A program made the position numbers and the translations under genes. A stretch of 51,392 nt of DNA from Erysipelotrichaceae bacterium (GTDB taxonomy: Bacteria; Bacillota_I; Bacilli_A; Erysipelotrichales; Erysipelotrichaceae), in assembly GCA_029101345.1 (NCBI GenBank), contig JAQXQU010000015.1, forward strand, positions 1 to 51,392, read 5' to 3'. Positions 1 through 51,392 of the stretch are shown piece after piece. Each line of letters starts with the position of its first letter. Positions within the stretch are counted from its first letter, which is position 1. Below the pieces are notes generated by a model. That model was given only the letters and a program-made list of their open reading frames with translations. It did no database searches and had not been told where the DNA came from.

Positions 1-124
1 AGACAACCTTGTTTTCACTATCAACAATGCAGGCTCCTACCTGGGTGTTAGGATCCTTGGAGCGAAGAGCAGACAAATGGGCTAGACCCATGAAGTATTC
101 ATCCCAGCTGATGATCTTATTCAT
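1..124 (-). CDS. deoxycytidylate (dCMP) deaminase, N-terminal part
   Basis: Only the first 41 codons are present and the gene runs off the left edge. The start is the ATG at 124, behind a good GGAGGT ribosome binding site. The peptide begins [15 protein letters not shown] and continues with [14 protein letters not shown], the start of the zinc-dependent cytidine/deoxycytidylate deaminase fold (ComEB type). The catalytic HAE and PCxxC motifs lie outside the window. The family makes dUMP from dCMP for dTTP synthesis. It is the last visible gene of the lspA-RluD-rhomboid operon, 9 bases after the rhomboid stop. Confidence 0.85.
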
Positions 125-133
125 TATGACCTC

Positions 134-1339
134 CTATTGAATTGATGCATACAAATGCATCAGTTTATTGAAAAGATTATTTGCGGTCTGTTTTAGACCA
201 AAATCTTTAAGGGCATTTACCACACTTGTATCAGTGCCTGGATAAACGGCACCAAAATCCTTGCCAATAAAGATAATAAAGGCAATGGCAATAATAACCA
301 ATACACTGGCTATAAAGAACCTGTTCTTCTGCTTGAAAGCATAATAGAACAATAACCCTGCCACAAAACCGCCTAGATGTCCTGCCCAGCTGACACCACT
401 CATAAAATTGATAGCCAGGTTGATTATAATCATTGGATATAAGGATTGCTTATTGACATAAGGATTGGTGAACATATCAAGCAAAAAGAAGGCTAAAAGA
501 CCATATAAGCCACCAGATATGCCGACTGTCAAAACCGTTGTTGTCAGTATTCCACTAGTCAAGGAGCCAAGGATGATTGAAGAAAGCAATACAGCAATGA
601 ACTTAAGCTTCCCATACTTGTCTTCAAAATAATGGCCTAAGAGATAAAGAGAATACATATTCATTCCTAAATGCAATAAGCTGCCATGACTAAGAGCAAC
701 AGTCAAAAGACGCCAATACTGTCCTAGACCCAATGTAAAAGGACGATAGTCCGCACCCATAAGGATAAAGGCCGTACTTGAATCATACTTCCTAGAAAGG
801 AAATAGCAGATGATATAGGCAATTAAACATAAAGCAATAACAACATGGGTAACATAGAAACCACTGCTCTTCAAAGCTCTTTTCTGTTTCTTTTCAGTTA
901 GGACTGAAGAGTTGATTGAGCTGATGACCCGATTGATTTCAGCTTCTGGATCATCGACTTCATGAACAATATTCCTGATCTTTGGAAACCGGTCAGAAAT
1001 ATCAAGACCATCATAATAATTGCTATCAAGCATGACAGTATCAAAAATCTCCTCCTCAAAGACTTCTTCTTCACCTACATGAATGTCAAGAAAGTGGGCT
1101 TCATTAGCTTTGATAGTCTTCTTGATAATATCGATATACTGCTTAATGCGCTCTTCGTCATTTTCAATATATTCAAGTGAGGATAAGGTCAATCTGATGA
1201 TCTCACATCCAATATTGGCGGGATTAGCTAGCCAGATTTCATCTCTTTTGACCAAGTTCTTGACAGCAATGGTCTTATAATGGTGGTTTATGACAAAAAA
1301 CTCCATCAATTGATAAAGTTTATACAGTTCCTTAAACAT
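134..1339 (-). CDS. rhomboid-family intramembrane serine protease
   Basis: A 401-residue membrane protein with a soluble N-terminal domain (about 1-160) followed by six or seven hydrophobic segments. The catalytic dyad is visible: Ser275 in GISGG and His321 in AGHLGG. The HxxxNM-like segment HLGMNMYSL (223-231) also fits rhomboids. The large cytoplasmic domain resembles the GluP/YqgP type of Bacillota, which cleaves membrane proteins within the bilayer. Its start overlaps the end of the upstream pseudouridine synthase gene by 8 bases, with GGGAG six bases before the ATG, so the two are probably translationally coupled. The substrate is unknown. Confidence 0.88.
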   Translation of the reverse strand: MFKELYKLYQLMEFFVINHHYKTIAVKNLVKRDEIWLANPANIGCEIIRLTLSSLEYIENDEERIKQYIDIIKKTIKANEAHFLDIHVGEEEVFEEEIFDTVMLDSNYYDGLDISDRFPKIRNIVHEVDDPEAEINRVISSINSSVLTEKKQKRALKSSGFYVTHVVIALCLIAYIICYFLSRKYDSSTAFILMGADYRPFTLGLGQYWRLLTVALSHGSLLHLGMNMYSLYLLGHYFEDKYGKLKFIAVLLSSIILGSLTSGILTTTVLTVGISGGLYGLLAFFLLDMFTNPYVNKQSLYPMIIINLAINFMSGVSWAGHLGGFVAGLLFYYAFKQKNRFFIASVLVIIAIAFIIFIGKDFGAVYPGTDTSVVNALKDFGLKQTANNLFNKLMHLYASIQ

Positions 1340-2243
1340 TTATTTCTCCCTTATTTTCAATATATTCCTTCATATAGGAAGGCAGTTCAGTTGAAAATTC
1401 CATTCTTTCCTTGGTTGTTGGATGAATGAAACTCAAATAATAAGCATGCAGATACTGTCCTGTTTCATCAATAGTCTTTGATGAATATTTGCCATCATTG
1501 AGCACAGGATGGTTGATAAAGGCCATATGTACCCTGATCTGATGGGTTCTGCCAGTCTTAAGTTCACACTCAATCAGTGTTGAATCATGAAAACGTCTAA
1601 TGACTTTGAATAGTGTCAAAGCATCCTTGGAATTCTTATCAGTAACTGCCATCTTCTGCCGATCCTTTGTACTGCGGCCAATTGGAGCGTTGATTTCCCC
1701 TTCCTTGTTTTCTATAACACCTTTGACTATGGCCAGATATTTACGATAACAGGTCTTGTCCTTTAATTGTTGAGCCAAGAAGGTGTGGGCGTTGTTGTTT
1801 TTGGCAACTACCAATAAGCCCGAAGTATCCTTGTCAATGCGATGGACAATGCCTGGGCGGTAATAGCCATTGACATCAGAAAGATCATGGCAATGGTATA
1901 GAAGAGCATTGACTAATGTACCATCAGGATTGCCAGGTGCCGGATGGACAACCAAGCCTTTTGGCTTGTTAACCACAATGACATCAGCATCTTCATAAAC
2001 AATATCCAATGGAATATCTTCAGGCATAATGTCGGTTTCAGTCTTGTCTTTATAGTCAATCTCAATCTCATCGTCGGTAACTATCGGATATTTGCTTTTA
2101 GTTGGATAACCATTGATCAATACCTTGCCCTCTTTGATGAGCTTTTGAATCTGTGATCGGGATAAGAGGGTGTTTTCGGCCAGGAACAGATCAACTCTTT
2201 CTCCAGCGCAATCTTCATCTACAATCAAATTAATCTTAGGCAT
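1332..2243 (-). CDS. rluD: RluD-family large-subunit rRNA pseudouridine synthase
   Basis: A 303-residue protein with an N-terminal S4 RNA-binding domain (about 12-65) and a RluA/RluD catalytic domain. The signature HRIDKDTSG is at 134-142, with catalytic Asp137. The family isomerises uridines in 23S rRNA helix 69. Its position directly after lspA matches B. subtilis YlyB, so this is probably the YlyB orthologue. The exact target uridines cannot be read from sequence. The start overlaps the lspA end by 8 bases and has GGAGAAGG upstream. Confidence 0.9.
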   Translation of the reverse strand: MPKINLIVDEDCAGERVDLFLAENTLLSRSQIQKLIKEGKVLINGYPTKSKYPIVTDDEIEIDYKDKTETDIMPEDIPLDIVYEDADVIVVNKPKGLVVHPAPGNPDGTLVNALLYHCHDLSDVNGYYRPGIVHRIDKDTSGLLVVAKNNNAHTFLAQQLKDKTCYRKYLAIVKGVIENKEGEINAPIGRSTKDRQKMAVTDKNSKDALTLFKVIRRFHDSTLIECELKTGRTHQIRVHMAFINHPVLNDGKYSSKTIDETGQYLHAYYLSFIHPTTKERMEFSTELPSYMKEYIENKGEINV

Positions 2244-2697
2244 TATCCTTCTCCTTCAAGATAGCAATAATAAACAGGAAGACACCAATAGTCAAGAAGC
2301 TATCAGCGATATTGAATACTGGAAAATCATAGCCAAAAATGACAAAATCCAGAAAGTCGACAACATAGACAGTGAAGATGCGATCGATGAAATTGCCTAG
2401 TGCACCGGCAATCATCAAAAGGAGACCACTGATTGTTAACAGATCACCTTTTTTTGTCTTAAAAAGCAGATAGCAAAGAAAGATGATGGCTATTGGTGTA
2501 ATGATCAGAAAGAGCGTATTCTGATTTTGCAGAATGGAAAAGCCAGCACCGAAGTTTTGAACATAGGTTACCTTAAAGAAACCAGGAATAATATCAATGG
2601 CTGAATTCAAAGGAATATTTGCAACAATATAGTATTTGCTTAATTGATCAAATGCTACAAGGCCAAATACAACTGTAAAATAAAATAAATATAGCAT
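2236..2697 (-). CDS. lspA: lipoprotein signal peptidase (signal peptidase II)
   Basis: A 153-residue polytopic membrane aspartyl protease that cleaves diacylglyceryl-prolipoprotein signal peptides. It has four hydrophobic segments. Conserved blocks are VTYVQNFGAGFS, GNFIDR (101-106) with VVDFLDF (112-118), and FNIADS (128-133). The catalytic aspartates are Asp114 and Asp132. It is the first gene of the operon. No Shine-Dalgarno sequence precedes the ATG; instead an extended -10 (TGTTAGAAT) ends exactly six bases before it, suggesting a leaderless transcript. A probable client is the lipoprotein encoded at 38205-39083. Confidence 0.93.
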   Translation of the reverse strand: MLYLFYFTVVFGLVAFDQLSKYYIVANIPLNSAIDIIPGFFKVTYVQNFGAGFSILQNQNTLFLIITPIAIIFLCYLLFKTKKGDLLTISGLLLMIAGALGNFIDRIFTVYVVDFLDFVIFGYDFPVFNIADSFLTIGVFLFIIAILKEKDNA

Positions 2698-2712
2698 AAA
2701 GATATTCTAACA
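2698..2712 (-). promoter_or_regulatory. extended -10 promoter for the lspA operon
   Basis: Read on the minus strand, TG-T-TAGAAT is followed by ATCTTT and then the lspA ATG. The six-base gap places the expected transcription start at the A of the ATG. No convincing -35 is seen, as expected for an extended -10 promoter. It lies just downstream of the TSCPD gene's terminator. Confidence 0.5.
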
Positions 2713-2716
2713 TAGA

Positions 2717-2745
2717 ATAAAAAAAGAACACCAATTAGTGTTCTT
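2717..2745 (-). terminator. terminator overlapping the stop codon of the TSCPD gene
   Basis: On the minus strand AAGAACAC and GTGTTCTT form an 8-bp stem around a 6-base loop that contains part of the stop region, followed by a run of T (2718-2725). Confidence 0.85.
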
Positions 2746-2989
2746 GTGCCTGATAAGCAGCTAGTGCCTTGGCAATCTGGTCTGGACATGATGTACCCTT
2801 ATTGTTGCAGTTGATGCCAGAAAGTCTTTCAATAGCTTCAGCAATTGGCATACCCTTCAACAAAGAAGCAATACCTTTGAGATTGCCATTGCAACCACCA
2901 AGCACCTGCAAATCATTGATTTTTCCATCAGCAAGATCAAATGTAAATAATCTTGAACAAACGCCATGAGGCTGATATTCATATTTCAT
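2735..2989 (-). CDS. TSCPD domain-containing protein (TIGR03905 type)
   Basis: An 84-residue protein resembling the small TSCPD domain found at the C terminus of B12-dependent ribonucleotide reductases. The name-giving TSCPD motif is at 66-70. Conserved cysteines include Cys11, Cys33, Cys61 and Cys68, suggesting metal or redox chemistry, but no function is established for the stand-alone form. It is monocistronic, with an SD (AAAAGGGGA) upstream and its own terminator, and is divergent from gltX. Confidence 0.85.
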   Translation of the reverse strand: MKYEYQPHGVCSRLFTFDLADGKINDLQVLGGCNGNLKGIASLLKGMPIAEAIERLSGINCNNKGTSCPDQIAKALAAYQAQEH

Positions 2990-3076
2990 AAAACTGTTCC
3001 CCTTTTGATTACTTGTTTATGATAACATAATAAAGATTGGAAAACATCTTTCCAGCTATTTATTGAGGTATTCAGA

Positions 3077-4531
3077 ATGTCAAAGACAAGAACAAGATTT
3101 GCGCCAAGTCCTACTGGCTATATGCATATTGGCAATTTAAGAACTGCTCTCTATGCATATCTGATTGCCAAAAAGGACAATGGTGACTTTATTTTAAGAA
3201 TTGAAGATACTGACAAGGCAAGACAAGTCGATGGTGCTATAGATATCATCTATAAGACCTTAGCTGATTGCGGTCTTAAGCACGATGAAGGACCGGATGT
3301 CGGTGGCAACTATGGACCATATGTCCAGTCTGAAAGGATGAGATCCGGTATCTATAAGGAATATGCATTCAAACTAGTGGAAATGGGCAAAGCCCATGTC
3401 TGCTTCTGTTCTGAGGCTGATATTGAAAGCCAGAAGGAAGTCACAGAAGCTCAAGTTGGTTCCTATATTTACCGAGATCCTTGCAAGAACTTAAGCAAGG
3501 AAGAAGTTGAAAAAAGAATTGCTGCAGGGGAAGAATATGTTATCAGACAGAATATTGATCCAACTGGTACTACATCCTTTGTTGATGAAGTATACGGAAC
3601 AATTACAGTAGAAAATGCTTCTCTTGATGAGATGGTTCTTCTGAAATCTGATGGCTTCCCTACTTATAATTTTGCAAATGTCATTGATGATCATATGATG
3701 GAAATCACTGATGTTGTAAGAGGCAACGAATATCTATCATCAACACCCAAGTACAATCTTCTCTATGAAGCATTAGGTTTCAATATCCCACGCTACATCC
3801 ACTGTCCACCAGTTATGAAGGATGAAAATCATAAGCTCTCCAAGCGCAATGGTGACGCTTCCTTCCAGGACCTGATTGCCAAAGGCTATCTGCCAGAAGC
3901 AATCCTCAACTATATTGCACTTCTTGGCTGGTCACCAGCTGAAGAAAGGGAAATCTATTCAGTTGAAGAGTTGTGCAAAGCCTTTGATGTCAAGCGAATC
4001 AATACATCAGGTGCTATTTTCGATATCGAAAAACTGAAATGGATGAATGGTGTCTATCTGCGCGATATGGATTTTGATAAATATTTCAAATTGCTTGAAC
4101 CTAGAATTGCCAAATGTGTTGATTCAAAATATGATTATCAAGCAATTGCCCATATTCTCAAGGACCGCGTTGTTCTTCTGAATGATGTTGATGAGATGGT
4201 CGATTTCTTCAATGAAGTCAAGGAATATGACAACAGTCTCTATATCAACAAGAAATCCAAGACCAATGAGGAAATATCGCTCAAGTCTTTGCAATATGCC
4301 TACGAAACTCTTGAAAAGCTTGATGACTTCTCCCACGACGCAATCTATAATTCCCTGGCTGCTAAGGCTCAGGAAGTTGGCATGAAAAATGGTACCTTGA
4401 TGTATCCGATCCGCGTTGCTCTGACTGGCAAGCTTTCAACTCCTGGTGGTGCAACTGAACTAGGAGCAATCTTTGGCAAAGAAGAGACGCTAAGAAGAAT
4501 CAGGGAAGGAATTGACCACCTGAAAAAATAG
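3077..4531 (+). CDS. gltX: glutamyl-tRNA synthetase
   Basis: A 484-residue class I aminoacyl-tRNA synthetase that charges tRNA-Glu (and tRNA-Gln in organisms using the amidotransferase route). The HIGH motif appears as HIGN (17-20) after PSPTGYM. The KMSKS motif is KLSKR (253-257). The C-terminal anticodon-binding helical domain is complete. GAGG precedes the ATG by eight bases. The intergenic space on the left (2990-3076) must hold divergent promoters, but no strong -35/-10 pair is obvious and no T-box leader is seen. Confidence 0.96.
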   Translation: MSKTRTRFAPSPTGYMHIGNLRTALYAYLIAKKDNGDFILRIEDTDKARQVDGAIDIIYKTLADCGLKHDEGPDVGGNYGPYVQSERMRSGIYKEYAFKLVEMGKAHVCFCSEADIESQKEVTEAQVGSYIYRDPCKNLSKEEVEKRIAAGEEYVIRQNIDPTGTTSFVDEVYGTITVENASLDEMVLLKSDGFPTYNFANVIDDHMMEITDVVRGNEYLSSTPKYNLLYEALGFNIPRYIHCPPVMKDENHKLSKRNGDASFQDLIAKGYLPEAILNYIALLGWSPAEEREIYSVEELCKAFDVKRINTSGAIFDIEKLKWMNGVYLRDMDFDKYFKLLEPRIAKCVDSKYDYQAIAHILKDRVVLLNDVDEMVDFFNEVKEYDNSLYINKKSKTNEEISLKSLQYAYETLEKLDDFSHDAIYNSLAAKAQEVGMKNGTLMYPIRVALTGKLSTPGGATELGAIFGKEETLRRIREGIDHLKK

Positions 4532-4562
4532 CAAAACGGCGCTTAATGCGTCGTTTATTTTG
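4531..4562. terminator. bidirectional terminator between gltX and the antiterminator gene
   Basis: AAACGGCGC and GCGTCGTTT (one G-U pair) form a stem around TTAAT. T-rich runs lie on both sides, so it can end gltX on the plus strand and the PTS/antiterminator transcript on the minus strand. Confidence 0.8.
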
Positions 4563-4572
4563 CTTATCATGA

Positions 4573-5391
4573 TCAGGTTGTACAGATTCTTTCTATATGG
4601 ATAGCCAAGTAACCTGCTTCCATATCATCAATGCGCATATTTAGATGCTTTTCAAATTTGGCGATGATTCCTAGAGCCAACGAATATGATGTAGGGAAAT
4701 TGGTTCTGGTATATTCATCCATATCAATATTGAGCTTTTCTTTCATATTGCATCTTAAAAGCAGATACTTAAGATGGGTTAAAAGACGGGAATAGGAAAG
4801 AGAATTGACATCTATTCTGATGTTAAGCATCTCTTCGATTTCACTAATCGATTCATTGATCAGAGTTGCCAGAAGCAGACTATGATCAATCTTCATATCA
4901 CTTCTTGCGCTATGAAGATGAAGAGTGATATAGGATACCTCGTCATCATTTATGCAAATACCTGTCGCATCTTTAATTATATCCCTGGCTTTTAGACCTA
5001 TTTCATATTCTTCATCAAATAGAAGGCGAATGTCATTCTTGAAAGGATTTGATATAACAAGGCCCGAAGTTATCCGTTTGATGGCAAAAGAAATATGATC
5101 AGCTAAAGGAAGAAGGATATTGATATCAAAGCTATTGAACTTCTTGGTCGCAACATCAATGATCTTATCTGCTATCTCAAGATAAGCCGGGATGCAACTG
5201 CTTATCTTTGCAGCAATATCAACACCCCTTTCCTGAACATATCGGGATACTGAAGTCTCATCAATATCAATGAGCATATTAACCCTTTTGTTAAAGCCAA
5301 CGCCATTCCCAATGAAAATGACTTCCCTTTTCTCATCTTCATCGATGACAAGAACTGCATTGTTATTGAGAACTTTGCGGACTCTGTACAT
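4573..5391 (-). CDS. BglG/LicT-family transcription antiterminator
   Basis: A 272-residue protein with the usual three-part layout: RNA-binding co-antiterminator domain (about 1-58) and two PTS regulation domains, PRD1 (about 65-170) and PRD2 (about 172-272). Candidate phosphorylation histidines are His99 and His158 in PRD1 and His206 and His265 in PRD2. It should bind the RAT hairpin before the permease gene and prevent early termination when sugar is being transported. It lies 11 bases downstream of the permease gene and is probably co-transcribed, giving positive feedback. Given the glucose-type permease it may be functionally a GlcT. Confidence 0.9.
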   Translation of the reverse strand: MYRVRKVLNNNAVLVIDEDEKREVIFIGNGVGFNKRVNMLIDIDETSVSRYVQERGVDIAAKISSCIPAYLEIADKIIDVATKKFNSFDINILLPLADHISFAIKRITSGLVISNPFKNDIRLLFDEEYEIGLKARDIIKDATGICINDDEVSYITLHLHSARSDMKIDHSLLLATLINESISEIEEMLNIRIDVNSLSYSRLLTHLKYLLLRCNMKEKLNIDMDEYTRTNFPTSYSLALGIIAKFEKHLNMRIDDMEAGYLAIHIERICTT

Positions 5392-5402
5392 ATTACCACC
5401 TA

Positions 5403-7502
5403 TTATCTGATTTTCAAGACAACATCATTAGCCTTGACTTCGCCTAGTTTGACTACTTCCATTTTATTATCAACACCTAGGTTAGTAAATACCATTACTG
5501 AAGCAGTTGATTTAGCATTCTTGCTGACAAGTTCAAGATCAAAATCCATTAGGAGTTCACCTTTTGTGACATATTGTCCATTGTCAACTTTGACATCAAA
5601 GCCTTCACCATTCATCTTGACAGTATCAATGCCTATATGAAGCAGAATTTCAGTACCTTCAGCGGTCTTTAATCCGATGGCATGCTTTGTTGGGAAGACA
5701 AATTCAACAGTTGCATTGCAAGGCGCATAGATATGTCCATCACTTGGCATAAACATCATGCCATCACCCATCATCTTCTGAGCAAATGATTCATCAGGTG
5801 TATTGGTGATCAAATCAGAAATGCCATTGCAGATAGCGGCATATTCCGCTTCATTCTTTTTTCCTTCTTCAATAATTTCTGAATTGACAATATTGACTTC
5901 ATCATCGATATCTTTTCTAGAAGCCAGGTAGTCTTCAAGATTAGACTTTATTACAGAAACTTTTGGACCATAAATAATCTGGACACCATTGCCCTTGACA
6001 ATAACACCAGCAGCACCAGAAGCCTTTAGCAAGGACTGGTCGAGTTTTTGAGAATCAACGACAGTTACGCGAAGTCTTGTAGCACAGCAATCGACATCAC
6101 TTAAATTATTTGAACCGCCAAGTCCCCTGAGGATCAAAGCGGAATTATCGTCATTAGCAAATGATCTGCCATTTTCGTTCTTGCTATTGACATCATTTCT
6201 TGTATAGAGCTTAGTTTCTTCATCATCATCTTCTCTGCCAGGCGTCTTCAGATCCATCTTTTTAATTAGAATCGAGAATACGAGGAAGTAGATGACAAAA
6301 TAGAAGATACCAACAATGACAATATTAATCCAATGGGTTTTGGCATTGCCCTGCATGATACCAAAGAGTGTCATATCGATGAGACCTCCAGAGAAGGTCA
6401 TGCCGACACCAACATTGAGGATATGCATAATCATATACGCAAGACCTGCAAAGACACAATGGATGATATAAAGAAGTGGAGCAACAAAAAGGAAGGTAAA
6501 CTCAATTGGTTCAGTAATGCCTGTCAGCATAGATGTCAATGCAGCTGAAATCAATAAGCCACCAGCAACCTTCTTTTTATTATCCTTGGAACAAGCATAC
6601 ATAGCTAAAGCTGCACCAGGTAGACCGAAAATCATTAACGGGAATTTGCCAGACATGAATCTTGTTGCTTCAACAGCAAATTCAACTGTATTTGGGTCAG
6701 CAAGCTGAGCAAAGAAGATATTCTGAGCACCTTCAACTAAAGTTCCATTTACCATCATCGAACCACCAACACCAGTCTGCCAGAACGGAATATAGAAGAC
6801 ATGATGAAGGCCAAAAGGAATAAGTGCCCTTTCCATCAGACCATAAATGAAAGTTCCAAAGTAACCAGAGCTTCTGACAAGTCCACCAACGGCATAGATG
6901 CCATTCTGGATTGTAGGCCAGATGAAGAACATGAGAATACCAACAAAGAGATAGACAATAGCAGAAATGATTGGAATAAATCTTGTGCCACCGAAGAAGG
7001 AAAGGACCTGAGGCAATTCAATCTTATAGAAGCGATTATGCAAGGCTGCAACGCCCAAACCAACAATGATGCCGCCAAATACACCCATCTGCAAGGATGA
7101 TATTCCTAGAACAGAAGTAACTGAACCATCATGCAAAGTATTGATAGCACCAGTGATATCAAGCATAGCCGAAATGGACACATGCATAATCAGGAAAGCA
7201 ACAACAGCAGCCAGCGCCGCAACTTCCTTTTCTTTCTTGGCCATGCCGATGGCAACGCCCATTGCAAAGATGACTGGCAAATTGCCAAAGACAATATCAC
7301 CTGCTTTGGACATGACATAGAACAATGTGTACCAAATCGTTCCAGGACCCATGACTTCCAATAGATGATAGGACTTAAGCATCGTGGTATTGGTAAACGA
7401 TCCACCAATGCCTAACAGCAAGCCCGCTACAGGCAAAATGGCGATTGGCAACATGAAACTGCGGCCAACCCTTTGTAAAACAGCAAAAATCTTGTCTTTC
7501 AT
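5403..7502 (-). CDS. ptsG: PTS glucose-type permease EIICBA
   Basis: A 699-residue single-chain PTS transporter. EIIC spans about 1-415, with many membrane segments, FGLHHVFYIPFW (230-241) and the GITEPIEF signature (328-335). EIIB (about 450-530) has phosphocysteine Cys473 in DCCATRLR. EIIA (about 565-699) has active His622 in LLHIGIDTV and supporting His607. It imports and phosphorylates a sugar, most likely glucose; N-acetylglucosamine or another glucoside cannot be excluded. Expression should depend on the RAT/terminator leader and the cre at 7622-7637. The SD is GGGAG. Confidence 0.9.
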   Translation of the reverse strand: MKDKIFAVLQRVGRSFMLPIAILPVAGLLLGIGGSFTNTTMLKSYHLLEVMGPGTIWYTLFYVMSKAGDIVFGNLPVIFAMGVAIGMAKKEKEVAALAAVVAFLIMHVSISAMLDITGAINTLHDGSVTSVLGISSLQMGVFGGIIVGLGVAALHNRFYKIELPQVLSFFGGTRFIPIISAIVYLFVGILMFFIWPTIQNGIYAVGGLVRSSGYFGTFIYGLMERALIPFGLHHVFYIPFWQTGVGGSMMVNGTLVEGAQNIFFAQLADPNTVEFAVEATRFMSGKFPLMIFGLPGAALAMYACSKDNKKKVAGGLLISAALTSMLTGITEPIEFTFLFVAPLLYIIHCVFAGLAYMIMHILNVGVGMTFSGGLIDMTLFGIMQGNAKTHWINIVIVGIFYFVIYFLVFSILIKKMDLKTPGREDDDEETKLYTRNDVNSKNENGRSFANDDNSALILRGLGGSNNLSDVDCCATRLRVTVVDSQKLDQSLLKASGAAGVIVKGNGVQIIYGPKVSVIKSNLEDYLASRKDIDDEVNIVNSEIIEEGKKNEAEYAAICNGISDLITNTPDESFAQKMMGDGMMFMPSDGHIYAPCNATVEFVFPTKHAIGLKTAEGTEILLHIGIDTVKMNGEGFDVKVDNGQYVTKGELLMDFDLELVSKNAKSTASVMVFTNLGVDNKMEVVKLGEVKANDVVLKIR

Positions 7503-7528
7503 ATTTCTCCCTCTCTAGTGATACCAAC

Positions 7529-7573
7529 AAAAAAGGCACCAACGATATCCAAAAAAGATAATTCGTTGATGCC
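7529..7573 (-). terminator. ptsG: conditional terminator in the ptsG leader
   Basis: On the minus strand GGCATCAACGA (7573-7563) pairs with TCGTTGGTGCC (7545-7535), followed by six T. Its upstream arm overlaps the RAT site, so the two structures exclude each other, the classic BglG/LicT/GlcT arrangement. Confidence 0.85.
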
Positions 7574-7593
7574 TGATCGAATCAGTAACACAC
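7565..7593 (-). promoter_or_regulatory. RAT (ribonucleic antiterminator) site
   Basis: The minus-strand segment begins GTGTGTTACTGATTCG and ends with ATCAGGCATCAAC. It matches the RAT pattern of a TTACTG-type left half and a CAGGCA-type right half. It overlaps the first arm of the terminator at 7529-7573. Binding by the antiterminator encoded at 4573-5391 would stabilise it and allow ptsG transcription. Confidence 0.82.
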
Positions 7594-7608
7594 TAAATTT
7601 ACATTTGA

Positions 7609-7637
7609 ATATTAGCAGAAAATGCAAACGCTATCAA
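7609..7637 (-). promoter_or_regulatory. ptsG: sigma-A promoter of ptsG with overlapping cre
   Basis: TTGATA (7637-7632) and TAATAT (7614-7609) are separated by 17 bases. A 16-base cre-like sequence (7637-7622, TTGATAGCGTTTGCAT) matches the WTGNAANCGNWWNCAW consensus at all but one position and covers the -35 and spacer. CcpA binding there would block polymerase, implying catabolite repression. It lies immediately after the glycosyltransferase stop. Confidence 0.78.
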
Positions 7638-7641
7638 GCCT

Positions 7642-8910
7642 TTAGAGAAGTTTTTCCTCCTTTTTTGCTATTTTTTGGTTAATCTTTTGATAAATCATCT
7701 TTTCATCTTCGCTTAAATCCATAAAAACATAGCTTTCAATCTCATGTCTAGCCAATTCAATTTCGTCCATGATCTTCAGTGAGTTATCAGTAATGGCAAT
7801 TGAACGAAAAGTTTCATTATTCTCCTTGTATTTTATCAGTTTGGAAAACCTTAGATTCATCAATGATTGCCTGATCTTCATCTTATCCATCTGCAGAAAA
7901 TCACTGAATTCATCCAAAGTCGTCAATTTGACATTATCAAACAGACAGGAAAGAACAAAAATATCATTTAGACTCAAATTATTGCGACCAGCAATAACAG
8001 ATAAATACTTCTCAGCAATCTTACGACGTCGATAACTGCTGGCCAAATAGCCACGGTCTTGAAGAACATTTTCGTTGATAAAGATCTTTTCATCACCAAG
8101 CTTGTTGAATAATGCTCCCCCATCGCTTGCTGAATCAAAGAGAATATATTTTTCATTCAGAAAACCATCATCATCAGGAAAGAGTTCTTCAAGAAACTTC
8201 TTGTAATGACGATAGACATCAAGCTTCATTCTAATGGTTCTAGATAGCAGGTCCTTGTTGTTATTAACTAAAGATCCCGCTGTCTTATAGTAGTAGATGA
8301 CCGGAGTATTAAGAATATAGACATTGCTGATATGCTTGAGATAGTCAAGATTGAAGATGAAGTCCTCACTCCAGGAAATATCTTCATGCATCTTAAGATT
8401 ATTATTGATGATGATATCCCGACGATAGAGCTTATTCCACAAGACGCCAAAATAATATTCTGCAGGTTTTTTCGACATCTTGGAAACATATGCATCGCGA
8501 CTTAGCAAACACTCCTTTTTGAAGTAGGATTTGTTTGATATCTTATCGCCAACAACCCGATAGAAGCCTGCAACAACAAGATCGGCATGGTTGATTTTCA
8601 TAGCTGAAACAAGCGATGAAAGAGCCTGATCGGTCTGAATGTCGTCGGCATCAAGAAAAGATAAATATAAACCCTTAGCCATTGCGATACCGAGATTTCT
8701 GGTTGATGAAACACCACCATTTTCCTTATGGACATATCTTAGGCGTGGATCTTCAATGTTCTGGATAATTGATGCAGTATTGTCATTTGATCCATCATCG
8801 ACAACAATGCATTCCAAATCTGTAAAAGACTGGCCAAGTACTGATCTGATACACTTTTCAATTGTCTTTTCTGCATTATAGGCAGGTATAATTACGCTTA
8901 CTAATGGCAT
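7642..8910 (-). CDS. GT2 glycosyltransferase with C-terminal winged-helix-like domain
   Basis: A 422-residue protein. Residues 1-230 are a GT-A fold family 2 glycosyltransferase: VSVIIPAYNAE at 4-14, VVDDGS at 36-41, metal-binding DAD at 87-89, and SED (181-183) as likely catalytic acid region. Residues about 310-422 do not look like a glycosyltransferase. Their helix-helix-recognition helix-wing pattern (LNDIFVLSCLF, TLDEFSDFLQM, IRQSLMNLRFSKLI, AITDNSLKIMD) and final LSEDEK helix resemble a MarR-type winged helix. The family transfers sugars from nucleotide donors to envelope polymers. A regulatory role for the C-terminus is inference. There is no SD; a -10 (TGCTAAAAT) ends six bases before the ATG. 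Confidence 0.82.
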   Translation of the reverse strand: MPLVSVIIPAYNAEKTIEKCIRSVLGQSFTDLECIVVDDGSNDNTASIIQNIEDPRLRYVHKENGGVSSTRNLGIAMAKGLYLSFLDADDIQTDQALSSLVSAMKINHADLVVAGFYRVVGDKISNKSYFKKECLLSRDAYVSKMSKKPAEYYFGVLWNKLYRRDIIINNNLKMHEDISWSEDFIFNLDYLKHISNVYILNTPVIYYYKTAGSLVNNNKDLLSRTIRMKLDVYRHYKKFLEELFPDDDGFLNEKYILFDSASDGGALFNKLGDEKIFINENVLQDRGYLASSYRRRKIAEKYLSVIAGRNNLSLNDIFVLSCLFDNVKLTTLDEFSDFLQMDKMKIRQSLMNLRFSKLIKYKENNETFRSIAITDNSLKIMDEIELARHEIESYVFMDLSEDEKMIYQKINQKIAKKEEKLL

Positions 8911-8925
8911 ACTTTTATTTTAGCA
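8911..8925 (-). promoter_or_regulatory. extended -10 promoter of the glycosyltransferase gene
   Basis: Minus-strand TG-C-TAAAAT, then AAAAGT, then ATG. The exact six-base gap predicts transcription starting at the initiation codon. No SD is present. Confidence 0.5.
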
Positions 8926-8950
8926 AAGATATATATTAATTACTAATTTA

Positions 8951-8977
8951 TAAAAAAGCTCCCGATATTGGGAGCTT
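8951..8977 (-). terminator. terminator after tRNA-Glu
   Basis: Minus-strand AGCTCCC, six-base loop, GGGAGCT, then a run of T (8952-8957). It closes the infC-rpmI-rplT-tRNA transcript. Confidence 0.88.
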
Positions 8978-8987
8978 GAATACATCA

Positions 8988-9063
8988 TGGTGACCTGTAC
9001 GGGATTCGAACCCGTGAATGTCGCCTTGAGAGGGCGATGTGTTAACCGTTTCACCAACAGGCC
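8988..9063 (-). tRNA. tRNA-Glu (anticodon CTC)
   Basis: A 76-base cloverleaf with encoded CCA. The acceptor GGCCTGT pairs with ACAGGTC (one G-U pair), followed by discriminator A. The anticodon stem TCGCC/GGCGA encloses CTCTCAA, giving anticodon CTC, which reads GAG. The T arm ACGGG-TTCGAAT-CCCGT is canonical. It sits directly after rplT and is probably processed from the ribosomal-protein transcript. Confidence 0.93.
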
Positions 9064-9089
9064 ATTAAAAGGTCAAAAGACCTTTTAAT
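9064..9089 (-). other. hairpin between rplT and tRNA-Glu
   Basis: ATTAAAAGGTC and GACCTTTTAAT form an 11-bp stem with a TTTT loop, touching the rplT stop and abutting the tRNA 5' end. No separate T run follows, so it may be a partial terminator, an mRNA 3'-end stabiliser or a processing signal. Confidence 0.5.
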
Positions 9090-9448
9090 TACTTGTTAAG
9101 AGCCTTCTTAGCTGTAGCACAGATTGTCTTGAAACCTTCAGGATCGTGAATAGCGATTTCTGAAAGCATTTTTCTGTTAACTGCAACATTAGCCAGCTTT
9201 AAGCCGTGCATTAACTGTGAATAAGATAGGTCATTCATTCTGGCAGCAGCATTGATACGAGCAATCCAAAGCTTTCTGAAATCTCTCTTTGTCTGTCTTC
9301 TGCCGATATATGAATATCTTAATGAACGCATTACCTGCTCATGCGCTGTACGATATAGAAGATGCTTGGAACCAAAATAGCCCTTCGCAAGCTTTAAGAC
9401 CTTCTTACGTCTGTTTCTTGTAGGAGTTGAACCTTTTACTCTAGACAT
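9089..9448 (-). CDS. rplT: 50S ribosomal protein L20
   Basis: A 119-residue basic protein of standard length, with the N-terminal block [19 protein letters not shown] typical of L20. It binds 23S rRNA early in 50S assembly. In Bacillota it also represses its own operon by binding the leader RNA before infC. It is the last protein gene of infC-rpmI-rplT, 13 bases after rpmI. Confidence 0.97.
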
Positions 9449-9461
9449 TTACCCTTACCTC

Positions 9462-9656
9462 CTAGTTATGAAGCATAGCCTTTAATCTCTTTTCATCGGA
9501 ATCAGAGACTAATGCTGACTTTCTTAATGATACTTTCTGCTTGTGTGTCTTGTTAGCGGCAAAGTGTGAAGTATAAGCATGATGTCTGCTTAACTTGCCA
9601 GTGCCAGTCTTTTTTACTCTCTTTGCAAGAGTTTTCTTAGTTTTCATCTTTGGCAT
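9462..9656 (-). CDS. rpmI: 50S ribosomal protein L35
   Basis: A 64-residue, very basic protein beginning [20 protein letters not shown], the standard L35 start and length. It lies between infC and rplT with short spacers, the universal bacterial order. Confidence 0.97.
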
Positions 9657-9668
9657 TTGCTAGCCCTC

Positions 9669-10196
9669 CTATTTCTTTTTAGGTGTTAATACACAGGACA
9701 TGATGTTGCCTTCGAGTTTAGGCTTTTTGTCAACAATGGCAATTGTACTTAACTGGTCGATGAAATCGTTCATGACCTTCAAGCCAACTTCCTGTCGAGT
9801 CATCATACGTCCTCTGAAACGCATGTCTACTTTAACTTTCATACCATCTTCAAGCCATTTGACTGCTTGTTTCATTTTGGTATTGAAGTCATTAGTGTCA
9901 ATAACCGGAGATAAGCGCATAGGCTTGATTTCGGTTACAGACTGCTTCTTTTTGGCTTCTTTAGCTTTCTTTTGGGCTTCGAAACGGAATCTTCCATAAT
10001 CAAGGATCTTGCAGACAGGTGGCTGGGCATTGGGAGCAACACAGAGCAGATCAAGTTCCTGATCATAAGCTCTTTCCAATGCTTCTCTTCTCATCATGAC
10101 CCCAAGCTGATCACCATTTGCGTCAATTACGAGAACTTCCTTGAAACGAATGCTTTCGTTTACCAAGTCTTCATTTTGCGTTTTCTTCGTGATAAT
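9669..10196 (-). CDS. infC: translation initiation factor IF-3 (non-ATG start)
   Basis: IF-3 binds the 30S subunit and checks the initiator tRNA-start codon match. The N- and C-terminal domains joined by a Lys-rich linker (KKAKEAKKK) are complete. No ATG lies near the expected N terminus. The reading frame continues upstream of the TTG at 10166 to codons ATT-ATT-ATC directly behind GGAGGT (10205-10200), giving ITKKTQNEDLVNES before the conserved VNESIRFKEV. I place the start at the second ATT (10196); ATC at 10193 is equally possible by spacing. Rare AUU-type starts allow IF-3 to repress its own synthesis. The product is about 175 residues. Confidence 0.9.
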   Translation of the reverse strand: MITKKTQNEDLVNESIRFKEVLVIDANGDQLGVMMRREALERAYDQELDLLCVAPNAQPPVCKILDYGRFRFEAQKKAKEAKKKQSVTEIKPMRLSPVIDTNDFNTKMKQAVKWLEDGMKVKVDMRFRGRMMTRQEVGLKVMNDFIDQLSTIAIVDKKPKLEGNIMSCVLTPKKK

Positions 10197-10206
10197 AATA
10201 CCTCCA

Positions 10207-10320
10207 ACAAAATAAAAAGCGAGACAAAGCCCACTTAACTTATACTATCTGCAGCATAATACCTAAATCCTTTGGAAATCAGGTGAGAAGTGGCTTCTAC
10301 TTTCTGTACTTTTTATTGCT
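10207..10320 (-). ncRNA. infC-rpmI-rplT leader RNA (L20-type autoregulatory leader)
   Basis: The untranslated leader contains the blocks AGTAGAAGCCACTTCTCACC and AAGTGGGCTTTGTCTCGC, followed by T5. The AAGCCACTT and AAGTGGGCTT segments pair (one bulged G) to close a structure that ends like an intrinsic terminator. An internal ACCT/AGGT hairpin lies between them. The position and conserved motif fit the Bacillota L20 leader family, where L20 binding promotes premature termination. Confidence 0.75.
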
Positions 10321-10325
10321 CTATT

Positions 10326-10354
10326 ATTATATGCAAGCAAATGCAACTAGTCAA
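10326..10354 (-). promoter_or_regulatory. infC: sigma-A promoter of infC-rpmI-rplT
   Basis: TTGACT (10354-10349), 17-base spacer, TATAAT (10331-10326). This is one of the strongest promoters in the window by consensus. Its -35 overlaps the last codons of the phosphoesterase gene. Confidence 0.85.
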
Positions 10355-10823
10355 TTGATTTAGGCAAATTTATGCGTTTTACTTCAATATTTTGCCTATT
10401 GATATGCAAAATGGCATAGCAAGGTTCACTATAGTCGCGATTATAGAAGGTTGAACCGGGATTAATGAGGCGAATACCATCAATAACAGCATCAGTAAAG
10501 ATATGAATATGACCAAAGAAGACAACATCACAGCCCTTTTCCTTTGCAATAGCGGCCAAACCTTCAATATTTGCAGGTGAAATGATCCGATGACCATGGA
10601 TAATCAGGATGCGGTGTCCTTCAATTTCCATCAGACGGAACTTGGGAAATGATGAGAAATAGTCATTGTTGCCTTTAACACTGATAAAGGGTCTGACTTC
10701 ATCTTCCAGCATCTCACTATCACCACAATGAAGATAATAATCACAATCAGGATTATCATAGAGGATTTTTGATAAAGAACCACGATCACCATGATTGTCT
10801 GATACCAAGCAGAGCTTAACCAT
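10347..10823 (-). CDS. YfcE/MJ0936-type metallophosphoesterase
   Basis: A 158-residue calcineurin-like phosphodiesterase of compact size. Metal ligands are visible in order: D9-N-H11, D35 in HCGD, N53 in GNND, H76-G-H78 in IIHGHR, and GHIH (104-107). Family members hydrolyse phosphodiesters in vitro; the physiological substrate is unclear. It overlaps the end of murD by 8 bases and is last in the rdgB-DUF1461-trmL-murD operon. Confidence 0.88.
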   Translation of the reverse strand: MVKLCLVSDNHGDRGSLSKILYDNPDCDYYLHCGDSEMLEDEVRPFISVKGNNDYFSSFPKFRLMEIEGHRILIIHGHRIISPANIEGLAAIAKEKGCDVVFFGHIHIFTDAVIDGIRLINPGSTFYNRDYSEPCYAILHINRQNIEVKRINLPKSID

Positions 10824-12087
10824 GATTCCTTACCCTTTCCTTGAAATAATCACCACGTTCCTCAAAATTCTTGAAATAGCCATAGCTAGCTGCAGCTGGT
10901 GATAAGACACAAGCATGCCCAGCACCAGTATTTTCAAATGCCCAGTCAATAGCCTCATCAAGATTTTCAACTACAGCGACATTAAGTTCTGTCACACCTA
11001 AAAGATCTGCAATCTTCTTGCCAGATGCATACATTAGACAGATGTTCTTGACATGTCCTTCCTTAAGGTATTCAACAAGCTTGCTATAATCAATGCCACG
11101 ATCAAGACCGCCAATTAGGATGGAGCCAATGTCTTTGATGGAAGCAATGGCATTAATAGCTGATTCGTTGATGGTTGAAATGGAATCATCATAGAATCTG
11201 ATTCCTTGATAGGTGCCGAAGTATTCCAGACGATGTGGAAGTGGTTTAAATGTCCTTAATGCTTCATAAAAGATATCATCTTCAACTCCATAGAGTTTGC
11301 CAATTTCATAATCGGCAGCCAAATCAAAGAGAAAATGGTCACCGCTGAGACTACAGCCTTCAATATCATCGAGTGATGAAAAAGGCAGAACGTTCTTGTT
11401 AATCAGATGCTTATGCCCTTGATAATCCTCTTGATCATTATCCTTGTTGATATAGAGAATATCGTTTTCGTTCTGATTCAGGAAGATATTCTTCTTGGCT
11501 GCAGCATATTTTTCAAAAGAACCATAATGATCCAGATGTTCTTCAAAGATATTCAATAATACAGCAATATGCGGTGAATTATGGGCATATTCCAACTGGT
11601 GACAGGAGATTTCAAGAACTATGATGCTATCTTCATCGATATCTTTGATTAAATCAAAGACTGGAATGCCAATATTCCCTCCTAGCAAAACATGATACCC
11701 TTTAAGTCTGAGAAGATGGCAAAGAAAGGAAGATGTTGTACTTTTGCCCTTGGAGCCAGTAATGCCAATGCAGCGATCCTTGTAGGCTTTTAGGAAAAGA
11801 TCCATCTGACTAGTAATATGGCAGGAATAATCATCGACTGCTTTTGGCAAAACAATACCAGGAGATTTGAAGACAACATCAAAATCATCAAGGCAATCAA
11901 GGTACTTGTCTCCTGTAATGACACCATCAGCAAAAGCCGGGACTTCCATCTCCCTTTTGTCGGCAATATAAACTTCCTTGGTTATGGCAAGCTTTTTTAT
12001 TATTTCAAAAGTTGACTGGCCTTCTTTGCCAAAACCGAGAATCAGTACTCTTTTATTTGCAATCAGCTTTTCTATTACATTTATCAT
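10816..12087 (-). CDS. murD: UDP-N-acetylmuramoylalanine--D-glutamate ligase
   Basis: Adds D-Glu to UDP-MurNAc-L-Ala in cytoplasmic peptidoglycan synthesis. The N-terminal Rossmann-like block is VLILGFGKEGQST. The ATP loop is GSKGKSTT, and EISCHQLE matches the MurD EISSFQLE region. I choose the ATG at 12087, just after the trmL stop, with AGGTG upstream. The frame is open further up to 12159, but that part lies inside trmL. The 423-residue length is slightly short for MurD. It is separated from other cell-wall genes. Confidence 0.93.
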   Translation of the reverse strand: MINVIEKLIANKRVLILGFGKEGQSTFEIIKKLAITKEVYIADKREMEVPAFADGVITGDKYLDCLDDFDVVFKSPGIVLPKAVDDYSCHITSQMDLFLKAYKDRCIGITGSKGKSTTSSFLCHLLRLKGYHVLLGGNIGIPVFDLIKDIDEDSIIVLEISCHQLEYAHNSPHIAVLLNIFEEHLDHYGSFEKYAAAKKNIFLNQNENDILYINKDNDQEDYQGHKHLINKNVLPFSSLDDIEGCSLSGDHFLFDLAADYEIGKLYGVEDDIFYEALRTFKPLPHRLEYFGTYQGIRFYDDSISTINESAINAIASIKDIGSILIGGLDRGIDYSKLVEYLKEGHVKNICLMYASGKKIADLLGVTELNVAVVENLDEAIDWAFENTGAGHACVLSPAAASYGYFKNFEERGDYFKERVRNHG

Positions 12088-12094
12088 ATAGCAC

Positions 12095-12604
12095 CTAAAT
12101 ACGCAGCAGAAAATCTGCGCCCTTGATGACTTCAACTTCCGACAAGGAATCAAAGCCAAGCTGTCTTAAACATTCATATGCCCCAATGGCAACACAATTT
12201 GAAAGATTCAACGATCTAGCATCAGAACGCATTGGCAAGCGATAACAGGCATCAAGATTATCTTTGAGAATGCCTTTGTCTATACCGGTAGATTCTTTCC
12301 CGAAAAATAGATAGATGTCCTTATCCTTGTCAAAGATGCATTTATCAAAGGTTTTCAGTCCATATCTTGTAAAATAGACAAATTGCCCTTTCCCATTCTG
12401 CTTTCTGAATTCTTCATAATTGGGATAAATATGATAATCAAGAGAATCAATATAATCCATGGAGGCTCTTTTCAAATGTTTATCATCCAGAACAAAGCCT
12501 AATGGTTCAATCAGATGCAAACGCATATTGAAAGCCGAGCAGGTTCGCATGATATTGCCGGTATTCTGAGGAATTTCCGGTTCATATAACACAACATTAA
12601 TCAC
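12095..12604 (-). CDS. trmL: tRNA (cytidine/uridine-34-2'-O)-methyltransferase TrmL
   Basis: A 169-residue SPOUT methyltransferase. The motifs are YEPEIPQNTGNIMRTC (motif 1), FGKESTGI (motif 2) and RSLNLSNCVAIGAYE (motif 3), as expected for TrmL/YibK. It methylates the wobble ribose of tRNA-Leu. The start appears to be GTG at 12604, overlapping the end of the DUF1461 gene by 8 bases, with AAGG upstream. Confidence 0.92.
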   Translation of the reverse strand: MINVVLYEPEIPQNTGNIMRTCSAFNMRLHLIEPLGFVLDDKHLKRASMDYIDSLDYHIYPNYEEFRKQNGKGQFVYFTRYGLKTFDKCIFDKDKDIYLFFGKESTGIDKGILKDNLDACYRLPMRSDARSLNLSNCVAIGAYECLRQLGFDSLSEVEVIKGADFLLRI

Positions 12605-13304
12605 GATTGGCTACCTTCCTATCAAGTGTTGACAATAATAAATAAGCAACAAGCAAAAAGACAATAATGGTTATGATGATGAAATAGAGAAGATTGTTAA
12701 AGAATTCTGGAGGAACAATCATAATCAGAACATCCGTCTTTAATGATAATAGCCATAAATCATTGCCAGCAAAGAAGATGTGATGGAAAGTAGTCCAGAA
12801 TGAATCAAAATCAGCAATGACTGCTGTCACAATAGCAACAATAACTATTCCATGGGCCATTAATGTCTTCTTAAAAGAATAAAAGAGGCTTGAAAAGGAC
12901 TTTGCCTTTTCCTTAATAAGCAAATAGATCAAGGACGCAAGGGAAAGCACAAGACTGATATTGCGAATTGACATTGCTGTCAGATAGAGATTCTTGACAT
13001 CAACCATATGGGTCTTTTCCTTCTGATTGAAGACTTCCCTTGTTGTCCCATGAAGTTCCATCTTCATATCAAGACTATCAACCCTGTTTTCCAGATAAGA
13101 CAAAAGAAAATCTGTCAATTCAGCCAATCCTTCATCGTCAGTGCCGATATATTCACTAATCCTTTGTCCATTAATGGTAATCCTTTCGTGCTGATAGTTA
13201 TAGAAGGAACGATTGAAACAGCAAAAATCAATTCCCGAAAGAAAGAGGAAGAGAATAAGGGATATGGAAAAGAGATAGGAAAACAGTCTATTTTTCAAGA
13301 TCAT
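12597..13304 (-). CDS. TIGR01906/DUF1461 integral membrane protein
   Basis: A 235-residue protein with a membrane segment near 8-28, an extracytoplasmic loop, and three or four further segments. The EKTHMVDVKNLY region matches the H-M-x-D-V hallmark of DUF1461 proteins. No activity is known for the family. It overlaps the end of rdgB by 17 bases and the start of trmL by 8. Confidence 0.8.
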   Translation of the reverse strand: MILKNRLFSYLFSISLILFLFLSGIDFCCFNRSFYNYQHERITINGQRISEYIGTDDEGLAELTDFLLSYLENRVDSLDMKMELHGTTREVFNQKEKTHMVDVKNLYLTAMSIRNISLVLSLASLIYLLIKEKAKSFSSLFYSFKKTLMAHGIVIVAIVTAVIADFDSFWTTFHHIFFAGNDLWLLSLKTDVLIMIVPPEFFNNLLYFIIITIIVFLLVAYLLLSTLDRKVANRD

Positions 13305-13869
13305 GCACCCACCTTATCAATGCATTGTAGCGATGCGAGATAGTATTCTTATCTTCTGGTTTCACTTCAGCTAAGGTCATTCCCATTGAAGGAAGATAGA
13401 AGATAGGATCATAGCCAAAACCATGTTCTCCTTTCGCACTTCTGGCAATTTCGCCATGAATGAAACCTTCATAGAATCTGACATCTTCATCAATATAGCA
13501 GATATCACACTGATAGCTTGCATTGCGATTATTAACATATTTCATCATATTCATGATCATCGCATTTTTCATCGGATAGTCATAGTCCTCTGCAAACCTA
13601 GCTGAATGAACACCAGGAAGTGAAAGAAAATAGTCAATAAGAATGCCAGAATCATCTGAAAGGGTTGGAATATGATAAAGGTCATGATAATGCTTGGCCT
13701 TAAGATAGGCATTATCCTTGAAAGTGAATCCATCTTCAATGACTTCGCTATGATCATTGAGCATCTTCGGTGTCAATAATTCGCGATCAATGCCATGAGC
13801 CTTGAGAATCTCGGCAATTTCCTTAATTTTATTGACGTTATTCGACGCAATAAGCAATTTTTTATCCAT
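13288..13869 (-). CDS. rdgB: XTP/dITP diphosphatase (RdgB/HAM1)
   Basis: A 193-residue house-cleaning enzyme that hydrolyses ITP, dITP and XTP. The family blocks are IASNNVNKIKEI (7-18), SDDSGI (71-76), GVHSARFAE (86-94), GFGYDPIF and SHRYNAL. It heads the operon. No SD is visible; a TAAAAT hexamer ends eight bases before the ATG, suggesting a very short 5' leader. Confidence 0.94.
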   Translation of the reverse strand: MDKKLLIASNNVNKIKEIAEILKAHGIDRELLTPKMLNDHSEVIEDGFTFKDNAYLKAKHYHDLYHIPTLSDDSGILIDYFLSLPGVHSARFAEDYDYPMKNAMIMNMMKYVNNRNASYQCDICYIDEDVRFYEGFIHGEIARSAKGEHGFGYDPIFYLPSMGMTLAEVKPEDKNTISHRYNALIRWVHDLEK

Positions 13870-13923
13870 ATGCTATAATTTTACTATATTATTTGCAAAA
13901 TGCATTAGGTTATCTGGAGGCGT

Positions 13924-14808
13924 ATGAAACACATTTTTATCGTCAATCGTATCTCAGGCAAGGGTTCAGCCTATGGACTTATTGATACCATTATTGATAT
14001 CGCAAATCAAAGAAAGCTGGAATATGAAATCCGCATAACTGAATATGTCTCACATGCATCAAAGATTGCCAAGGAATATCAAGGAAGAAATGATGTAATC
14101 ATCTATTCAGTTGGTGGCGATGGCACCCTGCTTGAAGTCATCAATGGCCTGGATTTCAATATACCACTAGGTATCATTCCTGCTGGTTCAGGCAATGATT
14201 TCTACCGAATGATTGGTGGAGTGCCATCAGACTATCGCAAGATCATCAATGATGCCATTGATGGCGAAATCAGAATGATCGATCTAGGAAAAAGCAATCG
14301 TGGCTACTTCTTAAATGGCACAAGTTTTGGCATTGATGCTGATATCAATGCAGAAGCAAGCCATATGATCAGAAAGACCTTTATTGCCAAAGGACCAGCA
14401 TATGTCTTATCCATTATCAAGAATGCCATCTTTCTTCATCGCCGCAAAATCATTATTGATGCTGATGGCAATAAAAAGAAAGGAACCTACTATATTGTCG
14501 CTGTCATGAATGGACAGTATTATGGAAATGGCGTCAAAGCCTCCCCTTCCTCCCAAATAGATGATGGCTATCTCAATCTCATTCTTTTCAAAAATGCGCC
14601 TAGATACAAAGCCTACCCGGCGATGTTCAGATATCTTGCGGGAAAAGCTGAAAATGATCCTATAATTGAAAGAATCAAGTGTCAGCATCTCACAATTGAT
14701 TCAGAAGAGGAGCTATCTTGCCAGTCAGATGGTGAAAACTATACAGCATTCCATTTGGAAATCGATGTTGTCCCTAAGGCACTAAAACTCAAATATCCAA
14801 AAAAATAG
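13924..14808 (+). CDS. diacylglycerol kinase-family lipid kinase (DgkB/YegS type)
   Basis: A 294-residue soluble lipid kinase. The nucleotide-binding GGDGT is at 64-68 and GSGND at 88-92. The double-domain length and the C-terminal LSCQSDGE region fit DgkB/YegS. It probably recycles diacylglycerol released when phosphatidylglycerol head groups are used for envelope polymers; the exact lipid is inference. GGAGG is three bases before the ATG at the minimum spacing. Confidence 0.88.
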   Translation: MKHIFIVNRISGKGSAYGLIDTIIDIANQRKLEYEIRITEYVSHASKIAKEYQGRNDVIIYSVGGDGTLLEVINGLDFNIPLGIIPAGSGNDFYRMIGGVPSDYRKIINDAIDGEIRMIDLGKSNRGYFLNGTSFGIDADINAEASHMIRKTFIAKGPAYVLSIIKNAIFLHRRKIIIDADGNKKKGTYYIVAVMNGQYYGNGVKASPSSQIDDGYLNLILFKNAPRYKAYPAMFRYLAGKAENDPIIERIKCQHLTIDSEEELSCQSDGENYTAFHLEIDVVPKALKLKYPKK

Positions 14809-14829
14809 CAGGCTAAGCCTGCTATTTTT
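14801..14829. terminator. bidirectional terminator shared by the lipid kinase gene and phoH
   Basis: AAAAATAGCAGGC and GCCTGCTATTTTT pair perfectly around TAA. Both stop codons lie within or beside the stem: the kinase TAG at 14806-14808 and the phoH TAG at 14822-14824. Confidence 0.92.
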
Positions 14830-15775
14830 CATCAAATCTTTCAATAATCTTCTGAACCAATGGGTTTCTGACAATATCATCATTACTGAATTCAATAAAA
14901 TCAATCTTCTCAATCCCTTTAAGTCTTTCCTTGGCAGCAACCAGTCCTGAAGAGTGACAATTGATTTTCAAATCAATCTGGGTGATATCGCCGGTAACAA
15001 TCATCTTTGAATCATGTCCTAGACGTGTCAAAAACATCAGCATCTGTCCTCTGGTTGTATTCTGGGCTTCATCAAGAATGACATAAGCATCATTGAGTGT
15101 CCTGCCACGCATATAGGCTAGAGGGATAATCTCAATTGCATTCTTCTCCATCAGCTTCTGAGTCTGTTCTTCACCAATGATATCATGCAATGAATCATAT
15201 AGCGGCATCAGATAAGGGTCAATCTTGTCCTTGAGATCACCTGGCAAAAATCCAAGTGACTCACCGGCTTCAACAGCTGGCCTTGTAAGTATTATCTTCT
15301 TGATCTGCCCATTTTTAAAGGCATTGACAGCTGCCACAATTGCCAAATAGGTCTTGCCTGTTCCAGCTGGACCAATCGCAAAAACAAGATCATTTAAGGC
15401 TATGGAATTAATAAGCTTAGCTTGGTTATAGGTCTTGCAGATAATCGGCTTGTGGTTGAAGGTATGGGCTATGACTTTTTTCTTATAGCTATTGTCAATA
15501 AAGCTTTCACCTGTCAATTCAAGAAAGGTCTGCTTGATGATATTCAGATCAATATCCTTGCCACTGGCAATCAGATCAAGCAACAGCTTTAGATGTTGCT
15601 CGAAGATGGCTAAAAGCTGCTTATCGTCACAAAAGAGCATGAATTCATCATCACGATAAGCAATGTCAACGTCATAGAGACACTCCAAAAACTTGAGGTT
15701 TTCATCACCACAGCCTAAGAGTTCATTGATGGTTTCATATGCTATGTCACTAAGCTTTACACTTTGGTATTTCAA
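14822..15775 (-). CDS. phoH: PhoH-like P-loop ATPase
   Basis: A 317-residue protein with a Walker A GPAGTGKT (135-142), Walker B VILDEAQN, and TGDITQIDL downstream. It belongs to the PhoH/YbeZ group of RNA-associated ATPases linked to ribosome maturation with YbeY, which is not adjacent here. The start is TTG at 15775 behind AGGAG. Confidence 0.93.
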   Translation of the reverse strand: MKYQSVKLSDIAYETINELLGCGDENLKFLECLYDVDIAYRDDEFMLFCDDKQLLAIFEQHLKLLLDLIASGKDIDLNIIKQTFLELTGESFIDNSYKKKVIAHTFNHKPIICKTYNQAKLINSIALNDLVFAIGPAGTGKTYLAIVAAVNAFKNGQIKKIILTRPAVEAGESLGFLPGDLKDKIDPYLMPLYDSLHDIIGEEQTQKLMEKNAIEIIPLAYMRGRTLNDAYVILDEAQNTTRGQMLMFLTRLGHDSKMIVTGDITQIDLKINCHSSGLVAAKERLKGIEKIDFIEFSNDDIVRNPLVQKIIERFDEK

Positions 15776-15786
15776 TTCTTCTCCTA

Positions 15787-15809
15787 TTAAAAAAATAGCA
15801 AAGATTGCT
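15787..15809 (-). terminator. rpsU terminator
   Basis: Minus-strand AGCAA-TCT-TTGCT followed by ATTTTTTT. The stem is short but the T tract is long. It separates rpsU from phoH. Confidence 0.65.
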
Positions 15810-15814
15810 CTTTA

Positions 15815-15994
15815 CTATTTTCCTCTTCTAGCTTTTCTTGCTGCTTCAGACTTTAATCTTCTCTTAACGCCTGGCTTGACATAATATTCACGCTTGCGTG
15901 CTTCAACGAGAGTGCCATTACGAGAGACTTGTCTCTTGAAACGACGTAATGCATCATCGAGCTGTTCGTTTTCCTTAACGATTACTTTTGCCAT
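15815..15994 (-). CDS. rpsU: 30S ribosomal protein S21
   Basis: A 59-residue, highly basic protein beginning [20 protein letters not shown] and ending AARKARRGK. It contains the S21 block [11 protein letters not shown]. It binds the 3' end of 16S rRNA near the anti-SD. The SD is AAAGGGGGTG, seven bases before the ATG at 15994. It appears monocistronic, with a -10 at 16026-16031 and a terminator at 15787-15809. Confidence 0.96.
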
Positions 15995-16025
15995 AATTAC
16001 ACCCCCTTTGCAATTAACCTAATTA

Positions 16026-16031
16026 ATTATA
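16026..16031 (-). promoter_or_regulatory. rpsU: -10 element for rpsU
   Basis: Perfect TATAAT on the minus strand, 31 bases before the rpsU start. The -35 (TAGTAA at 17-base spacing) is poor. Confidence 0.5.
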
Positions 16032-16060
16032 CAAGACTATCTTATAAATTACTAGATAAT

Positions 16061-16696
16061 TTAAATAAGTTTTGTGCCTGAAGAAGTGCCAATGCGATTT
16101 GCACCCAATTCGATCATTCTGGCAAAATCTTCCTTGCTTCTGACACCACCTGCAGCCTTGATTAGACACTTGTCACCAACAGTCTTTTTCATGAGTTCAA
16201 CATCATGAAAGGTAGCACCGGCAGTTGAGAAACCGGTTGAAGTCTTAACAAAATCAGCTTTTGCTTCCATGACGCAATGGCAAGCATCAATCTTTTCTTC
16301 ATCGGTCAAAAGACAGGTTTCAATGATGACTTTCAAAGTCTTTTCTCCACAAGCATCCTTGATGGCTTTGATTTCCTTTGTGACATAGGCAAGATCATGT
16401 TCCTTGAGCCTTCCTATATTGAGGACCATATCAATTTCATCTGCTCCTTTTGAAATGGCATCCTTTGTCTCAAAGACTTTGGCTTCTGTAGTCATAGCAC
16501 CAAGTGGGAAACCAATGACAGTGCAGACAAGAACATCAGTACCTGATAGTTCCTTCTTGGCTAATTCGATATTGCAAGGGTTGATACAGACAGATTTGAA
16601 ATCATATTCCTTGGCTTCTTCACAAAGCTTCCTGATCTGTTCTGTGCTTGCTTCAGGTTTTAATAATGTGTGGTCAATATACTTAGCTGGCTTCAT
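16061..16696 (-). CDS. deoC: deoxyribose-phosphate aldolase
   Basis: Splits 2-deoxyribose-5-phosphate into glyceraldehyde-3-phosphate and acetaldehyde in deoxynucleoside breakdown. It is 211 residues long. Schiff-base Lys151 is in VKTSTGF, with Asp89 and Lys180 (IKAAGG) completing the active site. It is last in the corC operon, overlapping the MurE-like gene by 14 bases, with GGAGG before the ATG. No terminator is seen after it, so read-through into rpsU is possible. Confidence 0.95.
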   Translation of the reverse strand: MKPAKYIDHTLLKPEASTEQIRKLCEEAKEYDFKSVCINPCNIELAKKELSGTDVLVCTVIGFPLGAMTTEAKVFETKDAISKGADEIDMVLNIGRLKEHDLAYVTKEIKAIKDACGEKTLKVIIETCLLTDEEKIDACHCVMEAKADFVKTSTGFSTAGATFHDVELMKKTVGDKCLIKAAGGVRSKEDFARMIELGANRIGTSSGTKLI

Positions 16697-18137
16697 TTTC
16701 TTCCTCCATGCGCCTCTTTATGGCTTTTAGTGCCAATTCCTTATCTCCATCATAATACTCACGGTTAAATGATCGGATGAGGAATTTTTCATTTCCTTTG
16801 CCCAATATCAAGACTATATCATTGCTCTGCATATTATCTATTGCAACTTCGATTGCTACTTCCCTGTTTTCTATTAGAAGATATTCACAGTCTTTAATCA
16901 GCTTGCTGGCGTTGTCAAGGATGGTATTGATGTCATTATCACCAGAACGATCCTCAGTCAGAATGATGAGATCAGACATCTTTGCAAGAATATCCAAATG
17001 TTCATTCAGCTTGGAGGGATCATCAGTATTGTTGACACCATAGATGCTGATAGTAGAGCTGCCAGGCTTTTTGATATTGGCAACAAATTCCTTGATATCT
17101 AGAATTGAATCGCTTTGGCATGCACAATCAATGATAACTGCTTCCTTGCCTTTGAATGGAACAGTTTCCATAACACCCGGAATCTGAGATAGATTCTTTG
17201 CAGCTTTGATTATATCATCAAGATCATAGCCATATTCACTGACTGCAGCTATAGCAGCAGTCAGATTATAGACATTATTCAGACCAAGCAGCTTGGTTGT
17301 CAAAAGCTTGACCGCTCCCTGGTGATGGATAGCAAAGGTCGAGGAGTTCTGACTGAGATTAAGATCAGAAATCTGATAATCACAGCTCTTGTCAATGCCA
17401 TAACTTAAATAGTGATGAGCAATTGGAGCTAATTCTTCAAATGATTCATCATCATGGTTAAGAATTATTGATGTAGAATTTGGCAATTGGTAAAGATATT
17501 TGTAATAGGTATCAAAGTAGTCATTGCCTAGTTCCTTATAGTCAGCAGAGCTTTTTGAAGTTGAAGAATAGACAAAGACCTTTGGTTTGATGGCATTAAG
17601 TTTCTTGTAGTAAAAGGATTCAGGCGTACCTTCAAAGACACAGGCATCACATGAAGCATTGATAATCTGCTGCAAGTAGCGCTGGTTTTCAAGAATGGTC
17701 ATGGTTGGTGCTGGAGTCATCAGGACAGTTCCACTAAAACGAACGCCAAATCTTCCAACATAGGAAGGTTTTTGGAGATTCAATAGGATCTGATAAATGA
17801 GATAAGCGATGGAACTGCGGCCATTGGTGCCAGATACTACAAAGCAGTCAATCTTATCAGACTGGTGGCCATAGAATTTGTCTGCTATCTGATTGAAAAC
17901 ATCAAGTACATTATTTACCTTGATGTAGATGGCATTATAAATGGGCTTGATTTCATTGTCTTCATAAACAATTGCTTTAGCCCCGTTTTCTATTGCATTT
18001 CTGATGAATTGATGCCCATCATCCCTAATGCCTTTAATGCAGAAAAACAAGGCATTTTTCATTGGCATGCGGCTATCAGATGATATTTGGCTTATCTCAA
18101 CATCAGGTGCGCCTTTGAAAAGTTCACTCAGTAACAT
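16683..18137 (-). CDS. MurE-like Mur ligase homologue with degenerate active site
   Basis: A 484-residue protein with the overall MurE plan: N-terminal domain (about 1-95), central ATPase domain (96-320) and C-terminal domain (321-484). Key motifs are altered. The ATP loop reads GTNGRSS (103-109) with Arg107 in place of the Walker Lys. PGRME is PGVME, the AHTPD segment is CACQSD, the DNPR/DDPR motif is EDRSGD, and the HDHLDYHG region is SKSSADYKELG. ILGKGNE (445-451) is kept. It may be an inactive paralogue, scaffold or altered ligase. Start: the ATG at 18137 with GGGAG, inside the mtaB end; the frame is open to 18275 but that part is mtaB. Confidence 0.8.
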   Translation of the reverse strand: MLLSELFKGAPDVEISQISSDSRMPMKNALFFCIKGIRDDGHQFIRNAIENGAKAIVYEDNEIKPIYNAIYIKVNNVLDVFNQIADKFYGHQSDKIDCFVVSGTNGRSSIAYLIYQILLNLQKPSYVGRFGVRFSGTVLMTPAPTMTILENQRYLQQIINASCDACVFEGTPESFYYKKLNAIKPKVFVYSSTSKSSADYKELGNDYFDTYYKYLYQLPNSTSIILNHDDESFEELAPIAHHYLSYGIDKSCDYQISDLNLSQNSSTFAIHHQGAVKLLTTKLLGLNNVYNLTAAIAAVSEYGYDLDDIIKAAKNLSQIPGVMETVPFKGKEAVIIDCACQSDSILDIKEFVANIKKPGSSTISIYGVNNTDDPSKLNEHLDILAKMSDLIILTEDRSGDNDINTILDNASKLIKDCEYLLIENREVAIEVAIDNMQSNDIVLILGKGNEKFLIRSFNREYYDGDKELALKAIKRRMEEENEAS

Positions 18138-19389
18138 ATTCTCCCTCAACCCAATCCTTATCAACCTTGATGATTCTGACTTTAAGAAGTTCACCAATTG
18201 GATAAGAGCCTTTGATTCTGACATAAAAATACTGTTTGACATAGCCATAGCTGTACTTTCCATCAGTCTTTTCATTTAGCATCAGCAATGTCTTGCCAAT
18301 GAATTTGGAATTGAAAGCATAGCTTAATTCATCCTGAATGGCAATGGCTTTCCTGACTCGATCCTTTTTGGTTTTTGGATCAATGTGACCGCTCATTAAA
18401 TCAGCAGCAGTGCCACTCTTCCTTGAATATGGGAAGACATGAACAAAGGAGAAACCGATTTTTTGAATGGTTTCCATTGATTTTTCGAATAGTTCATCAC
18501 TTTCATTGGGGAAACCAACAATGAGGTCAGTTGAGATGGAAACATCTTTGACCTTCCATCTTATATATTCAATTCGATCCTGATACTGTTTAATTGTATA
18601 AGGACGATGCATTAGTGCTAGAATTTCATCACTGCCAGCCTGGATGGGAATGTGGAGATGATGGGCAAGAACATCACCAGTTGCCATCAGTTCTATTATT
18701 TCATCAGTGACTTCGTTCATTTCGATAGAAGAAAGACGAATGGTCTTGAAAATTTTCTGGTCAATCATAGCTTTTAGAAGATCATAAAGCTTATATTCTC
18801 CATCATTATAGCGACCAGTGTGGATGCCACTGAGAACTACTTCCTTGGCATTGGCCGCGAGCTTTTTGGCTTCTGCCAATAAGGTTTCATGATTGCCTGA
18901 TCTTTCCCTTCCTCTAGCATAAGGAATGATGCAATAGGAACAAAACTGGTTGCACCCATCTTGTATCTTAAGAAAAGCACGAGACTTATTAAGATATTCG
19001 TCAAAATAGAGATCTTCAAAAGCAGTAGATATTTCCTTGTTGACCTTGTTGTCATGAACATTTTCATGGATATAGTCCATGATCTTGTCTTTTTGATCAG
19101 AGCCAATGATCAGATCAACATCAGAGAAATCACTGCTATCACCCTTGATCTGGCTAAGGCAGCCAATAGCAACAATATAAGCAGCCGGATTAGTCCTGCG
19201 GGCACGATGAAAATACTTCCTGGTCTTGGATTCAGCAACATTGGTGACACAGCAAGTAAAGACAATATAGATATCTGCTACCTCGGAAAATGAAACTTCT
19301 TCAAATTCCTTCAGCATCTTGTTTCTAAGATATGTGGCTTCATAGTCATTGACTTTGCAGCCACAGACCATCATTGCAAACTTTTTCAT
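18124..19389 (-). CDS. mtaB: tRNA t6A37 methylthiotransferase MtaB
   Basis: A 421-residue radical-SAM methylthiotransferase converting t6A to ms2t6A at position 37 of ANN-decoding tRNAs. N-terminal cluster cysteines are Cys11 (GCKVN), Cys46/47 and Cys77. The radical-SAM triad is Cys146, Cys150 and Cys153 in CNQFCSYC. A C-terminal TRAM-like domain ends the protein. It needs Fe-S clusters, supplied by the suf operon at 32.5-37 kb. It overlaps the rsmE stop by 4 bases. Confidence 0.93.
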   Translation of the reverse strand: MKKFAMMVCGCKVNDYEATYLRNKMLKEFEEVSFSEVADIYIVFTCCVTNVAESKTRKYFHRARRTNPAAYIVAIGCLSQIKGDSSDFSDVDLIIGSDQKDKIMDYIHENVHDNKVNKEISTAFEDLYFDEYLNKSRAFLKIQDGCNQFCSYCIIPYARGRERSGNHETLLAEAKKLAANAKEVVLSGIHTGRYNDGEYKLYDLLKAMIDQKIFKTIRLSSIEMNEVTDEIIELMATGDVLAHHLHIPIQAGSDEILALMHRPYTIKQYQDRIEYIRWKVKDVSISTDLIVGFPNESDELFEKSMETIQKIGFSFVHVFPYSRKSGTAADLMSGHIDPKTKKDRVRKAIAIQDELSYAFNSKFIGKTLLMLNEKTDGKYSYGYVKQYFYVRIKGSYPIGELLKVRIIKVDKDWVEGEYVTE

Positions 19390-20084
19390 TGAAGCTTACC
19401 TGTAATTAATGATGTCAGATATATAGCAGCAGTTTCTGCTCTGAGAATTCTTTTGCCCAAGGATAAGGAAACAAAGCCAAGTTCCTTAAGATAATCAATC
19501 TCTTCCTTTTCAAATCCTCCTTCTGGACCAATGATATAGCTAATAGTGGCATCCTTCTTGATATCAAAGGAGGTAAGTGAAGAGTCTTCCTTTTCATAAG
19601 GCAGGAAATTGTAATCACTTAGATATAAAGGCAACTGCTTAATGGTAATATAATCAGTTATTTCTGGAATCAGATTACGATGAGACTGTTCAGCGGCTTC
19701 TCTGGCAATTTTGCGATAACGTTCAAGCTTGCCTTCCTTTTTGCTAGGCTTGGCAACACTTCTTTTAGCATTAAATGGAACAATGCGCTTGACTCCAAGT
19801 TCTGTCAGCTTCTGAATGCATAAATCAAAGTTTTCATTTCTGATCAAAGACAAAATGACTGTGATATCTGCTTCGAGTTCATTGTTCTCCGATGATTCTT
19901 CAACAACAAGGGCTGTACTAGGAGTATTCAAATGGGCAAAAAAGACCTGATGGTTCTTATCAACCAAGCGAAAAATATAGCGGTTGTCCTTTCTTAAGAC
20001 CTTGATGAGATGATTGGTAATATCCTTGCTTAGGATTATCTCATCTCCAACAGCAAGCCTTTCATCACAAAAGTACTGTTGCAT
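19386..20084 (-). CDS. rsmE: 16S rRNA (uracil-1498-N3)-methyltransferase
   Basis: A 232-residue SPOUT enzyme with a PUA-like N-terminal domain and the RsmE signature IIGPEGGFEKEEI, then LGKRILRAETAA. It methylates U1498 of 16S rRNA near the decoding site. It follows corC by two bases, with AAGGA as SD, and its stop overlaps the mtaB start. Confidence 0.95.
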   Translation of the reverse strand: MQQYFCDERLAVGDEIILSKDITNHLIKVLRKDNRYIFRLVDKNHQVFFAHLNTPSTALVVEESSENNELEADITVILSLIRNENFDLCIQKLTELGVKRIVPFNAKRSVAKPSKKEGKLERYRKIAREAAEQSHRNLIPEITDYITIKQLPLYLSDYNFLPYEKEDSSLTSFDIKKDATISYIIGPEGGFEKEEIDYLKELGFVSLSLGKRILRAETAAIYLTSLITGKLQ

Positions 20085-20086
20085 AG

Positions 20087-21346
20087 CTAATCCTTTTTTT
20101 CCTCATCATCATTGATGACAATCATGATTTCAATGACCTTCTTAAGGTCAGCCTTAGTGACAGTGACAACCCAATTGCGGAATCTGAAGGAATCACCTTT
20201 CAAAGGAATCTTATCAAGATTATGAATAACCCATGCTGAAGTAGTATTGAATTCGTATTCTTCATCAAGATCATCAATACCGAAGTATTCCATCAGTTCG
20301 TCAACTTCGAGATCACCCTTGACAAGATAGGTATGATCATCGATTTTCTTGTAATATTCAACGATTTCATCATGTTCATCATAGATTTCACCAACAAGTT
20401 CTTCCAGAATGTCTTCCATAGTAATAATGCCGGCAGTACCCCCATATTCATCAATGACAACTGCCATATGGGACTTGGTTGATTGCAGCTGGTGCAACAA
20501 GGCAGAAATCTTGACATGGGCACTTGTATAGACAACATCACCCAAAATCTTCCTGATAGGTGTATCTTTCTTCTTGTAATAAACCTGATAGAAATCCTTT
20601 TCATGCAAAATACCGATGATATTATCGATATTGCCTTCATAGCATGGAATTCTTGAGAAGCCTGATTCACGATAGACCTTGTCAATCTCTTCAAGATTCA
20701 TTTCCACATCAATGGCAATGACATCAACTCTTGGAGTCAGTATTTCCCTGACATCAAGGTCATTGAATTCAATTGCATTGGTAATAAGATCAGCTTCACG
20801 ATCGTCCATATCACCATCTTCCTGGGCTTCTTCAACCATTGTGATTATTTCTTCAGGCAGATTGCCATCATCATCTTCATCCTTGAAGAGCTTATTTAGA
20901 CCTTTTTCCATAAATTCAAAGATAAAGGAAATAGGTCTTAGGATAGTTATGATAATGGAAATGACAGGAGTTACAGCCATAGCAAGCTTTTCCGGATATT
21001 TCTTGGCAATCGTCTTTGGCATGATTTCGCCAAAGATCAAAACAAGAATGGTCATGGCAATAGTTGAGATGAACAAGCCATTATCACCAAAGAGATTGAG
21101 GCAATAGGCAGCAGCCAGGGATGACGAGAAGACATTGACGATATTATTGCCAATAAGGACTGTGCTTAGCATCTTGCCAAAGTTCTCAGTGATATCCAAA
21201 GTCTTTTCAGCTCGCTTATTGCCATTATTGGCATAGAACTTAAGTCTGATCTTATTCAATGACGAAAAAGCTGTTTCTGTTGCCGAAAAGAAAGCAGAAC
21301 AGGCAATAAGGACAGCCAGTATCATTACATATTGATTATTAGACAT
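20087..21346 (-). CDS. CorC/HlyC (CNNM-type) membrane protein with CBS pair
   Basis: A 419-residue protein. An N-terminal CNNM (DUF21) membrane domain (about 1-185) starts with [17 protein letters not shown]. It is followed by a CBS pair beginning [11 protein letters not shown] and including [20 protein letters not shown], then a CorC_HlyC domain. The family is linked to magnesium or cobalt efflux. I choose the ATG at 21346, four bases after GTGAGGTG. The SD lies in a hairpin (see 21347-21440), suggesting regulated translation. Confidence 0.88.
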
Positions 21347-21440
21347 ATGACACCTCACTTATTTGAGGAATAGCGCTTAATAGGTTTTTGCAACTGGGCA
21401 AAGGAGATTCTCCCAAAGTATTCACATCCTTTCAATAGAA
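21347..21440 (-). promoter_or_regulatory. structured leader of corC with SD-sequestering hairpin
   Basis: Between the promoter and corC lie about 90 bases with strong local structure. CCTCA-AATAAG-TGAGG forms a hairpin whose right arm is the corC SD. Upstream, GGAG-AAT-CTCC and AAAGGA/TCCTTT offer further pairings. Two short frames cross the leader: TTG AAA GGA TGT... (26 codons, ending TGA at the SD) and GTG AAT ACT TTG... (28 codons, ending in the corC start). It matches no riboswitch consensus I can recall. Confidence 0.45.
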
Positions 21441-21443
21441 ATT

Positions 21444-21452
21444 ATTATAGCA
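21444..21452 (-). promoter_or_regulatory. extended -10 promoter of the corC operon
   Basis: TG-C-TATAAT on the minus strand (21452-21444). It lies in the short gap after the start-proximal end of the leader, and it would drive corC-rsmE-mtaB-MurE-like-deoC. Confidence 0.6.
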
Positions 21453-21458
21453 GATTAC

Positions 21459-22178
21459 TTACTTATTACAAATATTGAGATAGTTCAGGAACAGTTCCTC
21501 ATTCAGATTAAGGACTAGTTCCTTAGGAAAATCGCATTCTTCAAGCAAGGCAAAAGCTCGATCTGCCCTTCCGACATCAAAACAGATATGGGCATCAGAT
21601 CCAATGATAATTGGCTGCTTGTATTGCTGACAAAGCTTAAGAATTAGCCTATCAATTTGCAAGGCACCTTTTCTTGAACTGTTCGGCCTAAGCGAATTAT
21701 TGTTTAATTCAATCAGGGTGTTTGTTTTCTTGCATTCCTTCACAACAGCTTCATAATCAACAGGATAGTCATCACCATCAATATGACCAAGGATATTGAC
21801 AAATGGTTGCTGACACGCCTTGAGGTAATTGGCTGTATTTTCTTCAACACTATGACGATTGCTATAGGCATAATGGTGCATAGAGGCAATGCAATAGTCA
21901 AATTTATTCATATTGATCTTAGAGATATCAAAGCCTTCATCCCTGATATTCAGCTCAATTCCCCTTAAGATCATCATTCCCTCATAGTAGCGAGGAAGCG
22001 TATCAATATTAAGAAAAGCATAAGGGTGAGCTCCTACACCCTTATCATCATACTGATGTTCGGATATGCCATAGTATTTTAATCCTGCTTTTCTTGCAAA
22101 ACAGATGTTTTCATACAAGGTTGAATAAGCATGGGTACTAAGAACACTATGGGTATGCAAATCGAGGATATTATTCAT
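21459..22178 (-). CDS. PHP-domain histidinol-phosphatase-like protein
   Basis: A 239-residue TIM-barrel phosphoesterase of the PHP superfamily. Metal-ligand motifs are LDLHTHS near the N terminus, a GISEHQYD segment, ASMHHYA, LGHIDGDDYP and IIGSDAH. It resembles the HisJ/YcdX group, but no his genes are near, so the substrate is open. The start is the ATG at 22178; a TTG at 22190 falls inside the ftsZ terminator. There is no SD. Confidence 0.8.
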   Translation of the reverse strand: MNNILDLHTHSVLSTHAYSTLYENICFARKAGLKYYGISEHQYDDKGVGAHPYAFLNIDTLPRYYEGMMILRGIELNIRDEGFDISKINMNKFDYCIASMHHYAYSNRHSVEENTANYLKACQQPFVNILGHIDGDDYPVDYEAVVKECKKTNTLIELNNNSLRPNSSRKGALQIDRLILKLCQQYKQPIIIGSDAHICFDVGRADRAFALLEECDFPKELVLNLNEELFLNYLNICNK

Positions 22179-22186
22179 ATTATTAA

Positions 22187-22209
22187 GCAAAAAGGCACTT
22201 AGTGCCTTT
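22187..22209 (-). terminator. ftsZ terminator containing the ftsZ stop codon
   Basis: Minus-strand AAAGGCAC-TAA-GTGCCTTTTT. The loop is the ftsZ stop codon itself. Confidence 0.88.
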
Positions 22210-23290
22210 ACTTTCTGGATTTGAAGAAGTCTGGAATATTCTCATCATCTTCATTTTCTTCAACAATGACATCAGCCGATTTGCTGGCAGGAGCTTGCTT
22301 GGCAGTGATGAAGGAAGGAGTTGAAGTTGAATGTTTGGTATTTGGCAGCTCAAAGCCTGTAGCAATGACTGTAACAATAATTGATTCACCTAATGATTCA
22401 TTGATTGCAACACCATAGATAATATCAATATCATTGCCAGCTGCTTCCTTGATATAATCAACGGCTATGCTTGAATCAAGCAAGGAAATAGTCGGACCAC
22501 CAGTAACATTGATAATTGCAGATTTGGCACCTTTGATTTGTGCTTCCAGCAATGGTGACTTGATAGCCCTTGAAGCAGCTTCCTTGGCTTTGTTTTCACC
22601 CTGTGCCATGCCGATGCCAATCAAGGCTGTACCCTTGCCAGCCATTACTGAACGGATATCTGCAAAGTCCAGATTGATGAAAGCTGGAACAGCTATCAAA
22701 TCAGTAATAGTCTGAACACCCTGTCTTAAGACATTATCAGCTTCCTTGAATGCTTCCTGGAAAGGAATCTTGCCAATGACATTCAATAGCTGGTTATTGG
22801 AAACGATAATCAAGGAATCAACATATTCCTTCAGCTTATCAAGACCGACATTGGCCTGATCCATACGCTTACGACCTTCAAAGTCAAATGGCTTAGTAAC
22901 AATGCCTACTGTTAAGGCCCCAGTTTCCTTAGCGATTTTAGCAAAAACAGGAGCAGCACCAGTACCAGTACCACCACCCATGCCAGCAGTGATGAAGACC
23001 ATATCTGCCCCATTCATGGCTTTTCTGATTTCAGCTTCTGATTCCAAGGCCGCCTTCTGTCCAACTTCCGGATTGCCACCAGCTCCCAGGCCTTTGGTTG
23101 AATCCTTGCCAAGGATGATCTTGTTAGGGCATTTGGAAAGATTAAGCACCTGGAGGTCAGTATTGCAGACAAAGAAATCTACACCTTTGACTCCTTCATT
23201 TACCATGCGGTTGACGGCATTGCAGCCACCACCACCGATACCGAATACTTTGATTCTTGCAACTTGATTGTAATCAGGCATTGTTGTCAT
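22208..23290 (-). CDS. ftsZ: cell division protein FtsZ
   Basis: A 360-residue tubulin-like GTPase that forms the division ring. The tubulin signature GGGTGTG is at 105-111, and the N-terminal nucleotide-binding [13 protein letters not shown] is at 17-29. The T7 loop appears as [12 protein letters not shown] short linker leads to the C-terminal peptide ([10 protein letters not shown]) that binds FtsA. The linker, about 30-40 residues, is brief. It overlaps the ftsA stop by four bases; the SD is GGGAGG. Confidence 0.97.
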
Positions 23291-24552
23291 TTGTTTTCCT
23301 CCCGGCTTTTATAAGTTTCAAATAAGTTCTTTATTTTTGATGTCAATGTTTCACCTTCAACATCCAAGGTCTGGTGATTGACAACACTATCATATTCTAG
23401 CATATCCAGACAATTGACATTGAGATTATTCATAGCTGCTTTGTCCTTATAGACAAAGAAAGTACCGTAAATGCCGCATTGGCTAGCAGATCTGACCCCG
23501 ATGGTTTCAGGATAATAAGTTTTGACTTCGCAGCCTGAATCCGTCTTCAGCTTTTCAATTAATGCAAGCATTTCCGAACCTTCACCAGTGCATACAAAGC
23601 TGACATTTCCTCTTTCAATAATTGGTTTGCACATGGAGATGACTTTCTCAACATAGTTTTCAAGTTCAACCTTGACGCAGCTATTGATGGAAGAAACATT
23701 CATGGAATAGTTTTCCTTGCCTTTGGTCCAGGCAAAGATGACCGCATCCTTGTCTTCTTTATTGAAATCAACATTGTATTTGAGCAAGCGCAAAATGTTA
23801 TTAACAGGCAGCTTGTAATTGCGATAAACAGCATCAACCATACTGTCGATTCCTTCAAAGATGACCTGGGAATTGATCAGCTTTCCTTTTGCCAGAATAG
23901 AGAGGAAAGTCGATGAATGTCCAATGTCAAGCAGAACGATATTCTGATTCAAAGACTGTTCAAATAAGGCAGCTTCCTTGGCAATTGCATAGGTATTTAG
24001 GCATAAATCCAGAACTTCAAGGCCACATTCGTTGACAATTTCGACATATTCATAAGTCAAAGCCTTGTCAGCACATAGAAGGTCAATATCAACTGTCAGC
24101 TGGTCACAGACTTCATTTTCTGGAAGACGCCGTGTAGAAATGCCGTTGATGGTATATTTGATGACTGAAGAATTGACAACAATCAAATCATTATCAATCT
24201 TCGTCCTTAATGAATTGGTCAAAGCCTTGGCAACATCAAGTTTGGAGATTCCAACACCAGATGGTGTCAGATTGACTTTCAAAGGATAGCGTTTGAAATT
24301 GAAGGCCGGAATTAGCAAAATGACCTTCTCGACCTTAGCGCCAATCTTGTCGGAAGCATTCTTGACCACAGTCTTAATGCATTGGACTAATTCAGCTCTA
24401 TCAATAACTTTGAAATCAGAGATTGCATTGCAGGGAATCTTCTCACTTTTGATAATATTGAAACGGGTATTGAAGAACTCGCCGACCAAAAGACTGACTT
24501 CCCTTTCCCCGATTTCCAAAGAAGCGTAAATCTGTTTAATACTATTATTCAT
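23287..24552 (-). CDS. ftsA: divergent FtsA, membrane tether of FtsZ
   Basis: A 421-residue actin-fold protein. The N-terminal phosphate-1 region reads [15 protein letters not shown], phosphate-2 reads [12 protein letters not shown] and the adenosine region [10 protein letters not shown]. All are looser than the usual DIGTSK, DIGGGTT and TGGGA, so nucleotide handling may differ. The C-terminal [14 protein letters not shown] is a plausible amphipathic membrane anchor. It is immediately upstream of ftsZ in the canonical order. It lacks an SD; TGATAAAAT ends nine bases before the ATG. Confidence 0.85.
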
Positions 24553-24679
24553 GATAGTAATATTTTATCATTATCCCTATAAAATATTAAGATGATTTTC
24601 CGTAAATAAATAAGTTGCAAAGATACCTTTCTTATGATAAAGTAAATAAGCGAAATATTTGAGAAAGGGGGCTGTCGGT

Positions 24680-24877
24680 ATGTCAAGAGTTTGTCAGATT
24701 TCAGGAAGAGGTCCGTTATCAGGAAATAATCGTTCACATTCACTTCGTGCAACACGCCGTAAATGGAATGTCAATCTTCAGAAAGTTACATTGATGGTTG
24801 ATGGAAAGCCTACGAAGATGCGCGTTTCTGCCCGCGAGCTTAGAACACTGAAGGCTAAATCAAGAGTCGAAGCCTAA
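24680..24877 (+). CDS. rpmB: 50S ribosomal protein L28
   Basis: A 65-residue basic protein with the L28 block SGRGPLSGNNRSHSLRATRRKW. The frame is open seven codons further up, but the ATG at 24680 behind AAAGGGGGC gives the standard N terminus. It is monocistronic, divergent from ftsA, with its own terminator. Confidence 0.97.
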   Translation: MSRVCQISGRGPLSGNNRSHSLRATRRKWNVNLQKVTLMVDGKPTKMRVSARELRTLKAKSRVEA

Positions 24878-24893
24878 TAGCGACAAATCAAGT

Positions 24894-24918
24894 GCTGGTC
24901 AATTGACCAGCTTTTTTA
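24894..24918 (+). terminator. rpmB terminator
   Basis: Perfect palindrome GCTGGTCAATTGACCAGC followed by TTTTTTA. Confidence 0.92.
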
Positions 24919-24919
24919 T

Positions 24920-24943
24920 TAAAAAAGGAAGCCTAAGCCTCCT
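24920..24943 (-). terminator. rpe terminator overlapping the stop codon
   Basis: Minus-strand AGGAGGC-TTAG-GCTTCCT (one G-U pair) followed by TTTTTT. The rpe TAG is inside the loop. Confidence 0.8.
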
Positions 24944-25595
24944 GATTGTCAAGTTTCATGATAGATCGGATATTGGATTCAATATCACCCTTGAAGACAT
25001 AGCTACCAGCCACCAGAATATCGGCACCTGCTTCAATAATTGGCTTGGCAGTTTCATATTTGACACCACCATCAACTTCAATTAGATAAGAATAATCAAA
25101 CTCATGGCGAATAGCAGCTAATTCTTTGATCTTATCCAAGGAGGATGGGATAAAGCTTTGGCCACCAAATCCTGGTTCAACTGACATCACCAGTACAAGA
25201 TCAAGATCAGGAAGAAGTGGCAGAATCTCTTCGACTCTGGTCTTAGGTTTAATGGAAATTCCAACTTTGATATAGAAGCTCCTGATCAATTCTATCATCT
25301 TGCGGCATTCCTCAAGATCATCACAGGCTTCAAAGTGGAAAGTAATGCCATCTGCTCCTTCCTTGGCGAAGACTTCAACAAAGTCTTCAGGATTTGTGCA
25401 CATGAGATGGACATCCATAAAGAGTTTGGAATTCTTTCTAAAGAAGGAAAAGATGTGCGGTCCAAAGGAAAGATTAGGTACAAAATGGCCATCCATGACA
25501 TCAAAATGCAGAAATTCAGCATTCTTATTAAGAACTTCAAGCTGCTCATTGAATTTGGAATAATCAAGGGAAAGGATTGATGGTGCTAGTTTCAT
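24933..25595 (-). CDS. rpe: ribulose-phosphate 3-epimerase
   Basis: A 220-residue TIM barrel interconverting ribulose-5-phosphate and xylulose-5-phosphate in the pentose phosphate pathway. The motifs are LAPSILSLDYS, HFDVMDGHFVPNLSFG, VEPGFGGQSF and IEVDGG, with metal and catalytic residues all present. It ends the priA-rsmB-rlmN-prpC-prkC operon. In B. subtilis rsgA separates prkC from rpe; here they are 12 bases apart. Confidence 0.96.
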   Translation of the reverse strand: MKLAPSILSLDYSKFNEQLEVLNKNAEFLHFDVMDGHFVPNLSFGPHIFSFFRKNSKLFMDVHLMCTNPEDFVEVFAKEGADGITFHFEACDDLEECRKMIELIRSFYIKVGISIKPKTRVEEILPLLPDLDLVLVMSVEPGFGGQSFIPSSLDKIKELAAIRHEFDYSYLIEVDGGVKYETAKPIIEAGADILVAGSYVFKGDIESNIRSIMKLDNQEA

Positions 25596-25607
25596 ATATA
25601 TCTCCTG

Positions 25608-27284
25608 CTACTGGTAAGAATAGATGATGATCTTTGTATCATCATTCTGGATATAGATTTCGTTTTCGGGATCGATGCGTACAACTTCCTCGGAATTATA
25701 AGTTGCTATCTCATCATCAGTAAAATATGAAGCATCCTTGAAGATGATCTCAACCTTGAAACCTTGCAAGTAGAGTTCATCATAGACTTCATAGACACTG
25801 CGACCGAGATATTGATCGTTCGTAATGGAAATGCGCTTGTAATCACTATAGGTAAAGATTACCGTATTTGATTCATTGCTGTTGTATTTGTTATTTGGAA
25901 GAAGACCCTCCTGGCTAAGAATTGTGCCTGACTTTTCATCGGATTCAACGGGAGTTGCCTTGATTATGATATTGGTATTGGCCAAAAGTGCCCTGACATC
26001 TTCAATATCCCTGCCTACATAGTTATTCATAACTGAATAGATTCCAGCTGATACGACAATATGGATCTTGGTGCCTTTTTCAACTTCTGTTTCATAAGCA
26101 GGCGTAAAGGAAATGATCAGACCAGCTTCAATATCATCGGTCATAACCCTTTCAATAGAAGAATAGTCGAGATTGAGCTCATGTTCTTCCAGAAGATCAT
26201 TGGCCTCCACAATTGAAAGATTCTGAAGATCAGGTACCATAACCCGATTTGGCCTAAGATCAAGTATGCCACTTAACATCAGAACAATGGCTAAGGAAAT
26301 GATGGAAATAAGGGAAATCAGAACAATGAAGATAGCCGATAGTCTGGAATAAGTCTTGCTTTCAGAATCTTCCTGCGTCTTCTTAGGCTTTTCTTCCTTG
26401 ATAGTGATGCTCTCAGATACCTTCCTTTCAGCACTTTCATCAATGATTGCCCGATTGTCATTTAAATGTTCACTCTTAAGACAATCAGATAGGTCCTTTA
26501 GCATCAAAGCAGCGTTGGCATAGCGGTTATCGGGTGACTTGGCTGTTGAAAGCAGCAGAATGTTCTCAACAGATTGAGGAATATCAGGGTTGATTGATCT
26601 GACAGAAGGAATGATGCTCTTGATATGAGCCAAAGCAACCTGAGCTGGCGTGTCACCTTTGAATGGCACATCACCTGTTAATAGTTCATAAAAGACAATG
26701 CCAAGAGAATAAATATCGCTTTGCATTGTGGCTTGCCCACCCTTGACAAGTTCTGGTGCTAGATAATGAACAGAACCAAGTACAGAATCCTTGGAAGTTA
26801 TTTGAATGGCGTCATTAGCAAGTGCAATGCCAAAATCAGCCATCTTGACTGTACCATCATCCTTGATCAGGACATTTTGCGACTTGATATCACGATGGAT
26901 GATGCCATTGCGATGAGCTTCCATCAGGGCACCGGTCAGCTGTTTCATTAGCCAGACCGCTTCCTTATAAGGAATCGCCCCCCTTTTATGAATAAGCTGT
27001 TTCAAAGTACAGCCCTTGACATATTCCATGACGATATAGTGCTTGTCTTCGTCATCACCAACATCATAGACATCAACTATATTGGGGTGTGAAAGACAGG
27101 TAGCGGAACCCGCTTCCCTTTTGAATCTTTCAAGTGCGACTGGATCAGAGGACATATCAGTCTTCAGGACCTTGATTGCTACTTCACGATTGAGAATTGT
27201 ATCAAGAGCCAAGTAGACATCCGCCATGCCGCCGCGTCCAATCAGCTTAATGACCTGGTATCTTTTTCCAATGTATTCTGACAT
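25608..27284 (-). CDS. prkC: Ser/Thr protein kinase with PASTA domains (PrkC/Stk1)
   Basis: A 558-residue membrane kinase. The kinase domain (1-270) has the glycine loop GRGGMAD (17-23), Lys38, HRDIKSQN (130-137) and DFG (150-152). There is a juxtamembrane region, one membrane helix (about 315-339), and three extracellular PASTA-like repeats (about 348-413, 417-480 and 485-558). PASTA domains sense peptidoglycan fragments or lipid II. The kinase controls growth and division proteins; GpsB is a likely substrate from related species. It is paired with prpC one base upstream. Confidence 0.95.
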   Translation of the reverse strand: MSEYIGKRYQVIKLIGRGGMADVYLALDTILNREVAIKVLKTDMSSDPVALERFKREAGSATCLSHPNIVDVYDVGDDEDKHYIVMEYVKGCTLKQLIHKRGAIPYKEAVWLMKQLTGALMEAHRNGIIHRDIKSQNVLIKDDGTVKMADFGIALANDAIQITSKDSVLGSVHYLAPELVKGGQATMQSDIYSLGIVFYELLTGDVPFKGDTPAQVALAHIKSIIPSVRSINPDIPQSVENILLLSTAKSPDNRYANAALMLKDLSDCLKSEHLNDNRAIIDESAERKVSESITIKEEKPKKTQEDSESKTYSRLSAIFIVLISLISIISLAIVLMLSGILDLRPNRVMVPDLQNLSIVEANDLLEEHELNLDYSSIERVMTDDIEAGLIISFTPAYETEVEKGTKIHIVVSAGIYSVMNNYVGRDIEDVRALLANTNIIIKATPVESDEKSGTILSQEGLLPNNKYNSNESNTVIFTYSDYKRISITNDQYLGRSVYEVYDELYLQGFKVEIIFKDASYFTDDEIATYNSEEVVRIDPENEIYIQNDDTKIIIYSYQ

Positions 27285-27285
27285 G

Positions 27286-28017
27286 TTATTTCCTGATTAA
27301 GACAACGGTGATATTGTCATATCCTCCTTTCAGCAAAGCAAGATTGACCAGTTCCTTGGTCTTTCTTTCGACACTAAGGCTTTCATCGGTGACAATTGAA
27401 AGAATCTGTTTTTCTTCGACATAACCATGAAGACCATCTGAACAGACCAGATAATAATCCATGTCCTTTACCTTATGGATATCAGTTTCGGCATAGCCGC
27501 AAACTCCTAGTGCCTTTAATAAGTAATGTCTTTTTGGATGATTAAGGCTTTCTTCATAGGTGATTTCACCATTTTCAAGCATCCGATTCACCAATGTATG
27601 ATCACTTGTCAGATGAAAGCATTTTCCATCGACAAAGCCATAAACCCTTGAATCGCCAAGATTGATGGATAAATTGCCAAAGGAAGTGATGAGTATGCCA
27701 GTCAGTGTTGTACCCATACCCCGATAGCGATAGTCGCTTTTGCTTAACTCAAAGACATAGGAATTGGCCATCTTGACCATTCTGTCGAGCTGGTCCTTGG
27801 CATCCTTGAGACTTTTGAAAGGTCCGGTTTTTGGAAATTCCCTTTCGAAATATGAAATGGCCTTGGCAGAAGCGATTTCACCAGCATTGGAACCGCCAAT
27901 CCCATCACAGACCAACGCCAAAAGGTCTCCCGATCCATTCCTTAATGCTATGCAGGAGTCCTGGTTCTTTTCTCTTAATAATCCAATATCGGTAGCACTA
28001 GATACTTCCATAATCAT
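27286..28017 (-). CDS. prpC: PP2C-type Ser/Thr phosphatase (PrpC/Stp)
   Basis: A 243-residue metal-dependent phosphatase that reverses PrkC. PPM motifs seen include TDIGLLREKNQD, LVCDGIGGSNAGEIAS, GTTLTG, NLGDSRVY and the final GGYDNITVVLI. The start ATG overlaps the rlmN stop (ATGA). Confidence 0.95.
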   Translation of the reverse strand: MIMEVSSATDIGLLREKNQDSCIALRNGSGDLLALVCDGIGGSNAGEIASAKAISYFEREFPKTGPFKSLKDAKDQLDRMVKMANSYVFELSKSDYRYRGMGTTLTGILITSFGNLSINLGDSRVYGFVDGKCFHLTSDHTLVNRMLENGEITYEESLNHPKRHYLLKALGVCGYAETDIHKVKDMDYYLVCSDGLHGYVEEKQILSIVTDESLSVERKTKELVNLALLKGGYDNITVVLIRK

Positions 28018-29045
28018 TTAAGATGATTGGCACGCAGTTGACCGCAAGCTGCATCGATATCATCGCCTTTCTTTTGTCTTAAAGTAACTGATACGCCGAG
28101 TTTTTTAAGCATATCATAGAAACGGAGAGTATTTTCTTCGTCAGATGTTTCAAAATCCTTTTCCTTAACAGCGTTATAAGGAATGAGATTGATATAGGCA
28201 TTAAGACCTTTTAGAAGGTCCCTTATTTCCATCGCATCCTTTTTCTGATCATTGATTCCCTTGAGAAGCAGATATTCAAAAGTCAGACGGCGATTGCTAA
28301 GAGAAGCATATTCCCGTAAGGCATCAAAGAGCTCTTCAAGCGGATAGGCCTTGTTAACGGGCATGAGCTTTGAACGCAATTCGTTATTGGCCGCATGCAA
28401 CGAAATAGCCAAATTGTATTGAACATCCTCCTTGGCAAATCTTCTGATCATTGGAACAAGTCCCGATGTCGATATGGAAATATGACGGGCACCGATTTCA
28501 ATACCATAAGGTGAATTGATTACCGCAAGAGCTTTCATGACATTATCATAGTTGTCAAAAGGTTCACCTGTTCCCATCAGAACAATATTGCCTAGTCTGC
28601 CGCCGCGCTTATCAAGTTCAAGCTGAATCATCAGTGCTTGAAGAACAATTTCCCCAGGTTCTAGATTTCTCTGTTTCTTTAACAGGCCTGATGCACAAAA
28701 GGCACAGCCCATATTGCAGCCAACCTGGGTTGTAAGGCAAGCACTGAAGCCATAATTGAAAACCATCAGAACGCTCTCAATCAGCTGGCCATCATTCAAT
28801 TTGAAAAGGAATTTGATTGTACCATCACTGGAAATCTGCTTTTCAACAATATCAAATCTTTCAATCGAGAAATCTTCCATCAGCTTGTTTTGAAGCTTAA
28901 TGGAGATATCCGTCATCTTGTCAAAGGAGTCAATGCGCTTATCATAAAGCCACTTGAAAATCTGCTTAGCATGAAAAGGCTTAAAGCTGTTTGCAGATAG
29001 ATAACTTTGCAGATCTTCTAGAGATAATGAGTAAATTGAATTCAT
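28014..29045 (-). CDS. rlmN: dual-specificity 23S rRNA/tRNA C2-methyltransferase RlmN
   Basis: A 343-residue radical-SAM enzyme methylating A2503 of 23S rRNA (and A37 of some tRNAs). Cluster cysteines are Cys110, Cys114 and Cys117 in CNMGCAFC. The resolving Cys334 is in AACGQLRA. No SD is seen. TATAAT ends eight bases before the ATG, within the short gap after rsmB, suggesting an extra internal promoter with a near-leaderless start. Confidence 0.95.
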   Translation of the reverse strand: MNSIYSLSLEDLQSYLSANSFKPFHAKQIFKWLYDKRIDSFDKMTDISIKLQNKLMEDFSIERFDIVEKQISSDGTIKFLFKLNDGQLIESVLMVFNYGFSACLTTQVGCNMGCAFCASGLLKKQRNLEPGEIVLQALMIQLELDKRGGRLGNIVLMGTGEPFDNYDNVMKALAVINSPYGIEIGARHISISTSGLVPMIRRFAKEDVQYNLAISLHAANNELRSKLMPVNKAYPLEELFDALREYASLSNRRLTFEYLLLKGINDQKKDAMEIRDLLKGLNAYINLIPYNAVKEKDFETSDEENTLRFYDMLKKLGVSVTLRQKKGDDIDAACGQLRANHLK

Positions 29046-29059
29046 ATTAATATATTATA

Positions 29060-30268
29060 CTACTTTTTAAGGATCATTCTTGCATAATAGAAACAGTCGC
29101 CACTATTATCAATGATCGTCTCTTCCCGATCAAGTACAATATCCTCATGTTTCTTGAGGAAAGAGCGTACCTGTCTTGCATTCTCCTTGGTATTAAGCGT
29201 ACAGGTTGAATATAGCAAAACACCATCAGGCAAAAGAAGTTCATAAGCACTATCAAGCATTTCCCTTTGCAAGGTTTCAAGTTCATCCAAAGACGAAGGA
29301 GTGATATGGAATTTCAGATCAGGCCTTCGACCAATGACACCAAGACCAGAACATGGAGCATCAAGCAGAATATGAGTAAAATGAACATCTGTTTTTTTAC
29401 CTATTTCCCTTGCATCTCCAATAAGATAATTGATGCCTTTGAACCTTAGAATCTGAGCTTTCTTCCTAATCAGTTCAACTCTTTGGGAATAGAGGTCATT
29501 GCAATAGCTGTTCTTGGGATCAACAATATCCAAGGCATTGAAAAGCTTGGAACCAGGTGCTGAACACATGTCAAGGAAGATGGAATCCTCTTTCAATTCA
29601 AGCTGATCGGTCAAATAGGATGAATTGGCATCCTGGACGTAGAAATAACCGTATTTGAATTCACGGGTATTAAGAAGGTTGTCCTTGGAGCGAAAACACT
29701 TGTCATTTATCCATTCAAGATTCTTCAGCTTGAGATATTCCTTTTTGCAGGCTTTGATATTTAGACGATAGCTGATCTCTGAGCGATGCTTATAGGAATC
29801 AAGAATCTTCAGAAGGTCTTCCTCGCTGTATTGCTTGCTCAGAAGTGAAATGATCCAGTTTGGCACTGAATGGATGATTGACAGGTAATTCTTATCATCC
29901 GCATCCGGAATCCTAAAATCAGCAGTCTTTCGCAAGATAGCATTGATAAAGGATTTCTGGCTTCCTTCCTTGCATAAGCTCACATATTCATTATTGACAG
30001 CATAATCCTTTTCTTTCAGGAAAAAACGCTCATACATTGCCATATTCAAGAGTATTTCATTATCAGTCGATAGCTTCTTCTCAATAAAATCCTGATACTG
30101 GTATCTTAAAAGATAGTAGTTGCGAAGCACACCATTAATGATTTCGGTACAGAAAGCCCTTTGGCTAATTGGCAATTCATTGAGCCTGTTTCTCATCAGG
30201 AGATTGGCATAGCCACCTTCCTTGATAACTTGAGTGAGGATATTTCTTGATAGTTCCCTTTGGTTCAT
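29060..30268 (-). CDS. rsmB: 16S rRNA (cytosine-967-C5)-methyltransferase
   Basis: A 402-residue protein with an N-terminal NusB-like domain (about 1-135) and a Rossmann methyltransferase domain. The SAM loop CSAPGSKLF is unusual (CAAPGGKTT is common). The two catalytic cysteines are in DAPCSGLGV and YSTCTLN. It follows priA closely; in B. subtilis def and fmt lie between them. Confidence 0.92.
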   Translation of the reverse strand: MNQRELSRNILTQVIKEGGYANLLMRNRLNELPISQRAFCTEIINGVLRNYYLLRYQYQDFIEKKLSTDNEILLNMAMYERFFLKEKDYAVNNEYVSLCKEGSQKSFINAILRKTADFRIPDADDKNYLSIIHSVPNWIISLLSKQYSEEDLLKILDSYKHRSEISYRLNIKACKKEYLKLKNLEWINDKCFRSKDNLLNTREFKYGYFYVQDANSSYLTDQLELKEDSIFLDMCSAPGSKLFNALDIVDPKNSYCNDLYSQRVELIRKKAQILRFKGINYLIGDAREIGKKTDVHFTHILLDAPCSGLGVIGRRPDLKFHITPSSLDELETLQREMLDSAYELLLPDGVLLYSTCTLNTKENARQVRSFLKKHEDIVLDREETIIDNSGDCFYYARMILKK

Positions 30269-30270
30269 AA

Positions 30271-32427
30271 TTACTCCAGATATAGTGGATCTATATCCAC
30301 TTTAATGCGCACACCCGTATTCTTTGCAAGAATTCTTCTGATTAGCGGATTGGTATTATTGATAAGGTCAATCATTGATTTGCCCGCTAACAGCAGCCGA
30401 TAGCGTTGCAGCTTTTTCAATTTGGCAACCTTTATCGGCTTATAGCATTTGATATTATCAGAAATCAATGACTGATATAGTTCACTGACAACTCTATGTG
30501 CCTTTTCATCATTGACATCTTCAATCATAATTGCCAATAGATGGGCATATGGCGGATAAGATGTCTTATAACGATAATTCATTTCAATATTATAGAAGTA
30601 TTCATAATCCTGTTTCAGGACCGCTCTTATGACATAATGGTCTTCATTGAAGGTCTGGATTATGACCCTTCCTGGCGACTTTGCCCTGCCTGATCGTCCT
30701 GAAGCCTGCATCAGAAGATCAAAGGTCATTTTGGCCGCATTATAGTCCTGGCGCATCAGTCCACTATCTGCATTCAATATGCCTACCAGGGTAACATCAG
30801 GATAGTCAAGACCTTTGGCAATCATCTGAGTGCCAATGAGAATGTCAGTTTCGTGTTTTTCAAGTCTTTCAAGTATCAGTTGGTGCGAACCTTTTTTGCT
30901 TGTATTATCTGCATCCATCCTCTCAATTACAGCCATTGGGAAAAGCCTTTTTAGTTCTTCTTCAGCCTTCATGGTTCCAAAGCCATAATAAAGCAGCTCA
31001 TTTGACGAACAATTTGGGCATCTTCTTGTCAGAGGATAGATTCTTCCACATTGATGGCAAACCAGGGAATTGATATCGCTATGATAATTCAAAGCAACAT
31101 CGCAATCACCACACATCATTGTGCTGCCACAGGCTTTGCATTTGACAACTGGTGAATAGCCACGGCGATTAAGGACAATGATAGCTTGCTGATGGTTGGC
31201 AAGGACGTTTTCAATTTCCTTTTGCAAATCTCTGGAAATAATATAGGAACCACCCCTTTTGATTTCCGTATTAAGATCAACGGTTGAAATGACAGGTGGT
31301 GTATCATTGATCCTTCTAGGAAGGAGCAAAAAACCATAATCACCCTTCTTGGCTCTGGTGTAGGAATCAAGTGATGGGGTAGCGGAAGCCAAAAGGACCT
31401 TGCCATTATCAGCCATTGCCCTTCTGATAGCAACGTTTTTGACATTATAGCAAGGAACATTCTCCTGCTTATAGGAACTGTCATGCTCCTCATCGATAAT
31501 TATCAAACCTAAATCGGAAAAAGGCAGAAAGATTGAACTTCTAGTGCCAACAACAATATAAGCTTCCTTTCTCTTCAAGCGCATGAACTGCTCATATTTT
31601 TCCTGATCACTAAGCTGAGAATGGTAGAAAATGACATCATTGAAGCGTTCCTTGACCCTTTTGATCATCTGGGGTGTCAAGGAAATTTCTGGAACAAGAA
31701 TCAGCACTTCCTTCTTCTTGTTCAGATATTCTCTTGCCAGATGCAGATAGACTTCTGTTTTGCCAGAACCTGTTACACCATATAGGAGACTTACAAGCTT
31801 ATCTGAAGAAAGAAAGTCTTCAAAGGCTCTTCTTTGGTCGCTGTTTAAATCAAGAAAGGGCTTGATATCAGCATCAGTTTCCTCATATTTCTTTTCTTCA
31901 TTGACAATTTCAAAAGCCCCCTTTTTATAGAGGCTATTGAAGATGGATGGAGAGATCTTGCGGGCAAGCGAACACTTCATGCCATCCTTTAACTGATAAT
32001 AGAATTCCTCCTGTTTTTTGGTCTTGAAGTTATCAAAAGGCAAAAGATGAAGATGTTCTTCGATAACTGCAGGTTTGATATTCTTAGCGGTCTTAAGCGC
32101 TTTTGGCAACATGGCATTGATGCAGGAAACCAATGGTGAAATGGTTGTGGCTGATAGCCATTTGGCTAAATCAAACATCTTGTCATCCATTACCGGTTCT
32201 TCATCAATGACTTGAAGTACATCGAGTATTTCATAGCCGTATTGCATGGAATATTGCAAATGATCCAATTCACATTCCTTGGCATCTGTGACAATACCAA
32301 CGCTTCTTTTATGATTAAAGTTGACTATTACCCGTTTGTACTTCTCAATCGGCTTCTCATAAGCATAGGAAAAGGGCTTATCAACATAAAGGGATGCATT
32401 GGTAATATAGACACTGATGATATGCAT
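30271..32427 (-). CDS. priA: primosomal helicase PriA
   Basis: A superfamily 2 helicase that restarts collapsed replication forks. It is about 718 residues. Walker A is GVTGSGKTE and Walker B DEEHDSSYKQ. A zinc region has eight cysteines (CKACG, CGDC, CHQC, CPNC). Two ATGs are possible. I prefer 32427 because TATAAT ends exactly six bases before it and because MHIISVYITNASLYVDKPF fits PriA N termini; the other ATG (32442) adds five residues. Neither has an SD. Confidence 0.94.
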   Translation of the reverse strand: MHIISVYITNASLYVDKPFSYAYEKPIEKYKRVIVNFNHKRSVGIVTDAKECELDHLQYSMQYGYEILDVLQVIDEEPVMDDKMFDLAKWLSATTISPLVSCINAMLPKALKTAKNIKPAVIEEHLHLLPFDNFKTKKQEEFYYQLKDGMKCSLARKISPSIFNSLYKKGAFEIVNEEKKYEETDADIKPFLDLNSDQRRAFEDFLSSDKLVSLLYGVTGSGKTEVYLHLAREYLNKKKEVLILVPEISLTPQMIKRVKERFNDVIFYHSQLSDQEKYEQFMRLKRKEAYIVVGTRSSIFLPFSDLGLIIIDEEHDSSYKQENVPCYNVKNVAIRRAMADNGKVLLASATPSLDSYTRAKKGDYGFLLLPRRINDTPPVISTVDLNTEIKRGGSYIISRDLQKEIENVLANHQQAIIVLNRRGYSPVVKCKACGSTMMCGDCDVALNYHSDINSLVCHQCGRIYPLTRRCPNCSSNELLYYGFGTMKAEEELKRLFPMAVIERMDADNTSKKGSHQLILERLEKHETDILIGTQMIAKGLDYPDVTLVGILNADSGLMRQDYNAAKMTFDLLMQASGRSGRAKSPGRVIIQTFNEDHYVIRAVLKQDYEYFYNIEMNYRYKTSYPPYAHLLAIMIEDVNDEKAHRVVSELYQSLISDNIKCYKPIKVAKLKKLQRYRLLLAGKSMIDLINNTNPLIRRILAKNTGVRIKVDIDPLYLE

Positions 32428-32439
32428 ACAAACATTATA
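32428..32439 (-). promoter_or_regulatory. priA: -10 element giving a leaderless priA transcript
   Basis: Minus-strand TATAAT (32439-32434), then GTTTGT, then ATG. There is no clear -35 and the sufB terminator lies immediately upstream. Confidence 0.45.
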
Positions 32440-32442
32440 CAT

Positions 32443-32468
32443 TAAAAAAGAGGATCAAAGACCCTCTT
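32443..32468 (-). terminator. suf operon terminator
   Basis: Minus-strand AAGAGGGTC-TTT-GATCCTCTT followed by T4 or more. The sufB stop codon overlaps the first two bases of the stem. Confidence 0.88.
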
Positions 32469-33879
32469 AGCCGATTGATCCTTCCATATTGATCTTGAGC
32501 AACTGATTGAGTTCAACTGCATATTCCATAGGAAGTTCCCTGGTAAATGGTTCAATGAAACCAAGAATGATCATCTGTGTAGCGTCCTCTAAGCTAATGC
32601 CACGTGACATCAGATAGAAAAGCTGCTCTTCAGAAATCTTGGAAACAGTAGCTTCATGTTCAATGAAAGATGAAGAGTTGGAAATAATATTCAGCGGAAT
32701 GGTATCGCTTGAGGAAATGTCATCAAGAATCAAGGTGTCACATTCAACTTTGGCCTTGGAATTCATTGCCTTCTTTCCAATATTGACCCAGCCTCGATAG
32801 TTCACCTTGCCACCAACTCTTGCCAAAGACTTGGAAATGATAGTCGATGATGTGTTTGGTGCAAGATGAATCATCTTGGCACCGGCATCCTGAAACTGCT
32901 GATGGGATGCAACCGCTATTGAAATGCAAATGCCTTTAGCTCTTTCTCCAGCCAGAATACATGCTGGATATTTCATATTGATACCGGAACCAACATTGCC
33001 ATCAATCCATTCCATAACACCATCTTCCTGCACAAGCGAACGCTTGGTAACAAGATTGATGATATTGGATGACCAGTTCTGCACTGTCGAATAGCGGCAC
33101 TTGGCTTTTTTGCCTACAAAGATTTCGACGACAGCTGCATGAAGTGATTCATTGGAATATTTAGGAGCAGTACAGCCTTCAACATAATGGAGATCAGCTT
33201 CATCTTCAACGATGATCAATGTTCTTTCAAACTGTCCCATCTGCTCGGAATTGATGCGGAAATAAGACTGCAATGGCTTTTCCAATTTGACGCCCTTTGG
33301 CACATAAATGAAAGAGCCACCTGACCAGACAGCAGTATTTAATGCCGCAAATTTATTATCAGCATATGGTACAACAGTGCCAAAATACTGTTTGAAAAGC
33401 TCAGGATAAAGTTTGAGGGCTGTATCGGTATCATAGAAGATGACGCCCTTGTCTTCAACTTCCTTGAGCATATTGTGGTAGACAACTTCAGACTCATATT
33501 GAGTAGAAACACCGGCCAGAAACTTCTGTTCAGACTCAGGAATCTTCAGCTTCTCGAATGTATTCTTGATAGTTTCTGGGACATCATTCCAGTCCTTTTC
33601 AACCTTTTCCGATGGTTTGATATAGTAGGTAAAATCGTTGAAATCAATTCCACTTAGATCAGGCCCAAAGGAAGGAAGATCCATCTCCACAAACTTATGA
33701 TAGGCTTTTAACCTGATATCAAGCATCCATTCCGGTTCATTCTTCTTCTTTGAAATGGCACGGACTATTTCTTCAGAAAGACCCTTTTCTGTCTTGTAGA
33801 CTGAGACATCTTCATCCTTGAAGTCATATTTGTAATCATCCTGCGCCTTGATAATATCGTTATTGTTTTTCATATTCAT
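32467..33879 (-). CDS. sufB: Fe-S cluster scaffold subunit SufB
   Basis: A 470-residue SufB family protein, the scaffold on which SufBCD assembles iron-sulphur clusters. Family blocks include [31 protein letters not shown] and [16 protein letters not shown]. It is the last gene of sufCDSUB, overlapping sufU by 20 bases. AAGGGA lies eight bases before the first ATG. Confidence 0.96.
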
Positions 33880-34291
33880 TAATCAGGTCCCTTATGGCAT
33901 TGATGCCAATTGTTCCACATTTTATGCGATTAGCTTGCTTATAAAGCGTATCAAAGGCATTGGCTTCATCAAGAAGTTCCTCATCAAAAGGCTTCTCTTC
34001 TATCATCCGGTAGTAGTTGTCAAGAATAATCCTGGCTTCATTGAAACTTTTGCCTTTGACAAGTGAACACATGATATCGGTTGAAGAAGTACAGATGGTA
34101 CAGCCCACACCATCAAAGCGGACATCTTTGATTATGCCATCTTCTGCTAACATGCCAACTGTAATGTCATCAATGCAGGAATCAGAAGCATTATGAATCA
34201 TCCTGTAGCCTTTATCTTCAACAAGCCCCTTGTTCATTGGCTTTGAGTAGTGGTCAATCATTATTTCCCTTTTGATATTCTGATCCATCAT
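33860..34291 (-). CDS. sufU: SufU zinc-dependent sulphur acceptor
   Basis: A 143-residue IscU-like protein that takes persulphide sulphur from SufS. Zinc ligands expected for SufU are present: Cys39 and Asp41 (SCID), Cys64 (GVGCTIC) and Cys125 (IKCGTI). Two adjacent ATGs exist; the first (34291) overlaps the sufS TGA and has GGAGG seven bases upstream. The upstream in-frame ATG at 34309 is inside sufS and precedes the SD. Confidence 0.93.
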
Positions 34292-35511
34292 AATACTGCC
34301 TCCACGCATTTCTCTAATGTTGTTTCCTTGATGACACTAATAAAATGGTCTACTTCCTCCCTGGTATTATAGAAAGCCAGAGATGCTCTGATAGTTTCAT
34401 TAACGCCAATGATATCAACAAGAATCTTGGCACAATGGTTACCTGTTCTTACTGCAATCTTCCTTCTATTGAAATATGCAGCTGCATCCTGGGCAAAGAT
34501 GCCTTTGATATTGAAGGCTACAACACTTGTTTCCCCATTTGGATTATAGATTTCAACATTAGGAAGTTTCTTAAGTTCTTCAATCAGATAGCCGCAAAGC
34601 TGATGCTCATAGGAAGCAATCGCCTCCATGCCGATGCCTTGAAGATAATCAATGGCTGCACCTAATCCCAATACACCTTCAACATTAGGAGTGCCAGCTT
34701 CGAATTTGGCAGGTGTCTTCTTTAAAAGAATGTTACCGCAGCTATCAAAGCGGGCGTTAGCACCTCCACCATACATATAGGGATCCATGGAATCAAGGAT
34801 AGATAACTTTCCATATAATATGCCTAAGCCACTAGGACCACACATCTTATGGGCAGAGAATGATAAGAGATCAACATCAAGATCCTGGACATCAACTTTG
34901 ATATGAGGTACAGCCTGAGCTCCATCAACATTGACAATTGCTCCATATTTATGAGCAATGGCACATATCTCCTTGATTGGATTGACATAGCCCAAGACAT
35001 TTGAAACAAATGACAGACATACTATTTTGACGTCATTTTGCTTAAAGCATTCTTCATATTTTTTAAGATCAAAGCTTCCATCATCATTTAAAGGAATGAA
35101 TCTGATGACTGCGCCAGTCTTTTCAGCTACTCGATACCATGGAAGAATGCTTGATGCATGTTCAAGTTTGGTCAATAGAATAACATCGCCCTTCTTGAGC
35201 TTGTCAATGCCAAAACCATAAGCAATCATATTAAGTGAGGCTGTTGCACCAGCAGTAAAGACTATTTCTCTTGCATATTGTGCATTAATGAAGTTTCTAA
35301 CCTTATTTCTGGTCTCCTCATACTTGTTGGAAACATAGACCGATGTATCATAATCACCACGATGGATATTGGCAGTATAACCGGTATAGAAATTGGTGAC
35401 AGCATCAATAACCGCCTTTGGCTTAAGCGAAGTTGCACCTGAGTCGAAATAGCAGACATCACTATTTGAAAGTATAGGAAAGTCTTCCCTGATCTTCATA
35501 ACATCTAGCAT
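34288..35511 (-). CDS. sufS: cysteine desulfurase SufS
   Basis: A 407-residue class II PLP enzyme that extracts sulphur from cysteine. PLP Lys222 is in SFSAHKMCGPSG and the catalytic persulphide Cys360 in RTGNHCAK. It overlaps sufD by 7 bases and the sufU start by 4. Complete for the family. Confidence 0.95.
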   Translation of the reverse strand: MLDVMKIREDFPILSNSDVCYFDSGATSLKPKAVIDAVTNFYTGYTANIHRGDYDTSVYVSNKYEETRNKVRNFINAQYAREIVFTAGATASLNMIAYGFGIDKLKKGDVILLTKLEHASSILPWYRVAEKTGAVIRFIPLNDDGSFDLKKYEECFKQNDVKIVCLSFVSNVLGYVNPIKEICAIAHKYGAIVNVDGAQAVPHIKVDVQDLDVDLLSFSAHKMCGPSGLGILYGKLSILDSMDPYMYGGGANARFDSCGNILLKKTPAKFEAGTPNVEGVLGLGAAIDYLQGIGMEAIASYEHQLCGYLIEELKKLPNVEIYNPNGETSVVAFNIKGIFAQDAAAYFNRRKIAVRTGNHCAKILVDIIGVNETIRASLAFYNTREEVDHFISVIKETTLEKCVEAVL

Positions 35512-36242
35512 AGGAAACCCACCTTCCTTAGGGCCATTTCCCTAATTATTGCACCATCTTCATATTTCTTGTAGAAATCCTCATCTGGCAATAAATATGA
35601 ATTGACAATCAGATTCAAGGCATCATGCTTGCTCAAGCCACGGGAATTCATATAGAAAAGAACATCCTCATCAATGGTTCCGCAGCTTAAGGAATGTGAT
35701 GCCTCAACATCATTTTCGTCAATTTTGAGTATTGGCAGGACTTTGGCTCTTTTTGGGTCATCAATTGTAAGACATCTTGATTTCTGATGGCATTTGGCTG
35801 CCTTAGCACCTTTCTCAATAATGCCAATGCAATTAAAGATCAAATCAGCATCGGCAAGACAGACAATATTATTGGCAATTTCCACTGTGCTGCCCTTTTC
35901 CTTATTATAGAGGTTGAAATCAAAACGCTTCCTGCTGTTAGCTAAGACAATAGTCAAAACTTGAAGAGAAGAGTCCAGATAGACATCAAGAGTGCTGTTA
36001 ATGCAGAATTGATGGTCATTTAATTCAAAATAGGTCATTTTGACATTTGCTCTATCAATTCTGCCCCGTTCATTCATATTTATATCGCCGGCATAATCAA
36101 CAAAGACCAGGATATTGTAATCTCCATCACTTAACTGATAGTCAAGATCAGGCTTGTCAGTCCTGATAATAATGGTAACATTATCATCATGATTGCCTTT
36201 GATTATGACTTTTTCGTTGTCCAAAATGAGATATTTAGCCAT
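35505..36242 (-). CDS. sufD: short SufD
   Basis: A SufB/SufD-fold beta-helix protein of only 245 residues, whereas SufD is usually about 350-440. The C-terminal part is recognisable (LSCGTIDEDVLFYMNSRGLS and DALNLIVNSYLLP). The N-terminal helical domain of larger SufD proteins seems absent. The ATG at 36242 is preceded by GAGGAAC. The frame is open upstream to 36314, but that stretch is sufC coding sequence. The 8-base overlap with sufC supports the start. Confidence 0.88.
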   Translation of the reverse strand: MAKYLILDNEKVIIKGNHDDNVTIIIRTDKPDLDYQLSDGDYNILVFVDYAGDINMNERGRIDRANVKMTYFELNDHQFCINSTLDVYLDSSLQVLTIVLANSRKRFDFNLYNKEKGSTVEIANNIVCLADADLIFNCIGIIEKGAKAAKCHQKSRCLTIDDPKRAKVLPILKIDENDVEASHSLSCGTIDEDVLFYMNSRGLSKHDALNLIVNSYLLPDEDFYKKYEDGAIIREMALRKVGFLC

Positions 36243-37062
36243 TGTTGTTCCTCTGATTGCGTGCACAGACTCCAAGTGAGAAGACCATTGGCTTTTCATC
36301 AACCAGTGGTTCAATATTCAGTTCATCATAGATCCAGTCATAACCCTCTTGATCAATCTTGATGACAAGTTCACTATCACCTTCGACAACAATCTTGCCA
36401 TCAACAATAACATGAGCATGAGTAGGTGCAATCGATGTAAAAAAGCGTTCATAATGGGACACAACCATCAATCCAAGATTCAATTCATTTTTCAGATCAA
36501 TGATGGCATCAGAAACCAATTTGATGGCATCAACATCAAGTCCAGAGTCAATTTCATCAAGCATGGCAATCTTTGGTTTCAGCATCATCATCTGCAAAAT
36601 CTCATTACGCTTCTTTTCACCACCGGAAAAACCGTCATTGACAAAACGATGAGCAAGATCCTCCTTCATCTTGAGCTTGGCTATATTCTTATCAATCTCC
36701 TTGATAAATTTGAATAAAGAGACCTTCTGCTCAGATCTGGCATTCAAAGAAGCCCTTAAAAAATCAGAGTTGGTTACACCTGAAATGACCTGGGGATATT
36801 GCATAGCCAAAAACAGACCGCTTCTGGACCTTTGGTCAACACTCATGCTTAAAACATCTTCCCCATTGAAGAGAATTTTCCCCTTTGTTACCTGGTAATT
36901 GGGATTTCCCATGATTGTCTGCAGCAAGGTGGATTTACCATTGCCATTAGGACCCATGATTGCATGTATTTCGCCATCACTAACAGTGAGATTGATTCCT
37001 TTTAGTATTTTCTTATCGCCTGCATTTACATGCAGATCGATGATTTCAAGTTTATTTGACAT
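36235..37062 (-). CDS. sufC: Fe-S assembly ATPase SufC
   Basis: A 275-residue ABC-type ATPase. Walker A is GPNGNGKST (37-45), the signature FSGGEKKR, Walker B IAMLDEIDSGLD and the switch VVSHYERF. The usual length is about 250; the C-terminal 20 or so residues after DELNIEPLV look like an extension that shares DNA with the sufD start. It is first in the operon, with AGAGGTG before the ATG at 37062. Confidence 0.95.
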   Translation of the reverse strand: MSNKLEIIDLHVNAGDKKILKGINLTVSDGEIHAIMGPNGNGKSTLLQTIMGNPNYQVTKGKILFNGEDVLSMSVDQRSRSGLFLAMQYPQVISGVTNSDFLRASLNARSEQKVSLFKFIKEIDKNIAKLKMKEDLAHRFVNDGFSGGEKKRNEILQMMMLKPKIAMLDEIDSGLDVDAIKLVSDAIIDLKNELNLGLMVVSHYERFFTSIAPTHAHVIVDGKIVVEGDSELVIKIDQEGYDWIYDELNIEPLVDEKPMVFSLGVCARNQRNNNG

Positions 37063-37084
37063 ATTATCACCTCTTGCCATAAAG

Positions 37085-37093
37085 ATTATAGCA
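37085..37093 (-). promoter_or_regulatory. sufC: extended -10 promoter of the suf operon
   Basis: Minus-strand TG-C-TATAAT (37093-37085), 22 bases before the sufC ATG. The -35 is weak. It would drive sufCDSUB. No Fur- or IscR-like palindrome was noticed between the divergent genes. Confidence 0.6.
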
Positions 37094-37197
37094 TAAGCTC
37101 AAATATCTTAATGAAATTACTATCCTAATTATTATATCGATTAGTTTTTTAAGGGATTCTAGTATATAATTTTAGAGTTAGGAGGTTTATTTTAGAA

Positions 37198-38202
37198 ATG
37201 GACAAAAAAGACATTCTAAAGAAGTACTGGTTTATTGGCGTTGTTGCAGCTATGATGCTAATATTCCTTGGCGTCTATTGTGCTGACGCAATAAAAAACA
37301 GAGAAGTCAGGATCAATACAAAGACAGTTGATGGCCAATATGCAATACTTGCTGTTGGGGATGACTATCTGCTTGCTGATGAACTATATGATAGCCTATA
37401 TGCCAGCACAGGCGTATCTGCAGCTTTCAATTCCTATGCGAATGCCGTTATTGATGCTGCTGTAAAGACTACTGATGATATTTCCACTTATGTCGCCAAC
37501 TATGCATACTACATTACCCAAAACAATACAGAAGAAAGCATTGATAGTGCATTAAGACAATATGGCTACAATGGCTATAATGATCTCAATACCTATTGCA
37601 TGATGGTTGTTAAACAGCAGGAACTATTGAGAAAGTTCTATGAAGACAACTACGATGAATACATCCAGCCATTGATAGATGAAGAAAGACCTCTGAATAT
37701 TTCCCATATTCTAATCAAGGTAGCTGACGTTGAACAAATCAAAGACGAAGATGGCAATGTAGTTGAATACATACCTCATCCAACTGATGAAGAGCAGAAA
37801 AAGCTTGATGAAGTATTGGAACTATTGAAGACGGAGGAATTCTCAGAAGTTGCCCTTACACATTCTGAAGATACATCATCAGCTCAGAATGGTGGTTCAT
37901 TAGGAATCAACTTCATCTCTACCCTGGATAATTATGTCCCTAATTTCAAGAAAGCCTGCCTTGAAATCAAAGCTGGTGAAACAAGTGATGTTATTGTAAC
38001 CGAATATGGCTATCACATCATTAAAGCTGAAGAAGCTGATACATCAAATCTTTTGGAAAACAGTGATTTTACATCACTTATCGATAAGAAGTATCCTAAT
38101 TTGACTCTTAAAGTCATTGTCGATAAGGGTGAAGAACTGGGATTTATCATTGCCGATGAAGACCTCAAGCATGAAATCACATCACTATTGGAGGCTGAAT
38201 AA
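37198..38202 (+). CDS. prsA: membrane-anchored parvulin-type foldase (PrsA-like)
   Basis: A 334-residue extracytoplasmic peptidyl-prolyl isomerase. A single N-terminal membrane anchor (about 11-28) is followed by a SurA-like region and a PpiC domain: PLNISHILIKV, SEDTSSAQNGGSLG, GYHIIKAEE. PrsA is normally a lipoprotein, but no lipobox is seen (the only early Cys is in GVYCAD), so this is an uncleaved anchor. TATAAT lies at 37165-37170, the -35 is weak, and GGAGGT is 11 bases before the ATG. Confidence 0.88.
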   Translation: MDKKDILKKYWFIGVVAAMMLIFLGVYCADAIKNREVRINTKTVDGQYAILAVGDDYLLADELYDSLYASTGVSAAFNSYANAVIDAAVKTTDDISTYVANYAYYITQNNTEESIDSALRQYGYNGYNDLNTYCMMVVKQQELLRKFYEDNYDEYIQPLIDEERPLNISHILIKVADVEQIKDEDGNVVEYIPHPTDEEQKKLDEVLELLKTEEFSEVALTHSEDTSSAQNGGSLGINFISTLDNYVPNFKKACLEIKAGETSDVIVTEYGYHIIKAEEADTSNLLENSDFTSLIDKKYPNLTLKVIVDKGEELGFIIADEDLKHEITSLLEAE

Positions 38203-38204
38203 TC

Positions 38205-39083
38205 ATGAAAAGAATTGCATTGGCTCTTATTGCCCTATTGTTATTGATTGGCTGTTCTTCTAAGGAATTCAGTTCTAAAAACTATGCCCAGGTCAGCGGT
38301 GGCGATGAAGTCATCTTCACTTATCCAGATGGCAAGAACTATACAAAACAGGATCTCTTCAACAACCTCAAGAACTTTGACTACTCTTCAACAATCCTTT
38401 CGGAAATCTGCAAGAAGATTGGCACAGCTGAAGGTCTTGATATGGAACAGTTTGCCAATGATGCCGAAGAATATATCAATAATTTCAAGGAAAATGGCGC
38501 TGAATATATCATTACCTATTATGGTGGTGAAAAAGTAATGACCGATACATTCATTGCTACAAAGATCATGGAAGTCTTCAATGAACGTTATGTTGAAGAA
38601 AACTTCGATTCATTATTAGCTGAAGACAAGCCAGTCAAGGCTCAGCTAGCAAGTTTTGATATCTTGGAAGATGCTGAAAAGTTCATTGAAATGGTCAATG
38701 ATGGATCATCATTTGAAATGGCGGCAGCTGAACTTGGCTATGGCAAAGAAGCTAGTCCAACAGTCTATGTTGATTCTGATGAATTGACTTTGGAAGTCAA
38801 GGATTATCTATTGAACAACAGTGATAATGGCTTATCCCCTGTTCTTACCACTGTCAAGACTACCAGCGATGCATCAGGCAATAGTGTTGAGACACCTGTC
38901 TATTATGTGTTGAATATTATCAGCCGTGATATCAATGAATTCAAGGAAGAATATGTCACTAAGGCTTCAGCAAAGATTGAAAGTGATACAATTCTAGATT
39001 ATATGTTCAAAAAGTTTGATATCAGATTCTATGATCAGAGAACATATGAAATGATTTCAAAGATCTATGAGGCGCTTCGCTAA
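38205..39083 (+). CDS. SurA/PrsA-like lipoprotein, degenerate parvulin
   Basis: A 292-residue secreted lipoprotein with signal peptide and lipobox LLIGC, so lipidated at Cys17. The body resembles the chaperone part of PrsA/SurA (helix-rich region, EKFIEMVNDGSSFEMAAAELG as in PpiC proteins). The parvulin core is reduced and lacks the HILIK and GG-LG blocks, so isomerase activity is doubtful. It follows the active-looking PrsA gene after two bases, with GGAGG upstream. Confidence 0.78.
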   Translation: MKRIALALIALLLLIGCSSKEFSSKNYAQVSGGDEVIFTYPDGKNYTKQDLFNNLKNFDYSSTILSEICKKIGTAEGLDMEQFANDAEEYINNFKENGAEYIITYYGGEKVMTDTFIATKIMEVFNERYVEENFDSLLAEDKPVKAQLASFDILEDAEKFIEMVNDGSSFEMAAAELGYGKEASPTVYVDSDELTLEVKDYLLNNSDNGLSPVLTTVKTTSDASGNSVETPVYYVLNIISRDINEFKEEYVTKASAKIESDTILDYMFKKFDIRFYDQRTYEMISKIYEALR

Positions 39084-39472
39084 TGTGCATTTTCTGTGAA
39101 ATTGTCAAAGGGAACATCCCTTCCAGCAAAGTCTATGAAGATGAGCGTTCAATAGGCATTTTGGATATCTCACAAGCAACAAAAGGCCATACGCTAATCA
39201 TTCCCAAGAAACACTATGATAACATCCTGGATATGCCAGATGATGAATATGCAGCATTGATGCTAAAGGCAAAGGAAACAGCCCATAAATTGAAAAAGCT
39301 GAATCCAAATGGTTTCAATATCCTCAGCAATATCAATCCTGCCGCTGGCCAAAGTGTCATGCATGCCCATATCCATATCATCCCTCGCTATGATGAAAAT
39401 GATGGCATCAGCATTGATTTCAAGGAAAACAAAGAAGATCTGGAAAAGATTCTATCAGTCATCAATAGCTAA
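39083..39472 (+). CDS. HIT-family nucleotide hydrolase (HinT type)
   Basis: A 129-residue protein with N-terminal CIFCEIVKG and the histidine triad HAHIHIIPRY. HinT-type enzymes hydrolyse nucleoside phosphoramidates and AMP-lysine. The start overlaps the lipoprotein stop (TAATG), indicating coupling. A terminator follows. Confidence 0.93.
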   Translation: MCIFCEIVKGNIPSSKVYEDERSIGILDISQATKGHTLIIPKKHYDNILDMPDDEYAALMLKAKETAHKLKKLNPNGFNILSNINPAAGQSVMHAHIHIIPRYDENDGISIDFKENKEDLEKILSVINS

Positions 39473-39481
39473 TATGCAATT

Positions 39482-39506
39482 AAAGCCCAAATCAATGGGC
39501 TTTTTT
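39482..39506 (+). terminator. prsA-lipoprotein-HIT operon terminator
   Basis: AAGCCCA and TGGGCTT pair around a 6-base loop, followed by TTTTTT. Confidence 0.9.
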
Positions 39507-39535
39507 AATGAAAAGGATGAACTTCTAATTTGTTG

Positions 39536-39566
39536 TGATATGTACCCAATTATCTAGACACTAATT
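39536..39566 (+). repeat. left terminal inverted repeat of the IS3 element
   Basis: TGATATGTACCC followed by AATTATCTAGACACTAAT. It pairs imperfectly with 41038-41068. Confidence 0.8.
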
Positions 39567-39601
39567 TGTTTATGCTAATTGGATTATATATCTTTAGGAA
39601 T

Positions 39602-40486
39602 CTAAATGCTAATGGATGTTTCTCTGTAAACTACAGGGGACATCCATTTTGTTTTGGATTGGATTCTTTGATTGTTGAAATAGTATATGTATTCATCAAG
39701 TGCTTTGGAGAATTCTTCAAATGATTCATAGTCTTTCTCATAGCCATAATAGATTTCGTTTTTAAGCGTTCCGAAGAATGATTCGATAATGCAGTTGTCA
39801 TAGCAGTTTCCTTTGCGGGACATGGATTGGATAATGCCTTTATCCTTGAGTGATGAAACATATCTTTGGTTCTGATATTGCCATCCCTGATCTGAATGGA
39901 ATATCAGTCCTTCAAGATTGCTGCATTTGCTGAAGGCTTTGTTGAGCATATCCTCAACCTGCTCGTAGTTTGGATGCAGTGACAGATTATATGAGATTAT
40001 TTCGCCGTTATACATGTCCAATATTGGCGAAAGATAGCACTTGCCCCATGGGAAGTTGAACTGCGAGACATCCGTTGACCATTTGGCGTTTGGCTTGTCG
40101 CTTTTGAAGTTTCTGTTTATGAGGTTATCAGCGACAGTTCCCGCATCTCCCTTATATGAATGATATTTCTCCTTAGGCGCTTTTCCTTTCAATCCAAGCT
40201 TGTTCATCAGTCTTTGGATCTTTTTGTGATTTACTGCAAAGCCCCTGTTGATAAGCTCGTGATAAATTCTTCTGACACCATATCTGCCTTTGTGTTCATT
40301 GAAGATGGATGCTATTTCATCCATAAGCTCCTTGTTCTTCAATTCATCGTGGTCAGGCTTGCTTATTTCGAAGCAATGGGTAGATCTTGGAAGCTTGGCT
40401 GCTTCAAGAAGACATGACAGCTTGTATCCTTTGGAAACCAGTTCCTTGATGAATCCTGCTTTTTCGCCTTGGCTGATAACGATCAC
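39602..40486 (-). CDS. IS3-family transposase OrfB (DDE integrase domain)
   Basis: A 294-residue rve-type DDE transposase. An N-terminal HTH_21-like region (HKGRYGVRRIYHELI) precedes the catalytic domain. The DDE residues lie in KWSTDVSQF, FHSDQGWQYQ and NCYDNCIIESFFGTLK. The frame is open upstream of its GTG at 40486 back to the A7 run at 40549-40555, so the active enzyme is probably an OrfA-OrfB fusion made by -1 frameshifting. Confidence 0.93.
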   Translation of the reverse strand: MIVISQGEKAGFIKELVSKGYKLSCLLEAAKLPRSTHCFEISKPDHDELKNKELMDEIASIFNEHKGRYGVRRIYHELINRGFAVNHKKIQRLMNKLGLKGKAPKEKYHSYKGDAGTVADNLINRNFKSDKPNAKWSTDVSQFNFPWGKCYLSPILDMYNGEIISYNLSLHPNYEQVEDMLNKAFSKCSNLEGLIFHSDQGWQYQNQRYVSSLKDKGIIQSMSRKGNCYDNCIIESFFGTLKNEIYYGYEKDYESFEEFSKALDEYIYYFNNQRIQSKTKWMSPVVYRETSISI

Positions 40487-41022
40487 TTCTGCCTGTTCTG
40501 ATTCTTCTTCGCAATCTGCGCTTTCCTTGTTATCTCCAAGGCCTTTGCTTTTTTTAAGTAGGCATTCTCCGCTTCCAGATATTCCAATCTTCTTTTAAGG
40601 AGCTTGAATTCCTCTTTTTCGCTTGGTGTCAGTTCATTGTCTTCGATTTCTTTTTTCATAGGCTTGGGTTCCTTGCGAGGTCTTCCTTGTTTCCTTAATT
40701 CCAAGCCATCATAACCTTCCAGCTTATACTTTCTGACCCATTGATACAGTTGCCCATCACTAATCCCGGCTTCCATGGCTACAGACATGCAAGATTCTCC
40801 AGCCATGACTCTGGCCACCAGTTCAAATCTTTCCTCTTTGGACCAGACTTTATTGAATTGTCTGTGTTTCAATCCATCAATTCCATGAAGATCATATAAT
40901 CTGACCCATACGGTAATTTTATTTCTAAATCTCGCTCTAGAAATGCCGCTTGGATAAACAATTTCTTTTCCGGTCTTATAATTCTCAACACACTGTAGTT
41001 TATACTCCCATGAGTATTTCAT
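40483..41022 (-). CDS. IS3-family OrfA (helix-turn-helix protein)
   Basis: A 179-residue protein with two helix-turn-helix regions (about 1-50 and 65-110) that bind the terminal repeats. The C-terminal heptad region EFKLLKRRLEYLEAENAYLKK is a likely leucine-zipper multimerisation segment. The stop overlaps the OrfB start by 4 bases. Confidence 0.9.
   Translation of the reverse strand: MKYSWEYKLQCVENYKTGKEIVYPSGISRARFRNKITVWVRLYDLHGIDGLKHRQFNKVWSKEERFELVARVMAGESCMSVAMEAGISDGQLYQWVRKYKLEGYDGLELRKQGRPRKEPKPMKKEIEDNELTPSEKEEFKLLKRRLEYLEAENAYLKKAKALEITRKAQIAKKNQNRQK
40549..40555 (-). other. probable -1 ribosomal frameshift site in the IS3 element
   Basis: The orfA frame reads TTA AAA AAA GCA on the minus strand, so the heptamer A-AAA-AAA can slip by -1. 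After slipping the frame has no stop and continues through 23 codons into OrfB. This is the standard way IS3 elements make OrfAB transposase. Confidence 0.75.
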
Positions 41023-41037
41023 AAAAAAGTACCCCTT

Positions 41038-41068
41038 TCCTAATGTCTAGGAATTGGGGTACATATCA
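41038..41068 (-). repeat. right terminal inverted repeat of the IS3 element
   Basis: On the minus strand TGATATGTACCC is followed by CAATTCCTAGACATTA. It mirrors 39536-39566. Confidence 0.8.
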
Positions 41069-41088
41069 TTGTCCATCCTTATAGTATA

Positions 41089-41865
41089 TCAAGCATTTAT
41101 CCTAATTCTTTTGATGTCAACTACCTTCTTGTTATGATCATCAATCACTAGGACAACACCACAGACCATACCCTTGCCATCTGCAATCGTATAGCGGGTT
41201 TTTTCATGAAAAATGCGATTCCGGATACATTCATCAATATCACGGCCAATGATTGATTCAATTGCACCACACATTCCGACATCCGTTATGAATGCTGTAT
41301 TATCAAGCATACATTCATCGGCTGTCTGAACATGGGTATGAGTGCCTAGAACAACATCAATCCGATTCCTATAGTATTCGGCAAAGATGCGTTTTTCAGC
41401 CGTTGATTCACCATGCAGATCACAGATATAGATATCAACACCAAGATCTTCAGTTTCTTCCAACAGTTCATCAGCACAATCAAACAAAGGCTTATCACAT
41501 TCAGGAATCCCATATTCGCATAATAGATTGAACAGGCAGATTCTAATGCCATTTATATCAATGATCAGATAATGATCGCCCATGTCTATCAGATGATTGG
41601 CTGGTGTAACCATTCTTGGAAAATCTTCCATATGAGAGATGATTTCCGATTTGGAAAAGGTATGATTGCCCATTGTAAAGTAGTCAATGCCAATATTCCT
41701 TAGCTGATTGTAGATTCTTGTTGTAATGCCTTTGCCATGTGCGGAATTTTCAGCATTGGCAATAGTCAGATTGATTGCATATTTTTCCTTTAAAAAAGCT
41801 AAAGTGGAAGAGACAGCATCCCTTCCACTTCTTCCTGTAATATCACCTAGAAATAAGATATTCAT
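41089..41865 (-). CDS. ymdB: YmdB-type metallophosphoesterase (TIGR00282)
   Basis: A 258-residue dinuclear-metal phosphodiesterase. The motifs are FLGDITGRSG, IANAENSAHGKGI, GNHTFSK, DLHGESTAEK and GTHTHVQTAD. In B. subtilis the orthologue hydrolyses 2',3'-cyclic nucleotides and affects biofilm formation. The start overlaps the last base of the rny stop, the conserved rny-ymdB pairing. Confidence 0.94.
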   Translation of the reverse strand: MNILFLGDITGRSGRDAVSSTLAFLKEKYAINLTIANAENSAHGKGITTRIYNQLRNIGIDYFTMGNHTFSKSEIISHMEDFPRMVTPANHLIDMGDHYLIIDINGIRICLFNLLCEYGIPECDKPLFDCADELLEETEDLGVDIYICDLHGESTAEKRIFAEYYRNRIDVVLGTHTHVQTADECMLDNTAFITDVGMCGAIESIIGRDIDECIRNRIFHEKTRYTIADGKGMVCGVVLVIDDHNKKVVDIKRIRINA

Positions 41866-43418
41866 TATCTAGCAACTTCATTTGCACGAAGTTCACGAAT
41901 GACTGTTACTTTGATTTGACCAGGATATGTCATTTCGCTTTCGATTCTTTCTTTGATATCATGTGCAATCAAGTGACACTTGGCATCATCAACCTTCTCA
42001 GGAACTACCATGACACGAACTTCACGACCAGCCTGGATAGCAAAAGCTTTATCAACGCCATCAAAGTCATTGGCAATCTTTTCAAGAGTTTCCAGTCTCT
42101 TGATATAGTTTTCTATGCCTTCATATCGAGCACCAGGTCGAGCAGCACTTAATGTATCAGCAGCAGCTACAAGCTGGGAAATAATGCTTGTTGCAGGAAC
42201 ATCACCATGATGAGACTCGATAGCGTTGACAACAACGGCGTTCTCACCATGTTTTTTGGCAATTCTTGCACCAAGTTCAATATGCGTGCCATCCTGTTCG
42301 AAATCAACAGCCTTGCCAATATCATGCAGAAGACCAGCTCTTTTAGCTAGATTCTGATTCAAGCCCAATTCAGCTGCCATCATGCCAGCCAGTGATGCTA
42401 CTTCAATGGAATGAGCTAAGCCATTCTGACCATAGGAATAACGATAGCGCATTCTGCCAAGAAGCTTGACCAGTTCCTTATCCATCTTGCCAATCTGAAG
42501 CTTGAAGCAGGCTTCTTCACCAATCTTGCGAATAGTGTCGTTCATTTCCTTAGTGACCTTATTGACCACTTCTTCAATTCTTCCTGGCTGGATACGGCCA
42601 TCTCTGATCAATGTTTCAAGGGAAATCTTGGCTATTTCTCTTCTGATTGGATCAAAGCAGGAAACGGTAATGGCTTCAGGTGTATCATCAATGATCAGAT
42701 CTACACCAGTAGCTTGTTCAATAGCTCTGATGTTTCTTCCTTCACGACCAATGATTCTGCCTTTCATATCTTCAGAAGGAATGGAAACAACAGATACTGT
42801 TCTTTCAATCGTCTCTTCCTGTGCGTATCTTTCAATAGCAGTAGCAATGATCTCTCTTGATTTTTCCCTAGCAGTTGACTTGGCTTCTTCCTCGGCTTCA
42901 TGGATGTAATTGGACATCTCAACCTGAATTTTCTTTTCAACTGCTTCCATCAGTTCTTTCTTAGCTTCTTCCTGAGACATATTTGAGACTTTCTCAAGAA
43001 TAGCAATCTGACCATCAATTCTAGCTTGAAGGTCAATTTCCATCTTATCTAGTTGTGCTGACTTTTCATCAGCCTTGCGAAGTTTTTCGTCTAGTTTCTT
43101 TTCTTTCTGATTAAGATTTTCATCACGGAAATTCAATGAATCTTCACGTCTTAAGAGCTTGGTCTCAAGATCCATAAGTTCATTGCGACGTTCTTTGATT
43201 TCCTTTTCAGCTTGAAGCTTTAAATCATAGACTTGTGTCTTGCCATCAAGGACAGCTTGTTTCAAAGTGTTCTTGGCTTTGTTTTCAGCATCCTCTAAAA
43301 CCGCTTTGGCTTCTGCTTTAGCGTTATTGACTTTAGCAGCATTGATTACTGACATAATCACGATGCCGGCAACTACTCCGATAGCAACAAGTAAAATGGA
43401 AGTAATCAAATTTGGCAT
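41865..43418 (-). CDS. rny: ribonuclease Y
   Basis: A 517-residue membrane-anchored endoribonuclease that starts mRNA decay. An N-terminal membrane helix (about 4-25) is followed by a long charged coiled coil (about 30-200), a KH domain (GRIIGREGRNIRAIE) and an HD domain with LLHDIGKAVD and IESHHGD. GGGGG precedes the ATG. Its promoter is at 43468-43496. Confidence 0.97.
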   Translation of the reverse strand: MPNLITSILLVAIGVVAGIVIMSVINAAKVNNAKAEAKAVLEDAENKAKNTLKQAVLDGKTQVYDLKLQAEKEIKERRNELMDLETKLLRREDSLNFRDENLNQKEKKLDEKLRKADEKSAQLDKMEIDLQARIDGQIAILEKVSNMSQEEAKKELMEAVEKKIQVEMSNYIHEAEEEAKSTAREKSREIIATAIERYAQEETIERTVSVVSIPSEDMKGRIIGREGRNIRAIEQATGVDLIIDDTPEAITVSCFDPIRREIAKISLETLIRDGRIQPGRIEEVVNKVTKEMNDTIRKIGEEACFKLQIGKMDKELVKLLGRMRYRYSYGQNGLAHSIEVASLAGMMAAELGLNQNLAKRAGLLHDIGKAVDFEQDGTHIELGARIAKKHGENAVVVNAIESHHGDVPATSIISQLVAAADTLSAARPGARYEGIENYIKRLETLEKIANDFDGVDKAFAIQAGREVRVMVVPEKVDDAKCHLIAHDIKERIESEMTYPGQIKVTVIRELRANEVAR

Positions 43419-43467
43419 TATTTATTTACCCCCATAATTGTAAAAAATTGGAAAAATATCCTTCACT

Positions 43468-43496
43468 ATAATACTACAAAACCCTTATAAATACAA
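43468..43496 (-). promoter_or_regulatory. rny: promoter of rny-ymdB inside a terminator-like hairpin
   Basis: TTGTAT (43496-43491), 17-base spacer, TATTAT (43473-43468). The -35 lies in the loop of the hairpin at 43475-43507. Confidence 0.55.
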
Positions 43497-43507
43497 TTAT
43501 ATAAGGG
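43475..43507 (-). terminator. terminator-like hairpin upstream of rny
   Basis: CCCTTATA and TATAAGGG form a stem around a 10-base loop. On the minus strand a short TTTT follows, so it is a weak terminator for whatever is transcribed from the recA side. Confidence 0.5.
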
Positions 43508-44044
43508 CTTTGCAACAGTACTAATCATATGCCAATCTCATGAAGAAAGTCCATTTTGCTGATTTTATGCTTTATATCATTAATCGATCTTGCAAATACA
43601 GCTTTCTATTGAATTTTCCCAGTGTTTTTTTGCGAAAGAAGAATAATAAAACACAATAAGAAATCTATTTATACATAGAGTCATATTGATGGGATAAACC
43701 TTTGAATTGAGGATAAGACCTCTTCAAATTCTGCAAAAGGAAGAATGTCTTGAATAGATGATTGTCTAAAGTATAAAACCGCAAAAAAGCATATCCGGTT
43801 TTCTTGCAATTAGGGAATATATAACTAAAATCACTTGGAATAATGCCTTCTTCTTTCAAACATAGCAATTGCAACTAGTCTAAACAGAAGGAGGAATTGG
43901 ACTGCTGTAATATCCCCAATCACCTGCATCTGTTGGCATCAATATTAATAAATATATTTCCACTACAGATTTCCGATGGGAAAAAACTATAATGCAAGAA
44001 TAAACAATCCAGCATACCATTAGTATACATATGTTTGCATAAAT
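43508..44044 (-). other. about 0.54 kb between recA and rny without a convincing gene
   Basis: Two short minus-strand frames exist: 43665-43874 (69 codons, TTG start, no SD) and 43880-44071 (63 codons). The GTG start of the second lies inside the recA terminator. If used, an internal ATG would give a peptide with a membrane segment (ILMVCWIVYSCIIVFS) and the tail TDAGDWGYYSSPIPPSV. I recognise neither. They may be gene relics, a small secreted peptide, or chance. No tRNA, riboswitch or repeat was seen. Confidence 0.35.
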
Positions 44045-44073
44045 GAAAAAGGATGTATCAATGTGATACACCC
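44045..44073 (-). terminator. recA terminator
   Basis: Minus-strand GGGTGTATCA-CAT-TGATACATCC (one G-U pair) followed by TTTTT. Confidence 0.88.
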
Positions 44074-44101
44074 CTATTTTGCTTATGCAAATGAATCCCT
44101 T

Positions 44102-45142
44102 TTATGCTTCGGATGAATTGTCCTTGCTAAAGAGCTTCTCTCTGATCTTTGCTGTGATTTCCTTATCAATCTCCGGATTGTTCAAGAGGTAAGCACGTAC
44201 AGCTTCCTTGCCCTGGCCGATCTTTTCACCATTATAGGCAAACCAGGTGCCAGACTTTTCGATAATGTCATGGTCAACGCCAAGGGAAATGACTTCTGAT
44301 AAGTGGGAAATGCCTTCGCCATAGTAGATTTCAACCTGGCAGGTCTTGAATGGTGGAGCAACCTTATTCTTGGCTACTTTGATGTTGACCTTGTTGCCAA
44401 TGACTTCAGTGCCAGATTTGATAGCTTCAGATTTTCGAACCTCGACTCTGATTGATGAGTAGAATTTCAAAGCACGGCCACCAGTTGTTGTTTCGGGATT
44501 GCCAAACATGACGCCAACTTTTTCCCTTAACTGATTGATGAAGATGGTAGTACAGTTATTGGCGTTCATAGCACCTGCCAGCTTACGCATTGCCTTAGAC
44601 ATCAGACGTGCCTGCAGGCCGATATTGGAATCACCCATTTCACCATCAAGTTCAGCCTGGGGGACTAAAGCTGCTACCGAGTCTACTACCACAAGATCAA
44701 TAGCACCTGACTTGATCAGTACTTCAGCAATCTCCAAGGCCTGTTCACCAGAATCAGGCTGAGAAAGACTCAATTCATCAATATCAACACCCAGAGCCTT
44801 GGCATAGCGTGGATCAATCGCATGTTCAGCATCAATAAAAGCGGCTTTGCCACCACCCTTCTGGCATTCGGCAATAGCCTGAAGTGCCAGTGTTGTCTTA
44901 CCAGAAGATTCAGGTCCATAGATTTCGATGATTCTTCCTTTAGGGAAACCGCCAACACCTAAGGCATAGTCAATGGAAAGTGAGCCAGATGAAATGACAT
45001 CAATGTCAACATTGGCTCTTTCGCCAAGTTTCATGACTGAACCCTTGCCATATTGCTTTTCAATCTGCCTTAACGCTTCATTTAGAAGCTGTTCCCTTTT
45101 ATCATCAGCTATATTCTTTTCAATATCCTTTGTTTTAGCCAT
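44102..45142 (-). CDS. recA: recombinase RecA
   Basis: A 346-residue strand-exchange ATPase. Walker A is GPESSGKTT (76-84), and the family blocks [28 protein letters not shown]-like region and [12 protein letters not shown] are present. The ATG at 45142 has CAGGAGG upstream; the frame is open ten codons further but lacks an SD there. B. subtilis has cinA between pgsA and recA; here the gap is 44 bases. Confidence 0.98.
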
Positions 45143-45172
45143 AAAATATCCTCCTGATAGGTTATTGCACAA

Positions 45173-45200
45173 ATTATAGGTAATTCCTACATTGATTCAA
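45173..45200 (-). promoter_or_regulatory. recA: recA promoter
   Basis: TTGAAT (45200-45195), 16-base spacer, TATAAT (45178-45173). The -35 is inside the pgsA 3' end. No Bacillota-type LexA box (CGAAC-N4-GTTCG-like) is visible near it. Confidence 0.7.
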
Positions 45201-45780
45201 AAATATAGTCCTTCAATTGATTGAAGTATGAATAGCAGCCAGCTGCTGAAACAAAGGCTGTAAACCATAATAGTATTTCATCAATTGGCATATAGATAAG
45301 TTCAAATGGAATATTGTTCAATAAGACAATGACAATTGTAACCATTTGACAGACAGTCTTGAGCTTGCCCAAGAAACCAGCAGCTACAACCTTGCCATTC
45401 TGGGAGGCAATCATGCGACAGCCATCAACAATAATATCCCTTCCGAGCATGATTACTACTGGCAGAACAGAAACCATGCCCTTGTAGAGCATGATGATCA
45501 GTGCTGTATTGACCAGAAGCTTATCGGCAATTGGGTCGGCGAATTTGCCAAAGGTTGTGATCAGCTGATACTTTCTGGCAATTTTGCCATCAAGCATATC
45601 AGTCAGCGAGGCAATAACAAAAATAGCCAGAACAATGAGATTCAGATAGGAAATTGAAACTTGCCCCACATTCAAGGAGCCAAAGCAGATGCCAAAGGCA
45701 TCATATGGGAATAGCCACACAACTACCATTACAGGTACCAGGACAATTCTGAAAATTGTCAGTTTATTAGGTAAATTCAT
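45187..45780 (-). CDS. pgsA: CDP-diacylglycerol--glycerol-3-phosphate 3-phosphatidyltransferase
   Basis: A 197-residue membrane enzyme making phosphatidylglycerol phosphate. The CDP-alcohol phosphotransferase motif appears as [12 protein letters not shown]...[10 protein letters not shown], with the conserved D-x2-DG-x2-AR-x8-G-x3-D-x3-D spacing. Four or more hydrophobic segments. It has no SD; TG-C-TATAAT ends exactly six bases before the ATG. Confidence 0.93.
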
Positions 45781-45795
45781 GTTTATATTATAGCA
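45781..45795 (-). promoter_or_regulatory. pgsA: extended -10 promoter giving a leaderless pgsA transcript
   Basis: Minus-strand TG-C-TATAAT, then ATAAAC, then ATG. It is the clearest example of the pattern in this window. Confidence 0.6.
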
Positions 45796-45811
45796 CCTTT
45801 GCCTTTCATAT

Positions 45812-45833
45812 TAAAAAAGACCTTTGCAGGTCT
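45812..45833 (-). terminator. terminator after rnpB
   Basis: Minus-strand AGACC-TGCAAA-GGTCT followed by TTTTTT. It directly follows the T-rich end of the RNase P RNA. Confidence 0.85.
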
Positions 45834-45836
45834 AAA

Positions 45837-46179
45837 AAATAGCATTAATAAGCCATGTTCTGTACCACAAGGGTGACAACCATTTATCTGCATTTCTGCC
45901 CTCAAATCGCTTCTTTTTCGCTATTGAAGTTCCCCTACCAAATTTGGGTTTCTCGCTTATGGGGTTTATCACGTTCCACCTTGCCATTTCTGGCAAATTC
46001 GTCACTTTGACACTTTTATAGGCTCATTCCATGGTTTCCTTTAGGACTTATTGCCAGCCGTTGACCTTTTGGACCACCCAAGCTTATTTGTTGGCTTGGC
46101 ATAAACACTACATCCATCACAGGATGTGCGAGCATGGACTTTCCTCTAGCAATTGCCAGCGGTTGTCTAAATGCTATTT
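45837..46179 (-). ncRNA. rnpB: RNase P RNA (Bacillus type B)
   Basis: Catalytic RNA that trims tRNA 5' leaders. Diagnostic minus-strand blocks are GAGGAAAGTCCATGCTCGCA near the 5' end, AGTGACGAA, GAGAAACCCAAATTTGGTAG (J/loop region of type B RNAs) and ACAGAACATGGCTTAT near the 3' end. The terminal P1 helix is AAATAGCATT (46179-46170) with AATGCTATTT (45846-45837). At about 340 bases it is shorter than B. subtilis RNase P RNA (about 400). The P1 5' strand overlaps the last codons of gpsB. Confidence 0.95.
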
Positions 46180-46488
46180 CTTGTAAACTTCCTCTTCCAG
46201 ACGGGATATTCTCTTAAGAATATCAACTGAAGAATACTGGGTAGTCTTGGATAAGTCGAAGACTCTCTGCTTTCCTTCCAGTTCAATCTTTTCCTGTTTC
46301 AGCAAGGATACTTGCCCCTCAAGTTCAACGACCTTGGCTTTAAGGACTTCAATAGCCTCGTAGAAGGAATCATAGTCTTCCATGACCTTATCAAGGAATT
46401 CGTCGACTTCTCTAGGTGAATAGCCTTCAAATTCAGTATTTGGTTTGAAATCAAGAATTTCCTCTGGTGTTAAATTCAATTTTTTCAT
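46174..46488 (-). CDS. gpsB: cell division regulator GpsB
   Basis: A 104-residue DivIVA-fold protein. The N-terminal membrane-binding and PBP1-binding domain has FEGYSPREVDEFLDKVMEDY. A coiled coil follows, then the hallmark C-terminal hexamerisation helix with SSVDILKRISRLEEEVY. GpsB moves PBP1-type synthases between side wall and septum, and its partner gene ponA lies nearby on the opposite strand. The SD is AGGAG. The stop is inside the rnpB P1 helix. Confidence 0.93.
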   Translation of the reverse strand: MKKLNLTPEEILDFKPNTEFEGYSPREVDEFLDKVMEDYDSFYEAIEVLKAKVVELEGQVSLLKQEKIELEGKQRVFDLSKTTQYSSVDILKRISRLEEEVYKK

Positions 46489-46543
46489 AAATTACTCCTG
46501 CGCATAATTATGATAATGCATTGGTCAAAGCCAATCAAGCAAT

Positions 46544-46573
46544 TTGGTTTTTTAATTGTATCTATTATATAAT
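46544..46573 (+). promoter_or_regulatory. recU: recU-ponA promoter
   Basis: TTGGTT (46544-46549), 18-base spacer, TATAAT (46568-46573). The ATG begins 13 bases later, so the predicted 5' leader is only about 7 bases. Confidence 0.6.
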
Positions 46574-46586
46574 ATTTTTGGCATTT

Positions 46587-47174
46587 ATGAATTATCCTAA
46601 TGGAAGAAAAACAGCAATTGCTGCTGAAGAAAACACATCTGACAAGCTGAAGGTCTCAGCCTCCAATCGAGGCATGTCCTTGGAAGATGATATTAACAAG
46701 ACCAATATCCGCTATCTCAAGGAAGATCTGGCCGTTGTCCATAAGAAGCCTACACCCATCACCATTGTAAAGGTTGATTATCCCAAAAGAAGTGCAGCGC
46801 GCATTATAGAAGCTTATTTCAAGCTTCCTAGCACTACCGATTACAATGGCATCTACAAGGGTCGCTATCTTGATTTTGAAGCCAAGGAGTGCCGTTCCCG
46901 TACAGCTTTCCCTTTGAAATCCATTCATGAACATCAGATTGAGCATCTGCGCAGCGTTGTCAGACATGGTGCCATAGCCTTTTTGATCATGCGCATGTCA
47001 TATTACTCTGTTGACTATCTGATCAAAGCAGAAGATGTCATTGACTATTATGACCACACAAGCCGTCATAGCATTGCTATTGGCTGGATCAAGGAACACG
47101 GCTATCCAATTGATTTCAAATTGACAAAACCTGTCGACTACCTCAGTGTTGTTGACAAAATCTATAAGTTCTAG
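46587..47174 (+). CDS. recU: Holliday junction resolvase RecU
   Basis: A 195-residue endonuclease that resolves Holliday junctions. The family N terminus is MNYPNGRKTA, and nuclease-core residues lie in YKGRYLDFEAKECRSRTAFPLKSI-like sequence (about 89-113), followed by HEHQIEHL. The frame is open to 46521, but only the ATG at 46587 gives the RecU start. No SD is present. It is followed after 11 bases by ponA, the conserved Bacillota pair. Confidence 0.94.
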   Translation: MNYPNGRKTAIAAEENTSDKLKVSASNRGMSLEDDINKTNIRYLKEDLAVVHKKPTPITIVKVDYPKRSAARIIEAYFKLPSTTDYNGIYKGRYLDFEAKECRSRTAFPLKSIHEHQIEHLRSVVRHGAIAFLIMRMSYYSVDYLIKAEDVIDYYDHTSRHSIAIGWIKEHGYPIDFKLTKPVDYLSVVDKIYKF

Positions 47175-47185
47175 AAGGAGCAGAT

Positions 47186-50100
47186 ATGAAAAAGCAAAAG
47201 AAACCAAAGAAACCAATAAACAAGGTTAATCTGGCTGCCAGCATCGTCTGTGTCATTGCCTTCATTGGCTTGATTGGCATGTGCTGCGGCATTGGGCTTA
47301 TCGCTTATCTGATCAAGGATAAGCCTGAACTTGATATGGCGGAATTCAACAATCAGGAATCTTCAATTGTCTATGATGCCAATGGCAATGTCATCGCTGA
47401 GCTGGGCATGACAATCAGAGAAAATGTCACATATGAAGACATGCCTACTTCCCTTGTGGATGCCTTTGTAGCTGTTGAAGATTCCAGATTCTTCGAACAT
47501 AACGGCTTTGATATTCCTAGATTCACTGCCGCTCTATTGTCAAATATCCGAACCATGTCCTTCTCTCAAGGTGGTTCAACCTTCACCATGCAGCTAGTCA
47601 AATATACCTACTTCATGTCTGATGAAGAAGGAAGAGGAGCTGCCAAGTCCATTCAGCGTAAGGCACAGGAAATTGCCTTAGCTATTGATCTGGAAACCAA
47701 GACCAACAAAAGAGAGATCTTTGAACTCTATGTCAACAAGATCAACTTTGGTGGCAATCGCAATATCCGTGGTGTCCAGAAAGCTGCTGAATACTACTTT
47801 GACAAGGATGTCTGTGAACTCAACCTGGCCGAATCAGCCATGCTTGCCGGTGTTGTCAATGCGCCAAATGCCTATAACCCATTCAATAATCTTGAATTGG
47901 CAACCGAAAGAAGAGATGAAGTTCTCTATCTGATGAAATACCACGGCTATATTACCGAAGAAGAATACCAGTTAGCAAAAGCAATCAAAGTTGAAGATCT
48001 TCTAGCTGATCCACATACTTCCTCGATTAGCAGCAATGCCGGCAAAGGCATTCCTAATCAGGCCTATATTGATGTTGTCGTTGATGAAGTCTATGATCTG
48101 ACTGGTCTTGATCCTTATTCAACTACTATGAAAATCTATACATATATGGATCCTGATGTCCAGTCATTGATGGATGACATCCAGGCTGGTGATGTTGACG
48201 GCTACTTCGAATATCCAGATGAGTGGTTTGAGTTGGCATCAATTGCAGTCAACAATGAGACTGGTGCAATTGTTGGTGTCCTTGGTGGCAGAAACTACAC
48301 CTCAGGCGGTGCCCTTCTGCTAAACCATGCTACAAGCCAATACAAGCAGCCAGGTTCATCAATCAAGCCAATCCTTGATTATGCACTGGCCTTTGAAAAC
48401 CTTGGGTGGTCAACAAGCCATGTACTAGTAGACAAGCCAATTACCTACCCTGGAACCAATATCATCATCTCCAACTCCAACGGAAAATATGCTGGTCAGG
48501 TAACACTTAAGGATGCCTTGGGCAATTCATTGAATACTCCAGCAATCCAGACGCTGGAAGCTGTCATTGATTCCTTTGACAGTCAGGCTGAAGGCAATCG
48601 CTATTGTGTAGATTATCTTAAGAGCATGGGCTTTAATGTCAATTATGAAGACTTCAATGTCCAATATGGCATAGGTGGTTCAAGCATTGCTGTTTCAGCT
48701 CTGCAGATGGCTGGTGCACAGGCTGCACTTATCAATGGTGGCAATTATACAACACCGCATACTGTGGCAAAAATTGAATTTACCAACGAAAAGGCTCCTA
48801 TTACACCAGTCTATAATCCTGTTAAGACCATTTCTGAGCAGGCAGCGTTCCTGACAAGTGAACTTCTTTATTCCAATGTCTACGGTGGCTACGCTAACCT
48901 GATGTCAGTACTGAGAGACAATTATGCTGTCTATGCCAAGACTGGTACAACCGACTGGGGCACTTCCGGCCGCCCATATGGCATTCCAGATGGTTCAATC
49001 AAGGATGGCTGGGTCGTTGCTTCCTCCAAGGACTATACTGTCGCAACTTGGATTGGCTACGAAAGGGCCGATAAGGAGCAGCAATCCTATGTCACGCTCA
49101 ATACTTATCTCGGCAATATCCAAGGCAAAGTAACAAATCTTATCCTAGATAAAACAGTAGAAGCATTTGGCAATCCAGGCAAGGTGGAAAAACCAAGCGG
49201 AATCAGTTCAATTACCCATATCATTGCCACATATCCTTATGCTGCACCAATTGAGGGTATGGATGAAAAGTATATTACAACCGGCTATATCAAGTCCGAA
49301 TATGCAAAGCTTGTTTCACCAGAAGAAGTAAAAGTGGCGACAATCAAAGAATCAGGCAAGAATCCGATGGCTGATTTCTCAAAAGATGGCAAAGTCATTC
49401 TGATCTGGCCAGAATTTGAAAAGAATGAGGACTATGTCGATGAAAAGATGGATATTTCCCTTAAAAATGCCAATGGAGATGTCATCTTGGCAATGGAAGG
49501 AACCAGGCTCTTTGATTACTCGTGGATTTATGGCAATCTGAGCTATAAGGCTGATATTTCCATCAATGGCAATAAGCCAATAACCATTTCATCCGATAAA
49601 GCCAGCAAGGAAGTTGAACTTGAAACAAATCCTGGCGATAAGATCACTATCAAGTTCTATTATGGCTATGATAAGCTTGCAACCAATCCAAAAGGAATTA
49701 CCCGTGAATATAAGATTGAGGACAAGGATATCACAATCACCTTCCCTGAAAACGATCAGATAACAAGTCTCCAGAATCTGCTTGATTGGGCTAATAGCGT
49801 AGGACTGAAAGTTGTAAGCTCGAGTGTTGAAGAAACTAGTGATAACGCAAAAATTGGCACATATACATGTGTTGATCAGAATGGCAATCAGTTTGCATCT
49901 GGCCTCTCCTACGAAAAGAAGCAGTCTGAATTCAATAAACTGGAATTGACAATCAAATATTACACAAAGGCTCAGCCTTCAATTACCATTATTGAATCCG
50001 GAAGCAGTTCTTATGAGCCAAATACAACTGTAGCTCTTGTTGCTCAAATTGCTAATTCAAGTTCAATCAATATCACTTGGTCAATTGTCTCAGGTAGTGC

Positions 50101-50236
50101 AACAATTTCTTCTGATGGTCAGAATGCTCTTGTCAGCATTCTTGAGAGTGCTGTTCCTGGTGAAACAATCACCATCAGAGCAGTTCTAGGTTATAATGAA
50201 GCAAGCTATGATCTTGTCATAACTGTTGCCGGCTAA
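47186..50236 (+). CDS. ponA: class A penicillin-binding protein PBP1A with long C-terminal extension
   Basis: A 1016-residue bifunctional peptidoglycan synthase. Membrane anchor about 15-43. The GT51 domain has catalytic Glu98 in EDSRFFEH and GGSTFTMQLVK (129-139). The transpeptidase has SxxK S391-SI-K394, SLN at 448-450 and KTG at 585-587. After about residue 665 come some 350 residues without enzyme motifs: beta-rich segments, a PASTA-like stretch (about 855-930) and a final Ig-like domain. AGAAGGAG precedes the ATG. Confidence 0.96.
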   Translation: MKKQKKPKKPINKVNLAASIVCVIAFIGLIGMCCGIGLIAYLIKDKPELDMAEFNNQESSIVYDANGNVIAELGMTIRENVTYEDMPTSLVDAFVAVEDSRFFEHNGFDIPRFTAALLSNIRTMSFSQGGSTFTMQLVKYTYFMSDEEGRGAAKSIQRKAQEIALAIDLETKTNKREIFELYVNKINFGGNRNIRGVQKAAEYYFDKDVCELNLAESAMLAGVVNAPNAYNPFNNLELATERRDEVLYLMKYHGYITEEEYQLAKAIKVEDLLADPHTSSISSNAGKGIPNQAYIDVVVDEVYDLTGLDPYSTTMKIYTYMDPDVQSLMDDIQAGDVDGYFEYPDEWFELASIAVNNETGAIVGVLGGRNYTSGGALLLNHATSQYKQPGSSIKPILDYALAFENLGWSTSHVLVDKPITYPGTNIIISNSNGKYAGQVTLKDALGNSLNTPAIQTLEAVIDSFDSQAEGNRYCVDYLKSMGFNVNYEDFNVQYGIGGSSIAVSALQMAGAQAALINGGNYTTPHTVAKIEFTNEKAPITPVYNPVKTISEQAAFLTSELLYSNVYGGYANLMSVLRDNYAVYAKTGTTDWGTSGRPYGIPDGSIKDGWVVASSKDYTVATWIGYERADKEQQSYVTLNTYLGNIQGKVTNLILDKTVEAFGNPGKVEKPSGISSITHIIATYPYAAPIEGMDEKYITTGYIKSEYAKLVSPEEVKVATIKESGKNPMADFSKDGKVILIWPEFEKNEDYVDEKMDISLKNANGDVILAMEGTRLFDYSWIYGNLSYKADISINGNKPITISSDKASKEVELETNPGDKITIKFYYGYDKLATNPKGITREYKIEDKDITITFPENDQITSLQNLLDWANSVGLKVVSSSVEETSDNAKIGTYTCVDQNGNQFASGLSYEKKQSEFNKLELTIKYYTKAQPSITIIESGSSSYEPNTTVALVAQIANSSSINITWSIVSGSATISSDGQNALVSILESAVPGETITIRAVLGYNEASYDLVITVAG

Positions 50237-50242
50237 ATTATC

Positions 50243-50281
50243 AACAACCTTCCTAACTATGCATTAGGAAGGTTGTTTTTT
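50243..50281 (+). terminator. ponA terminator
   Basis: AACAACCTTCCTAA and TTAGGAAGGTTGTT form a 14-bp stem around a 7-base loop, followed by T6. Confidence 0.93.
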
Positions 50282-50286
50282 AATCC

Positions 50287-51392
50287 AGATAATTTGTCAA
50301 ATTAAGCGCAACACTTTAATGTGAGCTTATCACTTCGTTTGGCGTTTGATAGCCAAGGCATTTTCTTGGCCTGTTGTTTATAAGATCAAGATAGTATTCC
50401 AATTGGTTTTCATCAACTTCAGACAGATCCATTCCTTTGGGATAGAACTCCCTTAATAATCCATTTGTGTTTTCGTTTGTTCCCTTTTGCCACGCACAAT
50501 AAGGGTCGCAGAAATATGTTTTGCAGTTAAGTGCTTTTTCTATTTCAATATATCCAGAGAATTCCTTTCCTCTATCAAAGGTGATTGTTTTTACCAGTTC
50601 ATCAGGGTAGTCTTTTAATGCTTTAATTATAGCTGGTGTGACGCTTGCTGCAGTTCGATCAGGTACCTTTACAGCTATATATTTTCGTGATTTTCTCTCT
50701 GCAAGCGTGACAAAACAGGTTTTTGATTTTCTTTTGTGATCATTTCTTCCTGATTCCACTGTATCGCCTTCCCAGTGTCCCAATTCTTTGCGCTTATATA
50801 CAGATATGTCTCTTTTTCTTATTGTTCTTCCTCCATCATTGAATTTTCCTCTTGTTTCAGCAGGGCGGCTGAATTTTCCTTTTCTTCTAAGATTCACCAT
50901 CTGTATTTTTCCAAGGCGTTTCTGATGGATCATTCTATAGATTGTAGAAGTTGATGGAATGCTTATTTCGGAGTTTAATCTGTTCGATATCTGTTCAGGT
51001 GACCAGTGAAGTTCTATTTTTGACTTGACATATTCAGCGACACAAGAGTTATTTATTGTCCTTCTTCCACAGTTTCTCTTATTGGATAAGTATTTTCTTT
51101 GAGCAGTAGCAGGATTATAGCGACTGATGCAATAATGTATTCCTGTTTTGTAACTGTTTCTTTTAAGTTCTCTTGAAATGGTACTTGGATTTCTATCAAT
51201 CTGTCTTGCGATTTCTCTAATGGAAAATCCGGAAACATACAGCTGAGATATAACGGTACGCTCTTCCATGTTAAGATGAGTATAGTTCATGTGTTCTCCT
51301 TATAAAATGTTTGTTTGGTCACTCACATTTTATCAAAGAGCCCATGAGCTTTTATTTTTGATTAGTGTTGCACTTAAAATGATAATTTATCT
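50287..51392. mobile_element. IS30-family insertion sequence, reaching the right edge
   Basis: A single transposase gene lies between imperfect inverted repeats: left AGATAATTTGTCAAATTAAG then CGCAACACT (from 50287), right (minus strand from 51392) AGATAAATTATCATTTTAAG then TGCAACACT. The right repeat runs to the last base, so the true end and target duplication may be outside. It sits a few bases after the ponA terminator. Confidence 0.8.
50316..51290 (-). CDS. IS30-family transposase
   Basis: A 324-residue protein with an N-terminal HTH_38 domain (HLNMEERTVISQLYVSGFS, IARQIDRNPSTISRELKRN) and a DDE domain. Catalytic residues fall in GHWEGDTVES, TFDRGKEFSGY and a Glu in NGLLREFYPKG. No frameshift or stop interrupts it, so it is potentially active. 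Confidence 0.93.
   Translation of the reverse strand: MNYTHLNMEERTVISQLYVSGFSIREIARQIDRNPSTISRELKRNSYKTGIHYCISRYNPATAQRKYLSNKRNCGRRTINNSCVAEYVKSKIELHWSPEQISNRLNSEISIPSTSTIYRMIHQKRLGKIQMVNLRRKGKFSRPAETRGKFNDGGRTIRKRDISVYKRKELGHWEGDTVESGRNDHKRKSKTCFVTLAERKSRKYIAVKVPDRTAASVTPAIIKALKDYPDELVKTITFDRGKEFSGYIEIEKALNCKTYFCDPYCAWQKGTNENTNGLLREFYPKGMDLSEVDENQLEYYLDLINNRPRKCLGYQTPNEVISSH

Follow-up and report, generated by a model that had tools for sequence, protein, structure and literature searches.

In the draft genome of an Erysipelotrichaceae bacterium (GCA_029101345.1), a promoter -10 hexamer ends exactly six bases before the start codon (gap 6) of an estimated 7-12% of genes, an arrangement best explained, very probably, by leaderless mRNAs. 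Within the genus, two such promoters would often be fused into a single palindromic -10 element, ATTATATAAT, serving two opposite genes, and this N6-ATTATATAAT-N6 module is apparently new and a stronger finding than the leaderless genes themselves. The source is a 2.24 Mb draft MAG of 213 contigs in which no 16S gene was found, and the window is the whole 51,392 nt stretch analysed (contig C15, JAQXQU010000015.1), whose closest PgsA relatives are from Erysipelotrichaceae MAGs (73%). Gene calls came from a custom-made caller.

A preliminary description of the window, made from the letters alone, reported gap 6 at four genes, and direct reading of the sequence bears this out, all four lying on the minus strand. 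The predicted leaderless pgsA (45187..45780) has TATAAT at 45787..45792, preceded by TGC (45795-45793) and separated by ATAAAC from its ATG at 45780. The corresponding elements are TATAAT (32434..32439), GTTTGT and ATG 32427 for priA; TAAAAT (8917..8922, TGC extension), AAAAGT and ATG 8910 for a glycosyltransferase gene; and TAGAAT (2704..2709, TGT extension), ATCTTT and ATG 2697 for lspA. The TGn element is found in three of the four, as described, priA instead having ATG directly before TATAAT. The longer gaps, also on the minus strand, read as reported: eight bases for rdgB (TAAAAT, 13878..13883; ATG 13869) and rlmN (TATAAT, 29054..29059; ATG 29045), and nine for ftsA (TAAAAT, 24562..24567, TGA extension; ATG 24552). 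Gene names were upheld by NCBIfam for lspA, priA, pgsA (TIGR00560), rdgB and rlmN; ftsA falls short of the curated cut-off, and for the glycosyltransferase the matches are to generic models alone. The pgsA start coincides with residue 1 in the 80 orthologues aligned. The transcription unit directly upstream is that of rnpB, the class B RNase P RNA (45844..46174, minus strand), and a terminator-like hairpin 3' of it (AGACCT-GCAA-AGGTCT-TTTTT, 45813..45833, minus strand) ends 17 bp before the pgsA TGn. lspA also lies behind a terminator, and the priA -10 element is directly behind a terminator T-run. An in-frame ATG at 32442, five codons upstream in priA, is the 5'-most candidate; because it lies inside the promoter, 32427 is the plausible start. 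Elsewhere in the window, infC (IF-3, 9669-10166, minus strand) has no ATG in its start region and was called from a TTG, which may be an autoregulated non-ATG start of the sort found in other bacteria; the start model placed this TTG at gap 6, a call we do not trust and have excluded from the ATG set. An IS30-family transposase gene occupies the contig end (50316-51290, minus strand).

The exact spacing between -10 element and ATG is real and beyond chance. Genome-wide, TGNTANAATN6ATG occurs at 37 sites and its reversed pattern at none. In a 431 kb sample, TATAAT precedes the ATG of ORFs of at least 80 aa at gap 6 in 28 cases, against 0-8 at other gaps, and no such peak was seen in this sample with GTG, TTG or permuted trinucleotides. 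When the coding score alone decides the start, 26 genes of the same sample fall at gap 6 over a background of 2.4 per gap (P=2.8e-18). An unsupervised start model whose spacer prior was uniform learned a gap of exactly 6 for 57% of -10-led genes, gaps 7 and 8 taking 8-10% each (17 genes together); it assigns 49 of 401 genes to gap 6, compared with 0-6 once the upstream bases are shuffled. Gap 6 accounts for 47/405 genes (11.6%) in the 431 kb, a figure inflated because these contigs were drawn for having several pattern matches; we therefore added 365 kb from contigs lacking strict matches, where it accounts for 21/306 (6.9%), and these values bracket the 7-12% estimate. Gaps 7-8 contribute a further few per cent, partly by chance. 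Had the same spacing been equally common before operon-internal genes, the leaderless reading would have failed, but it precedes only 6/194 of these against 36/201 other genes (p=1e-6); SDs do prevail inside operons, as the preliminary description held, with 168 of the 194 internal genes SD-led.

The bases around the gap-6 starts resemble an extended -10 promoter (TRTGn), with T-17 in 68%, R-16 in 57%, T-15 in 70% and G-14 in 57%, while the -35 match, at spacer 17-18, is barely over background. An SD 4-mer is found in 1/47 gap-6 genes against 214/285 SD genes, a comparison in which start choice and classes come partly from the same model. The usual initiator of transcription is a pyrimidine at -1 followed by a purine at +1. 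A pyrimidine occupies -1 in 44/47 gap-6 genes and in 147/285 SD genes (p=6e-9), or 26/26 and 41/61 when starts are called from coding only, as would be expected if the A of the AUG served as the purine of a Y(-1)R(+1) initiator. The genomic setting is also distinctive, in that 15/24 co-directional gap-6 genes but only 9/48 SD-led first genes have a terminator hairpin no more than 90 nt upstream (p=4e-4). These terminators end 9-40 nt ahead of the ATG, their T-run often touching the -10 region (lspA, priA, rimM, lepB). Where divergent genes have at most 59 bp between their starts, all 13 pairs include one or more genes classed as -10-led by the model, and in 11 pairs a gap-6 gene is present.

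From this anatomy, together with the statistics and the conservation in relatives, we infer both where the transcripts begin and how they are translated. Sigma-A-type promoters with a Gram-positive extended -10 (TRTGnTATAAT) and little or no -35 would be so placed that transcription begins on the A of the start codon, giving an mRNA with neither 5' leader nor SD, whose 5'-terminal AUG would be bound by ribosomes already loaded with initiator tRNA, in an IF2-dependent manner. The users would mainly be genes that open a transcription unit, either after a terminator or within a short divergent gap, with operon-internal genes keeping to ordinary SDs. A start at the AUG is indicated because the spacing is exact, SDs are absent, a pyrimidine stands at -1 and the promoters are squeezed behind terminators, and because divergent gaps are too short for two leaders and the 6-nt spacing is kept in relatives. 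The earlier proposal that transcription starts on or next to the start codon is thus supported for gap 6 by spacing, SD absence, -1 pyrimidine, setting and conservation, whereas the genes at gaps 7-9 may have leaders of 1-3 nt.

Transcription start sites often scatter by one or two bases, and genes at gaps 7-9 do occur, so the -10 element could be thought to set a start near the A but not exactly on it, leaving a leader of 1-5 nt. For the gap 7-9 genes such a very short leader is quite possible; as an account of the arrangement as a whole it is unlikely, given that a start on the A itself fits both the peak at a gap of exactly 6 and the pyrimidine found almost universally at -1 of gap-6 genes. 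It is far less probable that the true promoters lie further upstream, the TATAAT close to the start codon then being either fortuitous or an AT-rich, unstructured element that acts in translation. TATAAT-like words are common at low GC, and AT-rich initiation without SD is known in Bacteroidota (PMC9581028), but the peak is lost at other gaps, with other trinucleotides and on shuffling, TGn and the -1 pyrimidine are promoter features, the terminators leave so little room before the ATG, and divergent gaps of 22 bp have no space for further elements, by which this explanation is already largely refuted. Nor do we give more than the slightest credence to misassigned start codons with translation from a downstream, SD-led codon: start prediction errors are frequent in draft genomes, yet conservation reaches to residue 1-3 in pgsA, lspA and tmcAL, and the gap-6 peak persists with starts picked independently of upstream signals. 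A leaderless mRNA beginning at the AUG is accordingly the reading we retain for the gap-6 genes.

Family searches, with some matches below curated cut-offs, name among the gap-6 genes lspA, priA, pgsA, tmcAL, rimM, signal peptidase I, ispG, rlmD, recG, rnc, def, truB and an RsuA-kind 16S pseudouridine synthase, besides murT-like, scpA-like and rqcH-like genes, an rlmA-like methyltransferase and a CvfD-type S1 protein. Many of the genes in this list have rRNA, tRNA or nascent chains as their targets. One gap-6 promoter belongs to an apparent fusion (L034, 16759-18717, plus strand) of 652 aa, whose residues 1-385 match a glucosyl-diacylglycerol synthase and residues 391-650 RecX.

Among divergent pairs of the sample in which both genes are -10-led, tmcAL/yceD has the shortest gap and reads CAT-GAAACT-ATTATATAAT-AATGTC-ATG (G000 C13:13434-13461 in the window's genome; L174, L178; genus-wide sites L173-L177, L208-L247). 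The N6-ATTATATAAT-N6 spacing is exactly 22 bp in 24 of the 29 genus genomes having this pair, and in all 24 exact sites the ten central bases are invariant while the six-base flanks vary, retaining a pyrimidine before the start codon in 24/24 on one side and 23/24 on the other. Searched as CAYN6ATTATATAATN6RTG, the module is present in 30/36 genus genomes, the reversed pattern in none, against a chance expectation of ~0.01-0.03 sites per genome. In a family sample of 196 genomes the 18 positives all lie within the genus (0/175 others), and two further matches were found elsewhere in the class, of which one is flanked by nothing but short frames. The sites stand between at least nine divergent gene pairs: tmcAL/yceD, UDG/Mur-ligase-like, Mur ligase/pfkB, GH25/GNAT, a second GH25 pair, TraB-gumN/HD, truB/PP-loop ATPase, msrA/ispD and M19 dipeptidase/unknown. 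A pyrimidine stands at -1 in 94 of 98 oriented starts, and 21 of the 98 use GTG. In the window's genome each gene of the divergent truB pair has a gap-6 promoter of its own, the two lying 44 bp from each other, while truB in G548 has the fused form.

Bidirectional promoters described by Warman and Grainger have symmetric -10 elements and start sites 7-25 bp apart (PMC10268837, PMC12825309), mostly 18 bp (PMC10268837). The module resembles them in its palindromic -10 element, and the start spacing of 23 bp that follows from its geometry falls within their range, differing from 18 bp, which is the commonest value and not a required one. Unlike those promoters, its two boxes share the -12T/-11A step, and both predicted starts coincide with the start codons of real genes, so that both mRNAs would be leaderless. 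The module thus looks likely to be a bidirectional, doubly leaderless promoter. We further consider it probable, with good though not full confidence, that the 22 bp constitute a complete double gene start, with one palindromic -10 element, two leaderless mRNAs and no other non-coding DNA, which arose between at least nine unrelated divergent pairs and would set its two genes in competition for a single polymerase site. As a control region containing both promoters and both start codons in 22 bp, it may rank among the most compact for two genes in bacteria and, if confirmed, would provide a near-minimal system for studying what directs RNA polymerase one way or the other and what brings ribosomes to a 5'-terminal AUG.

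The leaderless genes themselves are of a kind already known in Bacillota (streptococci, Lactococcus, mycoplasmas). The view that leaderless initiation is not the norm in this phylum is half right: mapped leaderless mRNAs make up 8.6-9% in S. pyogenes, S. agalactiae and S. pneumoniae, where they are conserved between species (PMC6431027), though in Enterococcus the share is under 1% (PMC7724050). The share here is similar to the streptococcal one, in another class and predicted from sequence where the streptococcal mRNAs were mapped. Leaderless mRNAs have also been predicted in Lactococcus, Leuconostoc and Mycoplasma; the 'TA-like' TAtAAT signals of Firmicutes described by Zheng et al. 2011 (Lactococcus-Streptococcus, Oenococcus-Leuconostoc, Mycoplasma) likewise have TATAAT replacing the SD, with a TG extension in low-GC genomes as here (PMC3160421). 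That study does not name Erysipelotrichaceae and gives a Firmicutes mean of 4.2%, against ~7-12% here, and the spacing is now resolved to exactly 6. Mollicutes are placed near Erysipelotrichia (placement cited in PMC4245973), which makes Mesoplasma florum a relative, and its mapped 5' ends lie mostly 6-7 bases past the -10 box (PMC7745072). Erysipelotrichia are counted among SD users by anti-SD type in passages of a paper that discusses leaderless genes, and these passages report none in the class. We found no report of leaderless expression in the gut Erysipelotrichaceae clade in the open literature searched, and the present analysis would extend it there; if confirmed, gene-start prediction for these MAGs requires a leaderless model.

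The pgsA upstream regions of the 80 orthologues and the window form a natural series of one gene alternating between leaderless-type and SD-led starts. A -10 element at 5-9 nt without SD is found in 32, an SD in 47, both in one and neither in one, the two states being nearly exclusive. The leaderless-type rows are confined to a single half of the tree, which comprises 43 rows and in which 10 SD rows are interspersed, and the best tree requires at least five changes of state, two of them forced by strongly supported branches. By its upstream sequence, pgsA is thus a gene that switches between the two forms among relatives, in contrast to the streptococcal leaderless mRNAs conserved between species (PMC6431027). 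Four leaderless-type rows (L051, L064, L070, L091) have a second TATAAT 21-25 nt before the ATG besides the one at 6, perhaps a remnant of a leadered promoter or an intermediate state. In the window (45807-45800) and in L054, L065, L069 and L083, the word GAAAGGCA lies ~20-27 nt ahead of leaderless-type pgsA starts, possibly as a relic of a leader; in the SD-type row L057 it stands ~6-13 nt before the ATG, the usual SD place.

Beyond pgsA, the start model finds gap 6 independently in a genus relative (G001) and a family member (G064), and weakly in G018. The trait is patchy, since 100 kb samples each of G057, G070, G101 and G267 contain no gap-6 peak; stretches of G034 and several short contigs of the window's own genome (G000) read as N. 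In genomes of named organisms the genome-wide site counts do not correspond with pgsA state: Anaerorhabdus furcosa, whose pgsA is SD-led, has nine TGNTATAATN6ATG sites, six of them with a -1 pyrimidine. Hand-summed counts at gap 6 against the control gap 9 were 201 and 71 in the genus, 451 and 180 in the rest of the family, and 488 and 299 in the sister family, so the enrichment declines with distance from the genus. In a broader survey, which covered one GTDB lineage, a genome of the same class, G276, has about ten identical copies of TGGTATAATTATAGTATG, a repeated leaderless-type start that perhaps belongs to a mobile element or gene family.
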